In this document: piece by piece, positions 1 through 64,000 of the stretch
Numbering within the stretch: position 1 is the first letter of the stretch
How the letters are laid out: every line of letters starts with the position of its first letter
IMG/VR virus record: IMGVR_UViG_3300043775_001610
Coordinates: 46,253-110,252 of that record
Length of the DNA: 64,000 bases
Origin: a virus
Direction: 5' to 3' (one strand)
Notes under the pieces: model-generated
Told to the model about the DNA's origin: nothing
Seen by the model: only the letters and a program-made list of their open reading frames with translations
Database searches by the model: none
Made by a program: the position numbers and the translations under genes

Positions 1-1
1 C

Positions 2-226
2 AAGAAGGTTCAAGATGCGGAAGATGAAGCTGCTACTCTTGGAATTTTAGTTGAAGCATGCGGAGTTGCACTAGAAGTTCAGCTGCCAGATCTTGTTCAA
101 GATATCGATAAGCTTGAAGAAGCATTAGATGTTCCAACAATTAATCGCATCCTTGAAGTTTGCGGAGGAATTAAGATGGACGACCCAAACCTAATAGCGG
201 CAGCGGTACTGGCTGGTCAGAACTAG
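2..226 (+). CDS. Tail assembly chaperone, zero-frame product (5' partial)
   Basis: The reading frame is already open at the window edge and gives 74 acidic, helical residues before TAG at 224-226. Position just before the tape measure gene, plus a slippery site near its 3' end, matches the two-frame tail assembly chaperones (gpG/gpGT type) that bind the tape measure protein during tail assembly. No enzymatic motif is visible. The N-terminus is missing. The identification comes from context and the frameshift architecture, since these proteins diverge strongly in sequence. Confidence 0.7.
   Translation, partial: KKVQDAEDEAATLGILVEACGVALEVQLPDLVQDIDKLEEALDVPTINRILEVCGGIKMDDPNLIAAAVLAGQN
184..190 (+). 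other. Programmed -1 frameshift slippery heptamer CCCAAAC
   Basis: In the upstream frame the codons read GAC-CCA-AAC, so the heptamer is C CCA AAC, a canonical X XXY YYZ site. A -1 slip re-pairs on CCC AAA, and the next codon starts at 190. The -1 frame is open from 175 to 561, so the slip gives one fused protein. The site is 34 nt before the zero-frame stop, as is usual for tail chaperones. Confidence 0.75.
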
Positions 227-561
227 ATTTAGCCGCTTTAGAAGGCCAAGTTTTTCTTTTAGGTCACTGGAAGAATTACGAAGAGCTAGAAGAAAATTTA
301 TCGATGCCAGAATTGGTTCAAACCATAACAGCGATAAATGAAAAAGAGCATAACCAAAGAAGATTCGCAGCATCTCTAAAAGGAATACAATTAGATGATG
401 ATGTAGAAGAAAAAGAAAAAGGTTCTACCTTTGAGGATATCCAAAGAAGAGCTCTTGGAATTAAAGCATCAGCAGATGATGTTGTTGGTTTACAAGGTCC
501 CTTCGCAGCGCAAGCTGGATTTGGAATTGGCGCAGGGTTAGGATACTCTAGGAGTAATTAG
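190..561 (+). CDS. Tail assembly chaperone, -1 frameshift extension (GT-like)
   Basis: This is the -1 frame continuation of the chaperone. After the slip at 184-190 it reads a Ser/Gly linker, then about 120 residues ending at TAG 559-561. An internal ATG at 304 could start a separate 85-residue protein, but the frame is open well upstream of it and that ATG has no clear ribosome site. The stop overlaps the GTG of the tape measure gene by one base. The extension would recruit tail tube subunits to the tape measure protein, by analogy with lambda GT. Confidence 0.65.
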   Translation, partial: PNSGSGTGWSELDLAALEGQVFLLGHWKNYEELEENLSMPELVQTITAINEKEHNQRRFAASLKGIQLDDDVEEKEKGSTFEDIQRRALGIKASADDVVGLQGPFAAQAGFGIGAGLGYSRSN

Positions 562-3500
562 TGGCTGACGAACAAATCGTAACCAGTATAGTCGCCAAAG
601 CCGACTTGTCTAGCCTTGTGTCTGAAGTACACAGGGCTAGCGCTAGTCTACAACAATTACAAAGAGAGCTTCTTTCTTCAAACAGAGCAATAGCTGCTTC
701 AACAAAGTTAGCAAATAACTTATTTAGAGATACACTGACTGGTAGTGGACAATACTCCAGCCACTTTGTAAACCTTAATTCTGATGTAGATAAGTTTGGT
801 AAAAACTTAGACGCTGGTAGATTAAAACTTAAAAACTATTTTTCAACATTTAGAGAGCATGCTACAACACAAAAGGGCATGATCAGGGAGCTTGCCAAAG
901 AGCAGGTAATGCTTCAGAATGCAGTACTTCAACCATTGGGTAGAAATGCTCAAGGTTTAATGCAGTACAATGTTATGATTCCTAGAGGTTTAGATGCTGT
1001 AAGAAATAGCGCACAACTAGCTCGAATGGAAATGCAGATAATGAATCGTGCATTGTCTGAAGGAGCAGGATCTTTAATTAACTGGGGTAAGAATACTCAG
1101 TGGGCAGGTAGACAGCTAACAGTTGGATTAACCGTTCCACTTACAATGTTTGGAGCGGCAGCTGGTAAAGCATTTAGAGAAGCAGATGCTGAATTAGTAA
1201 GATTAACAAAGGTTTACGGAGGACTAGCATCAACATCTGCACAAGATCTCAAAGCAATTAGAGAAGAAGTTGTGCAAACAGCAAAGTCTTTATCCCAAAC
1301 AATGGGAGCCTCATTTAAAGATACAATTGCATTGGGTGCTGATATTGCAGCGACTGGAAAGATGGGCAACGATCTTTTAGAGTCAATTTCAGAAACTACT
1401 AGACTTTCTATTTTGGGTGAAGTTGACAGACAAGATGCTATGAAAGCAACTCTATCAATTCAAACAGCATTTAAACAGAATACAGAAGAGCTTACAGAAT
1501 CAATTAACTTTTTAAACGCAGTTGAAAACCAGACATCAACTACACTTGCGGATTTAGTAGAAGCAATTCCAAAAGCAGGTCCAGTAATTCAGCAACTAGG
1601 CGGAGATGTCAAAGACTTAGCTCTTTATTTGACAGCAATGCGAGAAGGTGGAATTAATGCATCAGAAGGTGCTAACGCATTAAAGTCTGGACTTGCATCT
1701 CTTATAAACCCAACAAAACAAACTGTCGGTATGATGTCAGACTTTGGCATAGATGTTATGGGTATGGTTGCAAAAAATACTGGAGACACAACAGGCTTAT
1801 TAACAGACTTACAAAAAGCTTTAGACAGCCTTGACCCGTTAAGCAAAGCAAGGGCAATGGAGCAAATGTTTGGAAAGTTTCAGTTTGCAAGAATGAGCGC
1901 CTTGCTTAATAACCTAGGCAAAGAAGGTAGCCAGACACTTCAGGTTATGGAATTGATGAAAGCAAGCACTTCAGATTTAGCAGGAATTGCTGAGCGAGAA
2001 TTAGGAATGATAACGGAATCCGCTTCTGGAAAATATAGAAGAGCTATGGAATCCCTAAAAGCATCTCTGGCAGATATTGGAGAAGATTTCCTACCAGTTG
2101 CAACAAAGCTTGTAAATGCAGCAGCAAAGATATTAGACTTCTTTAGTAATTTACCATCCCCAATTAAAAAAGCAGTTACTTTCTTAGCAGGATTTACCGC
2201 ATTAGTTGGACCACTTATTATGTTAACTGGTGTTCTTGCTAACTTCTTTGGATACATAACTAAGGGTATTGTTCAACTAAGAGCATTCTTTATGAAAGCT
2301 AATGGATGGAAGATGCTTACTCCAGAAATTATTGCCGCTCAAAAAGCAGCAGAAATGGTGGAGAACGCATTTTATTCAGATGCAGCAGCAGCTCAAGTTC
2401 TTCACAATGCATTACAAAAACTTGTTTTAGATTATCAAAATTTGCAAGCAGCTTCGATGAAAAATGCTGTTCCTGTAAACCCAGGAGTAAGTACAGTTGG
2501 CGGTGCACCAGTAATGGTTGCTGGAAGAAGAGTTGTTGACCCTAATGATCCTTATGTAGGAGATGTTAACACTAGAGCAATGTCTCACATTAACCCTAGA
2601 GATCCTAATAATCCTGCAACAATATTTGGTGGTGTTCCTGGCGCAGTTCCAGTTAACAGAGGAATATCAAGAACCCCTCAAGTATACATGCATGATAGAC
2701 TTCCAAATATTGAAGGACTAACAAGTATAAAAGGAATATCGACAGGAATTGTTCCAGGAGAAGCAGCTAAATTTCACGCATTGATGGCAACACTTGGTAT
2801 GCAAACCAAGCAAGAGGTTGCGGAATTAAAGAAAACAATTGCTATGGGTGGAACAGTAAGCAGAGAGCTACTAGACACATTTGATGACATATTGCCAATA
2901 ACTCAAAGATTTGCAGATAGTGCAGCAACACAAGCAGCAGTAATTGTGCAGCAAATGAGAAATGCAGAAATAACAGTTGAGCAGGCAAAGGCAAGAATCT
3001 TAGCACTCAATGCACAAATAGAGGCAGACATGGGTACAGCGGTAAGCATGTATGCTGCAGGCCGAGGAAGAACGCTAGATTTAACAAGAGCTCCGATGAT
3101 GGATCAACCAGTTGTTGATGCAAATGGTCAGTTTACACTAAGAGATCTTTATAAGAAAAAAGCAAATGCTTCTGTGATGGAAGAGTTTGGAAGACTTCGT
3201 GGAGTAAGAACATTCGGCGCACCATATAGTATTCAAACAACAAGAATGCCTAGATTTAATACTGGAGGAGACGTAGAGTCGTTTGGCCCAAATAAAACTA
3301 TGGTGTCTGGTCCATCTTCAATTAACTATGACGATAGGTTGGGAGAGGTCCCTCTCGGTGGATATGTTTTAAATCAGCAGGCTTCCATGGATCCAGCAAA
3401 TGCTGATTTGGTTGCTATGGCTCCATCTACTTATTTGAATAATGGTGGAAGCATTACCGCAGCTCTTACCCCACGGGAGGTTGTCTTTGGTCCACAAATT

Positions 3501-6500
3501 CAAAGAATGCCTGAGCTTTATGCAGCCGTAGATGCAGCAAATAGTGGATATAATTTCGGCGGGCAGATTATGGCTGGTATTACTGGATATGGAAAGAAAA
3601 CATCTAATACTCCAGGAAGCAAAATGGATGAAAGACTGTTTAAAAAACAGTACAAGGAATATTTAAGATTTATTAATAACCCACGATATGAAGATGACAT
3701 GAGAGTAAGAATGATCATGTTGGACGCAGCAGAACTATCTTATACAGCAAAGATGCCTATGGATCAAGCTATAAAGACAGCAACATCTAATTTTGATTCT
3801 GCTAAAATACAATCTGGTGGATCTGATGAGAAATTTGTAAAGATAAGAATTAAACAGGTACAAGATTTAGAAAAAAAGCATAAAGAGCTAAAAGTTAAAA
3901 ATGCTAGAACTGCCGACACAAGCAGTAGCAAGGCTCTTAACTATAATTTAAACAAGGTCAGAGATGCAATGCTGGCTGACAAAAGCTTTGCTGCCGTCCA
4001 TGATTTAATAAAAGATGTTTCCCCAACAACATTTAAAAATCGTAAAGGAATGCCAATCATCCAAGGATTGCATGATAGAGCACACTTTAGGCGTCGAGGT
4101 ACACTTGGTTATATGACCAGCGGATACATGGGTCTTGCTGCAGTTATGCCTTCAGGAATAAATAATATAATGAGCAGGCTTGAAACTCTAGGACTATCAA
4201 GAGATGTTTTAAATTTAAATGCAGCAGATGCAAGAGAAAATTTTGCATTAGCTTTAAAGAAAACAGGTATGGATAAGTTTGCAACAGTAGACGATCTTTA
4301 TGCAGCAGTTATGGACGACGGTAAGTTTAAGACCAAGGCGCAAATAGAGTCTGGTAATGTTGTAAGAGCAAATAGAAAGCAGAGAGATTCTTGGAGCATG
4401 TTCTTACGAGCTGCAGCAACAAGACAGAAATGGATTCCAGGAAGACCACCTAGACTTGTACCAGCTGGATACAACCTTGGCGGAATGATTCCAGGAGGGG
4501 CTATATCTAGAAATAGATTAAACTACGGCAACATCGCTCCGCTGCTTAGGTTATTAACACCAAGTCAACAGCTAAAGGTTTTAGGTCATGCCCGTGCAAT
4601 GTCTTTTACAGGACGTTCTCCATACCCAAATACATCATATAGCCACATAATATCGCCAAGCACAGGTCGTAGTTTCCCTGTACCTGGAGTTGGTGGAGTT
4701 TATGATGATGATCAAAAGAACAGAGTGTTTTTTAAAGCGGTTCCAAATGAAAAAAGTTTAGTTGCAGAAACTCATGGAACAGCGATAGGAAGAATACTAA
4801 AAGTAATTACTCCAGTTCAAACTAGAAAAACAATTCCTAACCCACTAGATCCAACTGGAAAATCAAAGTTCCTTGGTGCAGAATCACCTTATGATGAAGG
4901 ATTTATTAATCCTAATACATCTATACCTGGAAAATTTAGTCAAGATGAAGTTTTAGATCAGCTTATTACATCTCTTATTTTTGGAAATAAAGATTTATCA
5001 AGAGCAAATGTTCATGGAAGACGACTAGCCGATGTTGGAAATGGAGGAGTATTAGCTAAGGCATCTATGAATGATGACTATGCAAAAACAATGCCTTCTA
5101 TGGAAGAGATGGCAATGATCAATTTGCTGCAAGTTCGTGGAGGGGCTAGAAAAGATTTTGCTCATGACACCGCTCCTATTATTGCACAAATGACTCCAAA
5201 GCAGTATGGGGATGCCATAAGAGAAAAAATGAAAGCGGCTTATCCAGAACTAAAGAAATATATACTTGCTATTCCTAAAAAAGAAAGAAAGCCTTACTTA
5301 GCTATGCTTGAAAGGTTTGAAACTGGCATGGATGTCGATTGGGCCAAATATCATTCTATGCATGCTAATCCTAAATTTAATGCTGGAGGACCAGTTGGTG
5401 GAGGTCCAGTTCAAAGAAACAGATATGCTTATGGACGCAAAAAAGATGGATCAAGAAGACTAGGTAACCCAGCTGCAAGAGCAGCGCAAGAAAGAGCAAG
5501 AGCAGAGAGATCTGCAGCTTATAACCCAAGCAGCGGATCTTCATATACAGCGACTGGAAATCCTCAGATGCAGGTAGCACGTGTTCCGTTTGTTGGAGGA
5601 ACTGGAGTTCGTGGTAATGCTTACACTGGAGTTCCTACTGAATCTATGGCCAGAACAGTTGGTGTGATGAGACTTGCACAATTCCCTCATATGAATATGC
5701 CAACAATGCCAATGAATATTCCAGGAATAGGTAACACGTCAGCAATAACAGCAGCATTTGCATCAATGGGAAATTCAATTAAAAGAGATTCAATGCAATT
5801 AGCAAAAGCTATAAAATTTAATGCACAATATATCTCTATGTCAACTAAAGAAAGTGCAATGTCTATTGTTAATAGAACAAAGTCTGCAGCAAATACAGTA
5901 ATGACTTATACAAAAGCTATATCAAGTCAAGTTCTGGCTTCATCAAAAGCACAAGTTTCAAGACTTAAATCAGCTGGTTCAAGGTTTTATAATTCAATTG
6001 TAGCTGAGCAAAATGCTTACGCAGCAACAAGATATCCAGTTGGACAAGCCCCACCACAAGGATTTTTTGGCCCAGGCTATGTTGGTAAATATAAAGATTT
6101 AGGTGAGGGGCTACAGTCTAGAAAAGTAGGAAGCCTAGGTTTTAGAAGAACAGAGTATCTAGTTAATGGCGTAAGCATGACTGCAAAGCAGGCAAAAGCA
6201 GAGGGAGTTAGAATACCTCAAAGAGCCAATGGAATGAGCGTGGGTGCTCAAATGGGAATTGGTATGGCTGGATCAATGGGTGGCATGGCATTGATGCAAC
6301 AAGAAAAGGTAAAGGTTTTTGGAACAGAGATGTCTGGAATGACTGCTGGAATGGGATTAATGGCTGCTACATCAATAATTCCAATGCTCCCTTTGGCAAA
6401 AATGCTTGCTGGAATTAAAGCTGGTGCAGCTTCAGCTAAAGCTGCAATACAGGGATTCTCAATGACAATGAAAGGCCTAAGAGCAGGAATTGCTTTACTA

Positions 6501-9500
6501 GCCAGATTTGCAAAAGGCTTTGGCCCAATTGGAATAGCTATAACAATAGCAACAGCAGGATTTAAAATTTATAAGGCAATTCAAGATGACTGGCAAGATG
6601 CCAGAATGGGTCTTTCAATGACTGCAAAAGCTGCAGAACAGGCAGGAGTGAAATACTTTAACTTGCAAGAAACAATGCAAGGCTATCTAGATAAGCAAAA
6701 AGCTGTAGCAGTTGCAGCTAAAGCATCACAATTTAATTCAATAGGAATGCCTGGACTTCCTAAATCTGTAGAAGATGTAAAAAAGGCTAAAGAAGAAGGA
6801 AAGGCCTTAAAAGAAGTTATTGAGTCTATTAATAGATCAACTAGTACAGAAGAAACAAAGAGACTTCTATCAACTCAAAAGGCTCAATATATTGCAGGCG
6901 GAATGAGTGTTGAAGAAGCAAACAGAAAGCTATATGGGGCATTGCTTAATAGTAATAAGGCTATGCAGGCATATGACATTCTAGGAAACAGTGCATTTGG
7001 AAAAATTGTAGACAAAGCAACGGCTGCAGAGTATGCTGTTGGAAACTTGATAAACACATTAAACAAAGGCTCAGGAACAGCTGATTGGTATAAAGAGGTT
7101 GCTGTAGGATTTGAAGGATTGATAAATACTTTCCAGGCAGCAACATCAAGCTTAATTGGAACAAAAGATGCAATGGGAAATGTTATAGATGATTATAAGG
7201 CTTATGACATGGTCATGTCTAGTTCAGAAAAAATGTATCCAGGGTTTACTGCCCCAATTGGTGAAGAGGCATATGATAACCTTAGCAAGACAAACAAGCT
7301 GTTGGCTGGAATTGTAACTAAATCAGATAGCGTAAAAAGTATATTAGCAAAATGGAGTTTATTTACATCTGGAGTTAGTTATGATTTAAGTAAGATTGGT
7401 CCAGAGTTGGCAATTCAGTTAGCTGGATTTTCTGAAGCAGTTGGATCAGGAATTACTCAATTAACTAAGGCAGGTGGAGACGCTACTACTTTTGGAAAAG
7501 TTGGGTCTGCTTTAGAAAAATTGAAAAAGCAAGTAAATGCTGTTAGCGCCGCTTCTCAAAGGGCTGCAGCTGCAGCTCAAAGAAGCGCACAAGAAGAATT
7601 AAAGCTGCTTGATAAAAAACTTAAAGCTATTGATGATGAAAAAAATAAAAAACTAGAATCTTTAAGAGCAACTCAAGAGGCATCAAATTACGCATTAGAG
7701 TTACAGAAACTTCAGATTGAGTATGCTGATGCTGTTTCTCGTGGAGATATGGCAGCAGCAAATCGTGCCCAATTAGAAATAGACCAGCTTACTTTAAACA
7801 GACAGTCAGAACTTGCTCAAAAAGCAATTGAAGATGCAGCAAATAGGGCAAAAGCTCCTATAGAAAAATCTAAAAATGCTATACAAGATAAAGCTGACAG
7901 AGATAATAACGCTAATCAAAATGCTACAGATAATGCAGCACAAGCGGCAGAAGTTTCTGAAAAGCTAGTTGGCTTCCAGCAATCATATAATGAGTTAATT
8001 GAGCGTGGAATAAAGGCAAAGCTTATGCCAGACCCAGAAAGAATAAGAGAAGAAAAGAAAGTGCAGGAAGGTCTCCTTGCACTAGCCAAAGAACTTCAGA
8101 CAGCTGGAACTGGAAACACAGCACTTGCTAAAGCAGTTCGTGAAGGATTCCAAAAATTAAAACTATTTGATAAAGATGGAAATCCTGTAAGCCTTACAAC
8201 AAAAGCGCCAGCAACAACTGGATCTGGAATGCCAAAAATTGGTCCAGATGGAAAAGTTGTAACTCCATCTCCAATAATAAACCCAGATCTTCTTAAGCAA
8301 TTTAGTAAAGATATGTTGGCAGTATCTGATATTGCAGAAAAAATAACTGGTGGTAAAACTAACTTAGATAGACTTAGAGTAGATTTGCTTCAAGCTTTAG
8401 GAGTTAATCCAGACAAATTATCAAAGACTGGTGTTGCTGGAAAAACTACTGGAACAGGTTTGCCAGGAGATCCTAAAAAATATTTTGATTCATCTGGCAG
8501 AGAGATATCAGAAAAAGAATATAAGAGTCTACCAGTAGGAGCACCTAAAGGCGCAAATGGTGTATCTGGAGAAACTTATATAGTCCCTATAAAAGGTCTA
8601 AGCAATAGAGAGTTTACAGGATATCCCGATGTTAGCTTAAAATTTGCTAAAGCAAATGGTGGCAAACTTACTTTCCAGGATACAAACGGATACATTTACT
8701 ATTCAAATGGTAAAGTTACGAAGGATGGAAAAACAGTTGGCGCATGGCTTGCTGCTCTACCAGGTGGAAACGGAAGATTAAAGTCTTACCATGAAGGCGG
8801 AAAAGTATTTGGCGAAGGAACTGCAACATCAGATTCTATTCCAGCAATGCTTTCGGATGGAGAATATGTATTTAGTGCAAAGGCTGTAGACGCTGCTGGC
8901 GGACCAGATGTTGTTGACAACTGGCACAAAGCACTTAGAAGAGCAGATGGCGGACCAATTTATCCTTTAGGTAAAAAACCAAAGTCTGCATACAACTCTA
9001 AGAATCAACCTACTGGAAGTCCTTACGGAAGATACTGGGGAGAATTAGAAAGACTATATCAAAGCTCACCAATCGGTTTTGATAAAAATGGAAAGCCTAT
9101 ATTTAATAATGCTGGAAAAGATCCATGGGGCGGAGTAGAGATACCAGGACTTCCATTTAGTGGCAAGGTAGGACAATTCTCAGATTACTGGCATCAGCTA
9201 GCAGAGCAACCAAGAAAGTATAGCGGTCCTGGAATGGGTCTTGACAAGGATCCAATGCGTTACGCAGGCTCTGGAGCTTCTATGGGAGGCATTGGAAACG
9301 GTGCTTACGGAGTTGGTCCACTTATGTTCCACGCAGGTGGGGCAGTCGGTCATAAGCATGATGTAAATCCAATTACAAAGGCATTTAGGTTCTTTAAGAA
9401 TGCAATGAATAATGGAACAAATCCAGCATCATCAATGATTATGGATATTATAAATCAGGCAGGGTACTTAGGGCAAACTGGCCTAAGCAGCCTGACAAAG

Positions 9501-11105
9501 GGCATAGTTCCTAAGCCTACTAAAGTCCAAGATAAGGATTTCCAAGAGTTTACAGGAATACCTTCAATATATAGATCTGTCACTAATAAAACAGATGAGG
9601 GCCCAGTTGGACAAGTTGATCCTACTGCTGGAAAGATTGTAGATTACGCTGGGGCATTAACATTTTTAACTCCGTGGCGTTCATCTAGTCGTATGGCTGC
9701 AAATGCCGCAGCTTCTGCAGCACTACCAGCAGCTCCACCATTATCACCAATCGAAATGTTCAGAGGACAGTTTGATAGTTTTGATGTAAGTGGGTTACCA
9801 AAAGGCACTATGAGCACAGGACCAAGAGTAAAACCTTGGGAATATGAAACATACAAAAAAATACTTGCAAGACATTATTTAGCGAAAAAACCAGACCCAA
9901 GAACATTGACTCAACACGAAGTCGCAGTTCTTGCACACCAGAAGGTTCCTGGCTTTGAAGGGTTAAGGGTTCATGACGAATACACTGCAGAGTCAATTGC
10001 CGACAGCTTAAAGTTAAGAGCTACCTTTAATTACACTTCTCCATTGACGAAATCGGTATCCACAGTAGAAGAGCTTTTAAGCAAGTCTTTATTTCATGGT
10101 GGAAACCTACCAACGGTAGATGGAAAAATTGATTTAAAAAATAGAACTGGATTAAACAGCTGGTACGGCGGTCAGATGTTTGCCGCAGAAGATTACAAGC
10201 AGGCCTTAGCATACCTTATGAGATCTCCAGAGAATACAGTCTATTCTGTTACATCTGCATTAAAGAAAGAAGATGTAATAGACCTTAGACATAATGCAAA
10301 CACGCTAGCTTCACAGCAGCCTTATGTATTTGCAAAATTACTAAGAGACATAGAGTCTGGTAAAATTGCACTTCAAGACCATCAGTCAAAGGACTATGTT
10401 ATACAAATGTTGATAGGTCAAGAGGGTGGAAGATATCCACGTGCTGCAGGCTCTGGAGCACTTAGAGATAGAATTTTCCAAAGATACTTCCAAGACATTT
10501 CTCCATGGTTAGCAGAAAACGGAATAAAGGCAATTATTCATAGAAATGGAACAAGAGTTGCTATCCCAGAAATAGGAAAATCCGTAGCAGATAACCCAAC
10601 TAAGGTGCAAGATTTTAGCGAGCTAGGTACCGATGCAATAGCCTACACCACGGTAGAAAATTCAATTGCACAAATACAAAAGCATACTATAACTGGCCAA
10701 ATGGTTAAGGATCTTATTGAAAAAATGGGCAAGGGACAACTACCCTCCTCACTTGAGTCACAAATACTTGCAATGCTTAGAAATCCTACATTAGTACCTC
10801 ATAAAGCATTAGGTGGATTAATTAAATCAACAGGAATGAGACTACCTAAATTTGAGGCGGGAATCAATATGGTTCCACAAGACATGCTAGCGTTAATTCA
10901 TAAAAATGAAGCTGTGATCCCAGCCAATATGAATCCATTTAATCCAAATGCTAAATCTTCAGCAGTAGCATCAGGATCAGTATATAATATTAATGTAGAG
11001 CTAAATGGAACTACAGTAACAGCAAAAGACGTTGCAATGGAAATACATAGAGAAATGAGAATTAAAGAAATGGCATCTGGAGTAAATAGAAAGGTTGGTG
11101 GGTGA
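561..11105 (+). CDS. Giant tape measure protein with embedded kinase-like and ADP-ribosyltransferase-like segments
   Basis: 3,514 residues; GTG start with AGGAG at 550-554. The protein scaffolds tail length and is usually ejected with the DNA. The first ~600 residues have the typical TMP make-up: helical N-terminus, then hydrophobic segments near 540-570. More membrane-like helices lie at about 1890-2010, and a coiled coil at about 2340-2470. Gly-Gly modules followed by a 'ready to be displayed' pattern (SDSIPAMLSDGEYV near 2750; a related C-terminal module ending in KNEAVIPANMNPF near 3440) are common in phage tail proteins. Two segments do not look like TMP. Residues ~1370-1560 carry K1392, D1478-x4-N1483 and D1491-V-G. 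Residues ~3170-3340 carry an H3179-G and a downstream YGGQMFAAEDY pattern. At ~1.5 Å per residue it would span a tail of up to ~0.5 µm, less whatever the folded domains use. Confidence 0.93.
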   Translation: MADEQIVTSIVAKADLSSLVSEVHRASASLQQLQRELLSSNRAIAASTKLANNLFRDTLTGSGQYSSHFVNLNSDVDKFGKNLDAGRLKLKNYFSTFREHATTQKGMIRELAKEQVMLQNAVLQPLGRNAQGLMQYNVMIPRGLDAVRNSAQLARMEMQIMNRALSEGAGSLINWGKNTQWAGRQLTVGLTVPLTMFGAAAGKAFREADAELVRLTKVYGGLASTSAQDLKAIREEVVQTAKSLSQTMGASFKDTIALGADIAATGKMGNDLLESISETTRLSILGEVDRQDAMKATLSIQTAFKQNTEELTESINFLNAVENQTSTTLADLVEAIPKAGPVIQQLGGDVKDLALYLTAMREGGINASEGANALKSGLASLINPTKQTVGMMSDFGIDVMGMVAKNTGDTTGLLTDLQKALDSLDPLSKARAMEQMFGKFQFARMSALLNNLGKEGSQTLQVMELMKASTSDLAGIAERELGMITESASGKYRRAMESLKASLADIGEDFLPVATKLVNAAAKILDFFSNLPSPIKKAVTFLAGFTALVGPLIMLTGVLANFFGYITKGIVQLRAFFMKANGWKMLTPEIIAAQKAAEMVENAFYSDAAAAQVLHNALQKLVLDYQNLQAASMKNAVPVNPGVSTVGGAPVMVAGRRVVDPNDPYVGDVNTRAMSHINPRDPNNPATIFGGVPGAVPVNRGISRTPQVYMHDRLPNIEGLTSIKGISTGIVPGEAAKFHALMATLGMQTKQEVAELKKTIAMGGTVSRELLDTFDDILPITQRFADSAATQAAVIVQQMRNAEITVEQAKARILALNAQIEADMGTAVSMYAAGRGRTLDLTRAPMMDQPVVDANGQFTLRDLYKKKANASVMEEFGRLRGVRTFGAPYSIQTTRMPRFNTGGDVESFGPNKTMVSGPSSINYDDRLGEVPLGGYVLNQQASMDPANADLVAMAPSTYLNNGGSITAALTPREVVFGPQIQRMPELYAAVDAANSGYNFGGQIMAGITGYGKKTSNTPGSKMDERLFKKQYKEYLRFINNPRYEDDMRVRMIMLDAAELSYTAKMPMDQAIKTATSNFDSAKIQSGGSDEKFVKIRIKQVQDLEKKHKELKVKNARTADTSSSKALNYNLNKVRDAMLADKSFAAVHDLIKDVSPTTFKNRKGMPIIQGLHDRAHFRRRGTLGYMTSGYMGLAAVMPSGINNIMSRLETLGLSRDVLNLNAADARENFALALKKTGMDKFATVDDLYAAVMDDGKFKTKAQIESGNVVRANRKQRDSWSMFLRAAATRQKWIPGRPPRLVPAGYNLGGMIPGGAISRNRLNYGNIAPLLRLLTPSQQLKVLGHARAMSFTGRSPYPNTSYSHIISPSTGRSFPVPGVGGVYDDDQKNRVFFKAVPNEKSLVAETHGTAIGRILKVITPVQTRKTIPNPLDPTGKSKFLGAESPYDEGFINPNTSIPGKFSQDEVLDQLITSLIFGNKDLSRANVHGRRLADVGNGGVLAKASMNDDYAKTMPSMEEMAMINLLQVRGGARKDFAHDTAPIIAQMTPKQYGDAIREKMKAAYPELKKYILAIPKKERKPYLAMLERFETGMDVDWAKYHSMHANPKFNAGGPVGGGPVQRNRYAYGRKKDGSRRLGNPAARAAQERARAERSAAYNPSSGSSYTATGNPQMQVARVPFVGGTGVRGNAYTGVPTESMARTVGVMRLAQFPHMNMPTMPMNIPGIGNTSAITAAFASMGNSIKRDSMQLAKAIKFNAQYISMSTKESAMSIVNRTKSAANTVMTYTKAISSQVLASSKAQVSRLKSAGSRFYNSIVAEQNAYAATRYPVGQAPPQGFFGPGYVGKYKDLGEGLQSRKVGSLGFRRTEYLVNGVSMTAKQAKAEGVRIPQRANGMSVGAQMGIGMAGSMGGMALMQQEKVKVFGTEMSGMTAGMGLMAATSIIPMLPLAKMLAGIKAGAASAKAAIQGFSMTMKGLRAGIALLARFAKGFGPIGIAITIATAGFKIYKAIQDDWQDARMGLSMTAKAAEQAGVKYFNLQETMQGYLDKQKAVAVAAKASQFNSIGMPGLPKSVEDVKKAKEEGKALKEVIESINRSTSTEETKRLLSTQKAQYIAGGMSVEEANRKLYGALLNSNKAMQAYDILGNSAFGKIVDKATAAEYAVGNLINTLNKGSGTADWYKEVAVGFEGLINTFQAATSSLIGTKDAMGNVIDDYKAYDMVMSSSEKMYPGFTAPIGEEAYDNLSKTNKLLAGIVTKSDSVKSILAKWSLFTSGVSYDLSKIGPELAIQLAGFSEAVGSGITQLTKAGGDATTFGKVGSALEKLKKQVNAVSAASQRAAAAAQRSAQEELKLLDKKLKAIDDEKNKKLESLRATQEASNYALELQKLQIEYADAVSRGDMAAANRAQLEIDQLTLNRQSELAQKAIEDAANRAKAPIEKSKNAIQDKADRDNNANQNATDNAAQAAEVSEKLVGFQQSYNELIERGIKAKLMPDPERIREEKKVQEGLLALAKELQTAGTGNTALAKAVREGFQKLKLFDKDGNPVSLTTKAPATTGSGMPKIGPDGKVVTPSPIINPDLLKQFSKDMLAVSDIAEKITGGKTNLDRLRVDLLQALGVNPDKLSKTGVAGKTTGTGLPGDPKKYFDSSGREISEKEYKSLPVGAPKGANGVSGETYIVPIKGLSNREFTGYPDVSLKFAKANGGKLTFQDTNGYIYYSNGKVTKDGKTVGAWLAALPGGNGRLKSYHEGGKVFGEGTATSDSIPAMLSDGEYVFSAKAVDAAGGPDVVDNWHKALRRADGGPIYPLGKKPKSAYNSKNQPTGSPYGRYWGELERLYQSSPIGFDKNGKPIFNNAGKDPWGGVEIPGLPFSGKVGQFSDYWHQLAEQPRKYSGPGMGLDKDPMRYAGSGASMGGIGNGAYGVGPLMFHAGGAVGHKHDVNPITKAFRFFKNAMNNGTNPASSMIMDIINQAGYLGQTGLSSLTKGIVPKPTKVQDKDFQEFTGIPSIYRSVTNKTDEGPVGQVDPTAGKIVDYAGALTFLTPWRSSSRMAANAAASAALPAAPPLSPIEMFRGQFDSFDVSGLPKGTMSTGPRVKPWEYETYKKILARHYLAKKPDPRTLTQHEVAVLAHQKVPGFEGLRVHDEYTAESIADSLKLRATFNYTSPLTKSVSTVEELLSKSLFHGGNLPTVDGKIDLKNRTGLNSWYGGQMFAAEDYKQALAYLMRSPENTVYSVTSALKKEDVIDLRHNANTLASQQPYVFAKLLRDIESGKIALQDHQSKDYVIQMLIGQEGGRYPRAAGSGALRDRIFQRYFQDISPWLAENGIKAIIHRNGTRVAIPEIGKSVADNPTKVQDFSELGTDAIAYTTVENSIAQIQKHTITGQMVKDLIEKMGKGQLPSSLESQILAMLRNPTLVPHKALGGLIKSTGMRLPKFEAGINMVPQDMLALIHKNEAVIPANMNPFNPNAKSSAVASGSVYNINVELNGTTVTAKDVAMEIHREMRIKEMASGVNRKVGG

Positions 11106-11698
11106 TGAGTTTTCAAAATCTATCTAAAGGGTCAATATTATACATAGAAGCACCAGACCCATTTGCAATTGATTCAGCTACTAACACATTTGACTACAAA
11201 GGAGCAACAGTAACTGCTCCAGGAAACACATATGATGCTACAACTGCAACTAGAAACGGCCTTGCATATGCTAATAAAACAACTACGACAAAGTTTAGGA
11301 GAGTTACTGAGCACAATAGAGGCCCACTGACATTAGATAACACTAGAATTGAGCAGTCAGCCAGAATGTCAAATGGAACTATGAGAAAGTATTTTATTGC
11401 AGACAAGATAAGTGTTAGCGCTTCTTGGGACATGCTTCCTTCTTTTAGAAACGAAACAGTTGATGGTGGCTGGGGAGCGGAAGATATAAAGAATTTTTAT
11501 GAAAGCGCAGCTGGTAGAGGAGCATTTAAAATAAAGCTTAACCCAACCGTTTTTTCAACAGATCTTATAGAGCAATCAGACGGAGCTCTTGCAGATGACT
11601 ACACTTATACCGTAATGTTTACATCTGCTGATTTTACAGTTGCAAAAAGAGGACTTCAGACTTATTGGGATGTAAGTATAACTTTGGAGCAGGTATGA
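11105..11698 (+). CDS. Putative minor tail / distal tail protein
   Basis: 197 residues, starting at ATG 11105, which overlaps the tape measure stop (TGATG); a GTG three bases upstream is the alternative. It follows the tape measure gene directly and overlaps the next tail gene by 4 bp, so it sits where phages of this kind encode the distal tail protein. The sequence is Thr- and Asn-rich and beta-prone, with no signal peptide or catalytic motif. I do not recognise the family; the function is inferred from order only. Confidence 0.6.
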   Translation: MSFQNLSKGSILYIEAPDPFAIDSATNTFDYKGATVTAPGNTYDATTATRNGLAYANKTTTTKFRRVTEHNRGPLTLDNTRIEQSARMSNGTMRKYFIADKISVSASWDMLPSFRNETVDGGWGAEDIKNFYESAAGRGAFKIKLNPTVFSTDLIEQSDGALADDYTYTVMFTSADFTVAKRGLQTYWDVSITLEQV

Positions 11699-14600
11699 TA
11701 TCCGTAACAACCGCTACAAGCGATTTGCTTAAAAAGGGATATTCAGTTTCAACATCAGCTGGTGCTACAATTGAGTATAATTTAAACACAATGGTGGAAT
11801 ATATAACTGCAACATCTGATGCAATGGAAAACAACTATACAGTTGCTTTCCAAAAGTTGTTTCCAATAGACACAATATATAAACCATTCAGGCCTTTATC
11901 TGCAGGCATTAAATATTTAGTTCATACAACTGGATACACAGATACTCCAGTAGATTCTTTTGAAAATCCTAGAGATATACAAATGGGAACAAAACCAAGA
12001 CTCTACTATCCTGGCCCAGACATGGTATACAAATATTGGCTTGCCCCTAAGAATGAAGACATTAATATATCATTGCAATATTTTTCCGATGAGGCAAAAA
12101 CTACAGCCAAGCTAATACCTACAAATAAAATTATTGCTAGGTTTGAAATTAATCACGATACCCCAACTTCTTGGACCATAACTGGAGTAAAGGAAGATAA
12201 TACAGCTATACCTTTAGCAACTGGTCCTGGCTCTGCGATTAACATAATAACTGGTGAAGTAGCAATATATTATAATGGATCAACATGGTCAACTGACTCA
12301 TCAACAATAAATTATACTAGTTCTCAAAAATTAAAAAAGATATCTTTGTCTGCAGTAAATTCTAATAATGACAAGCTAATTGGTGTTATTGAGCTTAGCC
12401 CTAGGTGGGTACTTTCCCTTGATTCAGACGTTGTTTCATTTTTAGTTAATAAAGAAACTACGTCAGATGATACATCTGTTGTTCCAGTAGGAGTAATAAC
12501 AGCAAACTATTTAAACTTATCTATAATAAAACCACACTCTACATCTAAATCAATTATTGAGTATGATAGGTTTTCTACTACAATAGATGACACTAAAATT
12601 TACTTGTTTAAAAATGCTATTATCAGACCTTATGTAAATATAGGCGAAGGCTCTTCAAGTCAAAAGGTTTACCAAGGCCTATTTTATATAAACTCTTGGA
12701 GCCTTTCAGAATTTGGAGAAGCTTCAATAGATGCTACAGACTCAGCAAAAATATTACAAGATACTTTATGCCCACAATTGCTAGTTGAAGACTCACCAGT
12801 AACTTCAATTATTAAAAGAATACTAGACTCAGTTGGATTTTCTACTTATAAAATTAATTTAAAAAGAGGGCTTTTGAATAAAGTTGATGATAACTCAATA
12901 CCATCACTAGCATATTGGTGGTCAGATGGAGATAAAACAGTTTGGGACGTGCTGCAAGAATTATGCAGAGATATTCAAATGAACGCTGTAGTTGATGAGA
13001 ATAACATTTTAAACTTCTATAGTAGAGATTTTATGTATGATAAGAATAGATCTTCTGTTTGGACATTTACTAGTGAAGATATAAAATCTGGAACAAATTT
13101 ATTATACGCACCAAACATACAGTCTTTATCAACAAAAGAACTTTTTTCTGCAAATCAAGTTAGAGTAAGGTATGCAACAGCATTTACATCTACAAATAAT
13201 GAATCATCTTCACCATTATGGAAATCAGATACATCGTTTCTAGGAGCTGGGGCGCTTGCAAAACCAATAACACTTTCTAGTACAGACTTCGAGCTTAATC
13301 CAAATACGGTAATTGGCGCCAGAACAGATAGAATCATGGATCAGTTCAACGGATATGTTTTAATTAATGGAGAAATTATTGAATATGATGGAGTATATTA
13401 TCAATATGTGCCAAAGGGAGAAGATGAATTTGCACCTCCAGTTCTAATTAAAACTCAGTCAGATATATGGAAATATTCATCATTAGCAAAACCAGGATAT
13501 GAATTTTTTAAGCCAATAAATAAATACAATATTAAAACAAGAGGAGCATTGAAAACTTCTCCAGATACACATGATCCAGCGCCAGATTCATATATAAATG
13601 AAAAACCACCTGCCACGCAATATCCAAACAAGTTTAACATGTTGGGTATAACTTTGGCCACACCAGATACCGCTAAGTCTAAAAAAGAATCAGGAAATTA
13701 TTATATTCCATCTGCACAAGAAGGAAGAAAGATTAAAAAGGGATTTTTGTCAATTCCTAATTTAGATAAAGACAAAAAAAGTTTTAGTATTGCTGTTAAA
13801 GAATTTAACTCAATTGACACATCTAAAAACTATTTTGCATTTGGAACAAGAATGTTTTTTGAAAGCCAGCTTAACACTATAGAGCAAGTAGGAGGAATAG
13901 GATTTTGTTTAAACTCTACTGGAACTAATGGATACTTTTTACTAGTAAGAACAACAGCATTTGCAGGATTACAGAAAAACATAATGATTGTAAGAGTTAA
14001 TCAAAATGGAAAACTTACAGTTTTAAAAGATAGTCAGCAAATTTCTACAAAAACAATGGGAGCAGTAGATCCTGGAGTAGAGTACGGAATCGACGTGTTT
14101 GTTAAAAAAACTAGCCCACTTAAAAATGAAATAACAGTTTTTATTAATGGGTTTAAGATAACAGCAACCGATAGCGGATCAGATTCCCCAAGTACTTATA
14201 TACCTCCAATAGCAATTACTAAAAATGTAGGACTTCACTGTGGTCAAGGAACTGCTTATTTTGAGTATGTTTATGCAGATGACATTACTGAAGAGGTATA
14301 TGAAAAGAATAAAAGCCGTTCTGCTTATGAGCATAATGGTGTTTATTCAGACGATACCCTTTCAATGCTTTATGGAGATATCATTTATAATGATGGAGAT
14401 ACTAATTCGGATAATGCTGGACCAGTCTTTGAGTTTGGAACAACAGCTAGAGAAATTAAAAAAACAAAAATTTCATATGATGACAGGCCAGCAAAGCCTA
14501 TTATGTTTAGAACATCTTTAAATAAATATGTAACTCTTTTAGACCAAAAATTGCAGCCATTTGGAGCAGAAGGATATGTTCTAAATAATAGCTCTGTAAC

Positions 14601-14979
14601 AGTACCACTAGACGATAGCAACAACACAAGCTTTTACGTACTTGGAAATTCAATTACTAGGTCTGGTTTTATAGATTACGATACAGATCAGTCAGAAGAT
14701 TCTTCAAATAAAGAGCCAGTAATATTTCAATCAACCTGGATTCAATCAGAAGCAGACGCTAAAGCGCTAGCAGAATGGATAAAGGCAAGCGTATTGAACA
14801 AAGGAAGAGTTGTTGAGATGAGCGTGTTTGGCAATCCTTTAATATCTGCTGGAGATATGGTTAGCATAAGCTACCCAATATTGGGCATGACAGAATTAAA
14901 CAATAAATATATAGTCACAAAATGCACACTAGAATATAGGGAAGGATTAACTACCTCAATTTCGTGTAGAGCAATCTAA
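11695..14979 (+). CDS. Tail tip / baseplate hub protein with a concanavalin-like insert
   Basis: 1,094 residues. I place the start at ATG 11695 (ATGA overlap with the previous stop, GGAG-type site just upstream) and not at an ATG 30 bases earlier. The middle part contains a VWDVLQELCRDI...NNILNFYSRD segment, and the C-terminus ends with GDMVSISYP...YIVTKCTLEY. Both are typical of siphovirus hub proteins of the gp27/Gp37-like type that close the tail tube. Between them, roughly residues 670-860, lies a beta-rich region (FFESQ...GGIGFCLN...GFKIT) resembling a LamG/concanavalin carbohydrate-binding fold, which could bind the host wall. The hub call is moderate and the lectin-like insert is weaker. 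Confidence 0.65.
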   Translation: MISVTTATSDLLKKGYSVSTSAGATIEYNLNTMVEYITATSDAMENNYTVAFQKLFPIDTIYKPFRPLSAGIKYLVHTTGYTDTPVDSFENPRDIQMGTKPRLYYPGPDMVYKYWLAPKNEDINISLQYFSDEAKTTAKLIPTNKIIARFEINHDTPTSWTITGVKEDNTAIPLATGPGSAINIITGEVAIYYNGSTWSTDSSTINYTSSQKLKKISLSAVNSNNDKLIGVIELSPRWVLSLDSDVVSFLVNKETTSDDTSVVPVGVITANYLNLSIIKPHSTSKSIIEYDRFSTTIDDTKIYLFKNAIIRPYVNIGEGSSSQKVYQGLFYINSWSLSEFGEASIDATDSAKILQDTLCPQLLVEDSPVTSIIKRILDSVGFSTYKINLKRGLLNKVDDNSIPSLAYWWSDGDKTVWDVLQELCRDIQMNAVVDENNILNFYSRDFMYDKNRSSVWTFTSEDIKSGTNLLYAPNIQSLSTKELFSANQVRVRYATAFTSTNNESSSPLWKSDTSFLGAGALAKPITLSSTDFELNPNTVIGARTDRIMDQFNGYVLINGEIIEYDGVYYQYVPKGEDEFAPPVLIKTQSDIWKYSSLAKPGYEFFKPINKYNIKTRGALKTSPDTHDPAPDSYINEKPPATQYPNKFNMLGITLATPDTAKSKKESGNYYIPSAQEGRKIKKGFLSIPNLDKDKKSFSIAVKEFNSIDTSKNYFAFGTRMFFESQLNTIEQVGGIGFCLNSTGTNGYFLLVRTTAFAGLQKNIMIVRVNQNGKLTVLKDSQQISTKTMGAVDPGVEYGIDVFVKKTSPLKNEITVFINGFKITATDSGSDSPSTYIPPIAITKNVGLHCGQGTAYFEYVYADDITEEVYEKNKSRSAYEHNGVYSDDTLSMLYGDIIYNDGDTNSDNAGPVFEFGTTAREIKKTKISYDDRPAKPIMFRTSLNKYVTLLDQKLQPFGAEGYVLNNSSVTVPLDDSNNTSFYVLGNSITRSGFIDYDTDQSEDSSNKEPVIFQSTWIQSEADAKALAEWIKASVLNKGRVVEMSVFGNPLISAGDMVSISYPILGMTELNNKYIVTKCTLEYREGLTTSISCRAI

Positions 14980-14990
14980 TAGCGTAATGG

Positions 14991-14996
14991 TATAAT
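14991..14996 (+). promoter_or_regulatory. -10 box for a leaderless transcript
   Basis: A perfect TATAAT lies 6 nt before the ATG at 15003, which would put the transcription start on or next to the start codon. No convincing -35 is present. It could give extra transcription of the fibre genes downstream. Confidence 0.45.
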
Positions 14997-15002
14997 AAAT
15001 AA

Positions 15003-15326
15003 ATGGGAATTCAATCAGGAAAGATATCCGTAATATATGACGATGATCCACGCCTAGCCGATGTTTGGAAGGGTAATATTGGAGACACTAAATCTGTTGG
15101 AGAGTCAGATGGCTTTGGCGGAGGCGGGGGCGGAGATGATGGCCCAGGAGGCCCAGAAAGACCACAACTCAGCGATATAATTTTTAAAGGGTTTCTTCCT
15201 TATAGCGACTCTTCTAATGTACAAAGAATAAAAGCAAAATTTAGAATTTACAATTCAAGCAAAGAAGAGATAGATGGGTTCGCTCTTGCACTAACTAAGC
15301 CAGACACACAGGGAGGAAGACCGTGA
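15003..15326 (+). CDS. Small structural-region protein with a poly-Gly linker
   Basis: 107 residues. It has an acidic N-terminal segment (VIYDDDPRLADVWKGNI), a Gly/Asp/Pro-rich linker around residues 38-52, and a beta-prone C-terminal half. The last codons overlap the GTG of the next gene. It sits between hub and fibre genes, so it may be a small tail-tip component or adaptor. I do not recognise the family. Confidence 0.6.
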   Translation: MGIQSGKISVIYDDDPRLADVWKGNIGDTKSVGESDGFGGGGGGDDGPGGPERPQLSDIIFKGFLPYSDSSNVQRIKAKFRIYNSSKEEIDGFALALTKPDTQGGRP

Positions 15327-16183
15327 TAACAAAATTTGGAAAAAGATTTTTAACTAGCTATATTGCAGGAACCTCCTCTCTGGATTCAAAAGAGATGGCT
15401 TTGGGTATTGCAACAAATTCTGAGTATCCAATATCTGATACAAACTCAAGATTAGGGTTTGAATTCTATAGGGTTCCAATTAGGCAAGGCGGAATTAATA
15501 TTGATACAACAACATCTCCAACAACTTATACCGTAATTTTTTCTGCTACTCTTCCTACAAACATATCTGGAAAAATTAATGAGATTGGTATATATTCTGG
15601 ACAATCATATGCTAGACATCTTTATAGCAGCAAGTTTATTTCAAATTTCGAATTGCCTTATGAATGGACTCCAGAGCCAGCGCTAGATCAAGTTAACAGT
15701 AGAGTTTTAGATAGCTCTTTAACGTTTACTTCAAACTCTACATCCCCACAAGAGTATACTTATCCACTGTCAAATTTAGATATTTCTGGGTATAACCCAC
15801 TTGATACAATGTGCCTTTGCTATAAAGCAAATGATGCAAACCTGTCTTCTATAAAAGTTAGACTCTACAGTTCTGATTCAGACTATATACAGTTTACTTT
15901 TTCTGGTCATTCGGTAGGAGATAACATTAAGTCTGTATTTATGTCTAGCGGAGTAACAACAGGAACATTTAATCCAGAGAGCGTTAGTAAGGTTGGAGTA
16001 ATAATTACACCAACATCAGCTCAAACATCTGTATCTATGGATGGCCTTAGAATAAATGACGAGGACACCTTTGACCCAGAATACGGATTAATTGCCAGAT
16101 CGATACTTGACTCAACAATGATCAAGGTCCTTGGAAGAGAATCTAAGATAGAGTTTAAACTAGATCTGTCGTTTGGAGTCTAG
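15323..16183 (+). CDS. Putative tail-tip / baseplate adaptor protein
   Basis: 286 residues, GTG start overlapping the previous stop by 4 bp. The first ~100 residues contain YRVPIRQGG...NEIGIYSG, a pattern seen in phage tail-end proteins in which a beta-sandwich repeats the 'EIGIY' strand. The C-terminal part is a beta-rich Ser/Thr sequence. It lies between the hub and the long fibres and probably anchors a fibre. There is no enzymatic motif. Confidence 0.55.
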   Translation: MITKFGKRFLTSYIAGTSSLDSKEMALGIATNSEYPISDTNSRLGFEFYRVPIRQGGINIDTTTSPTTYTVIFSATLPTNISGKINEIGIYSGQSYARHLYSSKFISNFELPYEWTPEPALDQVNSRVLDSSLTFTSNSTSPQEYTYPLSNLDISGYNPLDTMCLCYKANDANLSSIKVRLYSSDSDYIQFTFSGHSVGDNIKSVFMSSGVTTGTFNPESVSKVGVIITPTSAQTSVSMDGLRINDEDTFDPEYGLIARSILDSTMIKVLGRESKIEFKLDLSFGV

Positions 16184-16184
16184 T

Positions 16185-19100
16185 GTGACTGAACAGTATA
16201 AAGATTTAGGAAGAATTACCCAGAGTAAAGACGGAGACTACTGGGAGGTAGAGATATCCGATTTAGATTTTGATACTCAATACTCTCTAGAAGCAGCCTG
16301 GGTATTTTCAGATAAGACCAAAGGCACAAGCCCTTTTTCAGATCCATATAATTTTACAACACCTGAACAAGAAGGCCTTCTGGCCCCACAGTTTAGAGAA
16401 CAAGACTTAGATGCAATAAGCTCAATACTATACATCAACTGGAGCGGATTAAACTCTAGCCTTGTTCCGTATGATTCTTCAATATTTAAACAAGTTAATG
16501 TCTGGATTAAAGGCGGAGATTTTGGAGAACAGTATGTACGCTATGCATCATTTTTTACAAAGGCGGGAACGATACAGATCAATGCAACAAAAGTATCTAC
16601 ATACTGCGTAAAACTTCAGGCAGAAACTAAAGATGGAAAATTTTCACCATTTTCAAATGAATTTTGTGTGACCCTATTAGAGCAGCCAGATCCAGTTTAT
16701 GAAGTTAGACATGAATGGGTTAAAAGAGATTTGGTTTTATTTTGGAAATTCCCTGTAAATTTGCCTAAAAACAGCATGGCTGACTCGTTTGCAGTTCAAC
16801 TAATTGCGGATGGCAAAGACATTACTTTGTATACAAGTGTTGATAAAACTAAAATTCCTCCATTAGAGCATAAAATTGTATTTACCGAAGGACGACTGGC
16901 AGCTATATTTGGTCAAGTAACTGCATTTCAAACAGACTATGACGCATTTATTTTTGTAAGAGATAAAAATCTGCAAACAAGCACAGTAGTTGGATACAAT
17001 GTGACTGCATATGTAGATCCACTAACACCACCAGTTATTTCAGCAATAAAAGGTCCCATGTCCTATAGTGTTTCATTTACAAATAACTCTGAGTTTGATA
17101 GAATATATATAGAAGATAGCACAGACAACGGAGTTACTTGGGTAGATCAGGGCTCGTCTACTTCAAATCCAGTTTATGTTCAACCTACAAACTCTCTTAC
17201 ACGTCAAGTAAGAGCAAGATTTTCTAGAGTGCGTGGAGGGCTTACTGGGTATAGCAATATAGTTTCTGTCACTCCAGATAAAATTGATCCAACAGATGAA
17301 ACTCCGCCAGCAGTACCCACAGTCAACTTCGTATCTTCAACATCATCAACTATAACTGTTAATATTGTTAACTCAGATACAAGTACTAAAGCTCATAGAT
17401 TAAGATTTAGAGAGAGTGGCGCTACCCTTTACCAAACAGACATTGTTCCGTATACAGCAGCAACTACCCCATATACTTTTGGCGGGCTAAAGCCAAATAC
17501 AACCTACAATATATCAGCAGCATCATATGATAGCTTAAATAATTTGAGCGCATTTTCTTCAGATATAAATAGCGTAACGCAATCATTAGCGGCAAATCCT
17601 CCAAGTTCAGTTTCTTTAACTGCTGCAGCATCTGGAGTTCTAGGCTCATGGACAGCGCCATCAGTTCAGCCAGCAAGAGTTGACAGGTATAAGATAGAGC
17701 TGTGGCAAGATTTATCAACTGATGTTTTAATTACTACACAATTTGCCTTTAGCACAAATATATCATTTGGCGGTCTATCTGCAGGATCATATTACATTAA
17801 AGTTCAAACTCAAGATATGTATGGAACACTTAGTGATCCTGTTCAAAGCAGTAGCGTATCGGTATCTGGAGTTGAACCTACCGATGGTCAGGTACCTTCT
17901 AGCTCTCCTGCAGCCACAGTAAATCCTTTATACGGAGCACTTGAAGTTAAGTGGACAGCAATAACAAATTCAGATCCTGTAACATATGAAATTCATTTAT
18001 CCACAACAAATAATTTTACTCCTTCAGTATCAACATTAGCTCTACAGGTTACTGGAACGTTTGCAATAATAAAAACTCTTCCAGGAACATCAACTTCCTT
18101 AACATATGGAACAACTTACTATGTAAAAATATTAGCTAAAGATGCAGATGGTCCTGCAACATCTTATGGAACCCAGGGCTCAGGAATACCATCTGCAATT
18201 GATAATGGAGATATTGCTGCAAATGCAATTCGTGCAAACGTAATACGAGCTGGAGAAATAACAGCAGACCAAGTAAACTCCTCAGCCTTACTTGCAAATA
18301 AAGTTATTACTGTAGGTGCCAGGTCTGCAGTGGTTACAGGAGCCTCTGTATCTGCAGGAAATATAACATATACAACTTCTGATACTCATGGATTTGGAAA
18401 CGGGACACTGGTATCAGTAACTGGTATGTCCAACACAGCATTTAATATTACAAGTTTTGCGATACAATCCACAACAACTAATACATTTGTTGTTGTAGTT
18501 GGTGGATCTGGAGCTAGTGGGTCTTTATCAAATCAAACAGGAGTTGCAACTTCTACTGTAAATACTGCTATAAAAATAGATGCTTCGGGAACAGGTCTTT
18601 CTGCTAGCCCATTTAAGTTATATAGCGGAGCTGGTACATATGCAGATGCTGGAACAAATCCAGGAACTCCCTTTTATCTAGACACTACTGGAAAATTTTC
18701 TTTAAGAGATAGACTGTATTTTGACGGTGCGGGCTTAACGGTTAATGGAGTGATAAAAGCATCATCTGGTAATTTTGATGGGGCTATGACCGTAAACAAT
18801 GGAACCATGAAGATAGGAACTTCAGCTGGCGGAGCAACGGGAACCGATGGCTTATATATAAATGCAAACAACTATTGGTACAGCTCTGGAAATATTAAAA
18901 TAGGAAGTGCTTCTAATCATTTAATTTGGGAGGGTGCAACTCTAAAAGTAACAGGAGAAATAAATGCTGCTTCAGGAAGCATAACTGGCAACTTAACAAT
19001 GACTGGCGGCGGATCAGTAATTGCCAGAACTGTAGCTAACTCTAATAACAGAGTGAATCTAAATTATCTAGGACTTTATGCTTACGATGCAAGTGGAGCA

Positions 19101-20597
19101 GAAACAACACAAATAATTTCAAATGCTGAAGCTAACGCTCCTACTTTTAGAACAGATAGAGCTAGAATAGGAAATTGGACTGTAGCGCCAAATACAATAT
19201 CTTCAAGTAATATAACTCTAACATCTGGATCAAATGCTTCTTCTACATCTATTATTGCTACAAATGGTGGCTCTTATGTTGGAATAAGGCCAAGGGCTAC
19301 TGATGGCTCAGATATTGTTTTGTGGGCTGGTACAACCAATACTCCAGCAATAAATAGTTCTACAGTAGGCGGACAAGCTGGTTTCCAGGTAAATGCAGAT
19401 GGTCAACTGTATGCTACTGGAGCAATAATATCTGGAAAGATTACAGTGCAAGAGGGTTCATCACTTGGCGGACTATTAAATGATACATCTAAAATTTATT
19501 ATTCATCAAGTATTCCCACAGTTCCTGCTACAGGACATAAGAGTGGAGATGCTTGGGTTGATACTGGAAACAACTATATTCTAAAGATATGGAATACTAC
19601 ACTTAATCCACCAGCATGGACGATAGCACAAGATTCAGAATCAGCAAGAACAATAGCTAATTTAAAGAATAGAACATTTTATGCTACACAATTAACAACC
19701 CCAACTAGACCTAATCTATCAGGACAATCATTTGTCTCTGGAGATTTGTGGATAAACTCTTCTAATAAAAATAAGCCTTATAGGTATGACGGCTCATCCT
19801 GGGTAATAGTCGCAGACGCAGATGCTACAGACGCAATAGAGAAAGCTAATTCAGCATTAGCAAAAGTTACAAACTATGAAGATAGATTTGGTACTGGTGT
19901 AAATGCTGGTCTGCTTGAAGATTTAAAAGTAAATACTCAAGGAAGAGGAATATATTCTTCATTTGTAGAATCAGGCAATACTTATGCTAAAAGTTCATAT
20001 GATAGTACAGTAACTGGATTTTATATTGGATGGGACTCTGGAGCTGGAGTATTGTACCCATCATTAAATATAGGAAACAATAATGCTTTTGTTAAATGGA
20101 CCAGTAGAGGAACAGGAACTTTAGAAGTAAAAGGAACAATAAGAGCAACAGCGGGAGCGTTTGAAGGAAATGTAACAGCTGGTGCAGGAGCAATAACAAT
20201 TGGAGCTGGTGGAATTTCTACTGCAAGTGGTAAATTTAGTATTGATACAGCAGGCAATGCATATTTTGGTGGGTCGCTTACATCTGGAACTACATTCAGT
20301 CTTGGAAATGGAACATTGTCATATGGTGGTGGAACTAGTGATGTTGTATTAAATGGAGCAACATTAAGTTTTACAGGAGCATCTAATATAATATTTGGAG
20401 ATGATAATAACTATGGTGGAGATGCGACAGTTGTACTTAATCAAAATGCACAATTAACAAAAGGAAGAGCCTTTCATTATGGAGGAACGACTATACCTAC
20501 CGTAGCTAACCAGTCAAGACAAATTTATAATAGCAAATTGTCACGGTACGATACGGTACCCTTTGTTGCGGGAGATATATGGATGACGGTAGACTAA
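16185..20597 (+). CDS. Long tail fibre protein with fibronectin type III domains
   Basis: 1,470 residues. I choose GTG 16185, with GGAG at 16175-16178, over a TTG four codons earlier. Several FN3-type units lie at about residues 1-70 and 375-670, each ending in the LKPNTTYNISAAS / YYVKILAKD pattern. Next comes a segment IAANAIRANVIRAGEITADQV near 680, typical of lambda gpJ-like and DUF1983-type fibre cores. The rest is long Gly/Thr/Ser-rich beta repeats (TGTLEVKG, GNVTAG...) as in trimeric fibres. Probably a central or side tail fibre in contact with the host surface. One base separates it from the next fibre gene. Confidence 0.82.
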   Translation: MTEQYKDLGRITQSKDGDYWEVEISDLDFDTQYSLEAAWVFSDKTKGTSPFSDPYNFTTPEQEGLLAPQFREQDLDAISSILYINWSGLNSSLVPYDSSIFKQVNVWIKGGDFGEQYVRYASFFTKAGTIQINATKVSTYCVKLQAETKDGKFSPFSNEFCVTLLEQPDPVYEVRHEWVKRDLVLFWKFPVNLPKNSMADSFAVQLIADGKDITLYTSVDKTKIPPLEHKIVFTEGRLAAIFGQVTAFQTDYDAFIFVRDKNLQTSTVVGYNVTAYVDPLTPPVISAIKGPMSYSVSFTNNSEFDRIYIEDSTDNGVTWVDQGSSTSNPVYVQPTNSLTRQVRARFSRVRGGLTGYSNIVSVTPDKIDPTDETPPAVPTVNFVSSTSSTITVNIVNSDTSTKAHRLRFRESGATLYQTDIVPYTAATTPYTFGGLKPNTTYNISAASYDSLNNLSAFSSDINSVTQSLAANPPSSVSLTAAASGVLGSWTAPSVQPARVDRYKIELWQDLSTDVLITTQFAFSTNISFGGLSAGSYYIKVQTQDMYGTLSDPVQSSSVSVSGVEPTDGQVPSSSPAATVNPLYGALEVKWTAITNSDPVTYEIHLSTTNNFTPSVSTLALQVTGTFAIIKTLPGTSTSLTYGTTYYVKILAKDADGPATSYGTQGSGIPSAIDNGDIAANAIRANVIRAGEITADQVNSSALLANKVITVGARSAVVTGASVSAGNITYTTSDTHGFGNGTLVSVTGMSNTAFNITSFAIQSTTTNTFVVVVGGSGASGSLSNQTGVATSTVNTAIKIDASGTGLSASPFKLYSGAGTYADAGTNPGTPFYLDTTGKFSLRDRLYFDGAGLTVNGVIKASSGNFDGAMTVNNGTMKIGTSAGGATGTDGLYINANNYWYSSGNIKIGSASNHLIWEGATLKVTGEINAASGSITGNLTMTGGGSVIARTVANSNNRVNLNYLGLYAYDASGAETTQIISNAEANAPTFRTDRARIGNWTVAPNTISSSNITLTSGSNASSTSIIATNGGSYVGIRPRATDGSDIVLWAGTTNTPAINSSTVGGQAGFQVNADGQLYATGAIISGKITVQEGSSLGGLLNDTSKIYYSSSIPTVPATGHKSGDAWVDTGNNYILKIWNTTLNPPAWTIAQDSESARTIANLKNRTFYATQLTTPTRPNLSGQSFVSGDLWINSSNKNKPYRYDGSSWVIVADADATDAIEKANSALAKVTNYEDRFGTGVNAGLLEDLKVNTQGRGIYSSFVESGNTYAKSSYDSTVTGFYIGWDSGAGVLYPSLNIGNNNAFVKWTSRGTGTLEVKGTIRATAGAFEGNVTAGAGAITIGAGGISTASGKFSIDTAGNAYFGGSLTSGTTFSLGNGTLSYGGGTSDVVLNGATLSFTGASNIIFGDDNNYGGDATVVLNQNAQLTKGRAFHYGGTTIPTVANQSRQIYNSKLSRYDTVPFVAGDIWMTVD

Positions 20598-20598
20598 T

Positions 20599-23500
20599 AT
20601 GGGAATATATAGAAAAACAACTCCATCATCTTATCCAAATACACCAGCATCAAATTTTACAGATTCTTCAAAACATTGGCGCAAGCATAAAAATATGTAT
20701 AGAAGGACTAGCGATAACGAAACAGCTAGTTTAACTACAGTTCCAGGAAGATATACGGATGACACGAGATCCTGGAGAAGAATTAGAGCCTTATACAGAT
20801 TTACTTCTTCTGGAACATGGCAAAAGATCTTTGGTAAATTTGCTGGACAGCCATATCCTGAGACCTCCGCTTCAATAAGGTATGATAGTTATACTGGTAC
20901 AGTAGTAGGCGACTTTGCAGAGATGGGGCCTGGATCTACATCTATTGCTCAAGGAAGTACTGCTACAACATTTTTGTGGGGAAGAGATGGTCAAGATTGG
21001 CAGAATATTGAGACCCTTGCTTCAAGAAGCAGAACTTTTGTGCAGGCTAGCACTCCTGTTGCGGAAACGGCACAACCTATTACAAATGACGAAGGAAACT
21101 TTGATGGAGACAAGCTAAGAAATAGTGAATCTGTAATTTTACAATATGACGGAAAGTATGTTTGGTACAGAGACAGAATTACATTATCAAATGGATCAAC
21201 TGGAACTTCATATAGCCAGCCAGTTAGAATTATTAAGCAGCAACCAGTTATTAACAATTTAGCATTTAAAACAAATAATGATGTTTCAGCAGGCGAAAGA
21301 AAAGATGTATCCTTTTCTATTGCAAATCAATGGTACAGATCTATTGACAAAACTAATTCTATGTTTAGATGGTATATATTAGATAGTCAATATGAAACTC
21401 CTACACAATCTAAATTGTGGAACTCAACATCTGTATCTTCTGTTATATTAACTGAAAATACTACTGTTCTTACAGGAGAAGATTTTTTTACAATACCAAC
21501 AACATTTGGTGGAGTATCTACAACTGGCAAATGGCTTCATGTTGAATTAAGATTAAAAAACTCATCATCAGATACTGATCTTGATTATGCATTAGCTCCA
21601 TACAATGATGTCACAGACTATGTAGTTGCACAAATTGGTGCAAGTATGCCTTCATTTACATATTCTTTAACTAATATAAGTTCTGTAACCACTCCATCTG
21701 CGCCTGTCCAGCAGAGGGTATCTACAACATCAAATACTGTGCTTGTTGAGATGGGTTCATCGTTTCCTTCTGATACAGAGTCTTATGAGCTTTGGAGTTA
21801 TGGAGCTGGATCATCAGCTGGAGGAACTTTAGCAAATCCATCTGTTCAAACGGTATCAACTTTAAATCAGTATAACTCTTCAGGAAACTTTGTTCCAACT
21901 GGAGGTTCATTTGATACGGTTACAGGCATATCTTCTACAGCATCAAATTCTCCAATAAGTACATTTACTAAAGCAATTGGAACATCTAGAGCACTTCGTT
22001 TTAACGTTAGCTCAACATCTGGAGCTCAGAGCTGGAAAATAAATTATACAATATCTGGAGCATCTAGCGGTAATGGTACATTTGCACTAAACACAAATTC
22101 TATGCCAGCATCAATTACAATATCTGGTGCTGCTAACCCTACCGTAACAATAACTGGTGTAACAGCATATTCTGATTTAAATCAGATGGGTACCACTAAA
22201 GCAGGAACCGTAGGATCTCAAGTCTCTTTATCAACTATAACAAAGCCTGTTGCCTTTTCTACCACAGCTACATCTAACTACACTTTTTATACAAACGTTC
22301 AAGTTACTGGGTCTAAAAGAAGAGTAACCCTTCCTTCAGTATTTAATTCAGGAACGACTATCTATGTTTCAACTAATGGGTATATTAACTGGGGAGGATC
22401 ATCACTTCCTGAAGCAGAACGAGGTATTTCTATATCCATACCAGCGCTTGACAATTCTGGAATAACAATAGCACCACTAAATGGAGATTTAAGGCAGGGT
22501 GCAGTTTCAGCTACTTCAAACACATCAACTGGAGGCCTATGGTATTTTTCAGACGCTTCTAATTTCTGGGTAACTTGGTGGGGAAATTACTACCAGGATG
22601 CAGCACAAGTTGCAAGGTATCAAGTTAAATTTTATTGGGGAAGCAACGTTGCTGATGTATATATTGTAAATAATAGTTTAACTACAATCACACCAAGTAC
22701 AACTGCAGTCCAAAATAATACAAGCCAATATCAGAGCTGGTCTGATACAACAGTACAAGATTCCGTCCTACTATCAACTGCAACTATGAATAGAGTTTCA
22801 ACTCAAGATGGAGCTGATGACAACAGAACAGTAATTGTGGCATCTCCTCCAGTTTTAACATGGACTGTTACATGGGATGCCGCTGGTGGAGAAGGTGGTA
22901 CGCAATTTACAACACAAAATAGAGGCCTTTCTCACACAGCTCCTTCTCCAGGTGACAGAGATGGTTTTAATTTTGTCAGCTATCGTTATCCAGCAAGCGG
23001 TGGAACAGATCCAGTATTTGTTGGATCAGGAGGAAGCTATACTCCAACATCAAGTGTTACATTTGGAGCCATATGGGCAACAAAAACATATTCGGTTTCT
23101 TACAATGCAAACCTAGGCACTGGTGCCCCATCACCTCAAACTAAAACTCACGGAGTTGCATTAACATTAAGCTCTACAACTCCAACTCGTTCAACAGTTG
23201 GAAACACTTCTTATGCTTTTAACGGATGGAACACTGCATCCGATGGAACTGGAACTAACTATTCTGCTGGAGGATCATATACTGCAAATGCTGCAGTTAT
23301 TTTATATGCTAAATGGACCGCTACTACTACAGAATCTGCCACAAAACTTGCAACACCAACAGGAGTATCTGCTTCTAGAACCTTTACAGACAAAATTCGT
23401 ATTAGTTGGAATGCTGTCTCAAATGCTTCTAGCTACGGGGTTTGGTACAGAGGTGGCGCCCCTTCATACAACAATGTTCCAGATTTTCCAACTACAACAG

Positions 23501-23934
23501 GGCTGTATCTTGACGACACTTCTGTCGGATCTGGCGTAGAGCGTGAATACGATGTTCAAGCTTATCCAGCTTCAGGAAGCACTCTTTATCTAAAAAGTGA
23601 TTGGGGAGGTCCTTCAAATCTTGGATTAAGGGCTACTGCTCCTGCCACACCAGCACCAGTCCTTTCCACTATAACTGGAGACAACAGTTTAATTCTTGGA
23701 GGAACTTTTTCTTGGTCTTTTACAAACTCTCCAACCTCGTACTCTGTTTTTTGCACAGGACCTACGGGAACTGTTTTTACTACAAGTAACCAATACACCT
23801 ACACTGGAACAACCTTTCGACCAGGATACGATGGAACTGGATGGCAAGGACCTGGAAGCTATACAATTTATGTATCTGCTAGAAATGCTGGCGGAGACTC
23901 CGCTGTTGCATCATATACTAGATCTATGAGCTGA
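20599..23934 (+). CDS. Tail fibre / adhesin with InlB-type B-repeats and FN3/Ig domains
   Basis: 1,111 residues. The N-terminal ~90 residues are basic (HWRKHKNMYRR) and probably attach to the tail. A long beta-rich middle follows, with a domain (RVTLPSVFNSG...VSTNGYINWGG) near 575-600 that resembles the start of nidogen-like or fibre-head modules. Residues ~755-920 hold two InlB B-repeat (Flg_new) units, recognised by WTVTWDAAGGEG and YSVSYNANLGTG, each closing with a Gly-Trp/aromatic strand and 'LYAKW'. An FN3 unit and a final Ig-like unit finish the protein. This is a surface-binding protein, probably involved in receptor recognition. Confidence 0.8.
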   Translation: MGIYRKTTPSSYPNTPASNFTDSSKHWRKHKNMYRRTSDNETASLTTVPGRYTDDTRSWRRIRALYRFTSSGTWQKIFGKFAGQPYPETSASIRYDSYTGTVVGDFAEMGPGSTSIAQGSTATTFLWGRDGQDWQNIETLASRSRTFVQASTPVAETAQPITNDEGNFDGDKLRNSESVILQYDGKYVWYRDRITLSNGSTGTSYSQPVRIIKQQPVINNLAFKTNNDVSAGERKDVSFSIANQWYRSIDKTNSMFRWYILDSQYETPTQSKLWNSTSVSSVILTENTTVLTGEDFFTIPTTFGGVSTTGKWLHVELRLKNSSSDTDLDYALAPYNDVTDYVVAQIGASMPSFTYSLTNISSVTTPSAPVQQRVSTTSNTVLVEMGSSFPSDTESYELWSYGAGSSAGGTLANPSVQTVSTLNQYNSSGNFVPTGGSFDTVTGISSTASNSPISTFTKAIGTSRALRFNVSSTSGAQSWKINYTISGASSGNGTFALNTNSMPASITISGAANPTVTITGVTAYSDLNQMGTTKAGTVGSQVSLSTITKPVAFSTTATSNYTFYTNVQVTGSKRRVTLPSVFNSGTTIYVSTNGYINWGGSSLPEAERGISISIPALDNSGITIAPLNGDLRQGAVSATSNTSTGGLWYFSDASNFWVTWWGNYYQDAAQVARYQVKFYWGSNVADVYIVNNSLTTITPSTTAVQNNTSQYQSWSDTTVQDSVLLSTATMNRVSTQDGADDNRTVIVASPPVLTWTVTWDAAGGEGGTQFTTQNRGLSHTAPSPGDRDGFNFVSYRYPASGGTDPVFVGSGGSYTPTSSVTFGAIWATKTYSVSYNANLGTGAPSPQTKTHGVALTLSSTTPTRSTVGNTSYAFNGWNTASDGTGTNYSAGGSYTANAAVILYAKWTATTTESATKLATPTGVSASRTFTDKIRISWNAVSNASSYGVWYRGGAPSYNNVPDFPTTTGLYLDDTSVGSGVEREYDVQAYPASGSTLYLKSDWGGPSNLGLRATAPATPAPVLSTITGDNSLILGGTFSWSFTNSPTSYSVFCTGPTGTVFTTSNQYTYTGTTFRPGYDGTGWQGPGSYTIYVSARNAGGDSAVASYTRSMS

Positions 23935-23941
23935 TTATATT

Positions 23942-24151
23942 ATGCTAAGTAATGAAGAAAAAATATACTTAATTGATTTAAAGATAGGTTTCTGGGATAA
24001 ACGCCTGGAGGAAAGTATTAGGGCTAAGCCAATCTTAAATAATTTTGGTAACCAAGGGAAAATAGAAGAAAATCTGATAGACATAGATAACTATGTTAGA
24101 ATTATAGAGGCGCTAAGCCAAGAAAAAAGTACCTTGACTAATCAAGGTTAA
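23942..24151 (+). CDS. Small helical protein after the fibre genes
   Basis: 69 residues, charged and helical (EEKIYLIDLKIGFWDKRLEES). It starts 7 nt after the fibre stop, with no clear ribosome site, so translation is probably coupled. It may be a fibre-assembly helper, like other small coiled-coil proteins that follow fibre genes, but nothing in the sequence proves this. Confidence 0.55.
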   Translation: MLSNEEKIYLIDLKIGFWDKRLEESIRAKPILNNFGNQGKIEENLIDIDNYVRIIEALSQEKSTLTNQG

Positions 24152-24161
24152 ATGCTATAAT
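24131..24161 (+). promoter_or_regulatory. Promoter with a palindrome over the -35
   Basis: TTGACT at 24134-24139, 16-nt spacer, TATAAT at 24156-24161. The -35 lies inside a perfect inverted repeat ACCTTGA-CTAA-TCAAGGT (24131-24148), a plausible operator. The start site would fall at about 24168, within the strong Shine-Dalgarno AAAGGAGG (24165-24172), giving a very short leader for the gene at 24179. Confidence 0.65.
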
Positions 24162-24178
24162 ATGAAAGGAGGAATAAA

Positions 24179-24403
24179 ATGACAACAACACTAACTAATA
24201 TAGAAAAAAAATCTATTATTGACCAGGCTATTAAGCAGCTAGACTACTCTATTTATGCTTCTGAAATAGAAGTTATTCAGATTTCGGCTGTAACGCCAAG
24301 AGACCAAGAGCAGTTTGATGCTTATACGGCAAGAATTGCAAATCTAAATGCCAAGAGATCAGCTCTTGTCGCAGAAGAATTACTATTAACAGAAGAGGAA
24401 TAA
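24179..24403 (+). CDS. Small coiled-coil protein
   Basis: 74 residues, ATG with AAAGGAGG 7 nt upstream, the best ribosome site in this region. The sequence is helical and charged: IEKKSIIDQAIKQLD, then IANLNAKRSALVAEE. It heads a short operon (24179-25022) with its own promoter. Function unknown; its size and place suggest a tail-fibre accessory or assembly protein. Confidence 0.6.
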   Translation: MTTTLTNIEKKSIIDQAIKQLDYSIYASEIEVIQISAVTPRDQEQFDAYTARIANLNAKRSALVAEELLLTEEE

Positions 24404-24406
24404 AAA

Positions 24407-24595
24407 GTGGTAGATAAAGCTGAATTAATTATTACTGCATTGCAACAAAGAATTGGTGAAATAGTTTCTAACTATGAAACTCAAATTGCTGTACTCCGTG
24501 CAGAATTAACACAGCTGTCTGAAGAAAAGGATAGCCATCAAAAAGCTGTTGATGAATATTCAAAATCACTAGAGACTAAAATAGAAGAGGTTTAA
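24407..24595 (+). CDS. Small coiled-coil protein
   Basis: 62 residues, GTG start with GAGGA 8-12 nt upstream. Nearly all of it is predicted coiled coil with heptad-like spacing (LIITALQQRIGEIV...LRAELTQLSEEK). One nucleotide separates its stop from the next ATG, so translation is coupled. Function unknown. Confidence 0.6.
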   Translation: MVDKAELIITALQQRIGEIVSNYETQIAVLRAELTQLSEEKDSHQKAVDEYSKSLETKIEEV

Positions 24596-24596
24596 A

Positions 24597-25022
24597 ATGA
24601 CAGAGGTATTTCAAGATGGTGAGCCAGTAGACGCTCAGAAGTTAAGAAAGATGCAAGCCGATATTTCTGCAGCCCTGATGAAAGCAGAAGATACCTATAG
24701 CCTTAGCAAAGCTACAGCAAATGATGTGTCTGTTTTAAATGTTACTCATACAAAAGCATACAGAGTTGTATTTGAAAATGGATTAAATAAAGACAGCGCT
24801 GGTAATACAGAGGACATTATCATGGATTGGAATGGATATACGGATGTATTCCTTACAGCCACACCAAGAGGAAATCTTTATAAGTATAATCTTCAATGGT
24901 CAATTACTGGAGGAATAGGTTCTTTTAAGCTTACCGTTAACAACAAAAGTGGTGCAGCAATTGGCGGAACTCCAACATTTGATATTATTGCTGCTGGTAC
25001 AAAACCAAGCAAAACAGCATAA
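24597..25022 (+). CDS. Putative small structural (fibre-tip or decoration) protein
   Basis: 141 residues. A short helical N-terminus (VDAQKLRKMQADISAALMKAE) is followed by a beta-sandwich-like C-terminal domain rich in Thr, Asn and Gly. This is the build of small fibre-tip or head-decoration proteins: a coiled anchor plus beta head. It is the last gene before the terminator at 25069-25093. Function is inferred. Confidence 0.55.
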   Translation: MTEVFQDGEPVDAQKLRKMQADISAALMKAEDTYSLSKATANDVSVLNVTHTKAYRVVFENGLNKDSAGNTEDIIMDWNGYTDVFLTATPRGNLYKYNLQWSITGGIGSFKLTVNNKSGAAIGGTPTFDIIAAGTKPSKTA

Positions 25023-25028
25023 CTTCTA

Positions 25029-25067
25029 TTGACAATCTCAATAAATATGTTACAATTAATGTAACAT
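25029..25067 (+). promoter_or_regulatory. Promoter with an inverted repeat over the -10
   Basis: TTGACA at 25029-25034, 16-nt spacer, TACAAT at 25051-25056. A perfect inverted repeat ATGTTAC-N7-GTAACAT (25047-25067) covers the -10 and the predicted start site, as expected for a repressor operator. Transcription would start near 25063, a few bases before the terminator hairpin at 25069. Confidence 0.6.
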
Positions 25068-25068
25068 C

Positions 25069-25093
25069 AAAGTCACGTACCCGTGACTTTTTT
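25069..25093 (+). terminator. Rho-independent terminator / attenuator hairpin
   Basis: A perfect 9-bp stem AAAGTCACG-TACC-CGTGACTTT continues into TTT, giving a run of six T. It would end the structural operon. Because a promoter lies immediately upstream, it could also act as an attenuator for the gene at 25111. Confidence 0.8.
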
Positions 25094-25110
25094 ACATATT
25101 AAGGTAAATA

Positions 25111-25911
25111 ATGAGCAACGATTTAAAGTGGATGATTTCATCCGACCAGCAATTCCCATATCAGGATGATAAAATGATTTCACTTTGGTTTAAGGTAATG
25201 AAGTGGTTTAAGCCAGATGTTGTTGATTATCTTGGCGACACAGATGATCAAGCATGCTATAGCAAATATACAGAAGGCCGTTCAGCAGAATTTTTAAATC
25301 TTCATAAGACAGATAGCCGAGATTTAATTGTTCCAATGATGCGACATGAAGCAAAAGGCGCAAGAGATTTTTATACAAAGACTAGAGAGATGCTCCCAGA
25401 GGCACAGCTATTTTCTGCTCTTGGAAATCACGATGTTAGAATTTTTAATTATGTAGATGCAAAGCTTCCAGATTATATTAATGAGGTTACTCCAGAAGCT
25501 CTATGGGGATTAGATTCACTAGGGTATGAATATATTCATTATAATGAATTGCCTAAGCGCCGCTTTGGAGACATCCATGTTCATCATGGTCTCTCTATTG
25601 CATCAACAGGATCAGTCCGAAAAGATATGGAAGATCTTCAAATTTCTTTAATTAGAGGGCACTCTCATAGAATTGCTTCCCACTTAGTTACATATGAATT
25701 AAGAAATAATGGAGAGGGAGAAACTCTTCGTGGCTATGAACTTGGTCACATGTGCGATGAAAAGGGTCCAGGAATGAAGTACATGCAGCACCACGATTGG
25801 CAAAAAGGTTTTGCCATTGCACATATTGTAAATGATTATCCACATATTCAGATGATCCATGTGGCACCAGATTACTCATGTGTTGTTGATGGGAAACTAT
25901 TTACGCTATGA
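25111..25911 (+). CDS. Calcineurin-like metallophosphoesterase
   Basis: 266 residues. The metal-binding motifs appear in family order: SSDQQ near residue 10 (D-x-Q where the family usually has D-x-H), LGDTDD near 41, GNHD near 109, HHG near 152 and GHSH near 177. This is the phage branch of the superfamily, which hydrolyses phosphodiesters or phosphomonoesters with two metal ions. The substrate cannot be read from the sequence; DNA end processing or nucleotide turnover would fit, because the replication genes follow. The stop overlaps the next ATG. Confidence 0.82.
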   Translation: MSNDLKWMISSDQQFPYQDDKMISLWFKVMKWFKPDVVDYLGDTDDQACYSKYTEGRSAEFLNLHKTDSRDLIVPMMRHEAKGARDFYTKTREMLPEAQLFSALGNHDVRIFNYVDAKLPDYINEVTPEALWGLDSLGYEYIHYNELPKRRFGDIHVHHGLSIASTGSVRKDMEDLQISLIRGHSHRIASHLVTYELRNNGEGETLRGYELGHMCDEKGPGMKYMQHHDWQKGFAIAHIVNDYPHIQMIHVAPDYSCVVDGKLFTL

Positions 25912-26096
25912 TGAAATGCAATAAATGCCAGGGGAGAGTTTTTGTCGATAGAGTGTTTTCACAAAAATTACACGTAGAGCTTTTCTGCATGATGTGCGGT
26001 AAAAGATGGATGATTAATAAGGATACGAGTGCACTAGGTAAATGGATAGAAAAAAGAGAAAACAATCAGCTAAGAGCATTCGGTATTTCTTCTTAA
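25908..26096 (+). CDS. Small zinc-ribbon protein
   Basis: 62 residues. Two cysteine pairs, CNKC at residues 4-7 and CMMC at about 28-31, form a four-Cys zinc ribbon, followed by a basic Trp-containing tail. Such proteins usually bind nucleic acid or a protein partner such as RNA polymerase. ATG 25908 and ATG 25911 are equivalent starts. The 3' end overlaps the next gene by 55 bp. Confidence 0.6.
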   Translation: MMKCNKCQGRVFVDRVFSQKLHVELFCMMCGKRWMINKDTSALGKWIEKRENNQLRAFGISS

Positions 26097-26524
26097 ATAA
26101 CAAGATACATAAAGTATTAAGTCATTCAAGATCTAAAGACCAGATGGTTGCTTGGTGCTATCCAGATAAAAAGAGATTGCTATACTCTTATTCACAAGTT
26201 TTAAAAACTATGGAGAATGCATACTCAACTAGTCAGGTAGCTCAAATGCTTGGTAAGCATAAGGTTACTATAGAAGATTATATTTTGGACGGCAAGATAA
26301 GATATCCTCAGAAAGTATATCCAATAGGTAATCCAGATAGTACATGGTATAAGTTTATGTATAGTGAATCGGACATTATGGACATTCATGAGTTTATATT
26401 AGAATCAGGGTATTCTAATAATATGCCTTCAAAAAATGAGATGAAGGCTCTTCTCAAACACAACACTATATTGTATACTAAGACAACAGAAGGGAACTTT
26501 GTGCCAGTATGGAAAGCAGAGTAG
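26042..26524 (+). CDS. MerR/excisionase-type DNA-binding protein
   Basis: 160 residues with a lysine-rich start (MDRKKRKQSAKS). A winged-helix signature lies near 60-90: YSTSQVAQMLGKHKVTIEDY followed by LDGKIRYP, the pattern 'T...A..L.....T...W...G.I' of MerR/Xis helix-turn-helix domains. A short helical region follows. The start overlaps the previous gene; a shorter form from ATG 26144 is possible. As the only clear helix-turn-helix in the early half, it is a candidate regulator of the palindromic promoters. Confidence 0.6.
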   Translation: MDRKKRKQSAKSIRYFFLNNKIHKVLSHSRSKDQMVAWCYPDKKRLLYSYSQVLKTMENAYSTSQVAQMLGKHKVTIEDYILDGKIRYPQKVYPIGNPDSTWYKFMYSESDIMDIHEFILESGYSNNMPSKNEMKALLKHNTILYTKTTEGNFVPVWKAE

Positions 26525-26631
26525 CACCAGCAAGAGTTGTAGTATGTGAAATATGTAAAAAAGAATTAGTAGTGCGTTGGGGCATTTTTGCCCATGACAC
26601 TTTAAGCAGACATAGAAAGGCGGAGCACTAA
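26509..26631 (+). CDS. 40-residue C2H2-like zinc-finger protein
   Basis: An ATG at 26509 opens a 40-residue protein with CEIC near residue 13 and a HDTLSRHRKAEH tail that supplies histidines, so a Cys2-His2 finger is likely. It overlaps the upstream gene by 16 bp and its TAA overlaps the next ATG (TAATG). The coupling and the conserved zinc pattern support a real gene despite the size. Confidence 0.55.
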   Translation: MESRVAPARVVVCEICKKELVVRWGIFAHDTLSRHRKAEH

Positions 26632-26840
26632 TGGAAAAAGGAACTCAAGTTAGAGTAGATCTATCTTTTACACGCAACCTTGGAAACTTTGAAAGCATTA
26701 AGATTGGTATCGGAGTTGACGACTTTGTTAGAGAAGGCGAAACAGTAGATGCCGCAGCAGATCGAGTCTATAAGTTTGTAGAAGATAAGCTAATTCAAAA
26801 GACACAAGAAGTAGAAGAGGAATTGCGTGGCAGTAAATAA
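26631..26840 (+). CDS. Hypothetical protein in replication operon
   Basis: 69 residues, ATG with GGCGGAG 9 nt upstream, coupled to the gene before and overlapping the next by 14 bp. It has a beta-alpha build: beta strands (VRVDLSFTRNLG, SIKIGIGVDD) followed by a long acidic helix. No known motif. Position just before the helicase genes suggests a replication accessory role. Confidence 0.55.
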   Translation: MEKGTQVRVDLSFTRNLGNFESIKIGIGVDDFVREGETVDAAADRVYKFVEDKLIQKTQEVEEELRGSK

Positions 26841-27141
26841 AGAACCCTACATCCTACTTTCTTTGTATTCTAATTTATATGAGGAGGCTTATAAGTCAAA
26901 GCCAACCATCAATAGGTACAAGGAGAAGTGGGCGATGCAAGATGTTATAGACAGCATAGGGTTTGACAGAGCTAAAGAAGTTTTAGAGTATTATTTTAAA
27001 ACTGGAAAGAATAGGCACCCGCTAAATTTCTTTTACAACAACTTTGATCGAATAGAGGATATGATGATTCAGATTAAAGAAGATAGAATTAACAGAAGCC
27101 GTCTGTTGCAAGAGACTAAAAGAATGGTTGAGGATAATTAG
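26827..27141 (+). CDS. Hypothetical helical protein upstream of the helicase (loader candidate)
   Basis: 104 residues, GTG start, all-helical and basic in the middle (SKPTINRYKEKWAMQDV, then YYFKTGKNRHPLNFFYNNF). Its last base overlaps the GTG of the DnaB-like helicase. In many phages a small helical protein in this place loads the helicase on DNA, so it is a candidate loader, but I see no loader-specific motif. Confidence 0.55.
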   Translation: MAVNKEPYILLSLYSNLYEEAYKSKPTINRYKEKWAMQDVIDSIGFDRAKEVLEYYFKTGKNRHPLNFFYNNFDRIEDMMIQIKEDRINRSRLLQETKRMVEDN

Positions 27142-28376
27142 TGAATACAGAAGCAGAACTAATTTCAGCAGTTTGTAAAAACAAAGACATAAGCACCATT
27201 CTTGCAGATAATTCAGACGACCTATTTGTATCTCATAAAGATATCTGGGAAGGCCTCAAGTCATACTATTATAAGTTTAGGGCAGTTCCAGAGGCTGGAA
27301 TTTTGCAGGATAAGTTTAAAGACTTTGAGCCAGTTGAAACAAAAGGGGAGACTGGATACTATTTAGACAAACTAAAAAATGAATTTGTTGGCAACAAGCT
27401 AAAGACAATTCTTATGCAGGCTGGCTCATCTCTGAAAGAAGATGCACCATCTAGAGTGCTTGGAACAATGCAGTCTCAACTAGCAAACTTAAGTAGATAC
27501 ACTAATAATGTTAAAGACTTAGATATCACAGACCTTGACTCAGCTGAAAGACACTATGAGTCAGTTAAAACTAGATCTCTAGCAATGGGAGGAAGCCCAG
27601 GAATTTTAACTGGCTTTGAAGCTATAGATAAGGCCTACCCAACTGGTATGGCTCCAGGTCACCTCATTGTTGCAATTGGATGGCCAGGACGAGGAAAGAC
27701 ATGGTTCACATCTTATTTAGCATGCAAAGCTTGGGAGCAAGGGTTTAAGCCAATGATTGTTTCTCTTGAAATGGCTCCAGAAAATATGCGAGATCGAATT
27801 TACACAATGTTAGGATCTGGATTATTTAGAGCCAGCGATCTTTCTAAGGGTGATATTAACATTGATGATTTTAAAACTTGGGGAAAGAAAAAAACCGAAG
27901 GTAAGAATAGTTTTATCCTTGTCTCAAATGAAGGTGCTGGAGAAGTAACACCAGCAACTATTCAAGGAAAGATCGATCAACATAAACCAGATCTAGTTAT
28001 CCTTGACTACCATCAGCTGTTCAATGATAATAAGAGAAGTAATTCTGAAGTTGAAAGAAATAGAAATATCTCAAGAGACTTCAAACTCCTTGCCGTAACA
28101 AATGGAATTCCTATTATTGATATCACTGCTGCAACTGCAGATGATATCTCAGATCAAAAGGAACCCCCAATGATGAGTCAGGTTGCATGGTCAAAAGCCA
28201 TTGAGTATGATGCTGATATGGCTATTGCAATTCATAAGCATGCTAATACAGATCTTATTGAGGTTGTCTCTAGAAAGAATAGACATGGACATGACTTTAG
28301 GTTCTTCCTTGACTGGGATATAAATAGGGGAGTAATTACTCCAATCTATGAAGACCTTCCAGAGCTGAGCAAGTGA
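27141..28376 (+). CDS. dnaB: DnaB-like replicative helicase
   Basis: 411 residues, GTG start. It belongs to the RecA-fold SF4 helicases that unwind the fork. Walker A is GWPGRGKT at residues 180-187 and Walker B is LVILD with Asp289. The second half also carries the glutamate in SLEMAPENM and an arginine-rich segment near 300-320. It is shorter than bacterial DnaB (~450-470), mainly at the N-terminus, as usual in phages. It lies directly before the primase gene, as expected for a helicase-primase pair. Confidence 0.9.
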   Translation: MNTEAELISAVCKNKDISTILADNSDDLFVSHKDIWEGLKSYYYKFRAVPEAGILQDKFKDFEPVETKGETGYYLDKLKNEFVGNKLKTILMQAGSSLKEDAPSRVLGTMQSQLANLSRYTNNVKDLDITDLDSAERHYESVKTRSLAMGGSPGILTGFEAIDKAYPTGMAPGHLIVAIGWPGRGKTWFTSYLACKAWEQGFKPMIVSLEMAPENMRDRIYTMLGSGLFRASDLSKGDINIDDFKTWGKKKTEGKNSFILVSNEGAGEVTPATIQGKIDQHKPDLVILDYHQLFNDNKRSNSEVERNRNISRDFKLLAVTNGIPIIDITAATADDISDQKEPPMMSQVAWSKAIEYDADMAIAIHKHANTDLIEVVSRKNRHGHDFRFFLDWDINRGVITPIYEDLPELSK

Positions 28377-28663
28377 CCCATAAAAATATTAAAAGGTTTC
28401 AGATAAGAGTTGAGTTTTTAGATGATTCTGACATGATCAGAATTAAAAAACAATATGAAGATTTGCTTGTAAGCCAAATGAAAGATTCTGGATACGCCAG
28501 GGTACTTGACATAGACCCAGCTTTTTCGGTAGAATTTGACGGACAGACATGGAAGTTCTTAATGACTCTCCATGGAGTTTATGTAGGAAAGAAGAAGGCA
28601 TGGCAATTAGAGGGTATGACACAAGGAAAGTTGATACAACGGAATATTCCCATGCCCACATAA
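28373..28663 (+). CDS. Hypothetical protein between helicase and primase
   Basis: 96 residues, GTG start overlapping the helicase stop by 4 bp; its 3' end overlaps the primase start by 64 bp. It has an alternating helix/strand make-up (IKRFQIRVEFLDDSDM..., FSVEFDGQTWKFLM). No motif is recognised. The unusual overlap suggests that both frames are used there or that the primase starts later. Confidence 0.5.
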   Translation: MTHKNIKRFQIRVEFLDDSDMIRIKKQYEDLLVSQMKDSGYARVLDIDPAFSVEFDGQTWKFLMTLHGVYVGKKKAWQLEGMTQGKLIQRNIPMPT

Positions 28664-29589
28664 GGTCAATAGTACAAGGCCTAGGAATAGATATGGTTGG
28701 AGAAACATCCAACGACTTTTTAGCATACTGCCCATTTCATTCAAATAGACACACATCAAGCTTTAGTATAAGTAAAACAAAGGGTGCCTACATTTGTTTT
28801 AACCCTTCTTGCGGTGAGGCTGGAACCTTAAGCGATCTAGTAAAAAAGATTTTAAACAAAAATGAATTTCAGTCTTTAAGATATATTGAATCAAAGCAGT
28901 CTGAGTCGCTAGAAAATTTTGATGAATCATTAAAGGATATCTTAGAAGATAAGCCAGACTTTATTGAATTTCCAGCAGACAAATTGATTAACTTGCATAA
29001 TGGATTAATTAACAGCAACAAAGCTCAGGAATATTTAAAGTCTCGTGGTATTGATTTAGATTCAATTAAACATTTTTCATTAGGATATTCAGAAAATATG
29101 GACATGATAACTGTTCCAGTTCATAGTCCAGACGGAATAGCCGTAGGTGTTGTTGGAAGATCTATTTCTGATAAGAGGTTTAAGAATAGCAAAGACCTTC
29201 CAAGAAGTAAGACTATGTTTAATATACACCGTGCTAAAAAAATTGGAGATAGGGTTATTGTTGTAGAGTCCAGTTTTGATGCAATTCGTGTTCACCAAGC
29301 TGGATTTCCAAATGTTGTTGCTACGCTTGGTGGTCATATATCTGGACAAAACCTTAGTCTATTGAATAGATATTTTAATACAGTTATTATTATGACAGAT
29401 GCAGACAAGGCGGGGAGAGATTTAGGCTCAACAATTGCATATAAACTAAGTAACAAAAACATCTTGTGGGCATCGCATTCTTATGGTAGAATATATCCAG
29501 AGGGTGTAAAAGATGCAGGTGATATGTCTGATGAAGATATTAAAGCCTGTATAACAAATGCCATATCTAATTTCGAATACAGAACTTAA
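28600..29589 (+). CDS. DnaG-type primase (zinc-binding and Toprim domains)
   Basis: 329 residues from ATG 28600 (purine-rich GAAGAAGG just upstream). An ATG 51 bases earlier would add 17 residues without family support. The N-terminal zinc-binding motif is CPFH (near residue 40) and CFNPSC (near 65). The Toprim core shows VVESSFDA near 212-219 and IIMTDADKAG near 250-260, which give the catalytic Glu and the DxD metal site. It makes RNA primers for the fork. No helicase-binding C-terminal domain is evident, so it is shorter than bacterial DnaG. Confidence 0.85.
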   Translation: MAIRGYDTRKVDTTEYSHAHIRSIVQGLGIDMVGETSNDFLAYCPFHSNRHTSSFSISKTKGAYICFNPSCGEAGTLSDLVKKILNKNEFQSLRYIESKQSESLENFDESLKDILEDKPDFIEFPADKLINLHNGLINSNKAQEYLKSRGIDLDSIKHFSLGYSENMDMITVPVHSPDGIAVGVVGRSISDKRFKNSKDLPRSKTMFNIHRAKKIGDRVIVVESSFDAIRVHQAGFPNVVATLGGHISGQNLSLLNRYFNTVIIMTDADKAGRDLGSTIAYKLSNKNILWASHSYGRIYPEGVKDAGDMSDEDIKACITNAISNFEYRT

Positions 29590-29605
29590 AAAATACGTGG
29601 TTACA

Positions 29606-29622
29606 AACGGATATATACCGTT
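29606..29622 (+). promoter_or_regulatory. Inverted repeat upstream of the ssDNA-binding protein gene
   Basis: AACGG-ATATATA-CCGTT lies 20 nt before the ATG at 29642, with a good Shine-Dalgarno (AAGGAG) in between. It could be an operator or mRNA hairpin controlling the abundant ssDNA-binding protein. I see no clear -35/-10 pair. Confidence 0.35.
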
Positions 29623-29641
29623 ACATACATAAGGAGAAAAA

Positions 29642-30316
29642 ATGGGAATAGTAAAAGGTTTGTCAGGAATGACAAAAGCAATGGACAAGGTTACATACAC
29701 TAGTTCAGAAGATAGCAAGGCAAAATGGTTAAAGATTGAAGATGGAGAAGCTGTCAAGATTCGCTTCTTACAAGAGCTTGATCCAGATTCACCACACTAT
29801 AATGAAAAAATGGGTTGCGGATTTTTTGCAATTGAGCACACGAACCCTAAAGATTACCGCCGTAAGGCATTAGATACAATGGAAGATGAAGGCCGTGACT
29901 GGGCTCAAGAGCAGCACCGCAAGGATCCAAAGGCTGGATGGGGTGCAAGAAAGCGTCTCTACATTAATGTTCTAGTCGATGACGGAAAGACTGAGCCATA
30001 TGTAGCAATTCTTTCTCAGGGAGTAAGTGGTAAAACAATTACACCAACACTGATTGAGTATGCAAATGAAATGGGAAGTATAACAAACCTAATGTGGCGT
30101 GTAAAGCGCAGTGGTCTTAAGACAGACACAAGCTATACTATTATCCCTTTGGCTAAAGATGAAAAGCCATTTGACTTTTCTGCTGTTGAGCTTTTTGATT
30201 TAGAAAAGACAGCAGTGCGTAGTGTTCCATACGCAGAGCAGGAAGCATTTTATACTGGTGAGTCAGCTCCAGAAGAGCGAGATTCATCTTCAACAAGTAG
30301 CAGCGTCGACTGGTAA
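29642..30316 (+). CDS. gp32-like single-stranded DNA-binding protein
   Basis: 224 residues, ATG with AAGGAG at spacing 5. An OB-fold-like core (KWLKIEDGEAVKIRFLQEL...) is followed by a basic aromatic middle (WGARKRLYINVLVDDG) and a Ser/Asp/Glu-rich tail ending in VDW. The tail resembles the acidic C-termini of T4 gp32 and other phage SSBs, which contact replication partners. It lies between primase and polymerase, as in T4-like modules. A second, bacterial-type SSB is encoded at 35320. Confidence 0.7.
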   Translation: MGIVKGLSGMTKAMDKVTYTSSEDSKAKWLKIEDGEAVKIRFLQELDPDSPHYNEKMGCGFFAIEHTNPKDYRRKALDTMEDEGRDWAQEQHRKDPKAGWGARKRLYINVLVDDGKTEPYVAILSQGVSGKTITPTLIEYANEMGSITNLMWRVKRSGLKTDTSYTIIPLAKDEKPFDFSAVELFDLEKTAVRSVPYAEQEAFYTGESAPEERDSSSTSSSVDW

Positions 30317-30341
30317 CAGAGAGTATAGGCGGAGAATTAAG

Positions 30342-33300
30342 TTGAACTTCACACATTTGCATGTGCATTCTTTCTATTCATTAATGGATGGGCTTAATTC
30401 TCCTGCCGAACTTGTAAAGGCTGCTAAAGAGGCTGGTCAAACTTTCTTGGCAATTACTGATCATGGAACATTATCTTCTCACCGTGAAATGCAAATAGCA
30501 TGCAAAGAGCAAGGAATCAAGCCGATACTTGGCGTTGAAGCATATATTTCACCGACAGATAGATTTGATAGATCTTCAAAAACTGATAAATCTATTCAGG
30601 CTTACAATCATATTATTCTTTTAGCTAAAAATAAAAAGGGTCTAGAGAATATAAACACACTCCAAGAGCTTGCTTGGACAGAAGGCTTTTATCACAAGCC
30701 AAGAATTGACAGAGAGGTTTTAAACGATTATGCAGAAGGTATTATTGTATTGTCTGGATGTCTTAACGGTCTTATTTCTAAGGCTATTGAAAAAGGCGAG
30801 TTCTCTGAAGCTAAAATGGTTCTCAAAGATTTTCAGAAAACTTTTGGTAAAGACTTTTATGTTGAGGTTCAATCTCACAACCCCGAAGAAATAAACTCAA
30901 AGCTGCTTGAATTTGCAGATGAGTTGGGAATCAAGGCGGTGGCAACAGGTGATGCCCACTTCGCTAAAGAAGAAGATAGAGTTTTAGAAGAAGCAATGCT
31001 TATTCTATCAACATCTCCTAAATCAGATAAAGATGCTGACTTTGATATATCTAGACAAATGCCAAACATGATAGACAGATTTAATTATCTCTATCCAGAC
31101 CGTAGAATATCGTTTCAAGACTATAATCTATTTATTCAAAGCAGGTCTGAAATTGAGGCGGACTTTAATAAAGTAGGCATTACTCGTACAGATATATATG
31201 ATAATACAATGGAAATTGCTAATAAGATTGGTGAGTATGACTTCCATGAGGGCCTAGATCTGCTGCCTATCCCAAAGACCAATGCTGATAAGAAACTGTC
31301 TGATATGGCCTTAGAAGGCCTTAAAAGACTATCTCTTGACAAAGATCAGGTCTACTTAGATAGAATTGCAGAAGAGTTATCTATAATTAAAGATAAGGCA
31401 TTTGCCTCATATTTCCTAGTTGTAGCAGATATGATTACATGGGCTAAATCAAATAATATTATGGTTGGTCCAGGTCGTGGTTCTGCAGCAGGCTCATTAG
31501 TTTGCTATGCTCTTGGAATTACGGATGTAGATCCAATTAAATATGATTTACTTTTCTTTAGATTTATTAACCCTGAGCGTAATGACTTCCCAGACATTGA
31601 TACAGATTTTGAAGACCGCCGACGTAAAGAAGTAAAAGATTATTTAAAGAAGAAGTTTAAACACGTTGCATCTATTTCCACATTTACTTATTTTAAAGAT
31701 AAGGGTGTTATTAGAGATGCTGCTAGAGTGTTTATGGTTCCTCTTTCAGATGTTAATCGTGCAATGAAATCTATCGATACGTTTGAAGATTTTATGGATT
31801 CACCAAACACAAAAGAGTTCAGAGCAAAGTACCCAGAGGTGACTTGGCTTGCGGAAAGGCTTCGTGGAAAGATTCGAAGTGTTGGAGTGCATGCTGCAGG
31901 TGTTGTCGTAGCAAAAGATGATTTAAGAAAGTATGCACCAATAGAGTCTAGAGCCGATGCAAATGATGAGGTATCTGGAAGAATTCCAGTCGTGGCATAC
32001 GATATGGATACGGTTGCAGATATAGGTCTTATTAAGCTAGATGCCCTAGGTCTTAAGACTTTATCTGTGATCTCAGATACATTAAAATCAGTTAAGGATA
32101 GACACGGTAAAGAAATTGATCTTTACTCCATACCACTTGACGATCAAAAAGTTTACAAGATGTTTAATGATGGATATACAAAGGGTGTTTTCCAAGCAGA
32201 AGCAACACCATACACAAACCTTCTAATCAAAATGCAGGTAGATAAGTTTGAAGATCTTGCAGCATCCAATGCTCTGGTTAGACCAGGTGCAATGAATACT
32301 GTCGGTGCTTCATATATTAAGCGTAAGCATGGAAATGAAGCAGTTAACTATATCCACCCAATTATGAAACCATTTACAGAAAACACATATGGGGTTATTA
32401 TTTATCAAGAGCAGGTTATGCAAGCATGCGTACACCTTGGAGGAATGACTTGGTCAGAAGCTGATAAGGTTAGAAAGGTTATTGGTAAAAAGCAAGATGC
32501 AAAGGAACTCAGTCCGTTCAAAGATAAGTTTATTCAAGGCGCTAAAAAGCATATCAGCTCCGATGAAGCAGAAAGTCTCTGGAAAACATTCGAAGCTCAC
32601 GCTGGATACTCATTCAATCGTAGTCACGCTGTCGCTTATTCTATGCTTTCTTATTATACCGCTTGGCTTAAGTGCTATTATCCTTTGGAATTTTTATTCT
32701 CGATCCTTAAGAATGAAGGAGACAAGGACGCCAGAACAGGTTATTTGATTGAGGCTAAAAGGCTTGGTATTAAAGTTAAGCTGCCACATGTAAATGAATC
32801 AGATGTAAACTTTTCACTACAAAAAGATTCAATTAGATTTGGTTTAGCTGAAGTTAAATTTATTTCAGACAGCATTGCAAATAAAATTATTGAAAAGAGA
32901 CCGTATGAAAACTATAAAGATTTTGTTGACAAAGCATCCAAAAAGGGTAGCGGCATTAACTCTAGGGCCGTTAATTCTCTCAATGCTATTGGGGGTGCTG
33001 CTTTTGATGATAATCCTAGAAGCGGTAAAGAAGGAGAGTCTTATTACGAATTTTTAGGAATACCTTCGTTTAATCTTTCTAACTTAGAGCCAAGGGTCAA
33101 GGCACAAGCTAGACCTATTGATGAGTTTGAAGAGCTAGGATCGTTTGTTATGTTTGGTATGGCTAAAAGCATAAAGCGTGGGAATGGTTGGTCACGAATA
33201 GAACTTGTTGATGAAAGTGGATCAGTTGGGCTGTTCGATATTGAGCAGACAAAAATAGAAACAAACAAAATGTATTTTGTTTTAGTTGGAGACAATAGAA

Positions 33301-33611
33301 TATCTAGATATATAGATGTAGATTCTATTACCAAAGATTCAGATGATCCATTTGTAAAGTATTTATATGCAAAGTCTTACCCTATTGACGAAAATCAAAG
33401 GTTTGTGATAAGCTATACTCCATATAAAACAAAAGCTGGAAAAACCATGGCTCACCTTGTAATGTCAGATAAAGATAAGAATCTAAATAGAGCAATTGTA
33501 TTTTCAAGCATGTATCCGATTTCTTTGGCAAAAATGCGAGAGGGAATGATATGCGAGCCAGTTCTAAAAACTTTAGAAGATGGAACACTTATGGTTAAGG
33601 AAGTAAAATGA
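30342..33611 (+). CDS. dnaE: DNA polymerase III alpha subunit (DnaE type)
   Basis: 1,089 residues from TTG 30342, supported by GGCGGAG about 6 nt upstream. An in-frame ATG 120 bases earlier would lie inside the previous gene. The PHP domain starts at once (FTHLHVHSFYSLMDG). The catalytic triad is in PDIDTDF, with Asp418, Asp420 and Asp422; GPGRGSAAGS lies ~35 residues before it. After the palm and fingers comes a helix-hairpin-helix stretch and a C-terminal OB fold (GSFVMFGMAKSI...SVGLFD). This is the phage's own replicative polymerase. I see no separate proofreading epsilon gene; the PHP domain may do that job. Confidence 0.93.
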   Translation: MNFTHLHVHSFYSLMDGLNSPAELVKAAKEAGQTFLAITDHGTLSSHREMQIACKEQGIKPILGVEAYISPTDRFDRSSKTDKSIQAYNHIILLAKNKKGLENINTLQELAWTEGFYHKPRIDREVLNDYAEGIIVLSGCLNGLISKAIEKGEFSEAKMVLKDFQKTFGKDFYVEVQSHNPEEINSKLLEFADELGIKAVATGDAHFAKEEDRVLEEAMLILSTSPKSDKDADFDISRQMPNMIDRFNYLYPDRRISFQDYNLFIQSRSEIEADFNKVGITRTDIYDNTMEIANKIGEYDFHEGLDLLPIPKTNADKKLSDMALEGLKRLSLDKDQVYLDRIAEELSIIKDKAFASYFLVVADMITWAKSNNIMVGPGRGSAAGSLVCYALGITDVDPIKYDLLFFRFINPERNDFPDIDTDFEDRRRKEVKDYLKKKFKHVASISTFTYFKDKGVIRDAARVFMVPLSDVNRAMKSIDTFEDFMDSPNTKEFRAKYPEVTWLAERLRGKIRSVGVHAAGVVVAKDDLRKYAPIESRADANDEVSGRIPVVAYDMDTVADIGLIKLDALGLKTLSVISDTLKSVKDRHGKEIDLYSIPLDDQKVYKMFNDGYTKGVFQAEATPYTNLLIKMQVDKFEDLAASNALVRPGAMNTVGASYIKRKHGNEAVNYIHPIMKPFTENTYGVIIYQEQVMQACVHLGGMTWSEADKVRKVIGKKQDAKELSPFKDKFIQGAKKHISSDEAESLWKTFEAHAGYSFNRSHAVAYSMLSYYTAWLKCYYPLEFLFSILKNEGDKDARTGYLIEAKRLGIKVKLPHVNESDVNFSLQKDSIRFGLAEVKFISDSIANKIIEKRPYENYKDFVDKASKKGSGINSRAVNSLNAIGGAAFDDNPRSGKEGESYYEFLGIPSFNLSNLEPRVKAQARPIDEFEELGSFVMFGMAKSIKRGNGWSRIELVDESGSVGLFDIEQTKIETNKMYFVLVGDNRISRYIDVDSITKDSDDPFVKYLYAKSYPIDENQRFVISYTPYKTKAGKTMAHLVMSDKDKNLNRAIVFSSMYPISLAKMREGMICEPVLKTLEDGTLMVKEVK

Positions 33612-33832
33612 CATATAATGCAGAAGATGTATTTAAGACAATGAATGCCTCTAGAGTTTTAGTGGCTATATTAAGCAAGATGGGTTCTGTTGAAATATCA
33701 ACTGAAGATTTTATAAAAAGTACTAATGACGATATGCAGCTTTCAGTTACATACAATGATGAGTCACTATCTTTTGAGTTTAAGCTAGAGCCACTAGGAT
33801 TTAAATCTGATTATGAATTGGCTAACGATTAA
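33608..33832 (+). CDS. Hypothetical protein downstream of polymerase
   Basis: 74 residues, ATG overlapping the dnaE stop by 4 bp. It has an N-terminal helix (AEDVFKTMNASRVLVAILS), then beta strands (MQLSVTYNDESLSFEFKL). Small and acidic, with no motif. It may be a polymerase partner, but only its position supports that. Confidence 0.5.
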   Translation: MTYNAEDVFKTMNASRVLVAILSKMGSVEISTEDFIKSTNDDMQLSVTYNDESLSFEFKLEPLGFKSDYELAND

Positions 33833-33836
33833 TTAA

Positions 33837-34841
33837 ATGGACATTAACCTAGATGATATTCTGGCAAAGCTGGACCCTAAAACTAGAGCAAGGGTTCAGT
33901 CTGCAGTCGATATTCAAATCGAAAAGCAGCCAACGCCAAGCATAGGTTTAAACTTTGCCTTGAATGGCGGATTTGCTTATGGACGACAGATATTGGTTTG
34001 GGGAAATAAGTCAGCAGGAAAATCTTCATTTTGCTTGCAAATGATAGCACTTGCACAAAAAGAAGGTAAGACTTGTGCTTGGATTGATGCTGAGCATTCT
34101 TATGATCCAGAGTGGGCAGAAAAACTAGGAGTTAATTCAAAAGAACTAATTTATTCTCCAGCTAAAACTGTTAATGACATGGTAGATGTTGCAACAAAGC
34201 TTATGGAAGCAGGAGTTGATTTAATAGTAGTTGATTCTATTTCAGCATTACTACCAGCAATCTACTTTGAAAAAGATGGAAATGAAATGAAGGATTTGCA
34301 AGACACTAAGCAAATCGGCGCAGAAGCAAAGGATATGACTCACGCAGTCAAGATGTTAAATTATGCAAACAAAAACACACTACTTGTTCTCATCTCGCAA
34401 CAGCGAAATCAATTTGGATCTATGCATGCTAGTCACATCCCAACAGGTGGCATGGCAGTCAAGTTCTTTTCTTCCACGGTCATCAAGCTCTGGTCTTCAG
34501 AAGCTGAGGCTAATGCTATTAAAGCTGGCATTAAGGTTGGCGACAAAATTATTGAACAAAGAGTTGGGCGACCAGTTAATTGGATTGTTGATTACAACAA
34601 AGTCGGCCCCCCAAATTTATCAGGACAGTACGACTTTTACTACCAAGGGCAAGCTCTTGGTATAGATTATGTTGGAGAAACATTAGATGTTGCAGAAATG
34701 TGCGGCATTATTGAAAAGGGTGGAGCATGGTATACAGTAAATGGAGAACGTTTTCAAGGACGTGCAAAGGCTGTAGCATATTTAAAGGAAAATCCAGATG
34801 TTGTAGACAGCTTAATAGGAGAAATAAATGCCAAACATTAA
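33837..34841 (+). CDS. recA: RecA-like recombinase
   Basis: 334 residues. Walker A is GNKSAGKS at residues 56-63, followed by IDAEHSYDP and the Walker B strand LIVVDSISAL. A QRNQFG element corresponds to the L2-preceding loop. The C-terminus is short. It catalyses strand exchange and repair and probably drives recombination-dependent replication with the nucleases that follow. Its 3' end overlaps the next gene by 14 bp. Confidence 0.9.
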   Translation: MDINLDDILAKLDPKTRARVQSAVDIQIEKQPTPSIGLNFALNGGFAYGRQILVWGNKSAGKSSFCLQMIALAQKEGKTCAWIDAEHSYDPEWAEKLGVNSKELIYSPAKTVNDMVDVATKLMEAGVDLIVVDSISALLPAIYFEKDGNEMKDLQDTKQIGAEAKDMTHAVKMLNYANKNTLLVLISQQRNQFGSMHASHIPTGGMAVKFFSSTVIKLWSSEAEANAIKAGIKVGDKIIEQRVGRPVNWIVDYNKVGPPNLSGQYDFYYQGQALGIDYVGETLDVAEMCGIIEKGGAWYTVNGERFQGRAKAVAYLKENPDVVDSLIGEINAKH

Positions 34842-35019
34842 TGAGTTTTTTGGTTCAAAGAATGAAGAGCCTGTAGATAGCAGAGTTGAAAAGATAGAGC
34901 AGCAAAGACCATGCAGTAAATGTGAATTGTATGCTCCATATTATAATTTTAATCAGGCTACTTTAGAGATGTACTGGAAATGCCCATCTGGTCATGAGAC
35001 AAAGCACAAGCTTAACTGA
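34828..35019 (+). CDS. Small zinc-binding protein
   Basis: 63 residues overlapping the end of recA. After an acidic start come CSKC near residue 31 and a later Cys plus His (CPSGHETKH) that would complete a treble or ribbon zinc site. The stop shares one base with the next start. Role unknown; placement in the recombination operon suggests DNA or protein binding. Confidence 0.55.
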   Translation: MPNINEFFGSKNEEPVDSRVEKIEQQRPCSKCELYAPYYNFNQATLEMYWKCPSGHETKHKLN

Positions 35020-35327
35020 TGTCAGAAAGAGCAGAAGTAAAAAGAGATGGCGCCAAGGCACAGAAGAATAGTGGCCGTGGGGAATATCAAAAAGGTGATG
35101 CTAAGTGGAAAAATTTTGTAGTAGACTACAAAGAATCCAAAGCTTCATTTAATTTAAATAAAGATGTATGGGCTAAAATCTGTACAGATACTTTTAAGGT
35201 TAGCAGGGACATGCATCCAGCCCTTAAAATTATTATTGGTGGGGATTCCAAGGTCCGTCTTGGAATCATAGAGTGGTCAGTACTAGAAGAACTGATCACA
35301 TTTTGGGAGGAAAATAAAAATGGCTAA
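35019..35327 (+). CDS. PD-(D/E)XK (Hjc-like) resolvase/nuclease candidate
   Basis: 102 residues. The order NSGRG, then KGDA near residue 26, then FVVDYKES near 33-40, then SF follows the Ser/Gly-rich, GD and (D/E)xK motifs of Holliday-junction resolvases of the PD-(D/E)XK fold. That would make Asp27 and the Asp/Lys of VDYKE the catalytic residues. It is compact for the family. It lies between recA and ssb, which fits a recombination nuclease. The call rests on motif reading only. Confidence 0.5.
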   Translation: MSERAEVKRDGAKAQKNSGRGEYQKGDAKWKNFVVDYKESKASFNLNKDVWAKICTDTFKVSRDMHPALKIIIGGDSKVRLGIIEWSVLEELITFWEENKNG

Positions 35328-35712
35328 TCCGATTATTACAATCGTTGGAAGAGTTGGCAGTGAACCAGAATCTGTTGGATCAAACGGTCTTAGATTCAGA
35401 GTTGCAACCAATGATCGTGTCAAGAATGATACTACTGGTGAGTGGGAAGACAAAAACACTTCATGGTGGACTGTCAAGGCTTGGCGTACCCTTGCAGATC
35501 AATCAAAGTCTGTGATTAAAAAGGGCATGGAAGTTATTATCGTTGGAAAGATTTATGAAGAAAACTGGACAGATAAGGATGGCGTTAAGAGAAGCTCATA
35601 TGAAATTAACGCAGACTCAATCTCAGTAACAGCATACACGTTGTCTAAGGACAAGTCTCCAAGTAATAACGACTTCCCTTCATACAAGACATATGCTGAG
35701 GTTCCATTCTAA
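35320..35712 (+). CDS. ssb: Bacterial-type single-stranded DNA-binding protein
   Basis: 130 residues with the usual SSB OB-fold opening (NPIITIVGRVGSEPE), RFRVATNDR, WWTVKAWR, GMEVIIVGKI, and a C-terminus ending EVPF, like the DIPF/EVPF tail that recruits partners. The short Ser/Asn linker is normal for small phage SSBs. Together with the gp32-like protein at 29642, this makes two ssDNA-binding proteins in one phage. Confidence 0.88.
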   Translation: MANPIITIVGRVGSEPESVGSNGLRFRVATNDRVKNDTTGEWEDKNTSWWTVKAWRTLADQSKSVIKKGMEVIIVGKIYEENWTDKDGVKRSSYEINADSISVTAYTLSKDKSPSNNDFPSYKTYAEVPF

Positions 35713-35816
35713 TGCTATACTTTGTTTATGGAACCCTGTTTGGTTTTGTTGTTGGATATGGAGTCGGTCTATTAATGGATAAGTGGGATAAAAAGATTAA
35801 AAATGACAGAGGATAA
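35712..35816 (+). CDS. 34-residue single-pass membrane peptide
   Basis: An ATG sharing its first base with the ssb stop opens 34 residues: one hydrophobic helix (YFVYGTLFGFVVGYGVGLLM) followed by a basic, charged tail (DKWDKKIKNDRG). It overlaps the next gene by 14 bp. The tight overlaps support translation. Function unknown. Confidence 0.45.
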   Translation: MLYFVYGTLFGFVVGYGVGLLMDKWDKKIKNDRG

Positions 35817-36141
35817 GAATACATTAGAGTTAATTAATTCTATAACAGAGTTTAATGATCTACATGAGTATATGAACGATGCTCAGTTAGACAGAGCACT
35901 AGCTGTTATAGTAAAACTTTTATTAAATCCAGATGTACCTGCTGCAAAAGCTCCTCAACTTATTATTGAGCTTCAAGCTATGTCAACTAAGTTTGCTATG
36001 ATGGCATCTTACTATTCAACAATAGCAAAAGATAAAGCGGGGACAATGAACAATAATAAGAAAAATATATATTATTCAGCAAAGGAGTCCATAGACAAAC
36101 TTGTAGATGCACTTAAGTATGTCGTTAGGTATAATTTGTAA
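35803..36141 (+). CDS. Hypothetical helical protein
   Basis: 112 residues, mostly helical with a Leu/Ala-rich middle (LDRALAVIVKLLLNP, LIIELQAMSTKFAMM). It is coupled by overlap to its neighbours. It comes before the Cas4-like nuclease and may act with it. No motif recognised. Confidence 0.55.
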   Translation: MTEDKNTLELINSITEFNDLHEYMNDAQLDRALAVIVKLLLNPDVPAAKAPQLIIELQAMSTKFAMMASYYSTIAKDKAGTMNNNKKNIYYSAKESIDKLVDALKYVVRYNL

Positions 36142-36929
36142 TGGGTAGAAACATAGTTAAAAATTTAAAGTTTAAAAAGCATACTGGCAAGTTCTTTGAC
36201 CCAGAGCTTTTTGCATCAATGCTTGATGAGTCATATAAAAATACTAAAAGAGCAGATGGTGAAATGACAAAGAAGTCTTTCAGCCCAAGCTCTTTGGGTT
36301 ACGGTCATGGAACATGCCCAAGGTATTGGTATATGGCTTTTTCTGGCGCAGTCTTTATTGACAATAATGATGCTGTTGCAGTCGCTAACATGGCTCAGGG
36401 AACCCAAGCCCACGAGAGACTTCAGAACTTAATTAAAACTATGCCTCAGTGGGTTGCCGAAGAAGAAGAAATTATAAATGAGTATCCTCCAATTCGTGGC
36501 TTTATTGATCTTATCATGGAGTATGATGGCGAAACTGTTATTGGTGAAATAAAAACAGCAAAGCAAGAGGTGTGGGATACAAGGCAGGCAGAGATGAGCC
36601 CATCCCCAAACCATCTGCTGCAGCTCTTAACATATATGAAGCTTAAGGATGCTAAAGAAGGATTCTTCCTGTATGAGAATAAAAATACTCAAGAGATCTT
36701 AATTATTCCAGTATCAATGAATGATAGGAATAAAAAGATTATAGAAGACACTTTCTTGTGGATGAGAGAGGTCTGGGATAACTTTAAGGAAGGCGACCTT
36801 CCTATGAAGCCAGAAGGTGCAACAAAAACTAAGATGCCTTGTACATACTGCCCAATTAAAAAAGAGTGTTATTCAAAAGACACACCAGTTGGAACGGTAC
36901 AGATAGAAAGATTTAAGGTCCTCCTGTAA
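36141..36929 (+). CDS. Cas4/RecB-like PD-(D/E)XK exonuclease
   Basis: 262 residues. A cysteine in GTCPRYW (near 57) is followed by the nuclease core GFIDLIMEYDG...IGEIKTAK (near 117-140), giving the Asp and the ExK of the (D/E)xK motif. A C-terminal cluster CTYCPIKKEC (near 234-243) joins the first Cys to form the likely [4Fe-4S] site of Cas4-like and AddB-like nucleases. It probably processes DNA ends for RecA. No CRISPR genes are near, so it is a replication/recombination enzyme here. Confidence 0.82.
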   Translation: MGRNIVKNLKFKKHTGKFFDPELFASMLDESYKNTKRADGEMTKKSFSPSSLGYGHGTCPRYWYMAFSGAVFIDNNDAVAVANMAQGTQAHERLQNLIKTMPQWVAEEEEIINEYPPIRGFIDLIMEYDGETVIGEIKTAKQEVWDTRQAEMSPSPNHLLQLLTYMKLKDAKEGFFLYENKNTQEILIIPVSMNDRNKKIIEDTFLWMREVWDNFKEGDLPMKPEGATKTKMPCTYCPIKKECYSKDTPVGTVQIERFKVLL

Positions 36930-37222
36930 TGATATGCGCTAATTCAGATTGCATAAATGGAAAAGAGTTTACCCCAAAAACACATAATCAAAAATATTGT
37001 TCAGATGATTGCTGCAGAATTGCAACAAATAAAAAGATTATGGAGAAATACTATGAAAAAAAAGCAATTAGATCTGGACAAAAAAGACTATGCAAGTCAT
37101 GCAGCTCAAGTTTGAGCAGATATAATACTTTAGACATATGCTCTAGATGTGAAAAAAATAACTCTAAGTCTGATAGAAGCAAGATATTAAGGATGATACG
37201 TGACTCTGGCGAAATTATCTAG
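36929..37222 (+). CDS. Double zinc-finger, basic protein
   Basis: 97 residues with three cysteine groups: CANSDC...KYCSDDCC at the N-terminus, then CKSC near 56, then CSRC near 72. Lys/Arg-rich segments connect them. The first pattern (C...F.P....KYCS..C) is a common phage zinc finger. It probably binds DNA or RNA. It overlaps the RuvC-like gene by 23 bp. Confidence 0.55.
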   Translation: MICANSDCINGKEFTPKTHNQKYCSDDCCRIATNKKIMEKYYEKKAIRSGQKRLCKSCSSSLSRYNTLDICSRCEKNNSKSDRSKILRMIRDSGEII

Positions 37223-37766
37223 GACAAAAGCAAGCAGAGTCCTTGGGATAGATGCATCAACATCATCTGTTGCCTTTTGTTTAATCGAAGGTAGCACACC
37301 AATTAAATGGGGTAAGATTAATTTAGTTGGAAATGATATATACGAAAAAATTTATAATGCTAAAAGTAGAGTTGCGATGATGCTAGATGAGCTAAAAAGC
37401 GATTACATTGCCGTAGAAGGAGCTATACTTGTCAGATCACCAGATGCTGTGATAAAATTATCATATGTTTATGGTGTTGTCATTGCTGAGCTTATGTCTA
37501 CGGGTGCTTCAGTTATCACTATATCTCCTAGCTCTTGGCAAGCGTATATTGGAAACAAAAACCCTACCAAAGAAGAGAAGGCAGCAATACGTTTAGCCAA
37601 TCCAGGATACGCAGACTCATGGTACAAAAACCAGTTAAGGAATATGCGTAAGCAAAGAACGGCAGATTACTTTAATAAAAAACATGGTTTATCTATAGAA
37701 GATTTTGATGTAGCTGATGCATTCGGCATCGCTTATTATGCTAGAGAGGTTCTCACAAATAAATGA
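37200..37766 (+). CDS. RuvC-like Holliday-junction resolvase
   Basis: 188 residues, GTG start. The RNase-H-fold acidic residues appear in order: LGIDAST near 14-20, VEGA near 69-72, and DVADAFGIAYY near 171-181. This is the phage version of RuvC, which cuts branched DNA before packaging. The end overlaps the next gene by 4 bp. Confidence 0.8.
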   Translation: MTLAKLSRTKASRVLGIDASTSSVAFCLIEGSTPIKWGKINLVGNDIYEKIYNAKSRVAMMLDELKSDYIAVEGAILVRSPDAVIKLSYVYGVVIAELMSTGASVITISPSSWQAYIGNKNPTKEEKAAIRLANPGYADSWYKNQLRNMRKQRTADYFNKKHGLSIEDFDVADAFGIAYYAREVLTNK

Positions 37767-38353
37767 CACAAGTATGGAACGATAGAAGTGCACAGGAAGA
37801 GTTTGTTTTAGAACTTCTAGATAATAAAAAAGAAGGATACTATGTTGAGCTAGGAGCATTTCATTCAAAAAATGGAAGCAACACTAATAGACTAGAGAAT
37901 GAGTTCGGTTGGAAAGGTGTCTCCTTTGAAATTAAAGAAGACCTAAGAAAAGAATTTAATGAAAATAGATCTAACCCATGTATGGGTGATGCTCTGGATT
38001 TTAATTACATATCTTACTTTGAAGAAAATTCATTCCCTAAACAAATAGATTACCTTCAGGTAGATATTGATTCTGGGTACCAGCTAAATGGAAGGCCAGA
38101 CGGCAACGCATACACAAGTTTGCACGGACTACTAGCAGTACCGCTAAATTCTTATAGATTTACAGTAATTACATTTGAGCATGATGCAAATATGTATTGG
38201 CGCAACGCTGCAATGAGAGATGTTCAGAGAGAAATATTAGACTCACTTGGGTATTCAATTGTTGTTAGAACGGAATCAGAAGACTGGTGGGTTGACCCAA
38301 CAGTTATTGATTTAGAATCATACAGAAAGCATTTTAGATGGGATCATCTGTGA
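37763..38353 (+). CDS. FkbM-like methyltransferase
   Basis: 196 residues. The SAM-binding opening YYVELGAFHSKNGSNT (near 25-41) is followed by GWKGVSFEI (motif II acidic strand), then a YLQVDIDSG strand. This is the build of FkbM-type methyltransferases, which modify sugars or other small groups. The target cannot be told; host glycan or a phage structural component are possible. It is out of place in a recombination operon. Confidence 0.6.
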   Translation: MTQVWNDRSAQEEFVLELLDNKKEGYYVELGAFHSKNGSNTNRLENEFGWKGVSFEIKEDLRKEFNENRSNPCMGDALDFNYISYFEENSFPKQIDYLQVDIDSGYQLNGRPDGNAYTSLHGLLAVPLNSYRFTVITFEHDANMYWRNAAMRDVQREILDSLGYSIVVRTESEDWWVDPTVIDLESYRKHFRWDHL

Positions 38354-38355
38354 AA

Positions 38356-38490
38356 ATGTATAAAAATAAAGATTGGCTACATAGAAGATACGTTGTTCAA
38401 AGAAAAAGTATGGAAGAAATTGCACAAGAATGTGGCGTAACAGTTATGACCATATACAGAGCATTAAAAGAAAAGGGCTTAATTAAATGA
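38356..38490 (+). CDS. 44-residue helix-turn-helix protein
   Basis: ATG 38356 (or GTG 38350, which overlaps the previous stop). The peptide contains SMEEIAQECGVTVMTIYRAL, a complete helix-turn-helix with the usual A.....G.....I pattern, preceded by HRRYVVQRK. Its TGA overlaps the next ATG. Such mini-proteins resemble the DNA-binding part of a resolvase or terminase small subunit. Confidence 0.6.
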   Translation: MYKNKDWLHRRYVVQRKSMEEIAQECGVTVMTIYRALKEKGLIK

Positions 38491-38828
38491 CACCTACACC
38501 AGTTTTCGAAGATTCAAAAGTATTTAAATACGATGACCTTTATTTGCTTACAGTAGGGACAGAAGCTGGTAAAGAAATTCTATCAACATGCCTTGATATT
38601 GCTCATATGCTTATAAAGAAAAATATTTCATATGGAAATTCAGCCCTAGATCCAGTTCGTATATTTTCCAAGGCGGGCCCAAGAGAGCAGCTATACGTCA
38701 GAATTGATGATAAGTTAAATAGATTAATTAAGGGAGAAGAATATCCAGGTGATAATGATATTGATGACCTTATTGGATATTTGATATTACTCAAGGTTGC
38801 TAAGGAATTTGCTATTTCAGTCGACTAG
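38487..38828 (+). CDS. DUF1599/MazG-like nucleotide-associated protein
   Basis: 113 residues. The pattern ISYGNSALDPVRIF, then VRIDDKLNRL, then DDLIGYLILL matches the helical DUF1599 'nucleotide modification associated' fold, related to all-alpha nucleotide pyrophosphohydrolases (MazG, dUTPase-like). It may sanitise or process nucleotides in the infected cell. A -10 box follows 4 bases after the stop and drives the terminase genes. Confidence 0.6.
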   Translation: MTPTPVFEDSKVFKYDDLYLLTVGTEAGKEILSTCLDIAHMLIKKNISYGNSALDPVRIFSKAGPREQLYVRIDDKLNRLIKGEEYPGDNDIDDLIGYLILLKVAKEFAISVD

Positions 38829-38831
38829 AAG

Positions 38832-38837
38832 TATAAT
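38832..38837 (+). promoter_or_regulatory. -10 box for the terminase operon (leaderless type)
   Basis: TATAAT lies 8 nt before the ATG of the small terminase gene (38846), with no Shine-Dalgarno in between. The predicted start is at or next to the start codon. The -35 is not conserved. Confidence 0.5.
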
Positions 38838-38845
38838 GTATTTAT

Positions 38846-39382
38846 ATGGAAATTGAACTAGCTGATCATTTTGATCGTATGAATAAAGTAGTTGAAGAAC
38901 TACTTAGGGGCAACAGCCCTACACAGATTGCTACCCTGACTGGTCTTAAGAGGGCAGAAGTCATTGAGCTAATAGATGAGTGGAAAAGTGTTGTCCACAA
39001 CGATACATCAGCCCGTGAACGTGCTAAGGAGGCTATCTCTGGAGCTGACCAACACTATGCGATGCTGATAAAAGAAGCATGGAAAACAGTTGAAGACGCT
39101 GATCAAGCAGGTCAGCTTAGTGTTAAATCTGGTGCACTTAAGCTAATCGCTGACATTGAGGGCAAAAGAATTGGAATGTTACAAGAAGTCGGTTTGCTTG
39201 ACAACGCAGAGATGGCAGGACAGATAGCGGAGGCGGAAAGAAAACAAGAAGTTCTAGTTAAGATTCTAAAAGAAGTTACTGCAACATGTCCTAAGTGTAA
39301 GATGGAAGTAGCTAAACGTTTATCACAAATTACTGGAATTGTTGAGCCTATAGAGATTATTGAGGAAGTCAGTGGAATTTAA
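38846..39382 (+). CDS. terS: Terminase small subunit
   Basis: 178 residues. An N-terminal helix-turn-helix (NSPTQIATLTGLKRAEVIELIDEW, residues ~24-47) is followed by long oligomerisation helices and a C-terminal CPKC pair near 147-150. It precedes the large subunit and overlaps it by 11 bp. It would recognise the packaging site and form the ring that loads TerL. The Cys pair suggests a metal-stabilised C-terminus. Confidence 0.78.
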   Translation: MEIELADHFDRMNKVVEELLRGNSPTQIATLTGLKRAEVIELIDEWKSVVHNDTSARERAKEAISGADQHYAMLIKEAWKTVEDADQAGQLSVKSGALKLIADIEGKRIGMLQEVGLLDNAEMAGQIAEAERKQEVLVKILKEVTATCPKCKMEVAKRLSQITGIVEPIEIIEEVSGI

Positions 39383-41162
39383 TTTTGATGACCTCATTGA
39401 TATACTTGATGGAGAAGAGTTTGAAGAAAGACCTGTCGATCTAAGAACATTTGTAACAGACAAGAATTATTTAGGTCTTCCTGAGTTGTCAGAAAATCAG
39501 TATACTTTAATTGAAAAATCTTCTCAGATTTATAAAGAGTCAACTCTAATTAAACTTTTTGGTGAAAAAGAAGGTTCTTTAAGATATAAACAGACATGCA
39601 ATGAAGTTGTTGCTCAACTAGGTAAGGGCAGCGGTAAAGACTATTGTTCAACCATATCTGTTGCTTATATAGTTTATCTGCTTCTATGTTTAAAAGACCC
39701 AGCGTCATACTACGGAAAGCCACCTGGCGACTCAATTGATATTATCAACATCGCCATAAACGCTCAACAAGCAAACAATGTTTTTTTCAAGGGGTTTAAA
39801 AACAGAGTAACACATTCTCCATGGTTTGTAGGGAAATACTTTGAAAAAGCTTCTGAGATAAAATTTGATAAGAATGTTACTGTTTACTCTGGACACTCAG
39901 AAAGAGAAGCTTTTGAAGGTTACAACGTTTTAGTTGCAGTACTCGATGAAATCTCTGGCTTTGCCCTAGACAGTACTAGTGGGCACGACCAGGCAAAAAC
40001 TGCAAGTGGTATTTACGATATGTATAGGGCATCTGTAGACTCTCGTTTTCCAGATTACGGAAAAGTAATTCTTCTTTCGTTTCCACGTTTTAAGAATGAC
40101 TATATTCAGCAAAGATATGACGAAATTATTTCAGAAAAAGAAGTTATATCAAGATCACATAGATTTAAACTAGATCCAGACCTTCCAGAAAATACAGTAG
40201 GTAATGAGTTTGATATATTTTGGGATGAAGATCAAATTATTTCTTACAAGTATCCAAGAGTCTACGCAATACGTAGGCCCACCTGGGAAGTTAATCCAAC
40301 AAGAAGTATAGAAGATTTTAAAATTGCATTCTACAGAGACGTAACAGATGCTCTTGGAAGATTTGCATGTATGCCACCAGAAGCAATTGATGCTTTCTTT
40401 AAGTCTCGTGAGAAGATTGAGATGGCATTTAAAGATCTATCTATAGCAGTTGATGGTTTTGGAAGATTTGAAGATTGGTTCTTGCCAGAAGAAGATAAAG
40501 ATTACTATATACACGTTGACTTAGCTCAAAAACATGACCATTGTGCTGTATCTATGGCCCACATTGAAAAGTTTGTTAGTGTAAAAGTTACTGATACTTA
40601 CTCTCAGCCAGCACCAATTGTTAAGGTTGATGCTGTTATGTACTGGACACCTACTTCAGACAAGTCAGTGGATTTTGCTGAAGTAAGAGATTATATTCTG
40701 TCTCTTAGATCTAGGGGATTTAACATTAAGATATGCACATTTGACAGATGGAACTCTCACGACATGATGCAACAGCTCAAGCAGTATGGAATAAATACTC
40801 AAACTTTATCTGTTGCAAAAAAACATTACGATGACATGGCTATGGTAGTTTTAGAAGAAAGATTAAATGGACCTCATATACCATTGCTTGTGGATGAATT
40901 ATTAGAGTTAAGAATTATGCGTGATAAAGTTGACCACCCAAGAAAAGGGTCTAAAGACTTAGCTGATGCTGTTTGTGGTTCAATATATAATGCGATTAGT
41001 TTAACAAGAGAAGCTTTTGGAGACATTGAGGTTCATGACTATGCTTCTGTAAAAAAACAATATAGAGAAAGTTTAACACAAGAAAGCCCAAATTTAATTA
41101 AGGCACCCTCAGCAATGCCTAGGGATCTTTCTGAAGCACTAAGTGGAATGGAAATAGTATGA
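39372..41162 (+). CDS. terL: Terminase large subunit (packaging ATPase/nuclease)
   Basis: 596 residues from GTG 39372, with GAGG at 39362-39365; a TTG four codons earlier is less likely. The P-loop reads LGKGSGKD near 80-90, with Asp in place of Ser/Thr after GK, a variant seen in some phage terminases. Walker B is VLVAVLDEIS near 185-195. The nuclease domain shows HVDLAQKHD near 379-387 and DLADAVCGS near 535-545. It cuts and pumps DNA into the head. It is unusual to find terminase in the middle of replication genes and far from the tail block. Confidence 0.9.
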   Translation: MEFNFDDLIDILDGEEFEERPVDLRTFVTDKNYLGLPELSENQYTLIEKSSQIYKESTLIKLFGEKEGSLRYKQTCNEVVAQLGKGSGKDYCSTISVAYIVYLLLCLKDPASYYGKPPGDSIDIINIAINAQQANNVFFKGFKNRVTHSPWFVGKYFEKASEIKFDKNVTVYSGHSEREAFEGYNVLVAVLDEISGFALDSTSGHDQAKTASGIYDMYRASVDSRFPDYGKVILLSFPRFKNDYIQQRYDEIISEKEVISRSHRFKLDPDLPENTVGNEFDIFWDEDQIISYKYPRVYAIRRPTWEVNPTRSIEDFKIAFYRDVTDALGRFACMPPEAIDAFFKSREKIEMAFKDLSIAVDGFGRFEDWFLPEEDKDYYIHVDLAQKHDHCAVSMAHIEKFVSVKVTDTYSQPAPIVKVDAVMYWTPTSDKSVDFAEVRDYILSLRSRGFNIKICTFDRWNSHDMMQQLKQYGINTQTLSVAKKHYDDMAMVVLEERLNGPHIPLLVDELLELRIMRDKVDHPRKGSKDLADAVCGSIYNAISLTREAFGDIEVHDYASVKKQYRESLTQESPNLIKAPSAMPRDLSEALSGMEIV

Positions 41163-41395
41163 GTATATATCAAGAAAAAGCTAAAGAGTGCAAGTGCTGC
41201 AGCAAGCATGTGCCTCTACCTACAAGGCTTAAGGAGTATTCTGGAATACTAGTCTGCCCAACAACATTCGACAATATACATGAGTATAGAAGAGTTTGGT
41301 CGGAAATTGGGAAAAGACCTCCAGGCAGCATAAGAAAACATTTTTCAGAGTATGTTCAGGACATAGTTGAAAAGTCTATTGACAAAACTGATTAA
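41159..41395 (+). CDS. Small zinc-binding protein
   Basis: 78 residues, overlapping the TerL stop by 4 bp. CKCC at residues 11-14 and a later CP (near 32) may form a zinc site; the rest is basic and helical. Position suggests a packaging or head-related accessory. No family recognised. Confidence 0.5.
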   Translation: MSIYQEKAKECKCCSKHVPLPTRLKEYSGILVCPTTFDNIHEYRRVWSEIGKRPPGSIRKHFSEYVQDIVEKSIDKTD

Positions 41396-41402
41396 TAAAT
41401 AC

Positions 41403-41408
41403 TATAAT
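41403..41408 (+). promoter_or_regulatory. -10 box of tRNA-Met
   Basis: TATAAT lies 8 nt before the first base of the tRNA, so each tRNA in this area may be transcribed from its own promoter. Confidence 0.45.
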
Positions 41409-41416
41409 TCAACTAA

Positions 41417-41490
41417 GCAACAATAGCTTAGTTGGTTAAAGCCCCGAACTCATAATTCGGTAATCGTAGGTTCAAGTCCTACTTGTTGCA
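41417..41490 (+). tRNA. tRNA-Met (CAT)
   Basis: The acceptor GCAACAA pairs with TTGTTGC at 41483-41489. The D arm (GCTT/AAGC), anticodon stem CCGAA/TTCGG with loop CTCATAA, and T arm GTAGG/CCTAC are all intact. CCA is not encoded. The G1:C72 pair argues against the initiator tRNA; a CAT anticodon could also be an Ile tRNA read after lysidine modification. Confidence 0.9.
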
Positions 41491-41503
41491 CAGAAAGGTA
41501 GCA

Positions 41504-41842
41504 ATGTCAAAACCGTTTGATGAAGAAGATGAAGAAGAGCTGATGATTAAGATCCAGCACTATCTAGATATTGGTGCAATAAAGATTGCTGGCTTTTCAA
41601 AAGATGGTGAAGCAATATTTGAGCTTAACGAAGACGTAACTCCACTTTTAGCACCAGATTTATGGGAAGCTCATGAGCATTATGTAGAGTCAGAACTAAT
41701 AGATCTATTAAATACCGACCTTATGCAGGTAGAGTATGACGAAGATCTTCGGGTAACATATAATTTTACAGAAGAGGGATACAATATAGCAAAACAAAAG
41801 GGAATAATTCCTTTAAATACTATTGAAGATTTTGATTTTTAA
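41504..41842 (+). CDS. Acidic hypothetical protein
   Basis: 112 residues from ATG 41504, which has AAAGG upstream; an in-frame ATG at 41483 would lie inside the tRNA. It is rich in Asp/Glu, with YLDIGAIKIAGFSKDGEAIFEL, a segment with the beta-strand spacing of small winged or wHTH-like domains, but no certain match. It lies between two tRNA genes. Confidence 0.55.
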   Translation: MSKPFDEEDEEELMIKIQHYLDIGAIKIAGFSKDGEAIFELNEDVTPLLAPDLWEAHEHYVESELIDLLNTDLMQVEYDEDLRVTYNFTEEGYNIAKQKGIIPLNTIEDFDF

Positions 41843-41845
41843 TAG

Positions 41846-41851
41846 TATAAT
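41846..41851 (+). promoter_or_regulatory. -10 box of tRNA-Arg(TCT)
   Basis: TATAAT ends 8 nt before the tRNA start, the expected distance to the first transcribed base. The tRNA and the following ahpCD genes may share this promoter. Confidence 0.5.
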
Positions 41852-41859
41852 TTAATTTT

Positions 41860-41931
41860 ACCTCTGTAGCTCAGAGGAAGAGCAACAGACTTCTAATCTG
41901 TTGGCCGCTGGTTCGAATCCAGCCAGGGGTG
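41860..41931 (+). tRNA. tRNA-Arg (TCT)
   Basis: The acceptor ACCTCTG pairs with CAGGGGT (one G:U). The D arm, anticodon stem ACAGA/TCTGT with loop CTTCTAA, and T arm GCTGG/CCAGC are intact. It reads AGA, the Arg codon that dominates in this phage. Confidence 0.92.
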
Positions 41932-41968
41932 CGATATGAAATATCATCACTTATAAACAAGGAGAAAA

Positions 41969-42505
41969 ATGAAAACAGTAGGAGATAAGTTAGGAAATTT
42001 TGCAGTTACTGGTGTTAAGCCAGGAGCTTTGTCATATGAAGATTCCTCTTTTGAGGTAATTACACAGGATTCGTTCCCAGGTAAATGGAAGGTTATTGCA
42101 TTTTATCCAAAAGATTTTACATTTGTATGCCCAACAGAGATTGTTGCTTACGATGCTTTAGTTAATGACTTTAACGATAGAGATGCTGTCTTGATGACTG
42201 GATCAGTGGACAATGAGTTCTGTAAAATTGCTTGGAGAAATGCCCACGAGGACCTAAAGAAGACTAATTCATGGTCATTTGCAGATACAGCACACCATTT
42301 GGCTAATGATCTTGGGGTTCAACACTCTTCTGGTGTAACTTACCGTGCCACATTTATTGTTGATCCAGACAATATTATTCAGCATGTTACAGTAAACAAC
42401 CTAGATGTAGGTAGAAACCCAGATGAAACTCTTCGTGTTCTAGATGCTTTGCAAACAGGAGAGCTGTGTGCATGTAATCGATCACTAGGTGGAGAAACTT
42501 TGTAA
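41969..42505 (+). CDS. ahpC: Peroxiredoxin AhpC
   Basis: 178 residues, ATG with AAGGAG. A typical 2-Cys peroxiredoxin: peroxidatic Cys54 in FVCPTE, the Thr/Arg of the active site (Thr preceding in KDFTFVC, Arg in VTYRATFIVD), and a C-terminal Cys pair LCAC near 167-169 for resolution. It reduces H2O2 and organic peroxides. The stop overlaps the ahpD ATG by one base, the bacterial operon order. It probably protects the infected cell from oxidative stress. Confidence 0.92.
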   Translation: MKTVGDKLGNFAVTGVKPGALSYEDSSFEVITQDSFPGKWKVIAFYPKDFTFVCPTEIVAYDALVNDFNDRDAVLMTGSVDNEFCKIAWRNAHEDLKKTNSWSFADTAHHLANDLGVQHSSGVTYRATFIVDPDNIIQHVTVNNLDVGRNPDETLRVLDALQTGELCACNRSLGGETL

Positions 42506-43017
42506 TGTTGTGGGTTGACCAGCTAAAAGATTCCTTGCCAGAGTATGCTAAAGACATTAAGTTAAACCTAGATGCTGTAATCAACAGGTCAACTATTGAT
42601 CCAGAGCATGCAACATACCTTTCTATTGCTGCAGCATTTGCTACAGGAAACTCTAAGCTACTTACTTTTATTGTCGCTAGCGCCACAGATGAAGTTGAAA
42701 AAAATGCAGCTTTAACGGCAGGAGCCATAATGGCTCAAAACAATGTATGGTATCCATTCATTGAAATGGCAGACGATCAAAATCTAAAAGGCTTGCCAGC
42801 ACAGCTAAGAATGAATTCAATTGCTTCTCATGGTGGAACAACAAAAGGAAAGTTTGAAGCTTACTCTCTAGCATCATCAATTATTGGCAAATGTCATTTT
42901 TGTGTTAAAGCACATTATGAAACATTGAAAGAAGAAGGATACACAGTTGAGCAGTTGCGTGATATCGGAAGAATTGCAGCAACAATTAATGCGTTAGCAA
43001 AGATCCTTTCGGCTTAA
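42505..43017 (+). CDS. ahpD: AhpD-like alkylhydroperoxidase
   Basis: 170 residues. The redox centre CHFC is at residues 130-133, with His137 and Glu118, the numbering known for mycobacterial AhpD (His132 there is Phe here, and His lies at 131). The family is an all-helical thiol reductase that regenerates AhpC with electrons from lipoamide. Pairing with ahpC makes a complete peroxide-reducing unit. AhpD is typical of actinobacteria, which supports the host assignment. Confidence 0.88.
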   Translation: MLWVDQLKDSLPEYAKDIKLNLDAVINRSTIDPEHATYLSIAAAFATGNSKLLTFIVASATDEVEKNAALTAGAIMAQNNVWYPFIEMADDQNLKGLPAQLRMNSIASHGGTTKGKFEAYSLASSIIGKCHFCVKAHYETLKEEGYTVEQLRDIGRIAATINALAKILSA

Positions 43018-43052
43018 TGCAAGTCCTTGGTATGACTTAAAACTACCAGCTT

Positions 43053-43125
43053 TGCCCTATAGCTCAGTTGGTAGAGCGTCGAACTGTTAATTCGAATGTC
43101 CCTGGATCGAGGCCAGGTGGGGCAG
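43053..43125 (+). tRNA. tRNA-Asn (GTT)
   Basis: The acceptor TGCCCTA pairs with TGGGGCA (one G:U). The D arm, anticodon stem TCGAA/TTCGA with loop CTGTTAA, and T arm CCTGG/CCAGG are intact. CCA is not encoded. It starts 36 nt after ahpD, so it may be cut from the same transcript. Confidence 0.92.
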
Positions 43126-43126
43126 C

Positions 43127-43199
43127 GCTCCTATAGCTCAGCTGGTAGAGCAGCAGACTTTTAATCTGCGGGTCGATGGTTCGATACCATCTGGGGGCA
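43127..43199 (+). tRNA. tRNA-Lys (TTT)
   Basis: One base separates it from tRNA-Asn. The acceptor GCTCCTA pairs with TGGGGGC, with T:G wobbles. The anticodon stem GCAGA/TCTGC has loop CTTTTAA, and the T arm is GATGG/CCATC. It reads AAA (and AAG), a very common codon in this AT-rich genome. Confidence 0.92.
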
Positions 43200-43222
43200 C
43201 AATAAAATGATTGGATAATGAT

Positions 43223-43891
43223 ATGAAAAAAGCAATTGTTACAGGTGTAAGTGGCGGTGTAGGAAACCTGCTTGCTCATACGCTATGCAATAATGGTTAT
43301 TTTGTTATAGGAACATCAAGAAATCCAGAAGCAATAAAGAATCTAAACCATGAAAATATCAAGGTAGAACGACTGGACCTTTTAGATGAGGAAAGTATAA
43401 ATAGTTTTTATAATAGGTATAAGGATGAAGCAATAGATCTAATTGTAAATAATGCATCATGCGCTGGAATTGATGGTGCTAAACATTTGTCTTCAGAAAC
43501 TCCTAAAAACTTTTTGCATTCATATATGGTTAATGTTGCTGGCCCAATGTATTTGTCAAAACTTTTTATACCCAACCTAAAAAAATCTGATAACGCTACA
43601 ATCATATTTATATCCTCATTTGCAAAAAAACATTTCTATGCTGGTGGAGGAAACTATGCCACCTCAAAGCTGTCAATATCTGGACTTGCAAAACTATTTA
43701 GGCTGGAGCTATCTCATTTTAAGGTAAAGGTTACAGAAATATGTCCAGCAGCAATTAATACCCATCAACATAATGATGGGGCGTTGGAAGCAGAAGATAT
43801 AGTAGATGCTATATTGTGGATCAGCAAATTACCTCAGAGATGCAATATAGACCTTATTGAGATATCACCTTCTATTGTTTCGCAGGGCTAG
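43223..43891 (+). CDS. Short-chain dehydrogenase/reductase (SDR)
   Basis: 222 residues from ATG 43223, which gives the classical N-terminus MKKAIVTGVSGGVGN; a TTG 12 bases upstream is less natural. The TGxxxGxG NAD(P)-binding motif is at residues 7-14, NNAS near 80, the catalytic Ser in IFISSF near 125-131, and Y-x3-K in YATSK near 144-148. Substrate unknown. It begins right after the tRNAs. It may change host sugars, lipids or redox balance, or be a remnant acquired from the host. Confidence 0.85.
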   Translation: MKKAIVTGVSGGVGNLLAHTLCNNGYFVIGTSRNPEAIKNLNHENIKVERLDLLDEESINSFYNRYKDEAIDLIVNNASCAGIDGAKHLSSETPKNFLHSYMVNVAGPMYLSKLFIPNLKKSDNATIIFISSFAKKHFYAGGGNYATSKLSISGLAKLFRLELSHFKVKVTEICPAAINTHQHNDGALEAEDIVDAILWISKLPQRCNIDLIEISPSIVSQG

Positions 43892-43903
43892 ATGTGATAT
43901 AAT
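43875..43903 (+). promoter_or_regulatory. Promoter of hsp20
   Basis: TTGTTT at 43875-43880, 17-nt spacer, TATAAT at 43898-43903. The leader to the ATG at 43960 contains a good Shine-Dalgarno (AAAGGGG). Confidence 0.55.
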
Positions 43904-43959
43904 TATAAAGGCTGCCAAATGGGGCCTAAATTAAATTATTCGCTTGAAAGGGGAATAAA

Positions 43960-44376
43960 ATGGTAACTACAACACTGGATCTTTTTAGAGATCCATTTTT
44001 TATTGGCTTTAATCGTGAGTTGGAAAGAATGGCACATGTTCATCAAATAGCAACACGCCAAACATATCCACCGTATGATGTATTAAAGCTAGATGAGGAT
44101 ACCTTCCAGGTATCAATTGCAGTAGCTGGTTTCACAAAAGAAGATATAGATGTATCAGTAGAAAATGGTACACTTATCGTTAAGGGTGAAATCACAGAGG
44201 TGACCGACGGCGAGTACCTGCACAAGGGTATTGCTGCACGTAAATTCACACGAACATTTGCTTTGGGTGAGTATATGGAAGTCATTGGGGCAAGTATTGA
44301 AGATGGAATGCTTCATGTAAATGTAGAAAGAATCATTCCAGAAGAAAAAAAGCCTAAAAAAATTAAAATTAAATAA
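43960..44376 (+). CDS. Hsp20-family small heat-shock protein
   Basis: 138 residues with a central alpha-crystallin domain: PYDVLKLDEDTFQVSIAVAG, then GFTKEDIDVSVENGTLIVKGE, and later RTFALGEYME. The C-terminal tail is basic (EEKKPKKIKIK) and lacks the usual IxI/V anchor unless IKIK serves. It holds unfolding proteins during late infection. Phages of cyanobacteria also carry hsp20, and this is its actinophage counterpart. Confidence 0.9.
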   Translation: MVTTTLDLFRDPFFIGFNRELERMAHVHQIATRQTYPPYDVLKLDEDTFQVSIAVAGFTKEDIDVSVENGTLIVKGEITEVTDGEYLHKGIAARKFTRTFALGEYMEVIGASIEDGMLHVNVERIIPEEKKPKKIKIK

Positions 44377-44426
44377 ATCAATGACCTGAGCATGTCTTTA
44401 AACTGCTCCTTAAATTAGGAGGAATG

Positions 44427-44834
44427 ATGTTCGAGTACTATGTAAAAAAAGTCAGCAAGGTCGTAGATGGAGACACTATAGATGTCGATATCGATCTAGG
44501 CTTTGATATTTCATTTAGCTCTAGAGTTAGATTGGCTGGCATAGATACTCCAGAAAGTCGTACTACTGATAAAATGGAAAAAGCTTTAGGGCTAGAAGCA
44601 AAAGCATATTTAAAGAATGCAATTGACTCAGCTAAAACTGTTGTTATTAAAACAGAAAAAATGGACTCATCAGAAAAATATGGTCGCATTTTGGGTTGGG
44701 TTTTCTTGGACGGATCAGATAAATCTATTAATGAAAAAATGATTGAAGATGGTCATGCATGGGGCTATATGGGAGAAACAAAGATTAAAGACTTTGATGC
44801 ATTAGCAAAAGCAAGGAAGAAAAGCGGGAAGTAA
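44427..44834 (+). CDS. Staphylococcal-nuclease-like (thermonuclease) protein
   Basis: 135 residues from ATG 44427, at good spacing from AGGAGG (44416-44421); ATG 44424 is the alternative. Motifs: VVDGDTIDV, then VRLAGIDTPE, then GRILGWVF, giving the Asp/Arg/Glu active site of SNase folds. No signal peptide is seen, so it would act inside the cell, possibly degrading host DNA or RNA. It overlaps the next gene by one base. Confidence 0.85.
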   Translation: MFEYYVKKVSKVVDGDTIDVDIDLGFDISFSSRVRLAGIDTPESRTTDKMEKALGLEAKAYLKNAIDSAKTVVIKTEKMDSSEKYGRILGWVFLDGSDKSINEKMIEDGHAWGYMGETKIKDFDALAKARKKSGK

Positions 44835-45022
44835 TGCCAGTATATGAATATAAGTGCTCATATGATGAAGCACATGCATTAATGTCAGTAAATAGATCAA
44901 TTGCAGATAGTGATCCAGGTTATACATGTGTTGAATGTGATTCAAGTATGATAAGACATTTTACCCCATTTGGTATACAATTTAAAGGTAATGGCTTTTA
45001 TAAAACAGATAATCCTAAATAG
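44834..45022 (+). CDS. FmdB-like zinc-ribbon protein, one Cys pair incomplete
   Basis: 62 residues, start MPVYEYKC as in the FmdB/'CxxC_CxxC_SSSS' family. The second half has CVEC near 32-35, but the first site has a single Cys (CSYDE), not CxxC. The family is linked to regulation or RNA polymerase binding; this copy may be degenerate or may use His for the fourth ligand. Confidence 0.6.
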   Translation: MPVYEYKCSYDEAHALMSVNRSIADSDPGYTCVECDSSMIRHFTPFGIQFKGNGFYKTDNPK

Positions 45023-45031
45023 CTAAAGTGG

Positions 45032-45037
45032 TATAAT
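45032..45037 (+). promoter_or_regulatory. -10 box before the PA14 surface gene
   Basis: TATAAT about 36 nt before the TTG at 45074. No good -35 is seen. It would separate the surface/lysis block from the gene at 44834. Confidence 0.4.
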
Positions 45038-45073
45038 TGCTAGGTAGACATATTGTTTACTTAGGGGCCCTAC

Positions 45074-47275
45074 TTGACAAGGAATAAGTTATTTAGAATA
45101 ACAGCAGCCACAATGCTTGCATTTGGTTGGCTCTTTATGTCACCCGCTTATTCTGATGATCCACTAAGCTTAGCAGCTCAAGAAATTGAAGAGCTAAACA
45201 ATAGCGTTGACGACCTTGGTTACAAGGATGAATTTATATCCTTAATCCAAGAAGCAAAAGACAAATATGATCTTGCCGTATCTGCAGAAGAAGCCAAGAC
45301 ACAAACCTATGACCTATATGACGACTCCCTTGACGCAAAAGCCACGGCACTTGAAGAAAAAGACTTAGCCCAATCAGCAGTAGACGGACAAACAGTAACA
45401 GTAGACACTGCTTTAGACAATAAGAATGATGCCTACGATGCCCTTGGAGTAGCAAACATCAATCTGTCAAACGCTCAGCAAGCATTAGACAGTGCTGGTT
45501 CTGCTGGTCTGGCATATGATGTTTATAGTTTAATTAGGGTTGATGGCCTTGCAGCCACAGATGAATTCTTATGTAGTGGAACACTAAATGGAAACTATAT
45601 GACTCGCCCAGTTTGTGGTAATAGATATGAAAACTTTATAGTTAAATTTACTGGACAGATAACTGTACCATCATGGTTTACACAAACTTATTTTGCTGGT
45701 TATACAGATGATGGTTTTAGAATGTATATTGATGGAGCATTAGTTGTTAATAATTGGATAGAGCAAGGAACAACTTGGAGTGCTTATTCTCCTGTATATG
45801 ATGTAACTGTAGACAAAACATTTGATGTAGAGATATGGTGGTACAACGGTGGAGGTCCTGGATCCTATCATCTTGGATGGGCTATCCCTGGAGGATGGAC
45901 TGGTGCAGGTTGTGACTATGCTGGCAACCCAAGAGTATGGGGACAAGACTTTAGTTGCAATCTTAATACATTTTCTCATGGATCTGGAGCAACCCAAGAA
46001 CAAACAAACGCCTACAACAACGCACTTGCTGCAAAGAACTCAGCACAAGATGTATATAATGACAAACTAAATGTTTATAATCAAGCAGTTTCAACATTAA
46101 ATAATTATAATCAAATATTAGTTAATAAAACAAACGAATATAACAACGCAGTTTTAAATGTTGCCACTGCATTGCAAAATAAAAATAATGCTGAAGATGC
46201 ATACGAGCAGTCAATAAATAATCTTAATAGTGCGATTGATAACGCATGGCGTTACTATGAAGAACAATTACAAAGAGAGATTCAGTCTGCTATTGCTCAG
46301 GCAGCAGCTAACGCTGCAGCCAATCAGCCTACTCCAGAACCAACTCCAGAACCAACTCCAGAACCTACCCCAGAACCAAGTACTGAACCTACAGATGAAC
46401 CTACAGATGATCCATCTCCAAAGCCTACAGAGGAACCTACAAATGAGCCAACAGAGGAGCCAAGCCCTGAGCCTACAGAAGAGCCTACTGAGGAACCAAA
46501 GCCCACTCCTACGCCAAAGCCCACTCCTACACCAAAGCCATCTACTGAGCCTACAGCAGAGCCTACAGAGGAACCAACTCCTGAACCTACAGTAGAACCT
46601 ACACCAGACCCAGAACCAACTACAGAACCAACTACAGAGCCTACTGAGGAACCCACAGAAGAGCCTACGCCTGAACCCTCACCAGAACCAGGACCAGATC
46701 CTGAGCCTGAAGAAAACCCATGGACTGAGCCAGATGTAGAAGTTAAAGATCAGGTTTTAGCAGAACTTATTCCTGAAAAGGGTACAGGAACAGCAGAAGA
46801 TTTATCTGGAGTTATTGCTAACCTTACAAGCAAGGATAACAAGTTAGTTACTCTTTCCCCTGAACAAGTAACAGCAGTTAGCCAAACACTTAGAGCCTTG
46901 ACTCAAGAAGCAAAGGCTGAGGTTGCAGAAGACCTTGGGATTAAGCCTTCAGAGGTTGCACAAATTGCTGAGCAGATGAAGTCTAACCCAGCACTGGCAG
47001 AAGCATTCGTTGAGTTTACAGATAGACAGGCGGAGGCAGGAGAAACTCCAATGCCATTTACATTAGCAGATGCAGTAACAGAAGTACAAACAGAAGCATT
47101 CTTAGCAGACCCACTTGGAACGGTATTTGCGGTGGACCCAGTAGAACTACTATCTAATTTTTCTGAATTAGGTATGGATATGACAGATGATCAAAGAGAA
47201 AAAGCGCAGGAAGTAATTGTCCCAGTGGTCATTGCATCACAAATTGCAGGGGCAATGATAAGGAGGAACAAATGA
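45074..47275 (+). CDS. Secreted PA14-domain surface protein with a Pro-rich stalk
   Basis: 733 residues from TTG 45074. The N-terminus has the signal-peptide shape: RNK, a hydrophobic core ending in FMSPAYS, then mature protein. Coiled-coil helices flank residues ~25-140. A PA14 domain follows at about 150-285 (WFTQTYFAGYTDDGFRMY, then IEQGTTWSAY, WWYNGGG), a carbohydrate-binding beta-barrel. Next come more coiled coil (~300-410), a long Glu/Pro/Thr repeat stalk (~418-545) and an acidic domain ending in a hydrophobic segment and RRNK (VVIASQIAGAMIRRNK). It looks like a protein exported and held in the membrane or wall of the host, or on the virion. It lies just before the lysis genes. TTG start is the weak point; ATG 45113 would cut the signal peptide. 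Confidence 0.75.
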   Translation: MTRNKLFRITAATMLAFGWLFMSPAYSDDPLSLAAQEIEELNNSVDDLGYKDEFISLIQEAKDKYDLAVSAEEAKTQTYDLYDDSLDAKATALEEKDLAQSAVDGQTVTVDTALDNKNDAYDALGVANINLSNAQQALDSAGSAGLAYDVYSLIRVDGLAATDEFLCSGTLNGNYMTRPVCGNRYENFIVKFTGQITVPSWFTQTYFAGYTDDGFRMYIDGALVVNNWIEQGTTWSAYSPVYDVTVDKTFDVEIWWYNGGGPGSYHLGWAIPGGWTGAGCDYAGNPRVWGQDFSCNLNTFSHGSGATQEQTNAYNNALAAKNSAQDVYNDKLNVYNQAVSTLNNYNQILVNKTNEYNNAVLNVATALQNKNNAEDAYEQSINNLNSAIDNAWRYYEEQLQREIQSAIAQAAANAAANQPTPEPTPEPTPEPTPEPSTEPTDEPTDDPSPKPTEEPTNEPTEEPSPEPTEEPTEEPKPTPTPKPTPTPKPSTEPTAEPTEEPTPEPTVEPTPDPEPTTEPTTEPTEEPTEEPTPEPSPEPGPDPEPEENPWTEPDVEVKDQVLAELIPEKGTGTAEDLSGVIANLTSKDNKLVTLSPEQVTAVSQTLRALTQEAKAEVAEDLGIKPSEVAQIAEQMKSNPALAEAFVEFTDRQAEAGETPMPFTLADAVTEVQTEAFLADPLGTVFAVDPVELLSNFSELGMDMTDDQREKAQEVIVPVVIASQIAGAMIRRNK
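46330..46710 (+). repeat. Glu-Pro-Thr repeat stalk (TPEP-like)
   Basis: Imperfect repeats of 6-12 bp coding for T-P-E-P / T-E-E-P / P-T-P-K type units form the stalk of the PA14 gene. The unit changes between TPEP, TEEP and TPKP, as expected after slippage during replication. The complement of this stretch produces a spurious antisense frame. Confidence 0.85.
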
Positions 47276-47502
47276 AGATAATCAAAAATATGCTTAATCT
47301 TACAGGCAAGGCAATTAAGGGCTTGGCTAAATGGTTCAAAGACGCGGGAATGGAGCTAATTGCCCAGGCATTCACCCTCCTAGGCTTCTTTATAGCATGG
47401 CTAACTTTGACGGGCTCAGCTAGAGATATTGTTGGAATTGCAGTATTAATAACTACTGTAATTTGGCTAATAACTATACCACTTAGAAAAGACGATAAAT
47501 AG
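47272..47502 (+). CDS. Small membrane protein (holin-like)
   Basis: 76 residues, coupled to the PA14 gene by 4-bp overlap. An amphipathic basic helix is followed by two hydrophobic helices (LIAQAFTLLGFFIAWLTL and DIVGIAVLITTVIWLITI) and a charged C-terminus, the pattern of class II holins. Adjacent genes encode another membrane protein and an endolysin. Confidence 0.6.
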   Translation: MKIIKNMLNLTGKAIKGLAKWFKDAGMELIAQAFTLLGFFIAWLTLTGSARDIVGIAVLITTVIWLITIPLRKDDK

Positions 47503-47504
47503 TG

Positions 47505-47510
47505 TATAAT
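47505..47510 (+). promoter_or_regulatory. -10 box for a leaderless lipoprotein transcript
   Basis: TATAAT lies exactly 6 nt before the ATG at 47517, without a Shine-Dalgarno. The box overlaps the end of the previous gene. Confidence 0.5.
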
Positions 47511-47516
47511 TGTACT

Positions 47517-47738
47517 ATGAGGAAAATATTTTCTATTGCTTTAGCAGGCTTACTAATGATATCATTAAGTGCATGTTCACCAGAATCTTTAAATAGATAC
47601 CGATATCCATGCCAAGATCCTAAAAATTGGGAAATTGCAGAATGTAATCCTCCAGAATGCGAAGCTACGCAGACTTGCACAAAAGATGTAATAAAAATTA
47701 CACCTAACACACCAGAACAGGAAATAACAAATGGCTAA
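47517..47738 (+). CDS. Small lipoprotein in lysis block
   Basis: 73 residues from ATG 47517; an in-frame GTG 15 bases earlier overlaps the -10 box. The signal sequence RKIFSIALAGLLMISLSAC has a clean lipobox LSAC with Cys20 as the lipid site. The mature part has several Cys (YPCQD, CNPPEC, TCTKD) that can form disulfides. It is in the position of an outer-membrane spanin lipoprotein, yet actinobacteria lack that membrane, so it may act at the mycolate or cell envelope, or be a general accessory. It overlaps the next gene by 8 bp. Confidence 0.65.
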   Translation: MRKIFSIALAGLLMISLSACSPESLNRYRYPCQDPKNWEIAECNPPECEATQTCTKDVIKITPNTPEQEITNG

Positions 47739-48141
47739 ACAAAAACTAACGCCCGCAGATTTAGATGCTCGATTAAAGTTTATTCTAGGAATAACTCTTG
47801 GAAGTATTCTTTTTATGACAGCTCTTGGAATTATCTATGGGCTGTTGTTTGTAACACAACCTATTGGAGCTCAGTCAGAAAATGACAAAATGTTCTTCAA
47901 TGTTCTAGGTAGCATTGCAACATTTATTACAGGAACACTTGCAGGAATTCTAATTGGTAACTCAGGCGCTAAAGATATTATGGCAGCACAGATACAAAAT
48001 AAAGAAGTAGATGCAAAAAATACACAGGCAGATAAAAAATTAGAAGCAGAAATTGATGCAACTGCAGCTCGTTTGGCAGCAAAGCCAGATGGAGCAATGC
48101 CAGAAGAGCAACCAGTTGATCTAGATTGGGATAAAGACTAA
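47731..48141 (+). CDS. Membrane protein, probable holin
   Basis: 136 residues. Two hydrophobic segments (FILGITLGSILFMTALGIIYGLLFV near 18-42, then ATFITGTLAGILIGNSG near 69-86) are followed by a long charged coiled tail with Ala/Asp/Lys. Two-TM proteins with a cytoplasmic tail just before the endolysin gene are typical holins. The stop overlaps the endolysin ATG by one base. Confidence 0.65.
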   Translation: MAKQKLTPADLDARLKFILGITLGSILFMTALGIIYGLLFVTQPIGAQSENDKMFFNVLGSIATFITGTLAGILIGNSGAKDIMAAQIQNKEVDAKNTQADKKLEAEIDATAARLAAKPDGAMPEEQPVDLDWDKD

Positions 48142-48770
48142 TGGCAGAACAAGGTACAGCAGCTCGTCTAATAGAAGTTGCTACAGCAGAGCTAGGAACT
48201 ATTGAAGGTCCTAAAGACAACGAAACTAAATACGGTGCTTTTATGAAAGCAAACTTCCAACCATGGTGCGGAAGTTTCGTAAACTGGTGCGGGTCAGAAT
48301 CTGGCGTAAAGATTCCTAATACTGTTTACACACCAGGAGGTGCAGCAGCATTTAAAAAAGCTGGTGCTTGGATTGATGTAGATGTTGCAGATCCAGAGCC
48401 AGGAGATATAGCGTATTTTGATTTCCCTTCAGATGGCGTCGATAGAATTTCTCACGTAGGTATTGTTGTTAAAGACAATGAGGATGGAACTGTTTGGTGT
48501 ATAGAAGGAAACACATCTTCAAAAAAGTCTGGAAGCCAAAGAAATGGCGGAGAAGTTTGCAAACAACTTCGTGCTTACAAGAAAAATAAAGCTGGTGTTC
48601 TTATTTCAATCGTAGGATTTGGAAGACCAAAGTTTGGGGCTTCAGCAACTACAGCAAAAAAGGCGGCGGCATCAAAAGATACTGCACAAAAGATACCAGC
48701 AAAGGTAGACCCTAAAGTTAAAGCAGCAATTGATTTATTAACTAAAAACGGATATACTGTATCTAAATAA
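48141..48770 (+). CDS. CHAP/NlpC-type endolysin
   Basis: 209 residues. The catalytic Cys43 is in PWCGSFVNWC, His105 in RISHVGIV, and a polar residue follows in CIEGNTS (Glu122/Asn124). This is the papain-like amidase fold that cuts peptidoglycan cross-bridges or stem peptides. A flexible Ala/Lys linker and a short C-terminal helix (PKVKAAIDLLTKNGY) follow; the latter may bind the wall. No signal peptide is seen, so release would need the adjacent holin candidates. Confidence 0.82.
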   Translation: MAEQGTAARLIEVATAELGTIEGPKDNETKYGAFMKANFQPWCGSFVNWCGSESGVKIPNTVYTPGGAAAFKKAGAWIDVDVADPEPGDIAYFDFPSDGVDRISHVGIVVKDNEDGTVWCIEGNTSSKKSGSQRNGGEVCKQLRAYKKNKAGVLISIVGFGRPKFGASATTAKKAAASKDTAQKIPAKVDPKVKAAIDLLTKNGYTVSK

Positions 48771-48926
48771 ATGAATAAGTATTTAATAAAGCTAGAAATT
48801 TCAGCAGAAGTAGAAGCTTTTGATGAAAACGATGCTAAAGAATATATCTCTGATATATTTGGTACAGATGATGAAGTAAAATCTGTAAAAATCTCTTCAA
48901 TAAGAGTAAAAGGGGAAAAAAAATGA
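48771..48926 (+). CDS. 51-residue acidic hypothetical protein
   Basis: ATG immediately after the endolysin stop; the TGA overlaps the ATG of the next gene. Beta-alpha-beta pattern (NKYLIKLEISAEVEAF, then DAKEYISDIFG, then VKSVKISSIRVKG), which resembles small MoaD/ferredoxin-like phage proteins. No certain family. Confidence 0.5.
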   Translation: MNKYLIKLEISAEVEAFDENDAKEYISDIFGTDDEVKSVKISSIRVKGEKK

Positions 48927-49810
48927 AATCACTATATGATCTAGAATTAAATGCAGCAGACGGTACACCAGACTTTTTGAAAAAGTATAAGGGTAAGGTT
49001 ACAATGTTTGTAAACACTACAGTAGGTTGTGGAAATGCAAACCAAATGGAGGTCTTAGAGTGGCTTCAGCAGAAATACAAGGACAGAGGCTTTGAGATTG
49101 TAGCTCTTCCAACAAATGATTACTGCGGTCCAGGAGTTACAAAGGGAGCATGGTCACAAGGATTAGTTGAAGGAATGGATTCACAAAACTATGGTTGCGA
49201 TGTATACGGGACTACATTTGGATTCTCTGAAAAAGTAAACTCAATTCCAAACAGAGAGATAGTCGGAGATCTAAATGGGATAGACCAGCCATTTGGAGAG
49301 CCAAGCGAAGTTTTTAATGTAATTTCAGATCACGCAAATAATTTATGGGGTAAGGCCCTAGAGCTAGGAATACAATTCCCATTTGACCAGTATTACTCAT
49401 GGTGGCTATGCCAAGGATTTTATGCTGGAGCAATCCAAGCTGCAAATTTTGAAAAGTACTTAGTGGACAAAGATGGTTTTGTAGTTAAGCACTATTCTCC
49501 TTCAGTTCTAAATCTTGATGTAGAGAAAACACTGAAAGACAATTTGATTAAAGATTTAGGATTAGACTACGGAGATTTTGGTGCAGATCTGTCTAGAATA
49601 CAGCATGGGTCTAATGTTTCTATAGGAGATGGAGGCAGGGTCGAGCTTGCTGCAGACCATGTATTAATGGTTTCTCATAGACAGCAAATTGCACCAGGTC
49701 CAGGACACGGAAGATCATACAAGTTATTTGAAGAAGAATGGTCAGTAGTATGTTCACACATTGAAGAGTTGCTTGATGGTGAATTATCAATGATTAACCC
49801 AAATAAATAA
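48923..49810 (+). CDS. Glutathione-peroxidase-like protein with altered active site
   Basis: 295 residues. The thioredoxin-fold opening VTMFVNTTVGCGNANQMEVL (Cys36), then LQQKYKDRGFEIVALPTNDY, and later NFEKYLVDKDGFVVKHYSP are GPx landmarks. Two of the usual tetrad residues appear changed: the Gln site reads PTNDY and the Trp before NF is Ala (QAANF). A long insert separates the halves, and the protein has ~80 extra C-terminal residues (KLFEEEWSVV...). It may be a different thiol peroxidase or a redox sensor. Confidence 0.65.
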   Translation: MKSLYDLELNAADGTPDFLKKYKGKVTMFVNTTVGCGNANQMEVLEWLQQKYKDRGFEIVALPTNDYCGPGVTKGAWSQGLVEGMDSQNYGCDVYGTTFGFSEKVNSIPNREIVGDLNGIDQPFGEPSEVFNVISDHANNLWGKALELGIQFPFDQYYSWWLCQGFYAGAIQAANFEKYLVDKDGFVVKHYSPSVLNLDVEKTLKDNLIKDLGLDYGDFGADLSRIQHGSNVSIGDGGRVELAADHVLMVSHRQQIAPGPGHGRSYKLFEEEWSVVCSHIEELLDGELSMINPNK

Positions 49811-49819
49811 TAAAAACAG

Positions 49820-49849
49820 TTGACAACGGCTGTTCTATTCCTGTATAAT
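49820..49849 (+). promoter_or_regulatory. Promoter for the whiB operon
   Basis: TTGACA (49820-49825), 18-nt spacer, TATAAT (49844-49849). AACAG and CTGTT (49815-49819 and 49830-49834) flank the -35 and form an inverted repeat. A second TATAAT is at 49860-49865. The leader ends at ATG 49883. Confidence 0.6.
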
Positions 49850-49882
49850 AATTTATAGGTATAATTAAGACGAGTTGGATAA

Positions 49883-50116
49883 ATGCTACACTTATATGAA
49901 AATGGAGTAGAGATTCTAAGGAAAAGAGTTCCTAAGAACAAGTTTGATTTATACTGGAACAATTATAGTTTAGTTGTTTGGGAAAAAAATAATAGCGGAT
50001 ATTTTGACACCAAAGGCATCTATAAAAATAATTCCTGGGGAATCGCAAATGAGTTTCCAGTTAATCCCAAAGGGGCATGGACTCTTCCGCTAAAATATGT
50101 CAAGTATTTTAAATAA
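49883..50116 (+). CDS. Hypothetical small protein
   Basis: 77 residues, aromatic-rich (YWNNYSLVVWEKNN, WTLPLKYVKYF), beta-prone. It starts the operon leading into whiB and overlaps it by 20 bp. No motif recognised. Confidence 0.55.
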   Translation: MLHLYENGVEILRKRVPKNKFDLYWNNYSLVVWEKNNSGYFDTKGIYKNNSWGIANEFPVNPKGAWTLPLKYVKYFK

Positions 50117-50408
50117 ATTAGATTCAGATGAGCAGTCAGTAAGATGGTGGCATTTAGCTGCATGCAGTGGAATGAACACAAATCTATTCTTTGATCAATA
50201 TGAGTCAGATATTAATATGGCTAAGGCTATAGACCAGTGCTGTTTGTCATGCCCAGTTAGATCCATTTGTTATGAGTCTGGATTAAAAAACAGCGAGTAC
50301 GGTGTTTGGGGTGGTGTTTTTCTTTCATCTGGTTTAGTTGATAAAATGAAAAATGCTCACAAAACAAAAGAAATTTGGAAACAGCTAAAGGCGAACAAAA
50401 ATGTCTAA
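50097..50408 (+). CDS. WhiB-family iron-sulfur transcription factor
   Basis: 103 residues. The four Fe-S cysteines are Cys23 (ACSGM), Cys49 and Cys52 (CLSC) and Cys58 (RSIC), followed by the G(V)WGG turn at 69-73 and a basic C-terminal helix. WhiB proteins are found in actinobacteria and their phages, and bind the primary sigma factor. In mycobacteriophage TM4 such a protein represses host genes. Here it probably redirects host transcription. The start at ATG 50097 overlaps the previous gene. Confidence 0.9.
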   Translation: MSSILNKLDSDEQSVRWWHLAACSGMNTNLFFDQYESDINMAKAIDQCCLSCPVRSICYESGLKNSEYGVWGGVFLSSGLVDKMKNAHKTKEIWKQLKANKNV

Positions 50409-50706
50409 CGTTTATGATAACCATCATTTTAAATATGGAATGAATCAGTGGACTGGTGAACCAAACAAACCAGTTTTTTATAATGAAGATATGAAGAAAA
50501 AGCTAAGAGAATTAAATAAACCTATGTTCTTGTTAATGGATGTTGTTAAGTATCCAGAGTTCCTTGCTTTAAGATTATATGAGGATAATTTTATACAGTT
50601 TGATGGAATTGAAAAAGAAAAGGTTATAGATTATGTGTCTAGAGCTAAAAAACTACTTGAGTCATATGGTGTTCGAGTAGAACTAGAAGGAAAGCCAATG
50701 TCATGA
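50401..50706 (+). CDS. Hypothetical protein next to whiB
   Basis: 101 residues, coupled by 8-bp overlap to whiB. Mixed alpha/beta with hydrophobic patches (FLLMDVVKYPEFLALRLY) and a C-terminal KVIDYVSRAKKLLESYG helix. No motif recognised. Confidence 0.5.
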   Translation: MSNVYDNHHFKYGMNQWTGEPNKPVFYNEDMKKKLRELNKPMFLLMDVVKYPEFLALRLYEDNFIQFDGIEKEKVIDYVSRAKKLLESYGVRVELEGKPMS

Positions 50707-51167
50707 GCGAATTAAAACCAGAACACACTTCTGTAGTTGACAACTTTCTTAGAGAAAACTCAAGTGGTAGCACACACTATATGCTAACTATTGCAAGAGA
50801 CGGAGAAAGTCCAGCCAGATCTATCTATCACTACAATAGCCCAATAGATGTTACTGAGGCGTATAATAAGTACACTGATTGGGGATTTGCAAAGGATTAC
50901 CTAACAGTAACAATGTACGGACCAGGTGGGCAGCTAGCGCAAAAAGTTAATCGCAGATCTTCAGGCGGAAGCCAGGGAGACTGCACTTTTGTAAGAGAAG
51001 ATTATATAAAGGCAGAAAAGATAATTCTAAAATATAAGAATGAGATGGCAGAAGAAAGCTATACAAGCCTAGTAAAAGACTTTGCTGGGCTTTTTTCAAG
51101 AGACAACATTAGATTTAATGTTAGTCGTTTTTTTAAAGAAACAGAATGCGAAGAGGTTTTTGAATGA
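50703..51167 (+). CDS. Hypothetical protein
   Basis: 154 residues, coupled to the previous gene. A beta-rich first half (STHYMLTIARDGE...DYLTVTMYGPGGQL) is followed by a helical second half (FVREDYIKAEKIILKYKNEM). The GGQ-containing loop is not part of a known motif. No family recognised. Confidence 0.5.
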   Translation: MSELKPEHTSVVDNFLRENSSGSTHYMLTIARDGESPARSIYHYNSPIDVTEAYNKYTDWGFAKDYLTVTMYGPGGQLAQKVNRRSSGGSQGDCTFVREDYIKAEKIILKYKNEMAEESYTSLVKDFAGLFSRDNIRFNVSRFFKETECEEVFE

Positions 51168-51403
51168 GTGAAAAGATATTTTGTTATTCATGTAACAAAA
51201 CAAAGAATAAGCTAAACTTAAAGAAGTCATCATTGCTTACAATCAACTTATTTCTTTGCCAAACATGCATAGACAATAAGTTTGAGCCAAGGTGGGTAAT
51301 CCTTATTGCTGGAAGACAAAATGGGCACGAATTAGTTAAAGATTTTATACAAAAAAAGAGATATATTGGCGCAGAAATTACAGCATCTGAGCTATTAATT
51401 TAG
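51164..51403 (+). CDS. Small zinc-binding protein
   Basis: 79 residues with CYSC at residues 7-10 and CQTC near 32-35, the four Cys of a zinc ribbon, then a hydrophobic strand (RWVILIAGRQNG) and a helical C-terminus. It ends the block that starts at 49883. Confidence 0.55.
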   Translation: MSEKIFCYSCNKTKNKLNLKKSSLLTINLFLCQTCIDNKFEPRWVILIAGRQNGHELVKDFIQKKRYIGAEITASELLI

Positions 51404-51410
51404 ATTAATT

Positions 51411-51430
51411 ATAAGGTATAATTACCTTAT
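51411..51430 (+). promoter_or_regulatory. 20-bp palindromic operator over a -10 box
   Basis: A perfect inverted repeat ATAAGGTA-TAAT-TACCTTAT contains the -10 TATAAT (51417-51422). The ATG of the next gene is at 51432, so the start site would be close to it. A dimeric regulator bound here would block transcription. Confidence 0.6.
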
Positions 51431-51431
51431 A

Positions 51432-51746
51432 ATGGAAACAACTTACATAACGATTGTAGTATCAATATTAGCTGCAATGCTTAGTGGATTTGCCACTGCG
51501 TTGGTTAATGGTTTTAGGGACGCTAAAAAAGAAAGAAATAGGCGGGATGAGCGTGAAAAAGACCATCTTAAATTAGATATAAAAGATCTTAAGATAGAGT
51601 TGTATCAGCTTGAAAAAGAATTAAATGAATGGAAAGGCAAATATTATAAAGCCATCCAAGACTTAATTGAAATGAAGTCTGAATTAGAGAGTGTATTATC
51701 TCAATTAAATCACATAGAATATCATGAAATGCTGGACACAGAATAA
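51432..51746 (+). CDS. Membrane-anchored coiled-coil protein
   Basis: 104 residues. One N-terminal hydrophobic helix (ITIVVSILAAMLSGFATALV, residues ~6-25) is followed by a long charged coiled coil of about 70 residues. This is the build of inner-membrane spanin (Rz-like) subunits or of a membrane-tethered regulator. The helix has no cleavage site. Paired with the lipoprotein at 47517, a spanin role can be proposed, but only from architecture. Confidence 0.55.
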   Translation: METTYITIVVSILAAMLSGFATALVNGFRDAKKERNRRDEREKDHLKLDIKDLKIELYQLEKELNEWKGKYYKAIQDLIEMKSELESVLSQLNHIEYHEMLDTE

Positions 51747-51755
51747 TTAAAATAG

Positions 51756-51761
51756 TACAAT
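51756..51761 (+). promoter_or_regulatory. -10 box for the Ntn hydrolase gene (leaderless type)
   Basis: TACAAT lies 6 nt before ATG 51768 with no Shine-Dalgarno. Confidence 0.5.
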
Positions 51762-51767
51762 AGATTT

Positions 51768-52325
51768 ATGACCTGTATTGTTGCTATTGCCCAGAATGGT
51801 GTTGTCTATATGGCTTCCGACCATGCTGCATCAGACGATAAAAGTGGATGGATCCTTTCTAGGAAAGAGCCTAAGTGTTTTAAGGTTGGTCAATACGGCG
51901 TAGCATTTACAGATTCTTTTCGCATGGGCCAAATTCTTCAATACATGTGGACTCCACCAAAATATACTCCAACTAAAACAAACTCTGGATTAGATAAGTT
52001 TATGAGAACTAAATTTATTGATTCAGTAAAAGCTGCATTCAAAGAGCATGGGTACGGAAGTATTGGATCATCTTCAGAAGAAGACACTGGTGGAATTTTC
52101 ATAGTAGGTGTTGAAGGTAGAATCTTTACTATAGATGAAGACTTTCATGTAGGGGAAAATATTGTAAACTATATGGCAGAAGGAAGCGGAGGACAGATAG
52201 CTTTGGGAGCATTGCATGCTACTAAAAATCAAAAAAATCCTAGGCTTAGATTAAAGGCAGCACTAGAAGCAGCAACTGAGTTTAATATGAGCGTAGCTGC
52301 CCCCTATACATACATTCAAGTTTAG
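51768..52325 (+). CDS. Proteasome-beta-like Ntn hydrolase
   Basis: 185 residues, start MTCIVAIAQNG. Removal of Met exposes Thr1, the nucleophile of proteasome/HslV subunits. The second motif YMASDHA places Asp at mature position 17, as in the family. The usual Lys33 may be Lys32 or Lys35 (SRKEPKCFKV), a small shift from HslV. The body has a GGIFIVGVEG strand pair and a GSGGQIALGALHA segment in the right order for the beta-beta sandwich. It may be a self-compartmentalising protease, or an unrelated Ntn hydrolase (amidase) of phages. No propeptide is encoded. Confidence 0.72.
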   Translation: MTCIVAIAQNGVVYMASDHAASDDKSGWILSRKEPKCFKVGQYGVAFTDSFRMGQILQYMWTPPKYTPTKTNSGLDKFMRTKFIDSVKAAFKEHGYGSIGSSSEEDTGGIFIVGVEGRIFTIDEDFHVGENIVNYMAEGSGGQIALGALHATKNQKNPRLRLKAALEAATEFNMSVAAPYTYIQV

Positions 52326-52327
52326 TG

Positions 52328-52333
52328 TATAAT
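52328..52333 (+). promoter_or_regulatory. -10 box (leaderless type)
   Basis: TATAAT lies exactly 6 nt before ATG 52340, without Shine-Dalgarno, directly after the previous stop. Confidence 0.5.
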
Positions 52334-52339
52334 TAGTTA

Positions 52340-52546
52340 ATGGATATAAACGACTTAAGACCAGACTACTCAAGATCAATGGACATTAGAGGTGTGCCAA
52401 CACATGTATGTCCATGTGGTTGTGAGATATGGAACCTCAAAGTCATTTTTGATAGTTGTGAAATTGCAACTTATTTTTTAGATATGGAGTGTGCTAATTG
52501 TGGCACACTAGCAACGGCGCCAACGCCACTGGATAGAGAAGAATAA
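52340..52546 (+). CDS. Small zinc-ribbon protein
   Basis: 68 residues. Cysteines at CPCGC (24-28) and CANC (51-54) form a zinc ribbon flanking beta strands (WNLKVIFDSCEIATYFL). The start is leaderless. Role unknown. Confidence 0.55.
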   Translation: MDINDLRPDYSRSMDIRGVPTHVCPCGCEIWNLKVIFDSCEIATYFLDMECANCGTLATAPTPLDREE

Positions 52547-52548
52547 AT

Positions 52549-52728
52549 ATGAGATCACAAAGAAGAATTGATATGCTAGAGCTTGAACTATATAAGCTTA
52601 GAATTGAATTAGATATAATGCATGAGATTATGAGCAACGTAATTAATACTCAGGTACAAGCGGCGGAAGCAAGAAACATGGATTCTGGTAAATGGTATCC
52701 ACGCAAGAACCCAACACAAAATTCATAA
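52549..52728 (+). CDS. 59-residue helical protein
   Basis: ATG 52549 gives 59 residues with a charged helix (RRIDMLELELYKLRIELDIMHEIM) and a basic Trp-containing tail. It ends 4 nt before the -35 of the subtilase promoter. The helix resembles a short dimerising coiled coil. No family recognised. Confidence 0.5.
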   Translation: MRSQRRIDMLELELYKLRIELDIMHEIMSNVINTQVQAAEARNMDSGKWYPRKNPTQNS

Positions 52729-52732
52729 TCTA

Positions 52733-52761
52733 TTGACAACCATCGCTGAATTTAGTAGAAT
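52733..52761 (+). promoter_or_regulatory. Promoter of the secreted protease (leaderless)
   Basis: TTGACA (52733-52738), 17-nt spacer, TAGAAT (52756-52761); ATG 52769 follows after 7 nt with no Shine-Dalgarno. The -35 itself is a TTG in the gene's frame, which makes a misleading longer reading frame. Confidence 0.7.
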
Positions 52762-52768
52762 TAGCTTT

Positions 52769-53731
52769 ATGAAAAAACTAATAACTATGGCAATTATTGC
52801 CAGCACACTCGCTATCACCACAATGCCTGCACAGGCAAATCTAAAGCCAAAAACAGTTGTCCCAACATTGGCTATTTTAGACACAGCGCTAGACACATCA
52901 ATCCCATCAATTAAGTCAAGACTAGTTGCTGAGGTATGCATTTTAGATTGGCCATCATGTCCAAATAAAACTAAATTTATGGAGGGCGCAGGAGCATCAG
53001 TTCTTCCAATTAGTATGTTATCAACAAATAATTTTAACCATGGAACACAAATGGCTTCTGCAGCAATTGCATCTAACCCAAATATTAATATTGTATTTAT
53101 TAGAATTGTTGGTAACACAACAAAAGGCGGACAGCAAACTTATGGTCTAAACACTCTTGTAAATGCTTTAACATGGGTTAATAACAACAAAGCTAAGTAC
53201 AATATTGTAGCGGTTGCATCATCTCATGCTACAAATGCTCCAGTTGTTAAGCGCAGCGCAACATCTAATTACTGTTTGCCAACAGCAGTTGACACAGTAG
53301 TTTCTAATTTAAATAACTCTGGCGTACCAGTATTTTTCCCTTCTGGAAATAGTGCTGGAAATCCAAGCATGAAGGGCAAGATCGAGTGGCCAGCATGTAT
53401 TAGCCAATCAATTGCAGTTGGTGGAGTTGAAACTCTAAATCTAGATAAGCCTCAAGTTTCTTTAACAAGCAACTATGATGTAAAACTTGTAGATCTATGG
53501 GGTGAAATCCAGCAGCCAACTATTTATCCTGGAAATGTTAGCGGATATTCTTATGGAACATCTGTTTCTGTTCAGGTAATTGCTGCAAAATATGTGCACT
53601 TAAAGGTTGCAAAGCCTACATTGACATCAACAGAGCTAATTTCATTAATGAAGACGGCTTCTGATCCAGTAGAAAACTCTTATGGACAAAATGTTTATCT
53701 GTTTAAGTTGAGTAAAATAATCAATGGATAG
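52769..53731 (+). CDS. Secreted subtilisin-like (S8) protease
   Basis: 320 residues from ATG 52769 (the leaderless start). Signal peptide: KKLITMAIIASTLAITT then AQA cleavage near 23. The catalytic triad appears as Asp38 (AILDTALD), His91 (NHGTQMAS) and Ser265 (YGTSVS), with oxyanion Asn194 in PSGNSAG. It is a small subtilase with no obvious propeptide. It would be exported and cut host-surface or neighbouring proteins; release of progeny or removal of surface protein are possible roles. Confidence 0.85.
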   Translation: MKKLITMAIIASTLAITTMPAQANLKPKTVVPTLAILDTALDTSIPSIKSRLVAEVCILDWPSCPNKTKFMEGAGASVLPISMLSTNNFNHGTQMASAAIASNPNINIVFIRIVGNTTKGGQQTYGLNTLVNALTWVNNNKAKYNIVAVASSHATNAPVVKRSATSNYCLPTAVDTVVSNLNNSGVPVFFPSGNSAGNPSMKGKIEWPACISQSIAVGGVETLNLDKPQVSLTSNYDVKLVDLWGEIQQPTIYPGNVSGYSYGTSVSVQVIAAKYVHLKVAKPTLTSTELISLMKTASDPVENSYGQNVYLFKLSKIING

Positions 53732-53933
53732 TAAGTTAACTATCCTTGAAGAAATAATCAAGGACATTGGTGAGGAGTTGTACCAGAAATGGTACAACGC
53801 CCTTGCCATTGAAGATAGAACAGAAGAAGCATCAAAAGCAATGTCTGCAAATGCTGGTGAGACAGCATTATGGGTTATTCAAACATTTATGAATAAGTTT
53901 AATAATGCAGCGGATGAGCTAAAAGGAGAGTAA
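53724..53933 (+). CDS. Hypothetical helical protein
   Basis: 69 residues, acidic and helical (LTILEEIIKDIGEELYQKWYNAL), overlapping the protease gene by 8 bp. One base separates it from the thioredoxin gene. No motif recognised. Confidence 0.5.
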   Translation: MDSKLTILEEIIKDIGEELYQKWYNALAIEDRTEEASKAMSANAGETALWVIQTFMNKFNNAADELKGE

Positions 53934-53934
53934 G

Positions 53935-54237
53935 TTGATAGTTACAGATGAAAGCTTTGATAGAGTATTAGATTCTCACAATCTAGTCCTTATTGATTTT
54001 TGGGCTCCATGGTGCGGACCATGCTTAAAGGTGTCTCCAATACTAGATGAGATATCAAATGAGCGTGGATTGTGGGTTGGAAAACTAAATGTTGATGAAA
54101 ATCCTATAAAATCAGCAGAATACTCTGTAACTTCTATCCCTTATATGGTACTATTTAAGTCGGGGAAGCCAGTAAAAACTATTACTGGTGCAAAACCTAA
54201 GCATATTATGCTAGAAGAGCTTTCAGAATGGATCTAG
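53935..54237 (+). CDS. trxA: Thioredoxin
   Basis: 100 residues from TTG 53935, with AAGGAG just upstream. The WCGPC active site is at residues 26-30, then the Asp/Lys core, KLNVDENP, and the cis-Pro loop TSIPYMVLFKSG. It reduces disulfides and could feed electrons to the phage peroxidases or to ribonucleotide reductase. It overlaps the next gene by 10 bp. Confidence 0.92.
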   Translation: MIVTDESFDRVLDSHNLVLIDFWAPWCGPCLKVSPILDEISNERGLWVGKLNVDENPIKSAEYSVTSIPYMVLFKSGKPVKTITGAKPKHIMLEELSEWI

Positions 54238-54422
54238 AGAATATAGATTCAAATCATTTAGAGTTTGAGATATGGCTCAAAAATGGTTACGATAGAGGCT
54301 GGGTCTCAGATGTATTTTGCGATACACACGATGGTCCGCCTTTAACAGATGAAGAAATGCAAGAATGGGAAGAAGGAGGAGATCCCTGCTCTTTCCATGT
54401 AAAAGTAAATGCACTACACTAA
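54228..54422 (+). CDS. Small acidic hypothetical protein
   Basis: 64 residues, very acidic, with two Cys (VFCDTHDG, GDPCSFHV). It overlaps thioredoxin by 10 bp, so it could be a redox partner, but no motif supports it. Confidence 0.5.
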   Translation: MDLENIDSNHLEFEIWLKNGYDRGWVSDVFCDTHDGPPLTDEEMQEWEEGGDPCSFHVKVNALH

Positions 54423-54429
54423 ATTTCTG

Positions 54430-54445
54430 CGATCAATATAGATCG
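54430..54445 (+). promoter_or_regulatory. Leader hairpin before the secreted Ig/coiled-coil gene
   Basis: CGATC-AATATA-GATCG forms a hairpin 26 nt before the ATG at 54472, with AAGGAG at 54456-54461. It could stabilise a strongly expressed mRNA. No clear promoter is visible next to it. Confidence 0.4.
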
Positions 54446-54471
54446 TAGAGGAAATAAGGAGAATAAATTAA

Positions 54472-55908
54472 ATGAACTCATTTAAGAAAATCGCTCTAGC
54501 CATGGTTGCAGCCATGACTTTGGGCACAATGGTAGCAACACCTGCAAGTGCTAACACCATGTCAGTTGTAGCATCCACATGGAATGCCGCAAAAACAGGT
54601 GGCGCAGGATATGACACGCCAGCAACTGCTGGAACAGCGCTAACGACTGCAATCGTACGTCCAGTACCTGCAGACAACACTGTTGACAATACAGACGTTG
54701 TTCAGATCGTAGCAACAGTAGTAGCAGGAACATCAGTTACTGCAACTTCAACAAATGCAACAATTGTATCTGCACTACACTCAACTGCTGCACCAGTAGG
54801 AGCAACATCAGGATCATCATCTTTGACAGTTGCAACTGGTACAGGAACAACAGCAACATTCTATGTCTACACAAAGACAACAGCAATTGGAACAGTTGTA
54901 GTTACAAATGGTCCAGTAACGGTAACATACTATGTACAGGGTACTGCTGGTCTAATCAATAATCTATCAGTTTCTGCACCTACAACAGGTGCTGCTGGTA
55001 CAAAGCAAGACATCGTTGTAACTGCAACAGATGCATTTGGCAACAAGGTATCTGGTAAGTCAATTACAGCAACTGTATTTGCTTCAACAGCAGTTATGGA
55101 TACAGCAACAGTAACAACTGGTGCTACACTAACAGATTTTGGAACAGCAACCTTTAAGGCTACTCTTCCAACAACAGGAACACGCTCACTAATTACATTT
55201 GCTCCAACAACATCAACAGATGCAGTTGCAGCAGCAGTAGTTGGTTTGACTGCTCCGACACTTGCTCCATTCGCAGAGATTTCAGTTCGTGATCTAGTAT
55301 CAGAACTTGCTGCTGAAAAAGCAGCACTCGTTGCAGAAAGAGCAGCACACGCTTCAACAAAGGCTCAGCTTGAAGCAGAAGTTAAGGCTAAGTCAGCTCT
55401 AGCAGAAAGCCTAGCAAAGGCTAATGCTGAGCTACTAAAGGCTACCGCAGAAGCAACTGATGCAAAGAAGGCAGAAGCAAGCGCTCTAAAGGCACTCGCA
55501 GATGCAGGCGTTGCTGCAGATAAGATTATTGCACAGTTCAAGTTGGACTTGGAAGCAGCGAATGCTTCACTTGCAACACTTACTGCAGAACTTGCAGAAC
55601 TAAAGGCTTCACATGCCAAGGCACTTGCTGATCTAAAGGCTACATCAGATAAGGCACTTGCAGATGCAAAGGCTGCTTCAGATAAGGCAGTTGCAGATGC
55701 TGTAGCAACAGAGAAGGTAGCGGGTGCAAAGTCACTTGCAGATGCAAAGACTGCATCAGATGCTGCTCTACTCGCTAAGGATGCACAGATTGCTAAGTTG
55801 ACTGCAGATAATGCTGCAGCGATTAAGTCTATGAAGGCTGCATTTAACAAGTTGGCCACTCAGTGGAACAAGAAGAATCCAAAAGCTAAGGTTACCTTGC
55901 TTAAGTAA
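54472..55908 (+). CDS. Secreted Ig-like/coiled-coil surface protein
   Basis: 478 residues. Signal peptide (FKKIALAMVAAMTLGTMVATPASA) is followed by Thr/Ala-rich beta domains, one with the invasin-type pattern IVVTATDAFGNKVSGKSI (~175-195). From ~280 a long Ala/Lys/Glu coiled coil runs (SELAAEKAALVAERAA...). The C-terminus is basic. Lys is almost always AAG here while AAA prevails in most other genes, and Ala is rich. The build suggests an abundant S-layer-like or wall-associated protein, with a strong 13-bp terminator after it. It may be a host-type gene carried by the phage. Confidence 0.7.
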   Translation: MNSFKKIALAMVAAMTLGTMVATPASANTMSVVASTWNAAKTGGAGYDTPATAGTALTTAIVRPVPADNTVDNTDVVQIVATVVAGTSVTATSTNATIVSALHSTAAPVGATSGSSSLTVATGTGTTATFYVYTKTTAIGTVVVTNGPVTVTYYVQGTAGLINNLSVSAPTTGAAGTKQDIVVTATDAFGNKVSGKSITATVFASTAVMDTATVTTGATLTDFGTATFKATLPTTGTRSLITFAPTTSTDAVAAAVVGLTAPTLAPFAEISVRDLVSELAAEKAALVAERAAHASTKAQLEAEVKAKSALAESLAKANAELLKATAEATDAKKAEASALKALADAGVAADKIIAQFKLDLEAANASLATLTAELAELKASHAKALADLKATSDKALADAKAASDKAVADAVATEKVAGAKSLADAKTASDAALLAKDAQIAKLTADNAAAIKSMKAAFNKLATQWNKKNPKAKVTLLK

Positions 55909-55915
55909 TTAGTTT

Positions 55916-55946
55916 AATATGGGGCAGGGTAACCTGCCCCATATTT
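55916..55946 (+). terminator. Strong terminator hairpin
   Basis: A 13-bp perfect stem (AATATGGGGCAGG / CCTGCCCCATATT) around a GTAA loop, followed by T. It closes the gene at 54472. The T run is short, but stem strength and place support a terminator. Confidence 0.75.
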
Positions 55947-55956
55947 ACTATTATGA

Positions 55957-55962
55957 TAAAAT
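55957..55962 (+). promoter_or_regulatory. Weak -10 box, leaderless type
   Basis: TAAAAT lies 7 nt before ATG 55970. No -35 is visible because the terminator stem occupies its place. Confidence 0.3.
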
Positions 55963-55969
55963 TAATACT

Positions 55970-56122
55970 ATGGAATGGGATCACTTTCACGTTATTCAAA
56001 AAAAAGTTTTAAATGAATTAATTAAAGAGATGGAAAGTTTAGAAATACCACCAGACTGGAGACCAAGAGAGGTTTTGAGTTTAGTAATTAGAAAATTAAA
56101 AGAAAAAGAGGAATCATGTTAA
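55970..56122 (+). CDS. 50-residue hypothetical protein
   Basis: From ATG 55970, next to the -10-like box; a longer frame would read back into the terminator. It starts MEWDHFHVIQ and is charged and helical throughout (KKVLNELIKEMESL, then LSLVIRKLKEKEES). It overlaps the histone-like gene by 7 bp. No family recognised. Confidence 0.5.
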   Translation: MEWDHFHVIQKKVLNELIKEMESLEIPPDWRPREVLSLVIRKLKEKEESC

Positions 56123-56328
56123 CTAGATTAAAGTTTAAAATTTTTGGTTGGCTACGTGTCACACCAAAAGAAGCTATGTTTGAAAAAGTTATTACGGATG
56201 CAATTCTAGCATCAATTCAGGCACCAGCCAAGAAGACAGCCAAGAAGGCACCAGCTAAGAAGACAGCCAAGAAGGCACCAGCTAAGAAGGCGGCTAAGAA
56301 GGCACCAGCTAAGAAGGCAGCTAAGTAA
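56116..56328 (+). CDS. Histone-H1-like Lys/Ala/Pro repeat protein
   Basis: 70 residues. An N-terminal hydrophobic helix (KFKIFGWLRVTPKEAMFEKV...) leads to a tail of about 34 residues of APAKK(T/A)AKK repeats (56217-56325). Such tails bind DNA without sequence preference, as in bacterial H1-like proteins. The tail codes Lys as AAG. It may compact phage DNA or bind host chromosome. The gene overlaps neighbours at both ends. Confidence 0.7.
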   Translation: MLTRLKFKIFGWLRVTPKEAMFEKVITDAILASIQAPAKKTAKKAPAKKTAKKAPAKKAAKKAPAKKAAK

Positions 56329-56546
56329 TGGATTCTAAAAGAAAGTCATTGCTAAAGACTATCAGCTGGCCATTTGTACACTTCACTTTTGTTTCTGGAA
56401 TAATTTACTTTACTCTTAAATATTTTACTGGAGAAGCAGAGTGGGAATATGTTGGTCTTTACGGTCTATCGTATCTAGCGCTAGAGATGTCATTTTTCTT
56501 TATTCATGAAAGACTGTGGGCAAAGTTTGGCAAGAAAGTTAAGTAA
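56328..56546 (+). CDS. DUF2061-like two-pass membrane protein
   Basis: 72 residues with SLLKTISWPFVHFTFVSGII, a second hydrophobic stretch, then FFFIHERLWAKFGKK. The patterns 'K.isW' and 'HERLW' are hallmarks of DUF2061 membrane proteins of unknown function. It may change membrane properties during infection. Confidence 0.65.
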   Translation: MDSKRKSLLKTISWPFVHFTFVSGIIYFTLKYFTGEAEWEYVGLYGLSYLALEMSFFFIHERLWAKFGKKVK

Positions 56547-56686
56547 TGGGTAAGCACCTAGATAAAATGCAGAGAGCATTAGCACAAAGACAAGCAGGAA
56601 CATATGCTAGCGGACAAAAAAAGCCAGGGTCTATGAATATAAAGAAGACTGGATATAGAGGACAGAAGGCTAAAGGCTCTAAGTAA
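56546..56686 (+). CDS. 46-residue basic protein
   Basis: ATG shares a base with the preceding stop and the TAA shares one with the next ATG. 46 residues with several Lys/Arg (MQRALAQRQAG, SGQKKPGS, YRGQKAKGSK), a nucleic-acid-binding look. Unknown function. Confidence 0.5.
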   Translation: MGKHLDKMQRALAQRQAGTYASGQKKPGSMNIKKTGYRGQKAKGSK

Positions 56687-56808
56687 TGTTTAGTGGATTT
56701 TGCGAAATAAAGGGTTGTGGGAAAAAAGCAACTAGGATTTCAGGCAGTCAGTCAGGCCCAATTATTGATATATGTGATGATTGCTGGCATGAGCAATACA
56801 AGTCCTAA
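56686..56808 (+). CDS. 40-residue zinc-binding protein
   Basis: Coupled by overlap to the gene before. Cysteines at CEIKGC (6-11) and CDDC (30-33) form a compact four-Cys site. No family recognised. Confidence 0.5.
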   Translation: MFSGFCEIKGCGKKATRISGSQSGPIIDICDDCWHEQYKS

Positions 56809-56820
56809 TCAACTAAATGC

Positions 56821-56857
56821 TATAATAGAGGTATAAGCGGAATACTAGTCCCGCTTA
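56821..56857 (+). promoter_or_regulatory. Promoter followed by a 5' stem-loop
   Basis: TATAAT (56821-56826) predicts a start near 56833. TAAGCGG and CCGCTTA (56834-56840 and 56851-56857) then form a 7-bp hairpin at the very 5' end of the transcript, which could stabilise the mRNA. AGGAG (56872-56876) serves ATG 56884. No -35 is apparent. Confidence 0.5.
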
Positions 56858-56883
56858 AATAAATAACCTATAGGAGTAATAAC

Positions 56884-57036
56884 ATGTCAGACGGAAAAGA
56901 CTTAAACGGATTTACATCACCAAAGGTAGATGATTCAACAGTATGGGGCAACAACGAGCAGTACGCAGCTGATCCAAAGGCAGCATTCCCATCAACAGAC
57001 GTTTCAAACCAGGCGCAGGCTCAAGGTCCAAAGTAA
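56884..57036 (+). CDS. 50-residue hydrophilic protein
   Basis: ATG 56884 with AGGAG 7 nt upstream. Asn/Asp/Gln-rich, disordered-looking (STVWGNNEQYAADPKAAFPS). First gene of a strong transcription unit. No motif recognised. Confidence 0.5.
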   Translation: MSDGKDLNGFTSPKVDDSTVWGNNEQYAADPKAAFPSTDVSNQAQAQGPK

Positions 57037-57037
57037 T

Positions 57038-57187
57038 ATGTGCATTGAATGTGGATGCGAAAGCGTAGGAAGTGAAACTGGTATAGCTTCAGTTTCAATT
57101 CAAGATGTTACTTCTCAAGGAACCTCTGGGGTTACCTTGAGCATGGTTTCAACACCAGAGCAGACTGAAAGGTTTATAAACGAATAA
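57038..57187 (+). CDS. Cys-start mini-protein, HypB-like MCxxCxC motif (copy 1)
   Basis: 49 residues from ATG 57038. The N-terminus MCIECGCES holds three cysteines in the spacing C-x2-C-x-C, as in the nickel-binding start of HypB (MCxxCGC). A Thr/Ser-rich tail follows. It has a sister gene directly downstream. It probably binds a metal. Nothing else supports a hydrogenase role. Confidence 0.55.
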   Translation: MCIECGCESVGSETGIASVSIQDVTSQGTSGVTLSMVSTPEQTERFINE

Positions 57188-57297
57188 TGTGCAAAGATTG
57201 CAATTGTGGTAACTCAGAAGACATTAAGTATGAATCTTCTGTTGAGCCATCTATGAATACAAATGTTGTAACAATATCACAAATTAAGGGTGCATAG
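57187..57297 (+). CDS. Cys-start mini-protein, MCxxCxC motif (copy 2)
   Basis: 36 residues; ATG shares a base with the previous stop. It begins MCKDCNCGN, the same C-x2-C-x-C spacing as the gene before, then an acidic tail. The repeated N-terminus makes a tandem duplication likely, after which the tails diverged. Confidence 0.55.
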   Translation: MCKDCNCGNSEDIKYESSVEPSMNTNVVTISQIKGA

Positions 57298-57473
57298 TGT
57301 CAGAAAACGTTGTAAACTCTAACGATACGCCAAAAAGAAATCCTTCTCAGGGTAAATTCAAATCAGGTATAAAAGAAAAAAGACCACCAATGAAGGTTGA
57401 CGTTAACAAGCATGGAATAAGAAGAGAAACACCAGCAGTAGCACCTAAAAAATTTGGTAGAAAGAAGGTTTAA
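57297..57473 (+). CDS. 58-residue basic protein
   Basis: GTG start overlapping the previous stop. Lys/Pro-rich (RNPSQGKFKSGIKEKRPPMK, then KKFGRKKV), with no Cys. It leads into the 2OG oxygenase gene after 2 nt. It may be a nucleic-acid-binding peptide. Confidence 0.5.
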   Translation: MSENVVNSNDTPKRNPSQGKFKSGIKEKRPPMKVDVNKHGIRRETPAVAPKKFGRKKV

Positions 57474-57475
57474 TA

Positions 57476-58366
57476 ATGGAAGCATTATCACAGAACACCA
57501 GTCAGCTCGGAGGAAAACTACTTGGCGGAGGAGGAACTGGGATTTGGCAGTATGAAAACTTTCTTTCTAAAGAAGAGTGCGAAGAACTAATTAAATTCTT
57601 TAACGCAAATGAAGAGGAGTGGAGATTTATTTGTTTTTATGGATCTTACGGTATGCATGTTGTTTCTCCATTTACTAAGGAGCATGGTACTTCAATAACT
57701 GAAGAATATATGGCTAACCTAAGAGAAAGAATGATTCAGTACTGTTCTGATGCTGCTGGAAGACCTATGAAGATTAATAGTATGCATGCACAGAAGTGGG
57801 AGATTGGTGCTTATGCAAACGATCACTCAGACAACACAGACCTTGATGGCGAAGATATGGGCTGGGCTGATAACAAACAATACTCTGGGATATATCTAAA
57901 TAGTCAACCAGACTATGAAGGTGGAGTTTTGAAGTTTAGAGATCACAACCTAGATGTTGTTCCGCCTACGGGATCTTTTGTATCATTCCCTGGAGGCGTA
58001 GAAAATATTCATAGCGTTACTGAGATTACTGCTGGAACAAGATACACGATAGTAATATTCTGGGATTATGCAGATGCATGGTACTCTGAAGCACAATTGC
58101 AAGAATGGGAAAGATTAATTTTTAAGGAAAGAATTCATCAATATCAATTGAAGCAGCAATGGAAAGACAAGGTAGCACACCCTTTGCTAGAAAATCCATA
58201 TGCTGGATTAGACAACCCAGAAGAATTACCAGAAGGACTAATGGAAAGCTTGACTTCTGCAGACATTAAGTGTAATGCTAGAAGAAATCAAGAGGCAGCA
58301 ATTAAAGCTGGTAAGGTTCCAGCTGGAGTAGTTGTTGACCAGATAATTACAGAGGAAGATGTTTGA
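57476..58366 (+). CDS. 2OG-Fe(II) dioxygenase (prolyl-4-hydroxylase-like)
   Basis: 296 residues. The iron ligands read H117-x-D119 (ANDHSDN) and distal His179 (ENIHSV), and Arg189 (GTRYTIVIF) would hold 2-oxoglutarate. The double-stranded beta-helix strands between (QYSGIYLNS, GGVLKFRDHN) are in order. It may hydroxylate a phage or host protein. A C-terminal helical extension of ~90 residues follows the catalytic part. Confidence 0.82.
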   Translation: MEALSQNTSQLGGKLLGGGGTGIWQYENFLSKEECEELIKFFNANEEEWRFICFYGSYGMHVVSPFTKEHGTSITEEYMANLRERMIQYCSDAAGRPMKINSMHAQKWEIGAYANDHSDNTDLDGEDMGWADNKQYSGIYLNSQPDYEGGVLKFRDHNLDVVPPTGSFVSFPGGVENIHSVTEITAGTRYTIVIFWDYADAWYSEAQLQEWERLIFKERIHQYQLKQQWKDKVAHPLLENPYAGLDNPEELPEGLMESLTSADIKCNARRNQEAAIKAGKVPAGVVVDQIITEEDV

Positions 58367-58661
58367 TCTAGAATCAGCCGTAAAGCATCACGGCACATTT
58401 ATTTTTGGATCACCAGAAAGCTCAATTGGAATAAATAAAGACGGTGATTCATACGACTACTCTTTTAATACTGAGACTGGAAGAGTTTCTTACGATAAAG
58501 ATATTGATAATACTTACTTAGTTTATCTAAATAACACCTATACAGAAAAAATTGAAAAAAGAAGATTGACTTTAGAGCAGCTTACAAAGTGGTTCTACGA
58601 TCTATCAGATGAATATTTTAATGAAAATGTAAAGAATATAGCTCTGGAGGAAAATATATAA
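58359..58661 (+). CDS. Hypothetical protein between two oxygenases
   Basis: 100 residues, overlapping the oxygenase by 8 bp and the next gene by 1. Tyr/Asp-rich, beta-prone (DSYDYSFNTETGRVSYDKD), ending in a helix. It may be a substrate or partner of the flanking oxygenases. Confidence 0.5.
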   Translation: MFDLESAVKHHGTFIFGSPESSIGINKDGDSYDYSFNTETGRVSYDKDIDNTYLVYLNNTYTEKIEKRRLTLEQLTKWFYDLSDEYFNENVKNIALEENI

Positions 58662-59431
58662 TGGAATTAAATGAGATAGACGATAGCGATCTGTACTCAG
58701 AAAGAGGATCTAATTTTCCAAAATATTTTTTGAAAAACAAGGAAATTCTAGAAAATAGAAAAGTCATAATAGATAAAGATTTGTGGTACATTCCAGACTT
58801 TCTTACAAAAGAGGAGCTTGAATACTTAAAGCCATTTTGTGATGATAAAACTGGCTGGTACCTAACATCAAGATCTAGCTCTATTAGAAATAAATTTATT
58901 GGTGTTAACTATAGAATACACCCAGAAGGAACAGTCTGCCCAACACGTGGAATAGATTTAAGTAACAGCGCAATATTTCCAGATGAAACAGATTCAAGAT
59001 ACCATCCAGAGTTGTGGTACAAGCCTGAAGGAGTATTCGATAGAATGAAAGTGGTTCTTCCAAATAGACTAAATGAGGATATCACTCTACAATCATTCTG
59101 GCCTCTGGATGACTCAGATCATAGTGGTGCATACCAATGGCACTGGGAAAAAAGTATGGCAGCAGAGCTAGGAGACACAGAGTTCAATGACTTTGGAATG
59201 ACAGCGGCATGGTCAATATATTTAAATGAAGATTTTGAGGACGGTAATTTAGAGTTTTCATATAAGCCATATGTCATTAAGCCTAAAGCTGGAATGTTAA
59301 TATCAATTCCAATGACAAAAGAATTTACTCATCGTGTAACTCCAGTAAAAAATGGAGAAAGACATACCCTTTATGGAACATGCTTTCAAGATTTAAACGA
59401 TAGAGAAATTTCTAATGGAGAAACCTGCTAA
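58661..59431 (+). CDS. Second 2OG-Fe(II) dioxygenase-like protein, HxE variant
   Basis: 256 residues. The iron motif seems to be H161-W-E163 (YQWHWEKS) in place of the usual HxD, with distal His224 (EFTHRVTP) and Arg234 (GERHTLYG). Strands AAWSIYLNEDF and GNLEFSY surround the site as in P4H-like folds. It may be active with Glu or use another metal; both options need testing. It lies 1 bp from the previous gene, so the two oxygenases are co-transcribed. Confidence 0.6.
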   Translation: MELNEIDDSDLYSERGSNFPKYFLKNKEILENRKVIIDKDLWYIPDFLTKEELEYLKPFCDDKTGWYLTSRSSSIRNKFIGVNYRIHPEGTVCPTRGIDLSNSAIFPDETDSRYHPELWYKPEGVFDRMKVVLPNRLNEDITLQSFWPLDDSDHSGAYQWHWEKSMAAELGDTEFNDFGMTAAWSIYLNEDFEDGNLEFSYKPYVIKPKAGMLISIPMTKEFTHRVTPVKNGERHTLYGTCFQDLNDREISNGETC

Positions 59432-59434
59432 CTA

Positions 59435-59463
59435 TTGACTAGCTATCTTGGTTATAGTATAAT
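59435..59463 (+). promoter_or_regulatory. Promoter, leaderless type
   Basis: TTGACT (59435-59440), 17-nt spacer, TATAAT (59458-59463); ATG 59471 follows after 7 nt. Confidence 0.6.
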
Positions 59464-59470
59464 ATAATAT

Positions 59471-59632
59471 ATGAAAACACTTATTATTATTTTTATTTTA
59501 TCTTTAGCTGTCTGCGGATATCTGGGATATAAACTTTATCAAGAAATTTCTGTAATTATGGAAGCAAAAAAAATACAAGATAAATCGGCACAGGATCGGT
59601 TTTGGGCAAGTCAACAGTCGTTCGAGGAGTAA
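59471..59632 (+). CDS. 53-residue membrane-anchored peptide
   Basis: N-terminal hydrophobic helix (TLIIIFILSLAVCGYLGYKL), then a charged helical tail. The sequence before Cys15 (LAVC) is not a clean lipobox. Probably a small inner-membrane protein. It precedes groES by 3 nt. Confidence 0.5.
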   Translation: MKTLIIIFILSLAVCGYLGYKLYQEISVIMEAKKIQDKSAQDRFWASQQSFEE

Positions 59633-59635
59633 AAA

Positions 59636-59932
59636 ATGATTAAGCCATTTGGCAACTTATTGTTAGTTAAAGAAAATAAGGTAGAAGACAGAACCACATC
59701 GTCTGGTATAGTTTTAATGGCTTCGCTTAGCGATTCTCCTCTCAGGGTTGGAAAGATACTTGATCTTGGAAATGGTGAACATAACTATAAGGGTGAGCTT
59801 ATACCAATTAATGGATTGGCCATTGGAGATAGTGTGTATTACAATCAAAACAGTGGCACAGATATTGAAGATGAAGACGGGGAAAAGTATTTGCTTTTGA
59901 ATACAAAGAGCGTACTAGCAATTAAGAGGTAA
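59636..59932 (+). CDS. groES: GroES-like co-chaperonin (Cpn10)
   Basis: 98 residues with the Cpn10 order: PFGNLLLVKENK, then a mobile loop (TTSSGIVLM), GKILDLGNGE, GDSVYYNQNSG and LLLNTKSVLAI. ATG 59636 has a GAGGAG site. GroES caps the host GroEL; no groEL is present here, as in T4 (gp31) and other phages whose capsid needs a modified cage. It suggests that the capsid protein requires a special co-chaperonin. Confidence 0.88.
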   Translation: MIKPFGNLLLVKENKVEDRTTSSGIVLMASLSDSPLRVGKILDLGNGEHNYKGELIPINGLAIGDSVYYNQNSGTDIEDEDGEKYLLLNTKSVLAIKR

Positions 59933-59934
59933 AT

Positions 59935-60120
59935 TTGAGAAACAAATTTAACTTTAAGGTTTTATCTAACTCAGTTGTTCTTCAGGTTAAAACCAAATCA
60001 CCAGAGAAGTGGCTTCTTGTAGACAGAGAAACTGGACAGGTTTATCAGGGTAGCGAAAATGGACATTGGGATAGATTAGATCCAGTTATAAAATATACTG
60101 ATGATTCTACTATATTGTAA
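59935..60120 (+). CDS. Hypothetical small protein after groES
   Basis: 61 residues from TTG 59935, with AGAGG upstream. Beta-rich with basic segments (NKFNFKVLSNSVVLQVKT, then LLVDRETGQVY). No motif recognised. It ends just before the first of two twin promoter cassettes. Confidence 0.5.
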   Translation: MRNKFNFKVLSNSVVLQVKTKSPEKWLLVDRETGQVYQGSENGHWDRLDPVIKYTDDSTIL

Positions 60121-60160
60121 CTAATTTAGCGAAAAAAGTGCGGCGGAAAATAGAAGGCTA

Positions 60161-60189
60161 TTGACAGTACCTGTCGTATATTATATAAT
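60161..60189 (+). promoter_or_regulatory. Promoter-operator cassette A (leaderless)
   Basis: TTGACA (60161-60166), 17-nt spacer, TATAAT (60184-60189), ATG 60198 after 8 nt. The -35 is overlapped by a perfect inverted repeat GACAG-TAC-CTGTC (60163-60175). The upstream GAAAAAAGTG (60131-60140) and further AT-rich sequence is also present in cassette B at 62666. Confidence 0.75.
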
Positions 60190-60197
60190 AAACTATA

Positions 60198-60329
60198 ATG
60201 ATAAAAAAACTTGTATGTAAAATTAAAGGCCATTTTCTTGTAAATGCAGGAACATGCCCATATACTGGATCAACATATCAATATTGTGAAAGATGTGAGA
60301 CAATGATTCCAATTCAGGTGGCAGTGTGA
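60198..60329 (+). CDS. 43-residue zinc-binding protein
   Basis: Leaderless start. Four Cys: two in CKIKGH...AGTC, and CERC near 30-33, so a ribbon-like zinc site is likely. It overlaps the next gene by 4 bp. Unknown function. Confidence 0.55.
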   Translation: MIKKLVCKIKGHFLVNAGTCPYTGSTYQYCERCETMIPIQVAV

Positions 60330-60448
60330 AAGAGCCAAGAATAATGAAGATGGACTGGCGTTCATTAGGATACTGGCCTGTGTACAAAGATGGAAAGCTT
60401 ACTTGGGAAAGGGATCCAGATGAAGCAGAAGATAACCTTTTACTCTAA
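60326..60448 (+). CDS. 40-residue hypothetical protein
   Basis: GTG start, Trp-rich (MDWRSLGYWPVYKDGKLTWE) and acidic at the end. Overlaps its neighbours by 4 and 29 bp. Unknown function. Confidence 0.45.
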   Translation: MKEPRIMKMDWRSLGYWPVYKDGKLTWERDPDEAEDNLLL

Positions 60449-61166
60449 AAGAAAGCAAAACATAGGAAACGAGCATATTCCAGAGCCATCCAAAAGTGCT
60501 ATTCCAGAATGGTTTTCTTCGGCGGACAAGCATAGAAAAATGCCTAACGGTCTTTATGAACTTAACCTTGTTACTAAAGATGGTAAACAAGAATTTGAAA
60601 GAGTCTTATCTTGGAAGTCTTGTCCAGCGCTTTTAGATGCAGTAATATCTGGCTATGTATTAAAAACTCCAGTTGATATAAAAATAAATAAGGTCAACGG
60701 TAATCCACATATTTCTAATATTGAAGAGTGTGGCTATTTTTGCAGCATGCGAGGTTATCAAGAAGGATTGCCTACTCCACATGGATATGAAGACCTACAA
60801 CTTCAATGGATTACAAACTGGGTTCCAAAAGTCCCTGCAGGCTACACAACTATGTGGACTCACCCTTTAAATAGATTTGATTTACCTTTTGTTTCTATAT
60901 CAGGTTTTGTAGATACAGAATCTTATAATCAAAGGGGAAAGCTTCCGTTTTTTATAAAAAAAGATTTTGAAGGAACAATACCAGCAGGAACTCCATTTAT
61001 ACAGATATTTCCAATTAAAAATGAAAACTGGCAGATGGATTTAAAGTTATATACGGAAGAAGAAATAGAAGAAAATGATCAAGTAGATTACAAAATAACA
61101 CATCTACAAGATTCTAGTAAATCTAATTACAAAAAAAGTTTTTGGGTAAAAAAACAATATGAATAG
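60420..61166 (+). CDS. Conserved-looking phage protein (DUF6065-like, uncertain)
   Basis: 248 residues from ATG 60420; a longer form from 60390 would overlap more of the previous gene. Begins KQKITFYSKRKQN, then IPEWFSSADK, CPALLDAVISGYVLKTPVDI, and late GTIPAGTPFIQIFPIK. I recall a similar opening in phage proteins of unknown function, but I cannot confirm the family. No catalytic triad or metal motif is visible. Confidence 0.5.
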   Translation: MKQKITFYSKRKQNIGNEHIPEPSKSAIPEWFSSADKHRKMPNGLYELNLVTKDGKQEFERVLSWKSCPALLDAVISGYVLKTPVDIKINKVNGNPHISNIEECGYFCSMRGYQEGLPTPHGYEDLQLQWITNWVPKVPAGYTTMWTHPLNRFDLPFVSISGFVDTESYNQRGKLPFFIKKDFEGTIPAGTPFIQIFPIKNENWQMDLKLYTEEEIEENDQVDYKITHLQDSSKSNYKKSFWVKKQYE

Positions 61167-61174
61167 GAGCAAAA

Positions 61175-61438
61175 ATGATTGAATGGTTGGCAAGACGTAT
61201 ATTTAGTTGGACAAGCCTTAGAGAATACATCTTTGATGAAGTTCATCTATATGATCATTTAGATACAATTGTTAATGACCCAGAAGGAATGAAGATAGCA
61301 TCCTCAAGCTGGATGGAAGGCGATATGTGGTATGGTTGGACATATGATAGTAACGCAAAGCGTTACTACTTTGACGATATTGGTAATAAATCCCTTATCG
61401 GTTTATGGGAAGATCAATTCCTAAGCAAGGCAGACTAA
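61175..61438 (+). CDS. Hypothetical acidic protein
   Basis: 87 residues, ATG with AGGAG at spacing about 6. Trp/Tyr/Asp-rich (WMEGDMWYGWTYDSNAK), no Cys. Ends 3 nt before the fifth tRNA. Unknown function. Confidence 0.55.
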   Translation: MIEWLARRIFSWTSLREYIFDEVHLYDHLDTIVNDPEGMKIASSSWMEGDMWYGWTYDSNAKRYYFDDIGNKSLIGLWEDQFLSKAD

Positions 61439-61441
61439 CAT

Positions 61442-61512
61442 TTCAGGTTCCTATAATGGTCGTAGAGCGGTTTCCGAAACCGATAATGAAGGTCCGATTC
61501 CTTCACCTGGAG
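61442..61512 (+). tRNA. tRNA-Arg (CCG), divergent
   Basis: The acceptor TTCAGGT pairs with ACCTGGA (one T:G). The anticodon stem GCGGT/ACCGA has one G:A mismatch at its base and a loop TTCCGAA (anticodon CCG). The T arm GAAGG/CCTTC is perfect. The D arm is CTAT/GTAG with a T:G pair. CCG reads CGG, a codon seldom used in the phage genes here, so the purpose is unclear. It may be a degraded or suppressor-like copy. Confidence 0.75.
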
Positions 61513-61516
61513 CTTA

Positions 61517-61708
61517 GTGTCTAAACATTGGGAAGATAAGTCTCAGTGGATAACAAATTGCCCTATTTGTTATTGTGCAGTAACTCATCAATTAAGAGAC
61601 TATCATATTCAATATCATGAAGATTTGATCGCAATTAGTGAGGTCGGCGAAAATAGAGAGATCCCAGTCAACTACGTTGACACAACTGATGGTATAATAG
61701 ATACCTAA
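61517..61708 (+). CDS. Small C2H2 zinc-finger protein
   Basis: 63 residues, GTG start just behind the tRNA. A classical-looking finger CPIC...HQLRDYHIQYH provides Cys15, Cys18 and two spaced His, as in DNA-binding C2H2 fingers. Acidic C-terminus. Probably a DNA- or protein-binding regulator. Confidence 0.6.
   Translation: MSKHWEDKSQWITNCPICYCAVTHQLRDYHIQYHEDLIAISEVGENREIPVNYVDTTDGIIDT
61693..61698 (+). promoter_or_regulatory. -10 box before the membrane protein gene
   Basis: TATAAT 29 nt before ATG 61728, inside the end of the previous gene. A TTGACA at 61677 is too close to act as its -35. Weak. Confidence 0.35.
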
Positions 61709-61727
61709 CGATAAGGGTATATTAAAT

Positions 61728-61973
61728 ATGGAACAGTGGGTAAATAGCTACGCCTCATACGTGCTTGTTTTAAGCGGTGCTGCAGCTATGTTTGTAATTG
61801 GCAGGAAGAAAAGATTTGGTTGGCTCTGGTTCATATTTAATGAATTTATGTGGACTGCATATGCTTTGATAACAAAGCAGTACGGTTTTATTCTTGGCGC
61901 TATCCTTTATGGGATAGTAGGTGTTAAATCTTATTTACACTGGTCTAAAAAGGGAATAAACAAGATACATTAA
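61728..61973 (+). CDS. Small membrane protein (three hydrophobic segments)
   Basis: 81 residues with SYVLVLSGAAAMFVIG, FGWLWFIFNEFMWTAYAL and FILGAILYGIVGVKSYL. The alternation and the charged KKR linker suit a three-pass membrane protein, somewhat like the subunits of small-substrate (PnuC-type) transporters, but far shorter. Function uncertain. Confidence 0.55.
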   Translation: MEQWVNSYASYVLVLSGAAAMFVIGRKKRFGWLWFIFNEFMWTAYALITKQYGFILGAILYGIVGVKSYLHWSKKGINKIH

Positions 61974-61985
61974 TAGGGGGAACCA

Positions 61986-62234
61986 ATGGCATACTCTAGA
62001 TTTACAGACAGCGACATTTATATATACGCTCATGTAGGCGGATGGATAGAATGTGCTGCATGTTGGTTAAATGAACGTTCAGATGAATACTCTTTATTAT
62101 CAATGTCAGAAGAGATCCATGATGATGGACATTTAATTGCTCATGTACGGGAGCATATTAAAGCAGGGCACGATGTACCAATAGGGCTATTAGCCGAGAT
62201 CCTAGATGATCCAGAAAGATATGGTAAAATATGA
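61986..62234 (+). CDS. Small zinc-like protein, CxxC plus His
   Basis: 82 residues. CAAC at 23-26 and HLIAHVREH near 49-57 could make a Cys2-His2 site. The N-terminal DSDIYIYAHVGGW and C-terminal DDPERYG segments have no motif. It overlaps the next gene by 4 bp. Confidence 0.55.
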   Translation: MAYSRFTDSDIYIYAHVGGWIECAACWLNERSDEYSLLSMSEEIHDDGHLIAHVREHIKAGHDVPIGLLAEILDDPERYGKI

Positions 62235-62458
62235 GTATGGATAATATTGAATTAACAGATGAAGAGATCTCAAAAGGGTATCAATCAGAGAACCCAGATG
62301 AAGATAAGTGGGACAACATTGAGAAGGCTTGCTGGAGCGGATACAAGCAGGTGGGTATGAAGGACAAGGGCGGAAGAAGAGTCCCTAACTGCGTACCTGT
62401 AAAGAAGTCCCTATTTGGCACAGAAGGCCCTCAGAAGCTCATACCAAGGAATAAGTAA
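62231..62458 (+). CDS. Conserved phage protein, 'CWxGYxQxGMKxKxG' type
   Basis: 75 residues. The core CWSGYKQVGMKDKGGRRVPN (near 34-53) followed by CVPVKK is a pattern I have seen in cyanophage and other marine or freshwater phage proteins of unknown function. Two Cys at its ends may pair or bind metal. Its conservation suggests a virion or morphogenesis role, but that is not shown. Confidence 0.6.
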   Translation: MSMDNIELTDEEISKGYQSENPDEDKWDNIEKACWSGYKQVGMKDKGGRRVPNCVPVKKSLFGTEGPQKLIPRNK

Positions 62459-62459
62459 T

Positions 62460-62627
62460 ATGGGTATATTAGATAACCTTGAAGCCTACTTAGAATCGGC
62501 GGAAGAGGCAGAAAAGTGCCATTACTGCCAAGCTATAGCTACATATAATGACCTAGCAGAAGTAGATAGAACCTATCAAATAGTAGGTGTATGTGCATGT
62601 CATGCATATAAAGGATTAGTTTCATAA
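62460..62627 (+). CDS. 55-residue zinc-ribbon protein
   Basis: From ATG 62460; an upstream frame start would overlap the previous gene. CHYC near residues 20-23 and CACH near 44-47 give a zinc site. Acidic N-terminal helix. It ends right before the second twin promoter cassette. Confidence 0.55.
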   Translation: MGILDNLEAYLESAEEAEKCHYCQAIATYNDLAEVDRTYQIVGVCACHAYKGLVS

Positions 62628-62665
62628 TATAGATCGAAAAAGTGAAGTCGAAAAGTAGAGACCTC

Positions 62666-62694
62666 TTGTCAGTACCTGACATAAATGTTATAAT
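62666..62694 (+). promoter_or_regulatory. Promoter-operator cassette B (leaderless)
   Basis: TTGTCA (62666-62671), 17-nt spacer, TATAAT (62689-62694), ATG 62701 after 6 nt. The -35 lies in a perfect inverted repeat GTCAG-TAC-CTGAC (62668-62680). The nonamer CAGTACCTG is shared with cassette A, and the upstream GAAAAAGTG...GAAAA blocks match it as well. Confidence 0.75.
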
Positions 62695-62700
62695 AAATAC

Positions 62701-62910
62701 ATGCTGCAGAACTTAGAAATACCTGATCCCTTTGCTACTTTTGTGGCACATAAATATGCCAACTTTAAGGGAGCTAAATATGACTTCTTTAGCGGTGAAT
62801 GGGATATGGCATGCGGTGCATGCCAAGAGCCATTGAGCGCTCCAACTAAAAAGATATTGACTAAGATCAGACTATATCACACTAGAAATGAATGCATGGG
62901 TGGATACTAA
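62701..62910 (+). CDS. Small zinc-binding protein
   Basis: 69 residues, leaderless start. CGAC (near 38-41) and a late Cys near 65 with nearby His (LYHTRNEC) may form a zinc site. The middle contains PTKKILTKIR. It overlaps the next gene by 19 bp. Confidence 0.55.
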   Translation: MLQNLEIPDPFATFVAHKYANFKGAKYDFFSGEWDMACGACQEPLSAPTKKILTKIRLYHTRNECMGGY

Positions 62911-63257
62911 TTAAGAACCTAAACCAGGTATTTAAGCCATATAAAGCTCAATTTGATAGATGTCCCCTACACATCAAGATCATAGCCGTTTTGTGCGTTA
63001 TGTACCTATCTGTCCCAATTGACCCATTTGATATACTATTTCCCTGGATGGCATTTAGTGATGATCTATTCATAGCAGGCATCCTACTCAAGATATTGCA
63101 CAAACACGGCGGGCTACCAGAAGAGGATAAGACTTCCCCTATAGACCTACTAAGAGATATATTCAAGAGAGTAGATAAGAAACAAGAGCCTACCTCCTTA
63201 GCAGCACATTTATTTATAGATAATGTATGCAAGAATTGTGGATTGAAAGAGGTGTAA
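62892..63257 (+). CDS. DUF1232 (YkvA-like) membrane protein with a Cys tail
   Basis: 121 residues. A hydrophobic segment with LSVPIDPFDILFPWMAFSDD (near 39-58) is the DUF1232 signature (P-I-D-x-x-P/F...DD), seen in small membrane proteins of unknown function. A charged linker follows, and a C-terminal CKNC that may bind zinc. The start overlaps the previous gene. Confidence 0.65.
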   Translation: MHGWILIKNLNQVFKPYKAQFDRCPLHIKIIAVLCVMYLSVPIDPFDILFPWMAFSDDLFIAGILLKILHKHGGLPEEDKTSPIDLLRDIFKRVDKKQEPTSLAAHLFIDNVCKNCGLKEV

Positions 63258-63260
63258 TAA

Positions 63261-63416
63261 ATGATAGATAAGATTATAGGTAGAAATCCTAATTGTTATA
63301 CAGGAGGAGATTGCTGGAATTATGACTATTCAGATAGATGGTTGTTACTATTCGGTATTGCAATATCAATAGTATTCATAGCCCTAAAAATACGCTCAAT
63401 AAGAGGTGGCAAATAG
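63261..63416 (+). CDS. 51-residue single-pass membrane protein
   Basis: N-terminal polar part with NCYTGGDCWNYDY (two Cys, outside), a membrane helix WLLLFGIAISIVFIALKI, then a basic tail. It starts 3 nt after the previous stop. Unknown function. Confidence 0.5.
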   Translation: MIDKIIGRNPNCYTGGDCWNYDYSDRWLLLFGIAISIVFIALKIRSIRGGK

Positions 63417-63418
63417 AT

Positions 63419-63583
63419 ATGGCAAAAAAACGGAAGTTCAATTGGGATCAACAGGTTAAATATGCCCAAGAAGCATTAGATAAGAATAAAGCCCTAATAG
63501 AGTCTACATCTAGAGGAACTAATGCAAATAAGGCTTCATCTTGGTCTAGAAGACCATCTAAGAACAAGAGCCCATTGCAATAA
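63419..63583 (+). CDS. 54-residue basic protein
   Basis: From ATG 63419; a longer in-frame start would overlap the previous gene. Very basic (MAKKRKFNWDQQVKYAQ, then SSWSRRPSKNKS), probably nucleic-acid binding. It is the last gene before the non-coding region. Confidence 0.5.
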   Translation: MAKKRKFNWDQQVKYAQEALDKNKALIESTSRGTNANKASSWSRRPSKNKSPLQ

Positions 63584-63631
63584 ATTAGCTCCTACCCATT
63601 ATATCCCCCTCCCTTTAATCTCCCTTGTATG

Positions 63632-63646
63632 AGCCTCCTAGAGGCT
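63632..63646 (+). terminator. Terminator-like hairpin
   Basis: AGCCTC-CTA-GAGGCT is followed by TTATTT, after the last small gene. The stem is only 6 bp, so termination may be partial. Confidence 0.5.
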
Positions 63647-63650
63647 TATT

Positions 63651-63680
63651 TAGTGGAGTATTGTGGAGTAAAGTGGAGAA
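63651..63680 (+). repeat. Three tandem 10-bp repeats (GTGGAG core)
   Basis: TAGTGGAGTA, TTGTGGAGTA, AAGTGGAGAA in a row, spaced by exactly one helix turn. This is the arrangement of iterons or cooperative regulator sites. Confidence 0.6.
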
Positions 63681-63934
63681 TCATACTATCAATTTAGATC
63701 CAAATACTATCATTATATATAGTTAAACATATGTGTGTAATGGAACGTTACCATTTGATGGGTCATAATGTCAATAGGGCCCATATAAAGCATATTGGCC
63801 AATATATGTCAATAGATATTCCAGGAAATTTTTTTATTTGTTCGTAAAGAGCAATTTTGGCCCATATTTATGCCAAAAAATTATGTCTAATTCTGTATAA
63901 TTTGTCTCATATAATGAGATATTTTATACAGATA

Positions 63935-63963
63935 TTGACAGATTTTATTCGATTTGCTACAAA
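63935..63963 (+). promoter_or_regulatory. Promoter at the window end
   Basis: TTGACA (63935-63940), 17-nt spacer, TACAAA (63958-63963), about 18 nt before an ATG at 63981. Confidence 0.55.
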
Positions 63964-63980
63964 TTCCAGCGTATTTTTAT

Positions 63981-64000
63981 ATGCGTCGTAAAGAAGAAAT
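63981..64000 (+). CDS. Possible start of the next gene (3' partial)
   Basis: ATG-CGT-CGT-AAA-GAA-GAA lies behind the promoter at 63935 and is open to the window edge (6 codons visible). Too short to judge; mentioned because a promoter precedes it. Confidence 0.3.

Follow-up and report, generated by a model that had tools for sequence, protein, structure and literature searches.

The window (the whole 64,000-nt stretch that was analysed, comprising bases 46253-110252 of a 110,252-base IMG/VR virus record with 37.8% G+C) carries, at 25029-25093, a compact module in which a promoter runs directly into a covarying hairpin and a constrained U-tract, at the border between tail-side genes and genes for DNA replication. 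We lean, if only slightly, towards reading this module as a terminator-gated promoter at the tail/replication boundary, which appears to be the most economical account of the promoter, the covarying hairpin and the constrained U-tract taken together, and which would also end transcription of the tail genes. Host RNA polymerase would start at about 25063; the nascent RNA would fold into the hairpin at 25069-25090 and meet the U-tract, so that most transcripts would end at ~30 nt by default. Transcripts that read through would express a metallophosphoesterase (MPE), a helix-turn-helix (HTH) protein and the replication genes, and the same terminator would stop transcription arriving from the variable tail-side gene. 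The promoter, the hairpin, the U-tract, their placement and their constraint can be read from the DNA directly; the start site, termination, the use of read-through as a control point and any antiterminator are predictions. The module sits where structural genes give way to DNA-replication genes in a large phage group, probably one of fresh water, and it is small enough for a plasmid reporter.

A promoter, a hairpin and a U-tract between two gene blocks

The module lies between the last tail-side ORF (24597-25022, plus strand), whose stop codon stands 6 nt before the -35 element, and the MPE gene (25111-25911, plus strand; phrog_221, E 5.9e-52), which is the first gene behind it and is preceded by a Shine-Dalgarno-like AAGG at 25101-25104 on the same strand. 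Upstream are long ORFs of up to 3514 aa, taken as tail genes by their position. Downstream, the MPE is followed by a MerR-like HTH protein (26042-26524, plus strand; HTH_17 match), which is the third ORF behind the module, and by a DnaB-like replicative helicase (27141-28376, plus strand; phrog_19, E 4.4e-63, and PF03796), with which the replication genes begin and which is accompanied by a primase, an SSB, a DNA polymerase and a UvsX-like recombinase. The annotated order in Streptomyces phage Comrade is the same (minor tail protein, MPE, HTH, helicase), and Streptomyces phage Circinus follows it with the tail label absent; Trina has a minor tail protein, then the MPE, then a helicase, and NiceHouse a minor tail protein, the MPE and an HTH gene. 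A WhiB-family match at window 50145-50318 (PF02467, 47.5 bits) is the sole WhiB gene in the record above Pfam's cut-off, and WhiB is a marker for actinobacterial phages according to PMC6802176. Elsewhere in the window, two ORFs contain coding repeats: ORF 45074-47275 has a 12-nt Pro/Glu/Thr-type array at 46316-46709, and ORF 56116-56328 an array rich in Lys, Ala and Pro, spaced at 12/15 nt, at 56192-56325.

Read directly, the promoter consists of a -35 TTGACA (25029-25034, plus strand) and, after a 16-nt spacer, an extended -10, TGt-TACAAT (25048-25056, plus strand), in which TGn occupies 25048-25050 and TACAAT 25051-25056. The hexamers match at 11 of 12 positions, and their spacing falls within the 16-18 nt of sigma-70-type promoters. 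By itself such a match is weak: over 18 kb, 55 were found against 58.9 in shuffled sequence, the module's being one of three that score 11/12. What sets it apart is what follows. On both strands of the 110-kb record there are 75 promoter-like sites (at least 10/12 matches), four of them followed by a hairpin and a single one, the module itself, by a hairpin plus U-tract, a count that rules out a general leader habit of the phage. A search of the record for sigma-70 region 2 gave no match. Another promoter-like site, TTGACT-16-TATAAT at window 24131-24163, stands before a small ORF (24179-24403), with an inverted repeat, ACCTTGACTAATCAAGGT, overlying its -35.

The hairpin with its U-tract (25069-25093, plus strand) reads AAAGTCACG-TACC-CGTGACTTTTTT. 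Its 9-bp stem is made of the arms AAAGTCACG (25069-25077) and CGTGACTTT (25082-25090), with the loop TACC at 25078-25081, and the TTTTTT of the U-tract occupies 25088-25093; the whole has the form of an intrinsic terminator, a GC-containing hairpin directly before a U-tract. The stem would begin ~6 nt after the predicted start, and the corresponding RNA of ~31 nt (25063-25093, plus strand) is predicted to fold at -10.7 kcal/mol (z -5.6), as well as none of 200 shuffled sequences. One terminator scan of the window left this hairpin out, perhaps because its T-run was absorbed by the stem; a separate scan finds it.

Two Rfam scans matched no known riboswitch or other RNA family to the module: at the gathering score the window yielded only tRNAs, and a permissive scan gave nothing near the module, its best hit, with E 0.22, scoring 23.7 bits where the cut-off is 51.4. 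The full inverted repeat described below and the hairpin each occur at one exact place in the 110-kb record, at the module. An exact-pattern scan of genome_contigs for the hairpin with U6 returned three stretches (L364, L365 and L366), titled Saccharibacteria, Priestia aryabhattai and a Cytophagaceae MAG, which are perhaps unrelated terminators. The strongest terminator-like site on the plus strand, at 41975-42040 of the record (1975-2040 in L086), lies after a 349-aa ORF and is followed by a promoter-like TATAAT and then the next ORF, the usual order of terminator then promoter, unlike that of the module.

A terminator that served insulation alone would more naturally precede the promoter, which counts against the gated reading; there is no room for a terminator before this promoter, because the tail-side gene ends a few nucleotides before the -35, the stop codon lying a median of 4 nt from it in 159 relatives.

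Constraint on the hairpin and U-tract among relatives

Relatives were picked by their MPE protein, so that the DNA under test played no part in the choice. In viral_contigs 534 relatives matched the window's MPE, of which the best 80 were used, and a second, more distant MPE drew at least 596, of which again the best 80 were used; the two sets have no locus or upstream region in common. Of these 160 loci, 159 had 120 nt upstream, the exclusion being L273, which lies at a contig start and still shows the -10 and the hairpin. A promoter with at most one mismatch in the -35 stands before the MPE in all 159 testable loci (111 of 111 distinct upstreams), with TTGACA exact in 158. A TTTTTT occurs within 50 nt before the start codon in 119 of the 159 loci (84 of 111 distinct upstreams). 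In 156 of the 159 a hairpin begins 8-15 nt downstream of the -10, and in 155 it has at least 7 pairs. Such conservation rules out a chance match as an account of the module, and the claim of the sequence-only reading that a promoter is joined at once to a terminator-like hairpin at the tail/replication border is borne out by direct reading and by the constraint on stem and U-tract.

Two pattern scans added at least 119 stretches each; these are biased toward the module and were used for sequence variety, the context of the hairpin-pattern matches having been checked for a part. In all there are 301 loci with a recognisable MPE start (one too short), representing 165 distinct upstreams, 163 of them with the promoter; it is missing from two distant ones, L266, which is Rhodococcus phage Trina, and L350. 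Among 148 distinct promoter-pattern matches, 115 stand before an MPE by script and three more by eye (L087, L095 and L250), and the remaining 30 lie in other contexts, by eye without this hairpin. Changes were counted by parsimony on a FastTree tree of MPE genes (151 sequences, 300 branches), from which 12 of 163 sequences were left off for a short MPE, including L225, whose -35 is TTTACA. Recombination between leader and MPE could inflate all of these change counts, and the comparison from site to site stands. The yardstick is the third codon positions of the MPE, with a mean of 29.5 changes.

Against it, the six -35 positions, at the left edge of the conserved block, changed 0, 0, 0, 0, 0 and 2 times and those of the extended -10 region 0-22 times each (151 sequences), whereas nine spacer positions changed 42-63 times each, more than third codon positions do. 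The -35 is thus a constrained island, with a variable gene end on one side and a variable spacer on the other. Across 125 distinct regions the spacer is 16 nt long in 121, the TGn extension is present in 121 and the distance from the -10 to the start of the hairpin is 9-14 nt in 123.

The stem covaries and its position is kept in relatives. Its nine pairs show 23 co-changes on tree branches against 1.2 expected, 21 of which leave a pair; with the partner shifted by 1-3 columns there are 4-12 co-changes, of which 1-7 are paired. Loop positions, by comparison, underwent 29-36 changes, about the third-codon rate, and 40 loop sequences occur among the 125 distinct regions. A tiny RNA, one of the products suggested from the sequence at the outset, is disfavoured as a trans-acting product because the loop changes as often as third codon positions; the prediction of a 31-nt RNA with a terminator hairpin fits such a product, the Rfam scans found nothing of the kind near the module, with tRNAs alone at the gathering score, and we consider it very improbable.

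The U-tract is constrained as well. Its outer four positions, beyond the first two, changed 3, 2, 9 and 11 times, and the four columns just downstream 32, 29, 14 and 16 times. The U next to the stem changed 3 times and its possible partner A 23 times with gaps counted as a state, or 2 and 15 times with gaps not counted; this U is far steadier than the facing A, and therefore pairing alone does not explain the constraint. Constraint on the U positions beyond pairing is what an intrinsic terminator would predict. Among 82 distinct protein-fetched regions the T-run has 6 or more T in 59 and fewer than 5 in 18; when regions fetched by pattern are included, these counts become 98 and 20 of 125. Several relatives count against gating, because their hairpin is retained although the U-tract is shortened or absent, as in L274, in L046 (CTTAATAT), where the stem reaches 11 bp and the U-tract is lost, and in a clade with the stem AAGCCACG, where only four U precede AUAU. 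Three of the 159 loci have no hairpin at the usual place, which also counts against it. The earlier proposal of an attenuator or insulator nevertheless survives as the best reading; termination itself is predicted.

Beyond the close group, nine of 11 Streptomyces phages of the Comrade kind that were examined have TTGAC(A/T)-17/18-TANNNT and then a strong GC hairpin before the MPE: Comrade, Forrest, Phredrick, Sham, TunaTartare, Moab, Annadreamy and Kenrey (Loccivirinae by their records) and the unclassified Francob. No U6 tract was found after the hairpin in these nine. Circinus and Wakanda (Loccivirinae), in which another gene lies between HNH and MPE, gave no promoter-like pair of at least 9/12 in the stretch before the MPE. 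Persimmon, Bordeaux and LilMartin (Boydwoodruffvirinae, Streptomyces) have hexamers of 9-10/12 with folds of only 0 to -4.8 kcal/mol, and before the MPE of the Rhodococcus phages NiceHouse, Grayson and Trina there is no promoter-like pair of at least 9/12 and no comparable hairpin. Three distant loci were fetched with the NiceHouse MPE: L350 has no promoter, L349 has hexamers of 9/12 with a small hairpin, and L351 has TTGACA-17-TAGACT with a hairpin and without a U-tract. In L351 and the Streptomyces phages the hairpin lies ~7-16 nt after the -10. Several of the Streptomyces phage leaders L352-L358, L362 and L267, upstream of the MPE, carry, by eye, inverted-repeat-like CACAACTTGTG or CTCAACTTGTTTGAG in the -35/-10 spacer, possibly an operator that is placed differently.

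That Streptomyces relatives have the hairpin but no U6 tract tells against gating and is the main support for another explanation, namely that a 5'-terminal hairpin protects the MPE/replication mRNA, at its leader, against decay that depends on the 5' end, the U-rich stretch being incidental or helping ribosome access. Consistent with it, the stem, 6 nt from the predicted start, would lie at the extreme 5' end, and relatives whose U-tract is weak or absent still have it. Stem-loops at the 5' end are known to stabilise mRNA, as for ompA, papA and aprE in work cited by PMC3997798, and the module resembles the ompA type in placing a stem-loop a few nucleotides from the mRNA 5' end; it differs from that type in carrying a constrained U-tract in most members of its group. 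A protective hairpin would leave the constrained, unpaired U positions unexplained, and any hairpin in this position is confined to four of the record's 75 promoter-like sites, so we hold this explanation to be rather unlikely. Mycobacterial RNA polymerase, in 2014 work by Czyz et al., is said to need a U-tract.

The inverted repeat over the -10 and the genes behind the module

An inverted repeat, ATGTTACA-ATTAA-TGTAACAT (25047-25067; 8+5+8), read directly, lies over the -10 and the predicted start and is a possible operator. A repressor that covers the -10 and the start site via this repeat would be compatible with a gated promoter. Pairing at 7 or all 8 of the arm positions is seen in 110 of 151 sequences, where 1.0 would be expected with shuffled right sides, a comparison that is not a probability since the sequences are related; among distinct arm pairs it is seen in 40 of 72. 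A GCTAC is matched by a GTAGC in some relatives, which speaks for an operator, and by eye the repeat spans 19-23 nt in relatives. Against it, the 16 co-changes of the repeat (2.8 expected) fall within the 9-17 of shifted controls, and the excess over expectation thus reflects uneven branches; by number of co-changes the palindrome does no better than those controls as a covarying structure. Co-changes that leave a pair number 11 in register and 2-8 out of register, which we treat as a hint only. The repeat is moreover gone in L207, L245, L269, L307 and others, where promoter and hairpin are kept. The operator-like character that had been proposed is thus supported in part, by the pairing, and we regard the repeat as possibly an operator but not as indispensable to the module; an operator here seems a tentative and somewhat unlikely reading. 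A repeated operator network in the record is rejected, the next matches listed for the inverted repeat carrying 2 mismatches.

The first gene that a terminator-gated promoter would control may give a reason for gating. The MPE family matches 734 phage records by tblastn, 499 of them Mycobacterium phages, and the MPE at 25111-25911 is about 20-27% identical to Mycobacterium phage metallophosphoesterases among the matches listed. One of the cluster A mycobacteriophage MPEs, gp48 of A10ZJ24, is reported in PMC12287305 to be early, toxic to the host and needed to kill M. tuberculosis. A toxic early family member would be a reason to gate the MPE, gp48 being likened to it by family only.

The HTH protein is perhaps a candidate regulator of the module. 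Of the 160 protein-fetched loci 157 encode it, and in the remaining three the contig stops short of its place. Among the 53 members aligned, 22 match HTH_17, with E-values up to 0.001. The structural model (pLDDT 82) has a MerR protein as its best PDB match, a weak one at E 0.065, and strongly resembles the HTH protein of Streptomyces phage BillNye (E 6.1e-13). An MPE no less than 96% identical to that of the window occurs in 73 protein-fetched loci, and 38 of these have an HTH protein less than 78% identical; divergence of this gene so far beyond that of the MPE suggests allele exchange or a fast change of specificity.

Comparison with known promoter-terminator arrangements

A search of the literature, in a limited library, found no report of this phage element in which a promoter stands directly before a terminator. 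One of the closest known arrangements is lambda pR'-tR' with Q, which is alike in having a promoter, then an intrinsic terminator, and a -10-like sequence near the start; in Q systems the stretch transcribed first carries a pause element that resembles a -10 (both according to PMC6606751). In the module a -10-like TAACAT lies in the right arm of the repeat at about +1, its conservation inseparable from that of the inverted repeat. Lambda tR' stands ~194 nt from the start, a terminator much farther out than the module's at ~6 nt, and pR'-tR' precedes late genes, whereas the module precedes the MPE and replication genes. Lambda Q needs a site between -35 and -10, and the module's spacer is unconserved at its 42-63 changes per site. 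PF06530 (Phage_antitermQ), the one Q family searched, has no match in the record, which may be incomplete, and NusG has none there either, which counts against gating also. On the two points of spacer element and Phage_antitermQ, the module thus appears to lie outside the lambdoid Q kind.

The AlpA-controlled promoters are alike in having a predicted intrinsic terminator soon after the start; at alpB and PA0807 of Pseudomonas aeruginosa the predicted terminators begin 54 and 26 nt after it, according to PMC7969949. They differ from the module, whose hairpin lies ~6 nt after the predicted start and whose spacer holds no conserved element. A switch that works by antitermination, as with lambda Q or AlpA, in which a phage factor loads at the promoter and polymerase then passes the terminator, would draw on this likeness of architecture, on TAACAT as an analogue of the Q-system pause element and on the MerR-like HTH protein so regularly encoded behind the module. 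Yet the -35/-10 spacer, the seat of Q and AlpA sites, is the fastest-changing part here, the antiterminator families named above have no match in the record, and gene position alone ties the HTH protein to the module; we think such a switch distinctly unlikely. More speculative still, and doubtful to us, is a condensed antitermination gate that would fit a promoter, a loading site over the -10/+1 and a terminator into 65 bp. A phage factor acting there, for which the MerR-like HTH protein is a candidate, would decide whether the MPE and replication genes are read, and the gate would be common to many actinophages and would recur, with a different sequence, in Loccivirinae Streptomyces phages.

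The leader of the Streptomyces phages of the Comrade kind is like the module in its promoter, its strong hairpin directly after the start and its place before the MPE. It is unlike the module in its GC-rich stem, its unrelated sequence and its lack of a U6 tract, and no palindrome over the -10 was noticed in it. The leader form that the close group and the Streptomyces phages share could have arisen either by common descent or by convergence.
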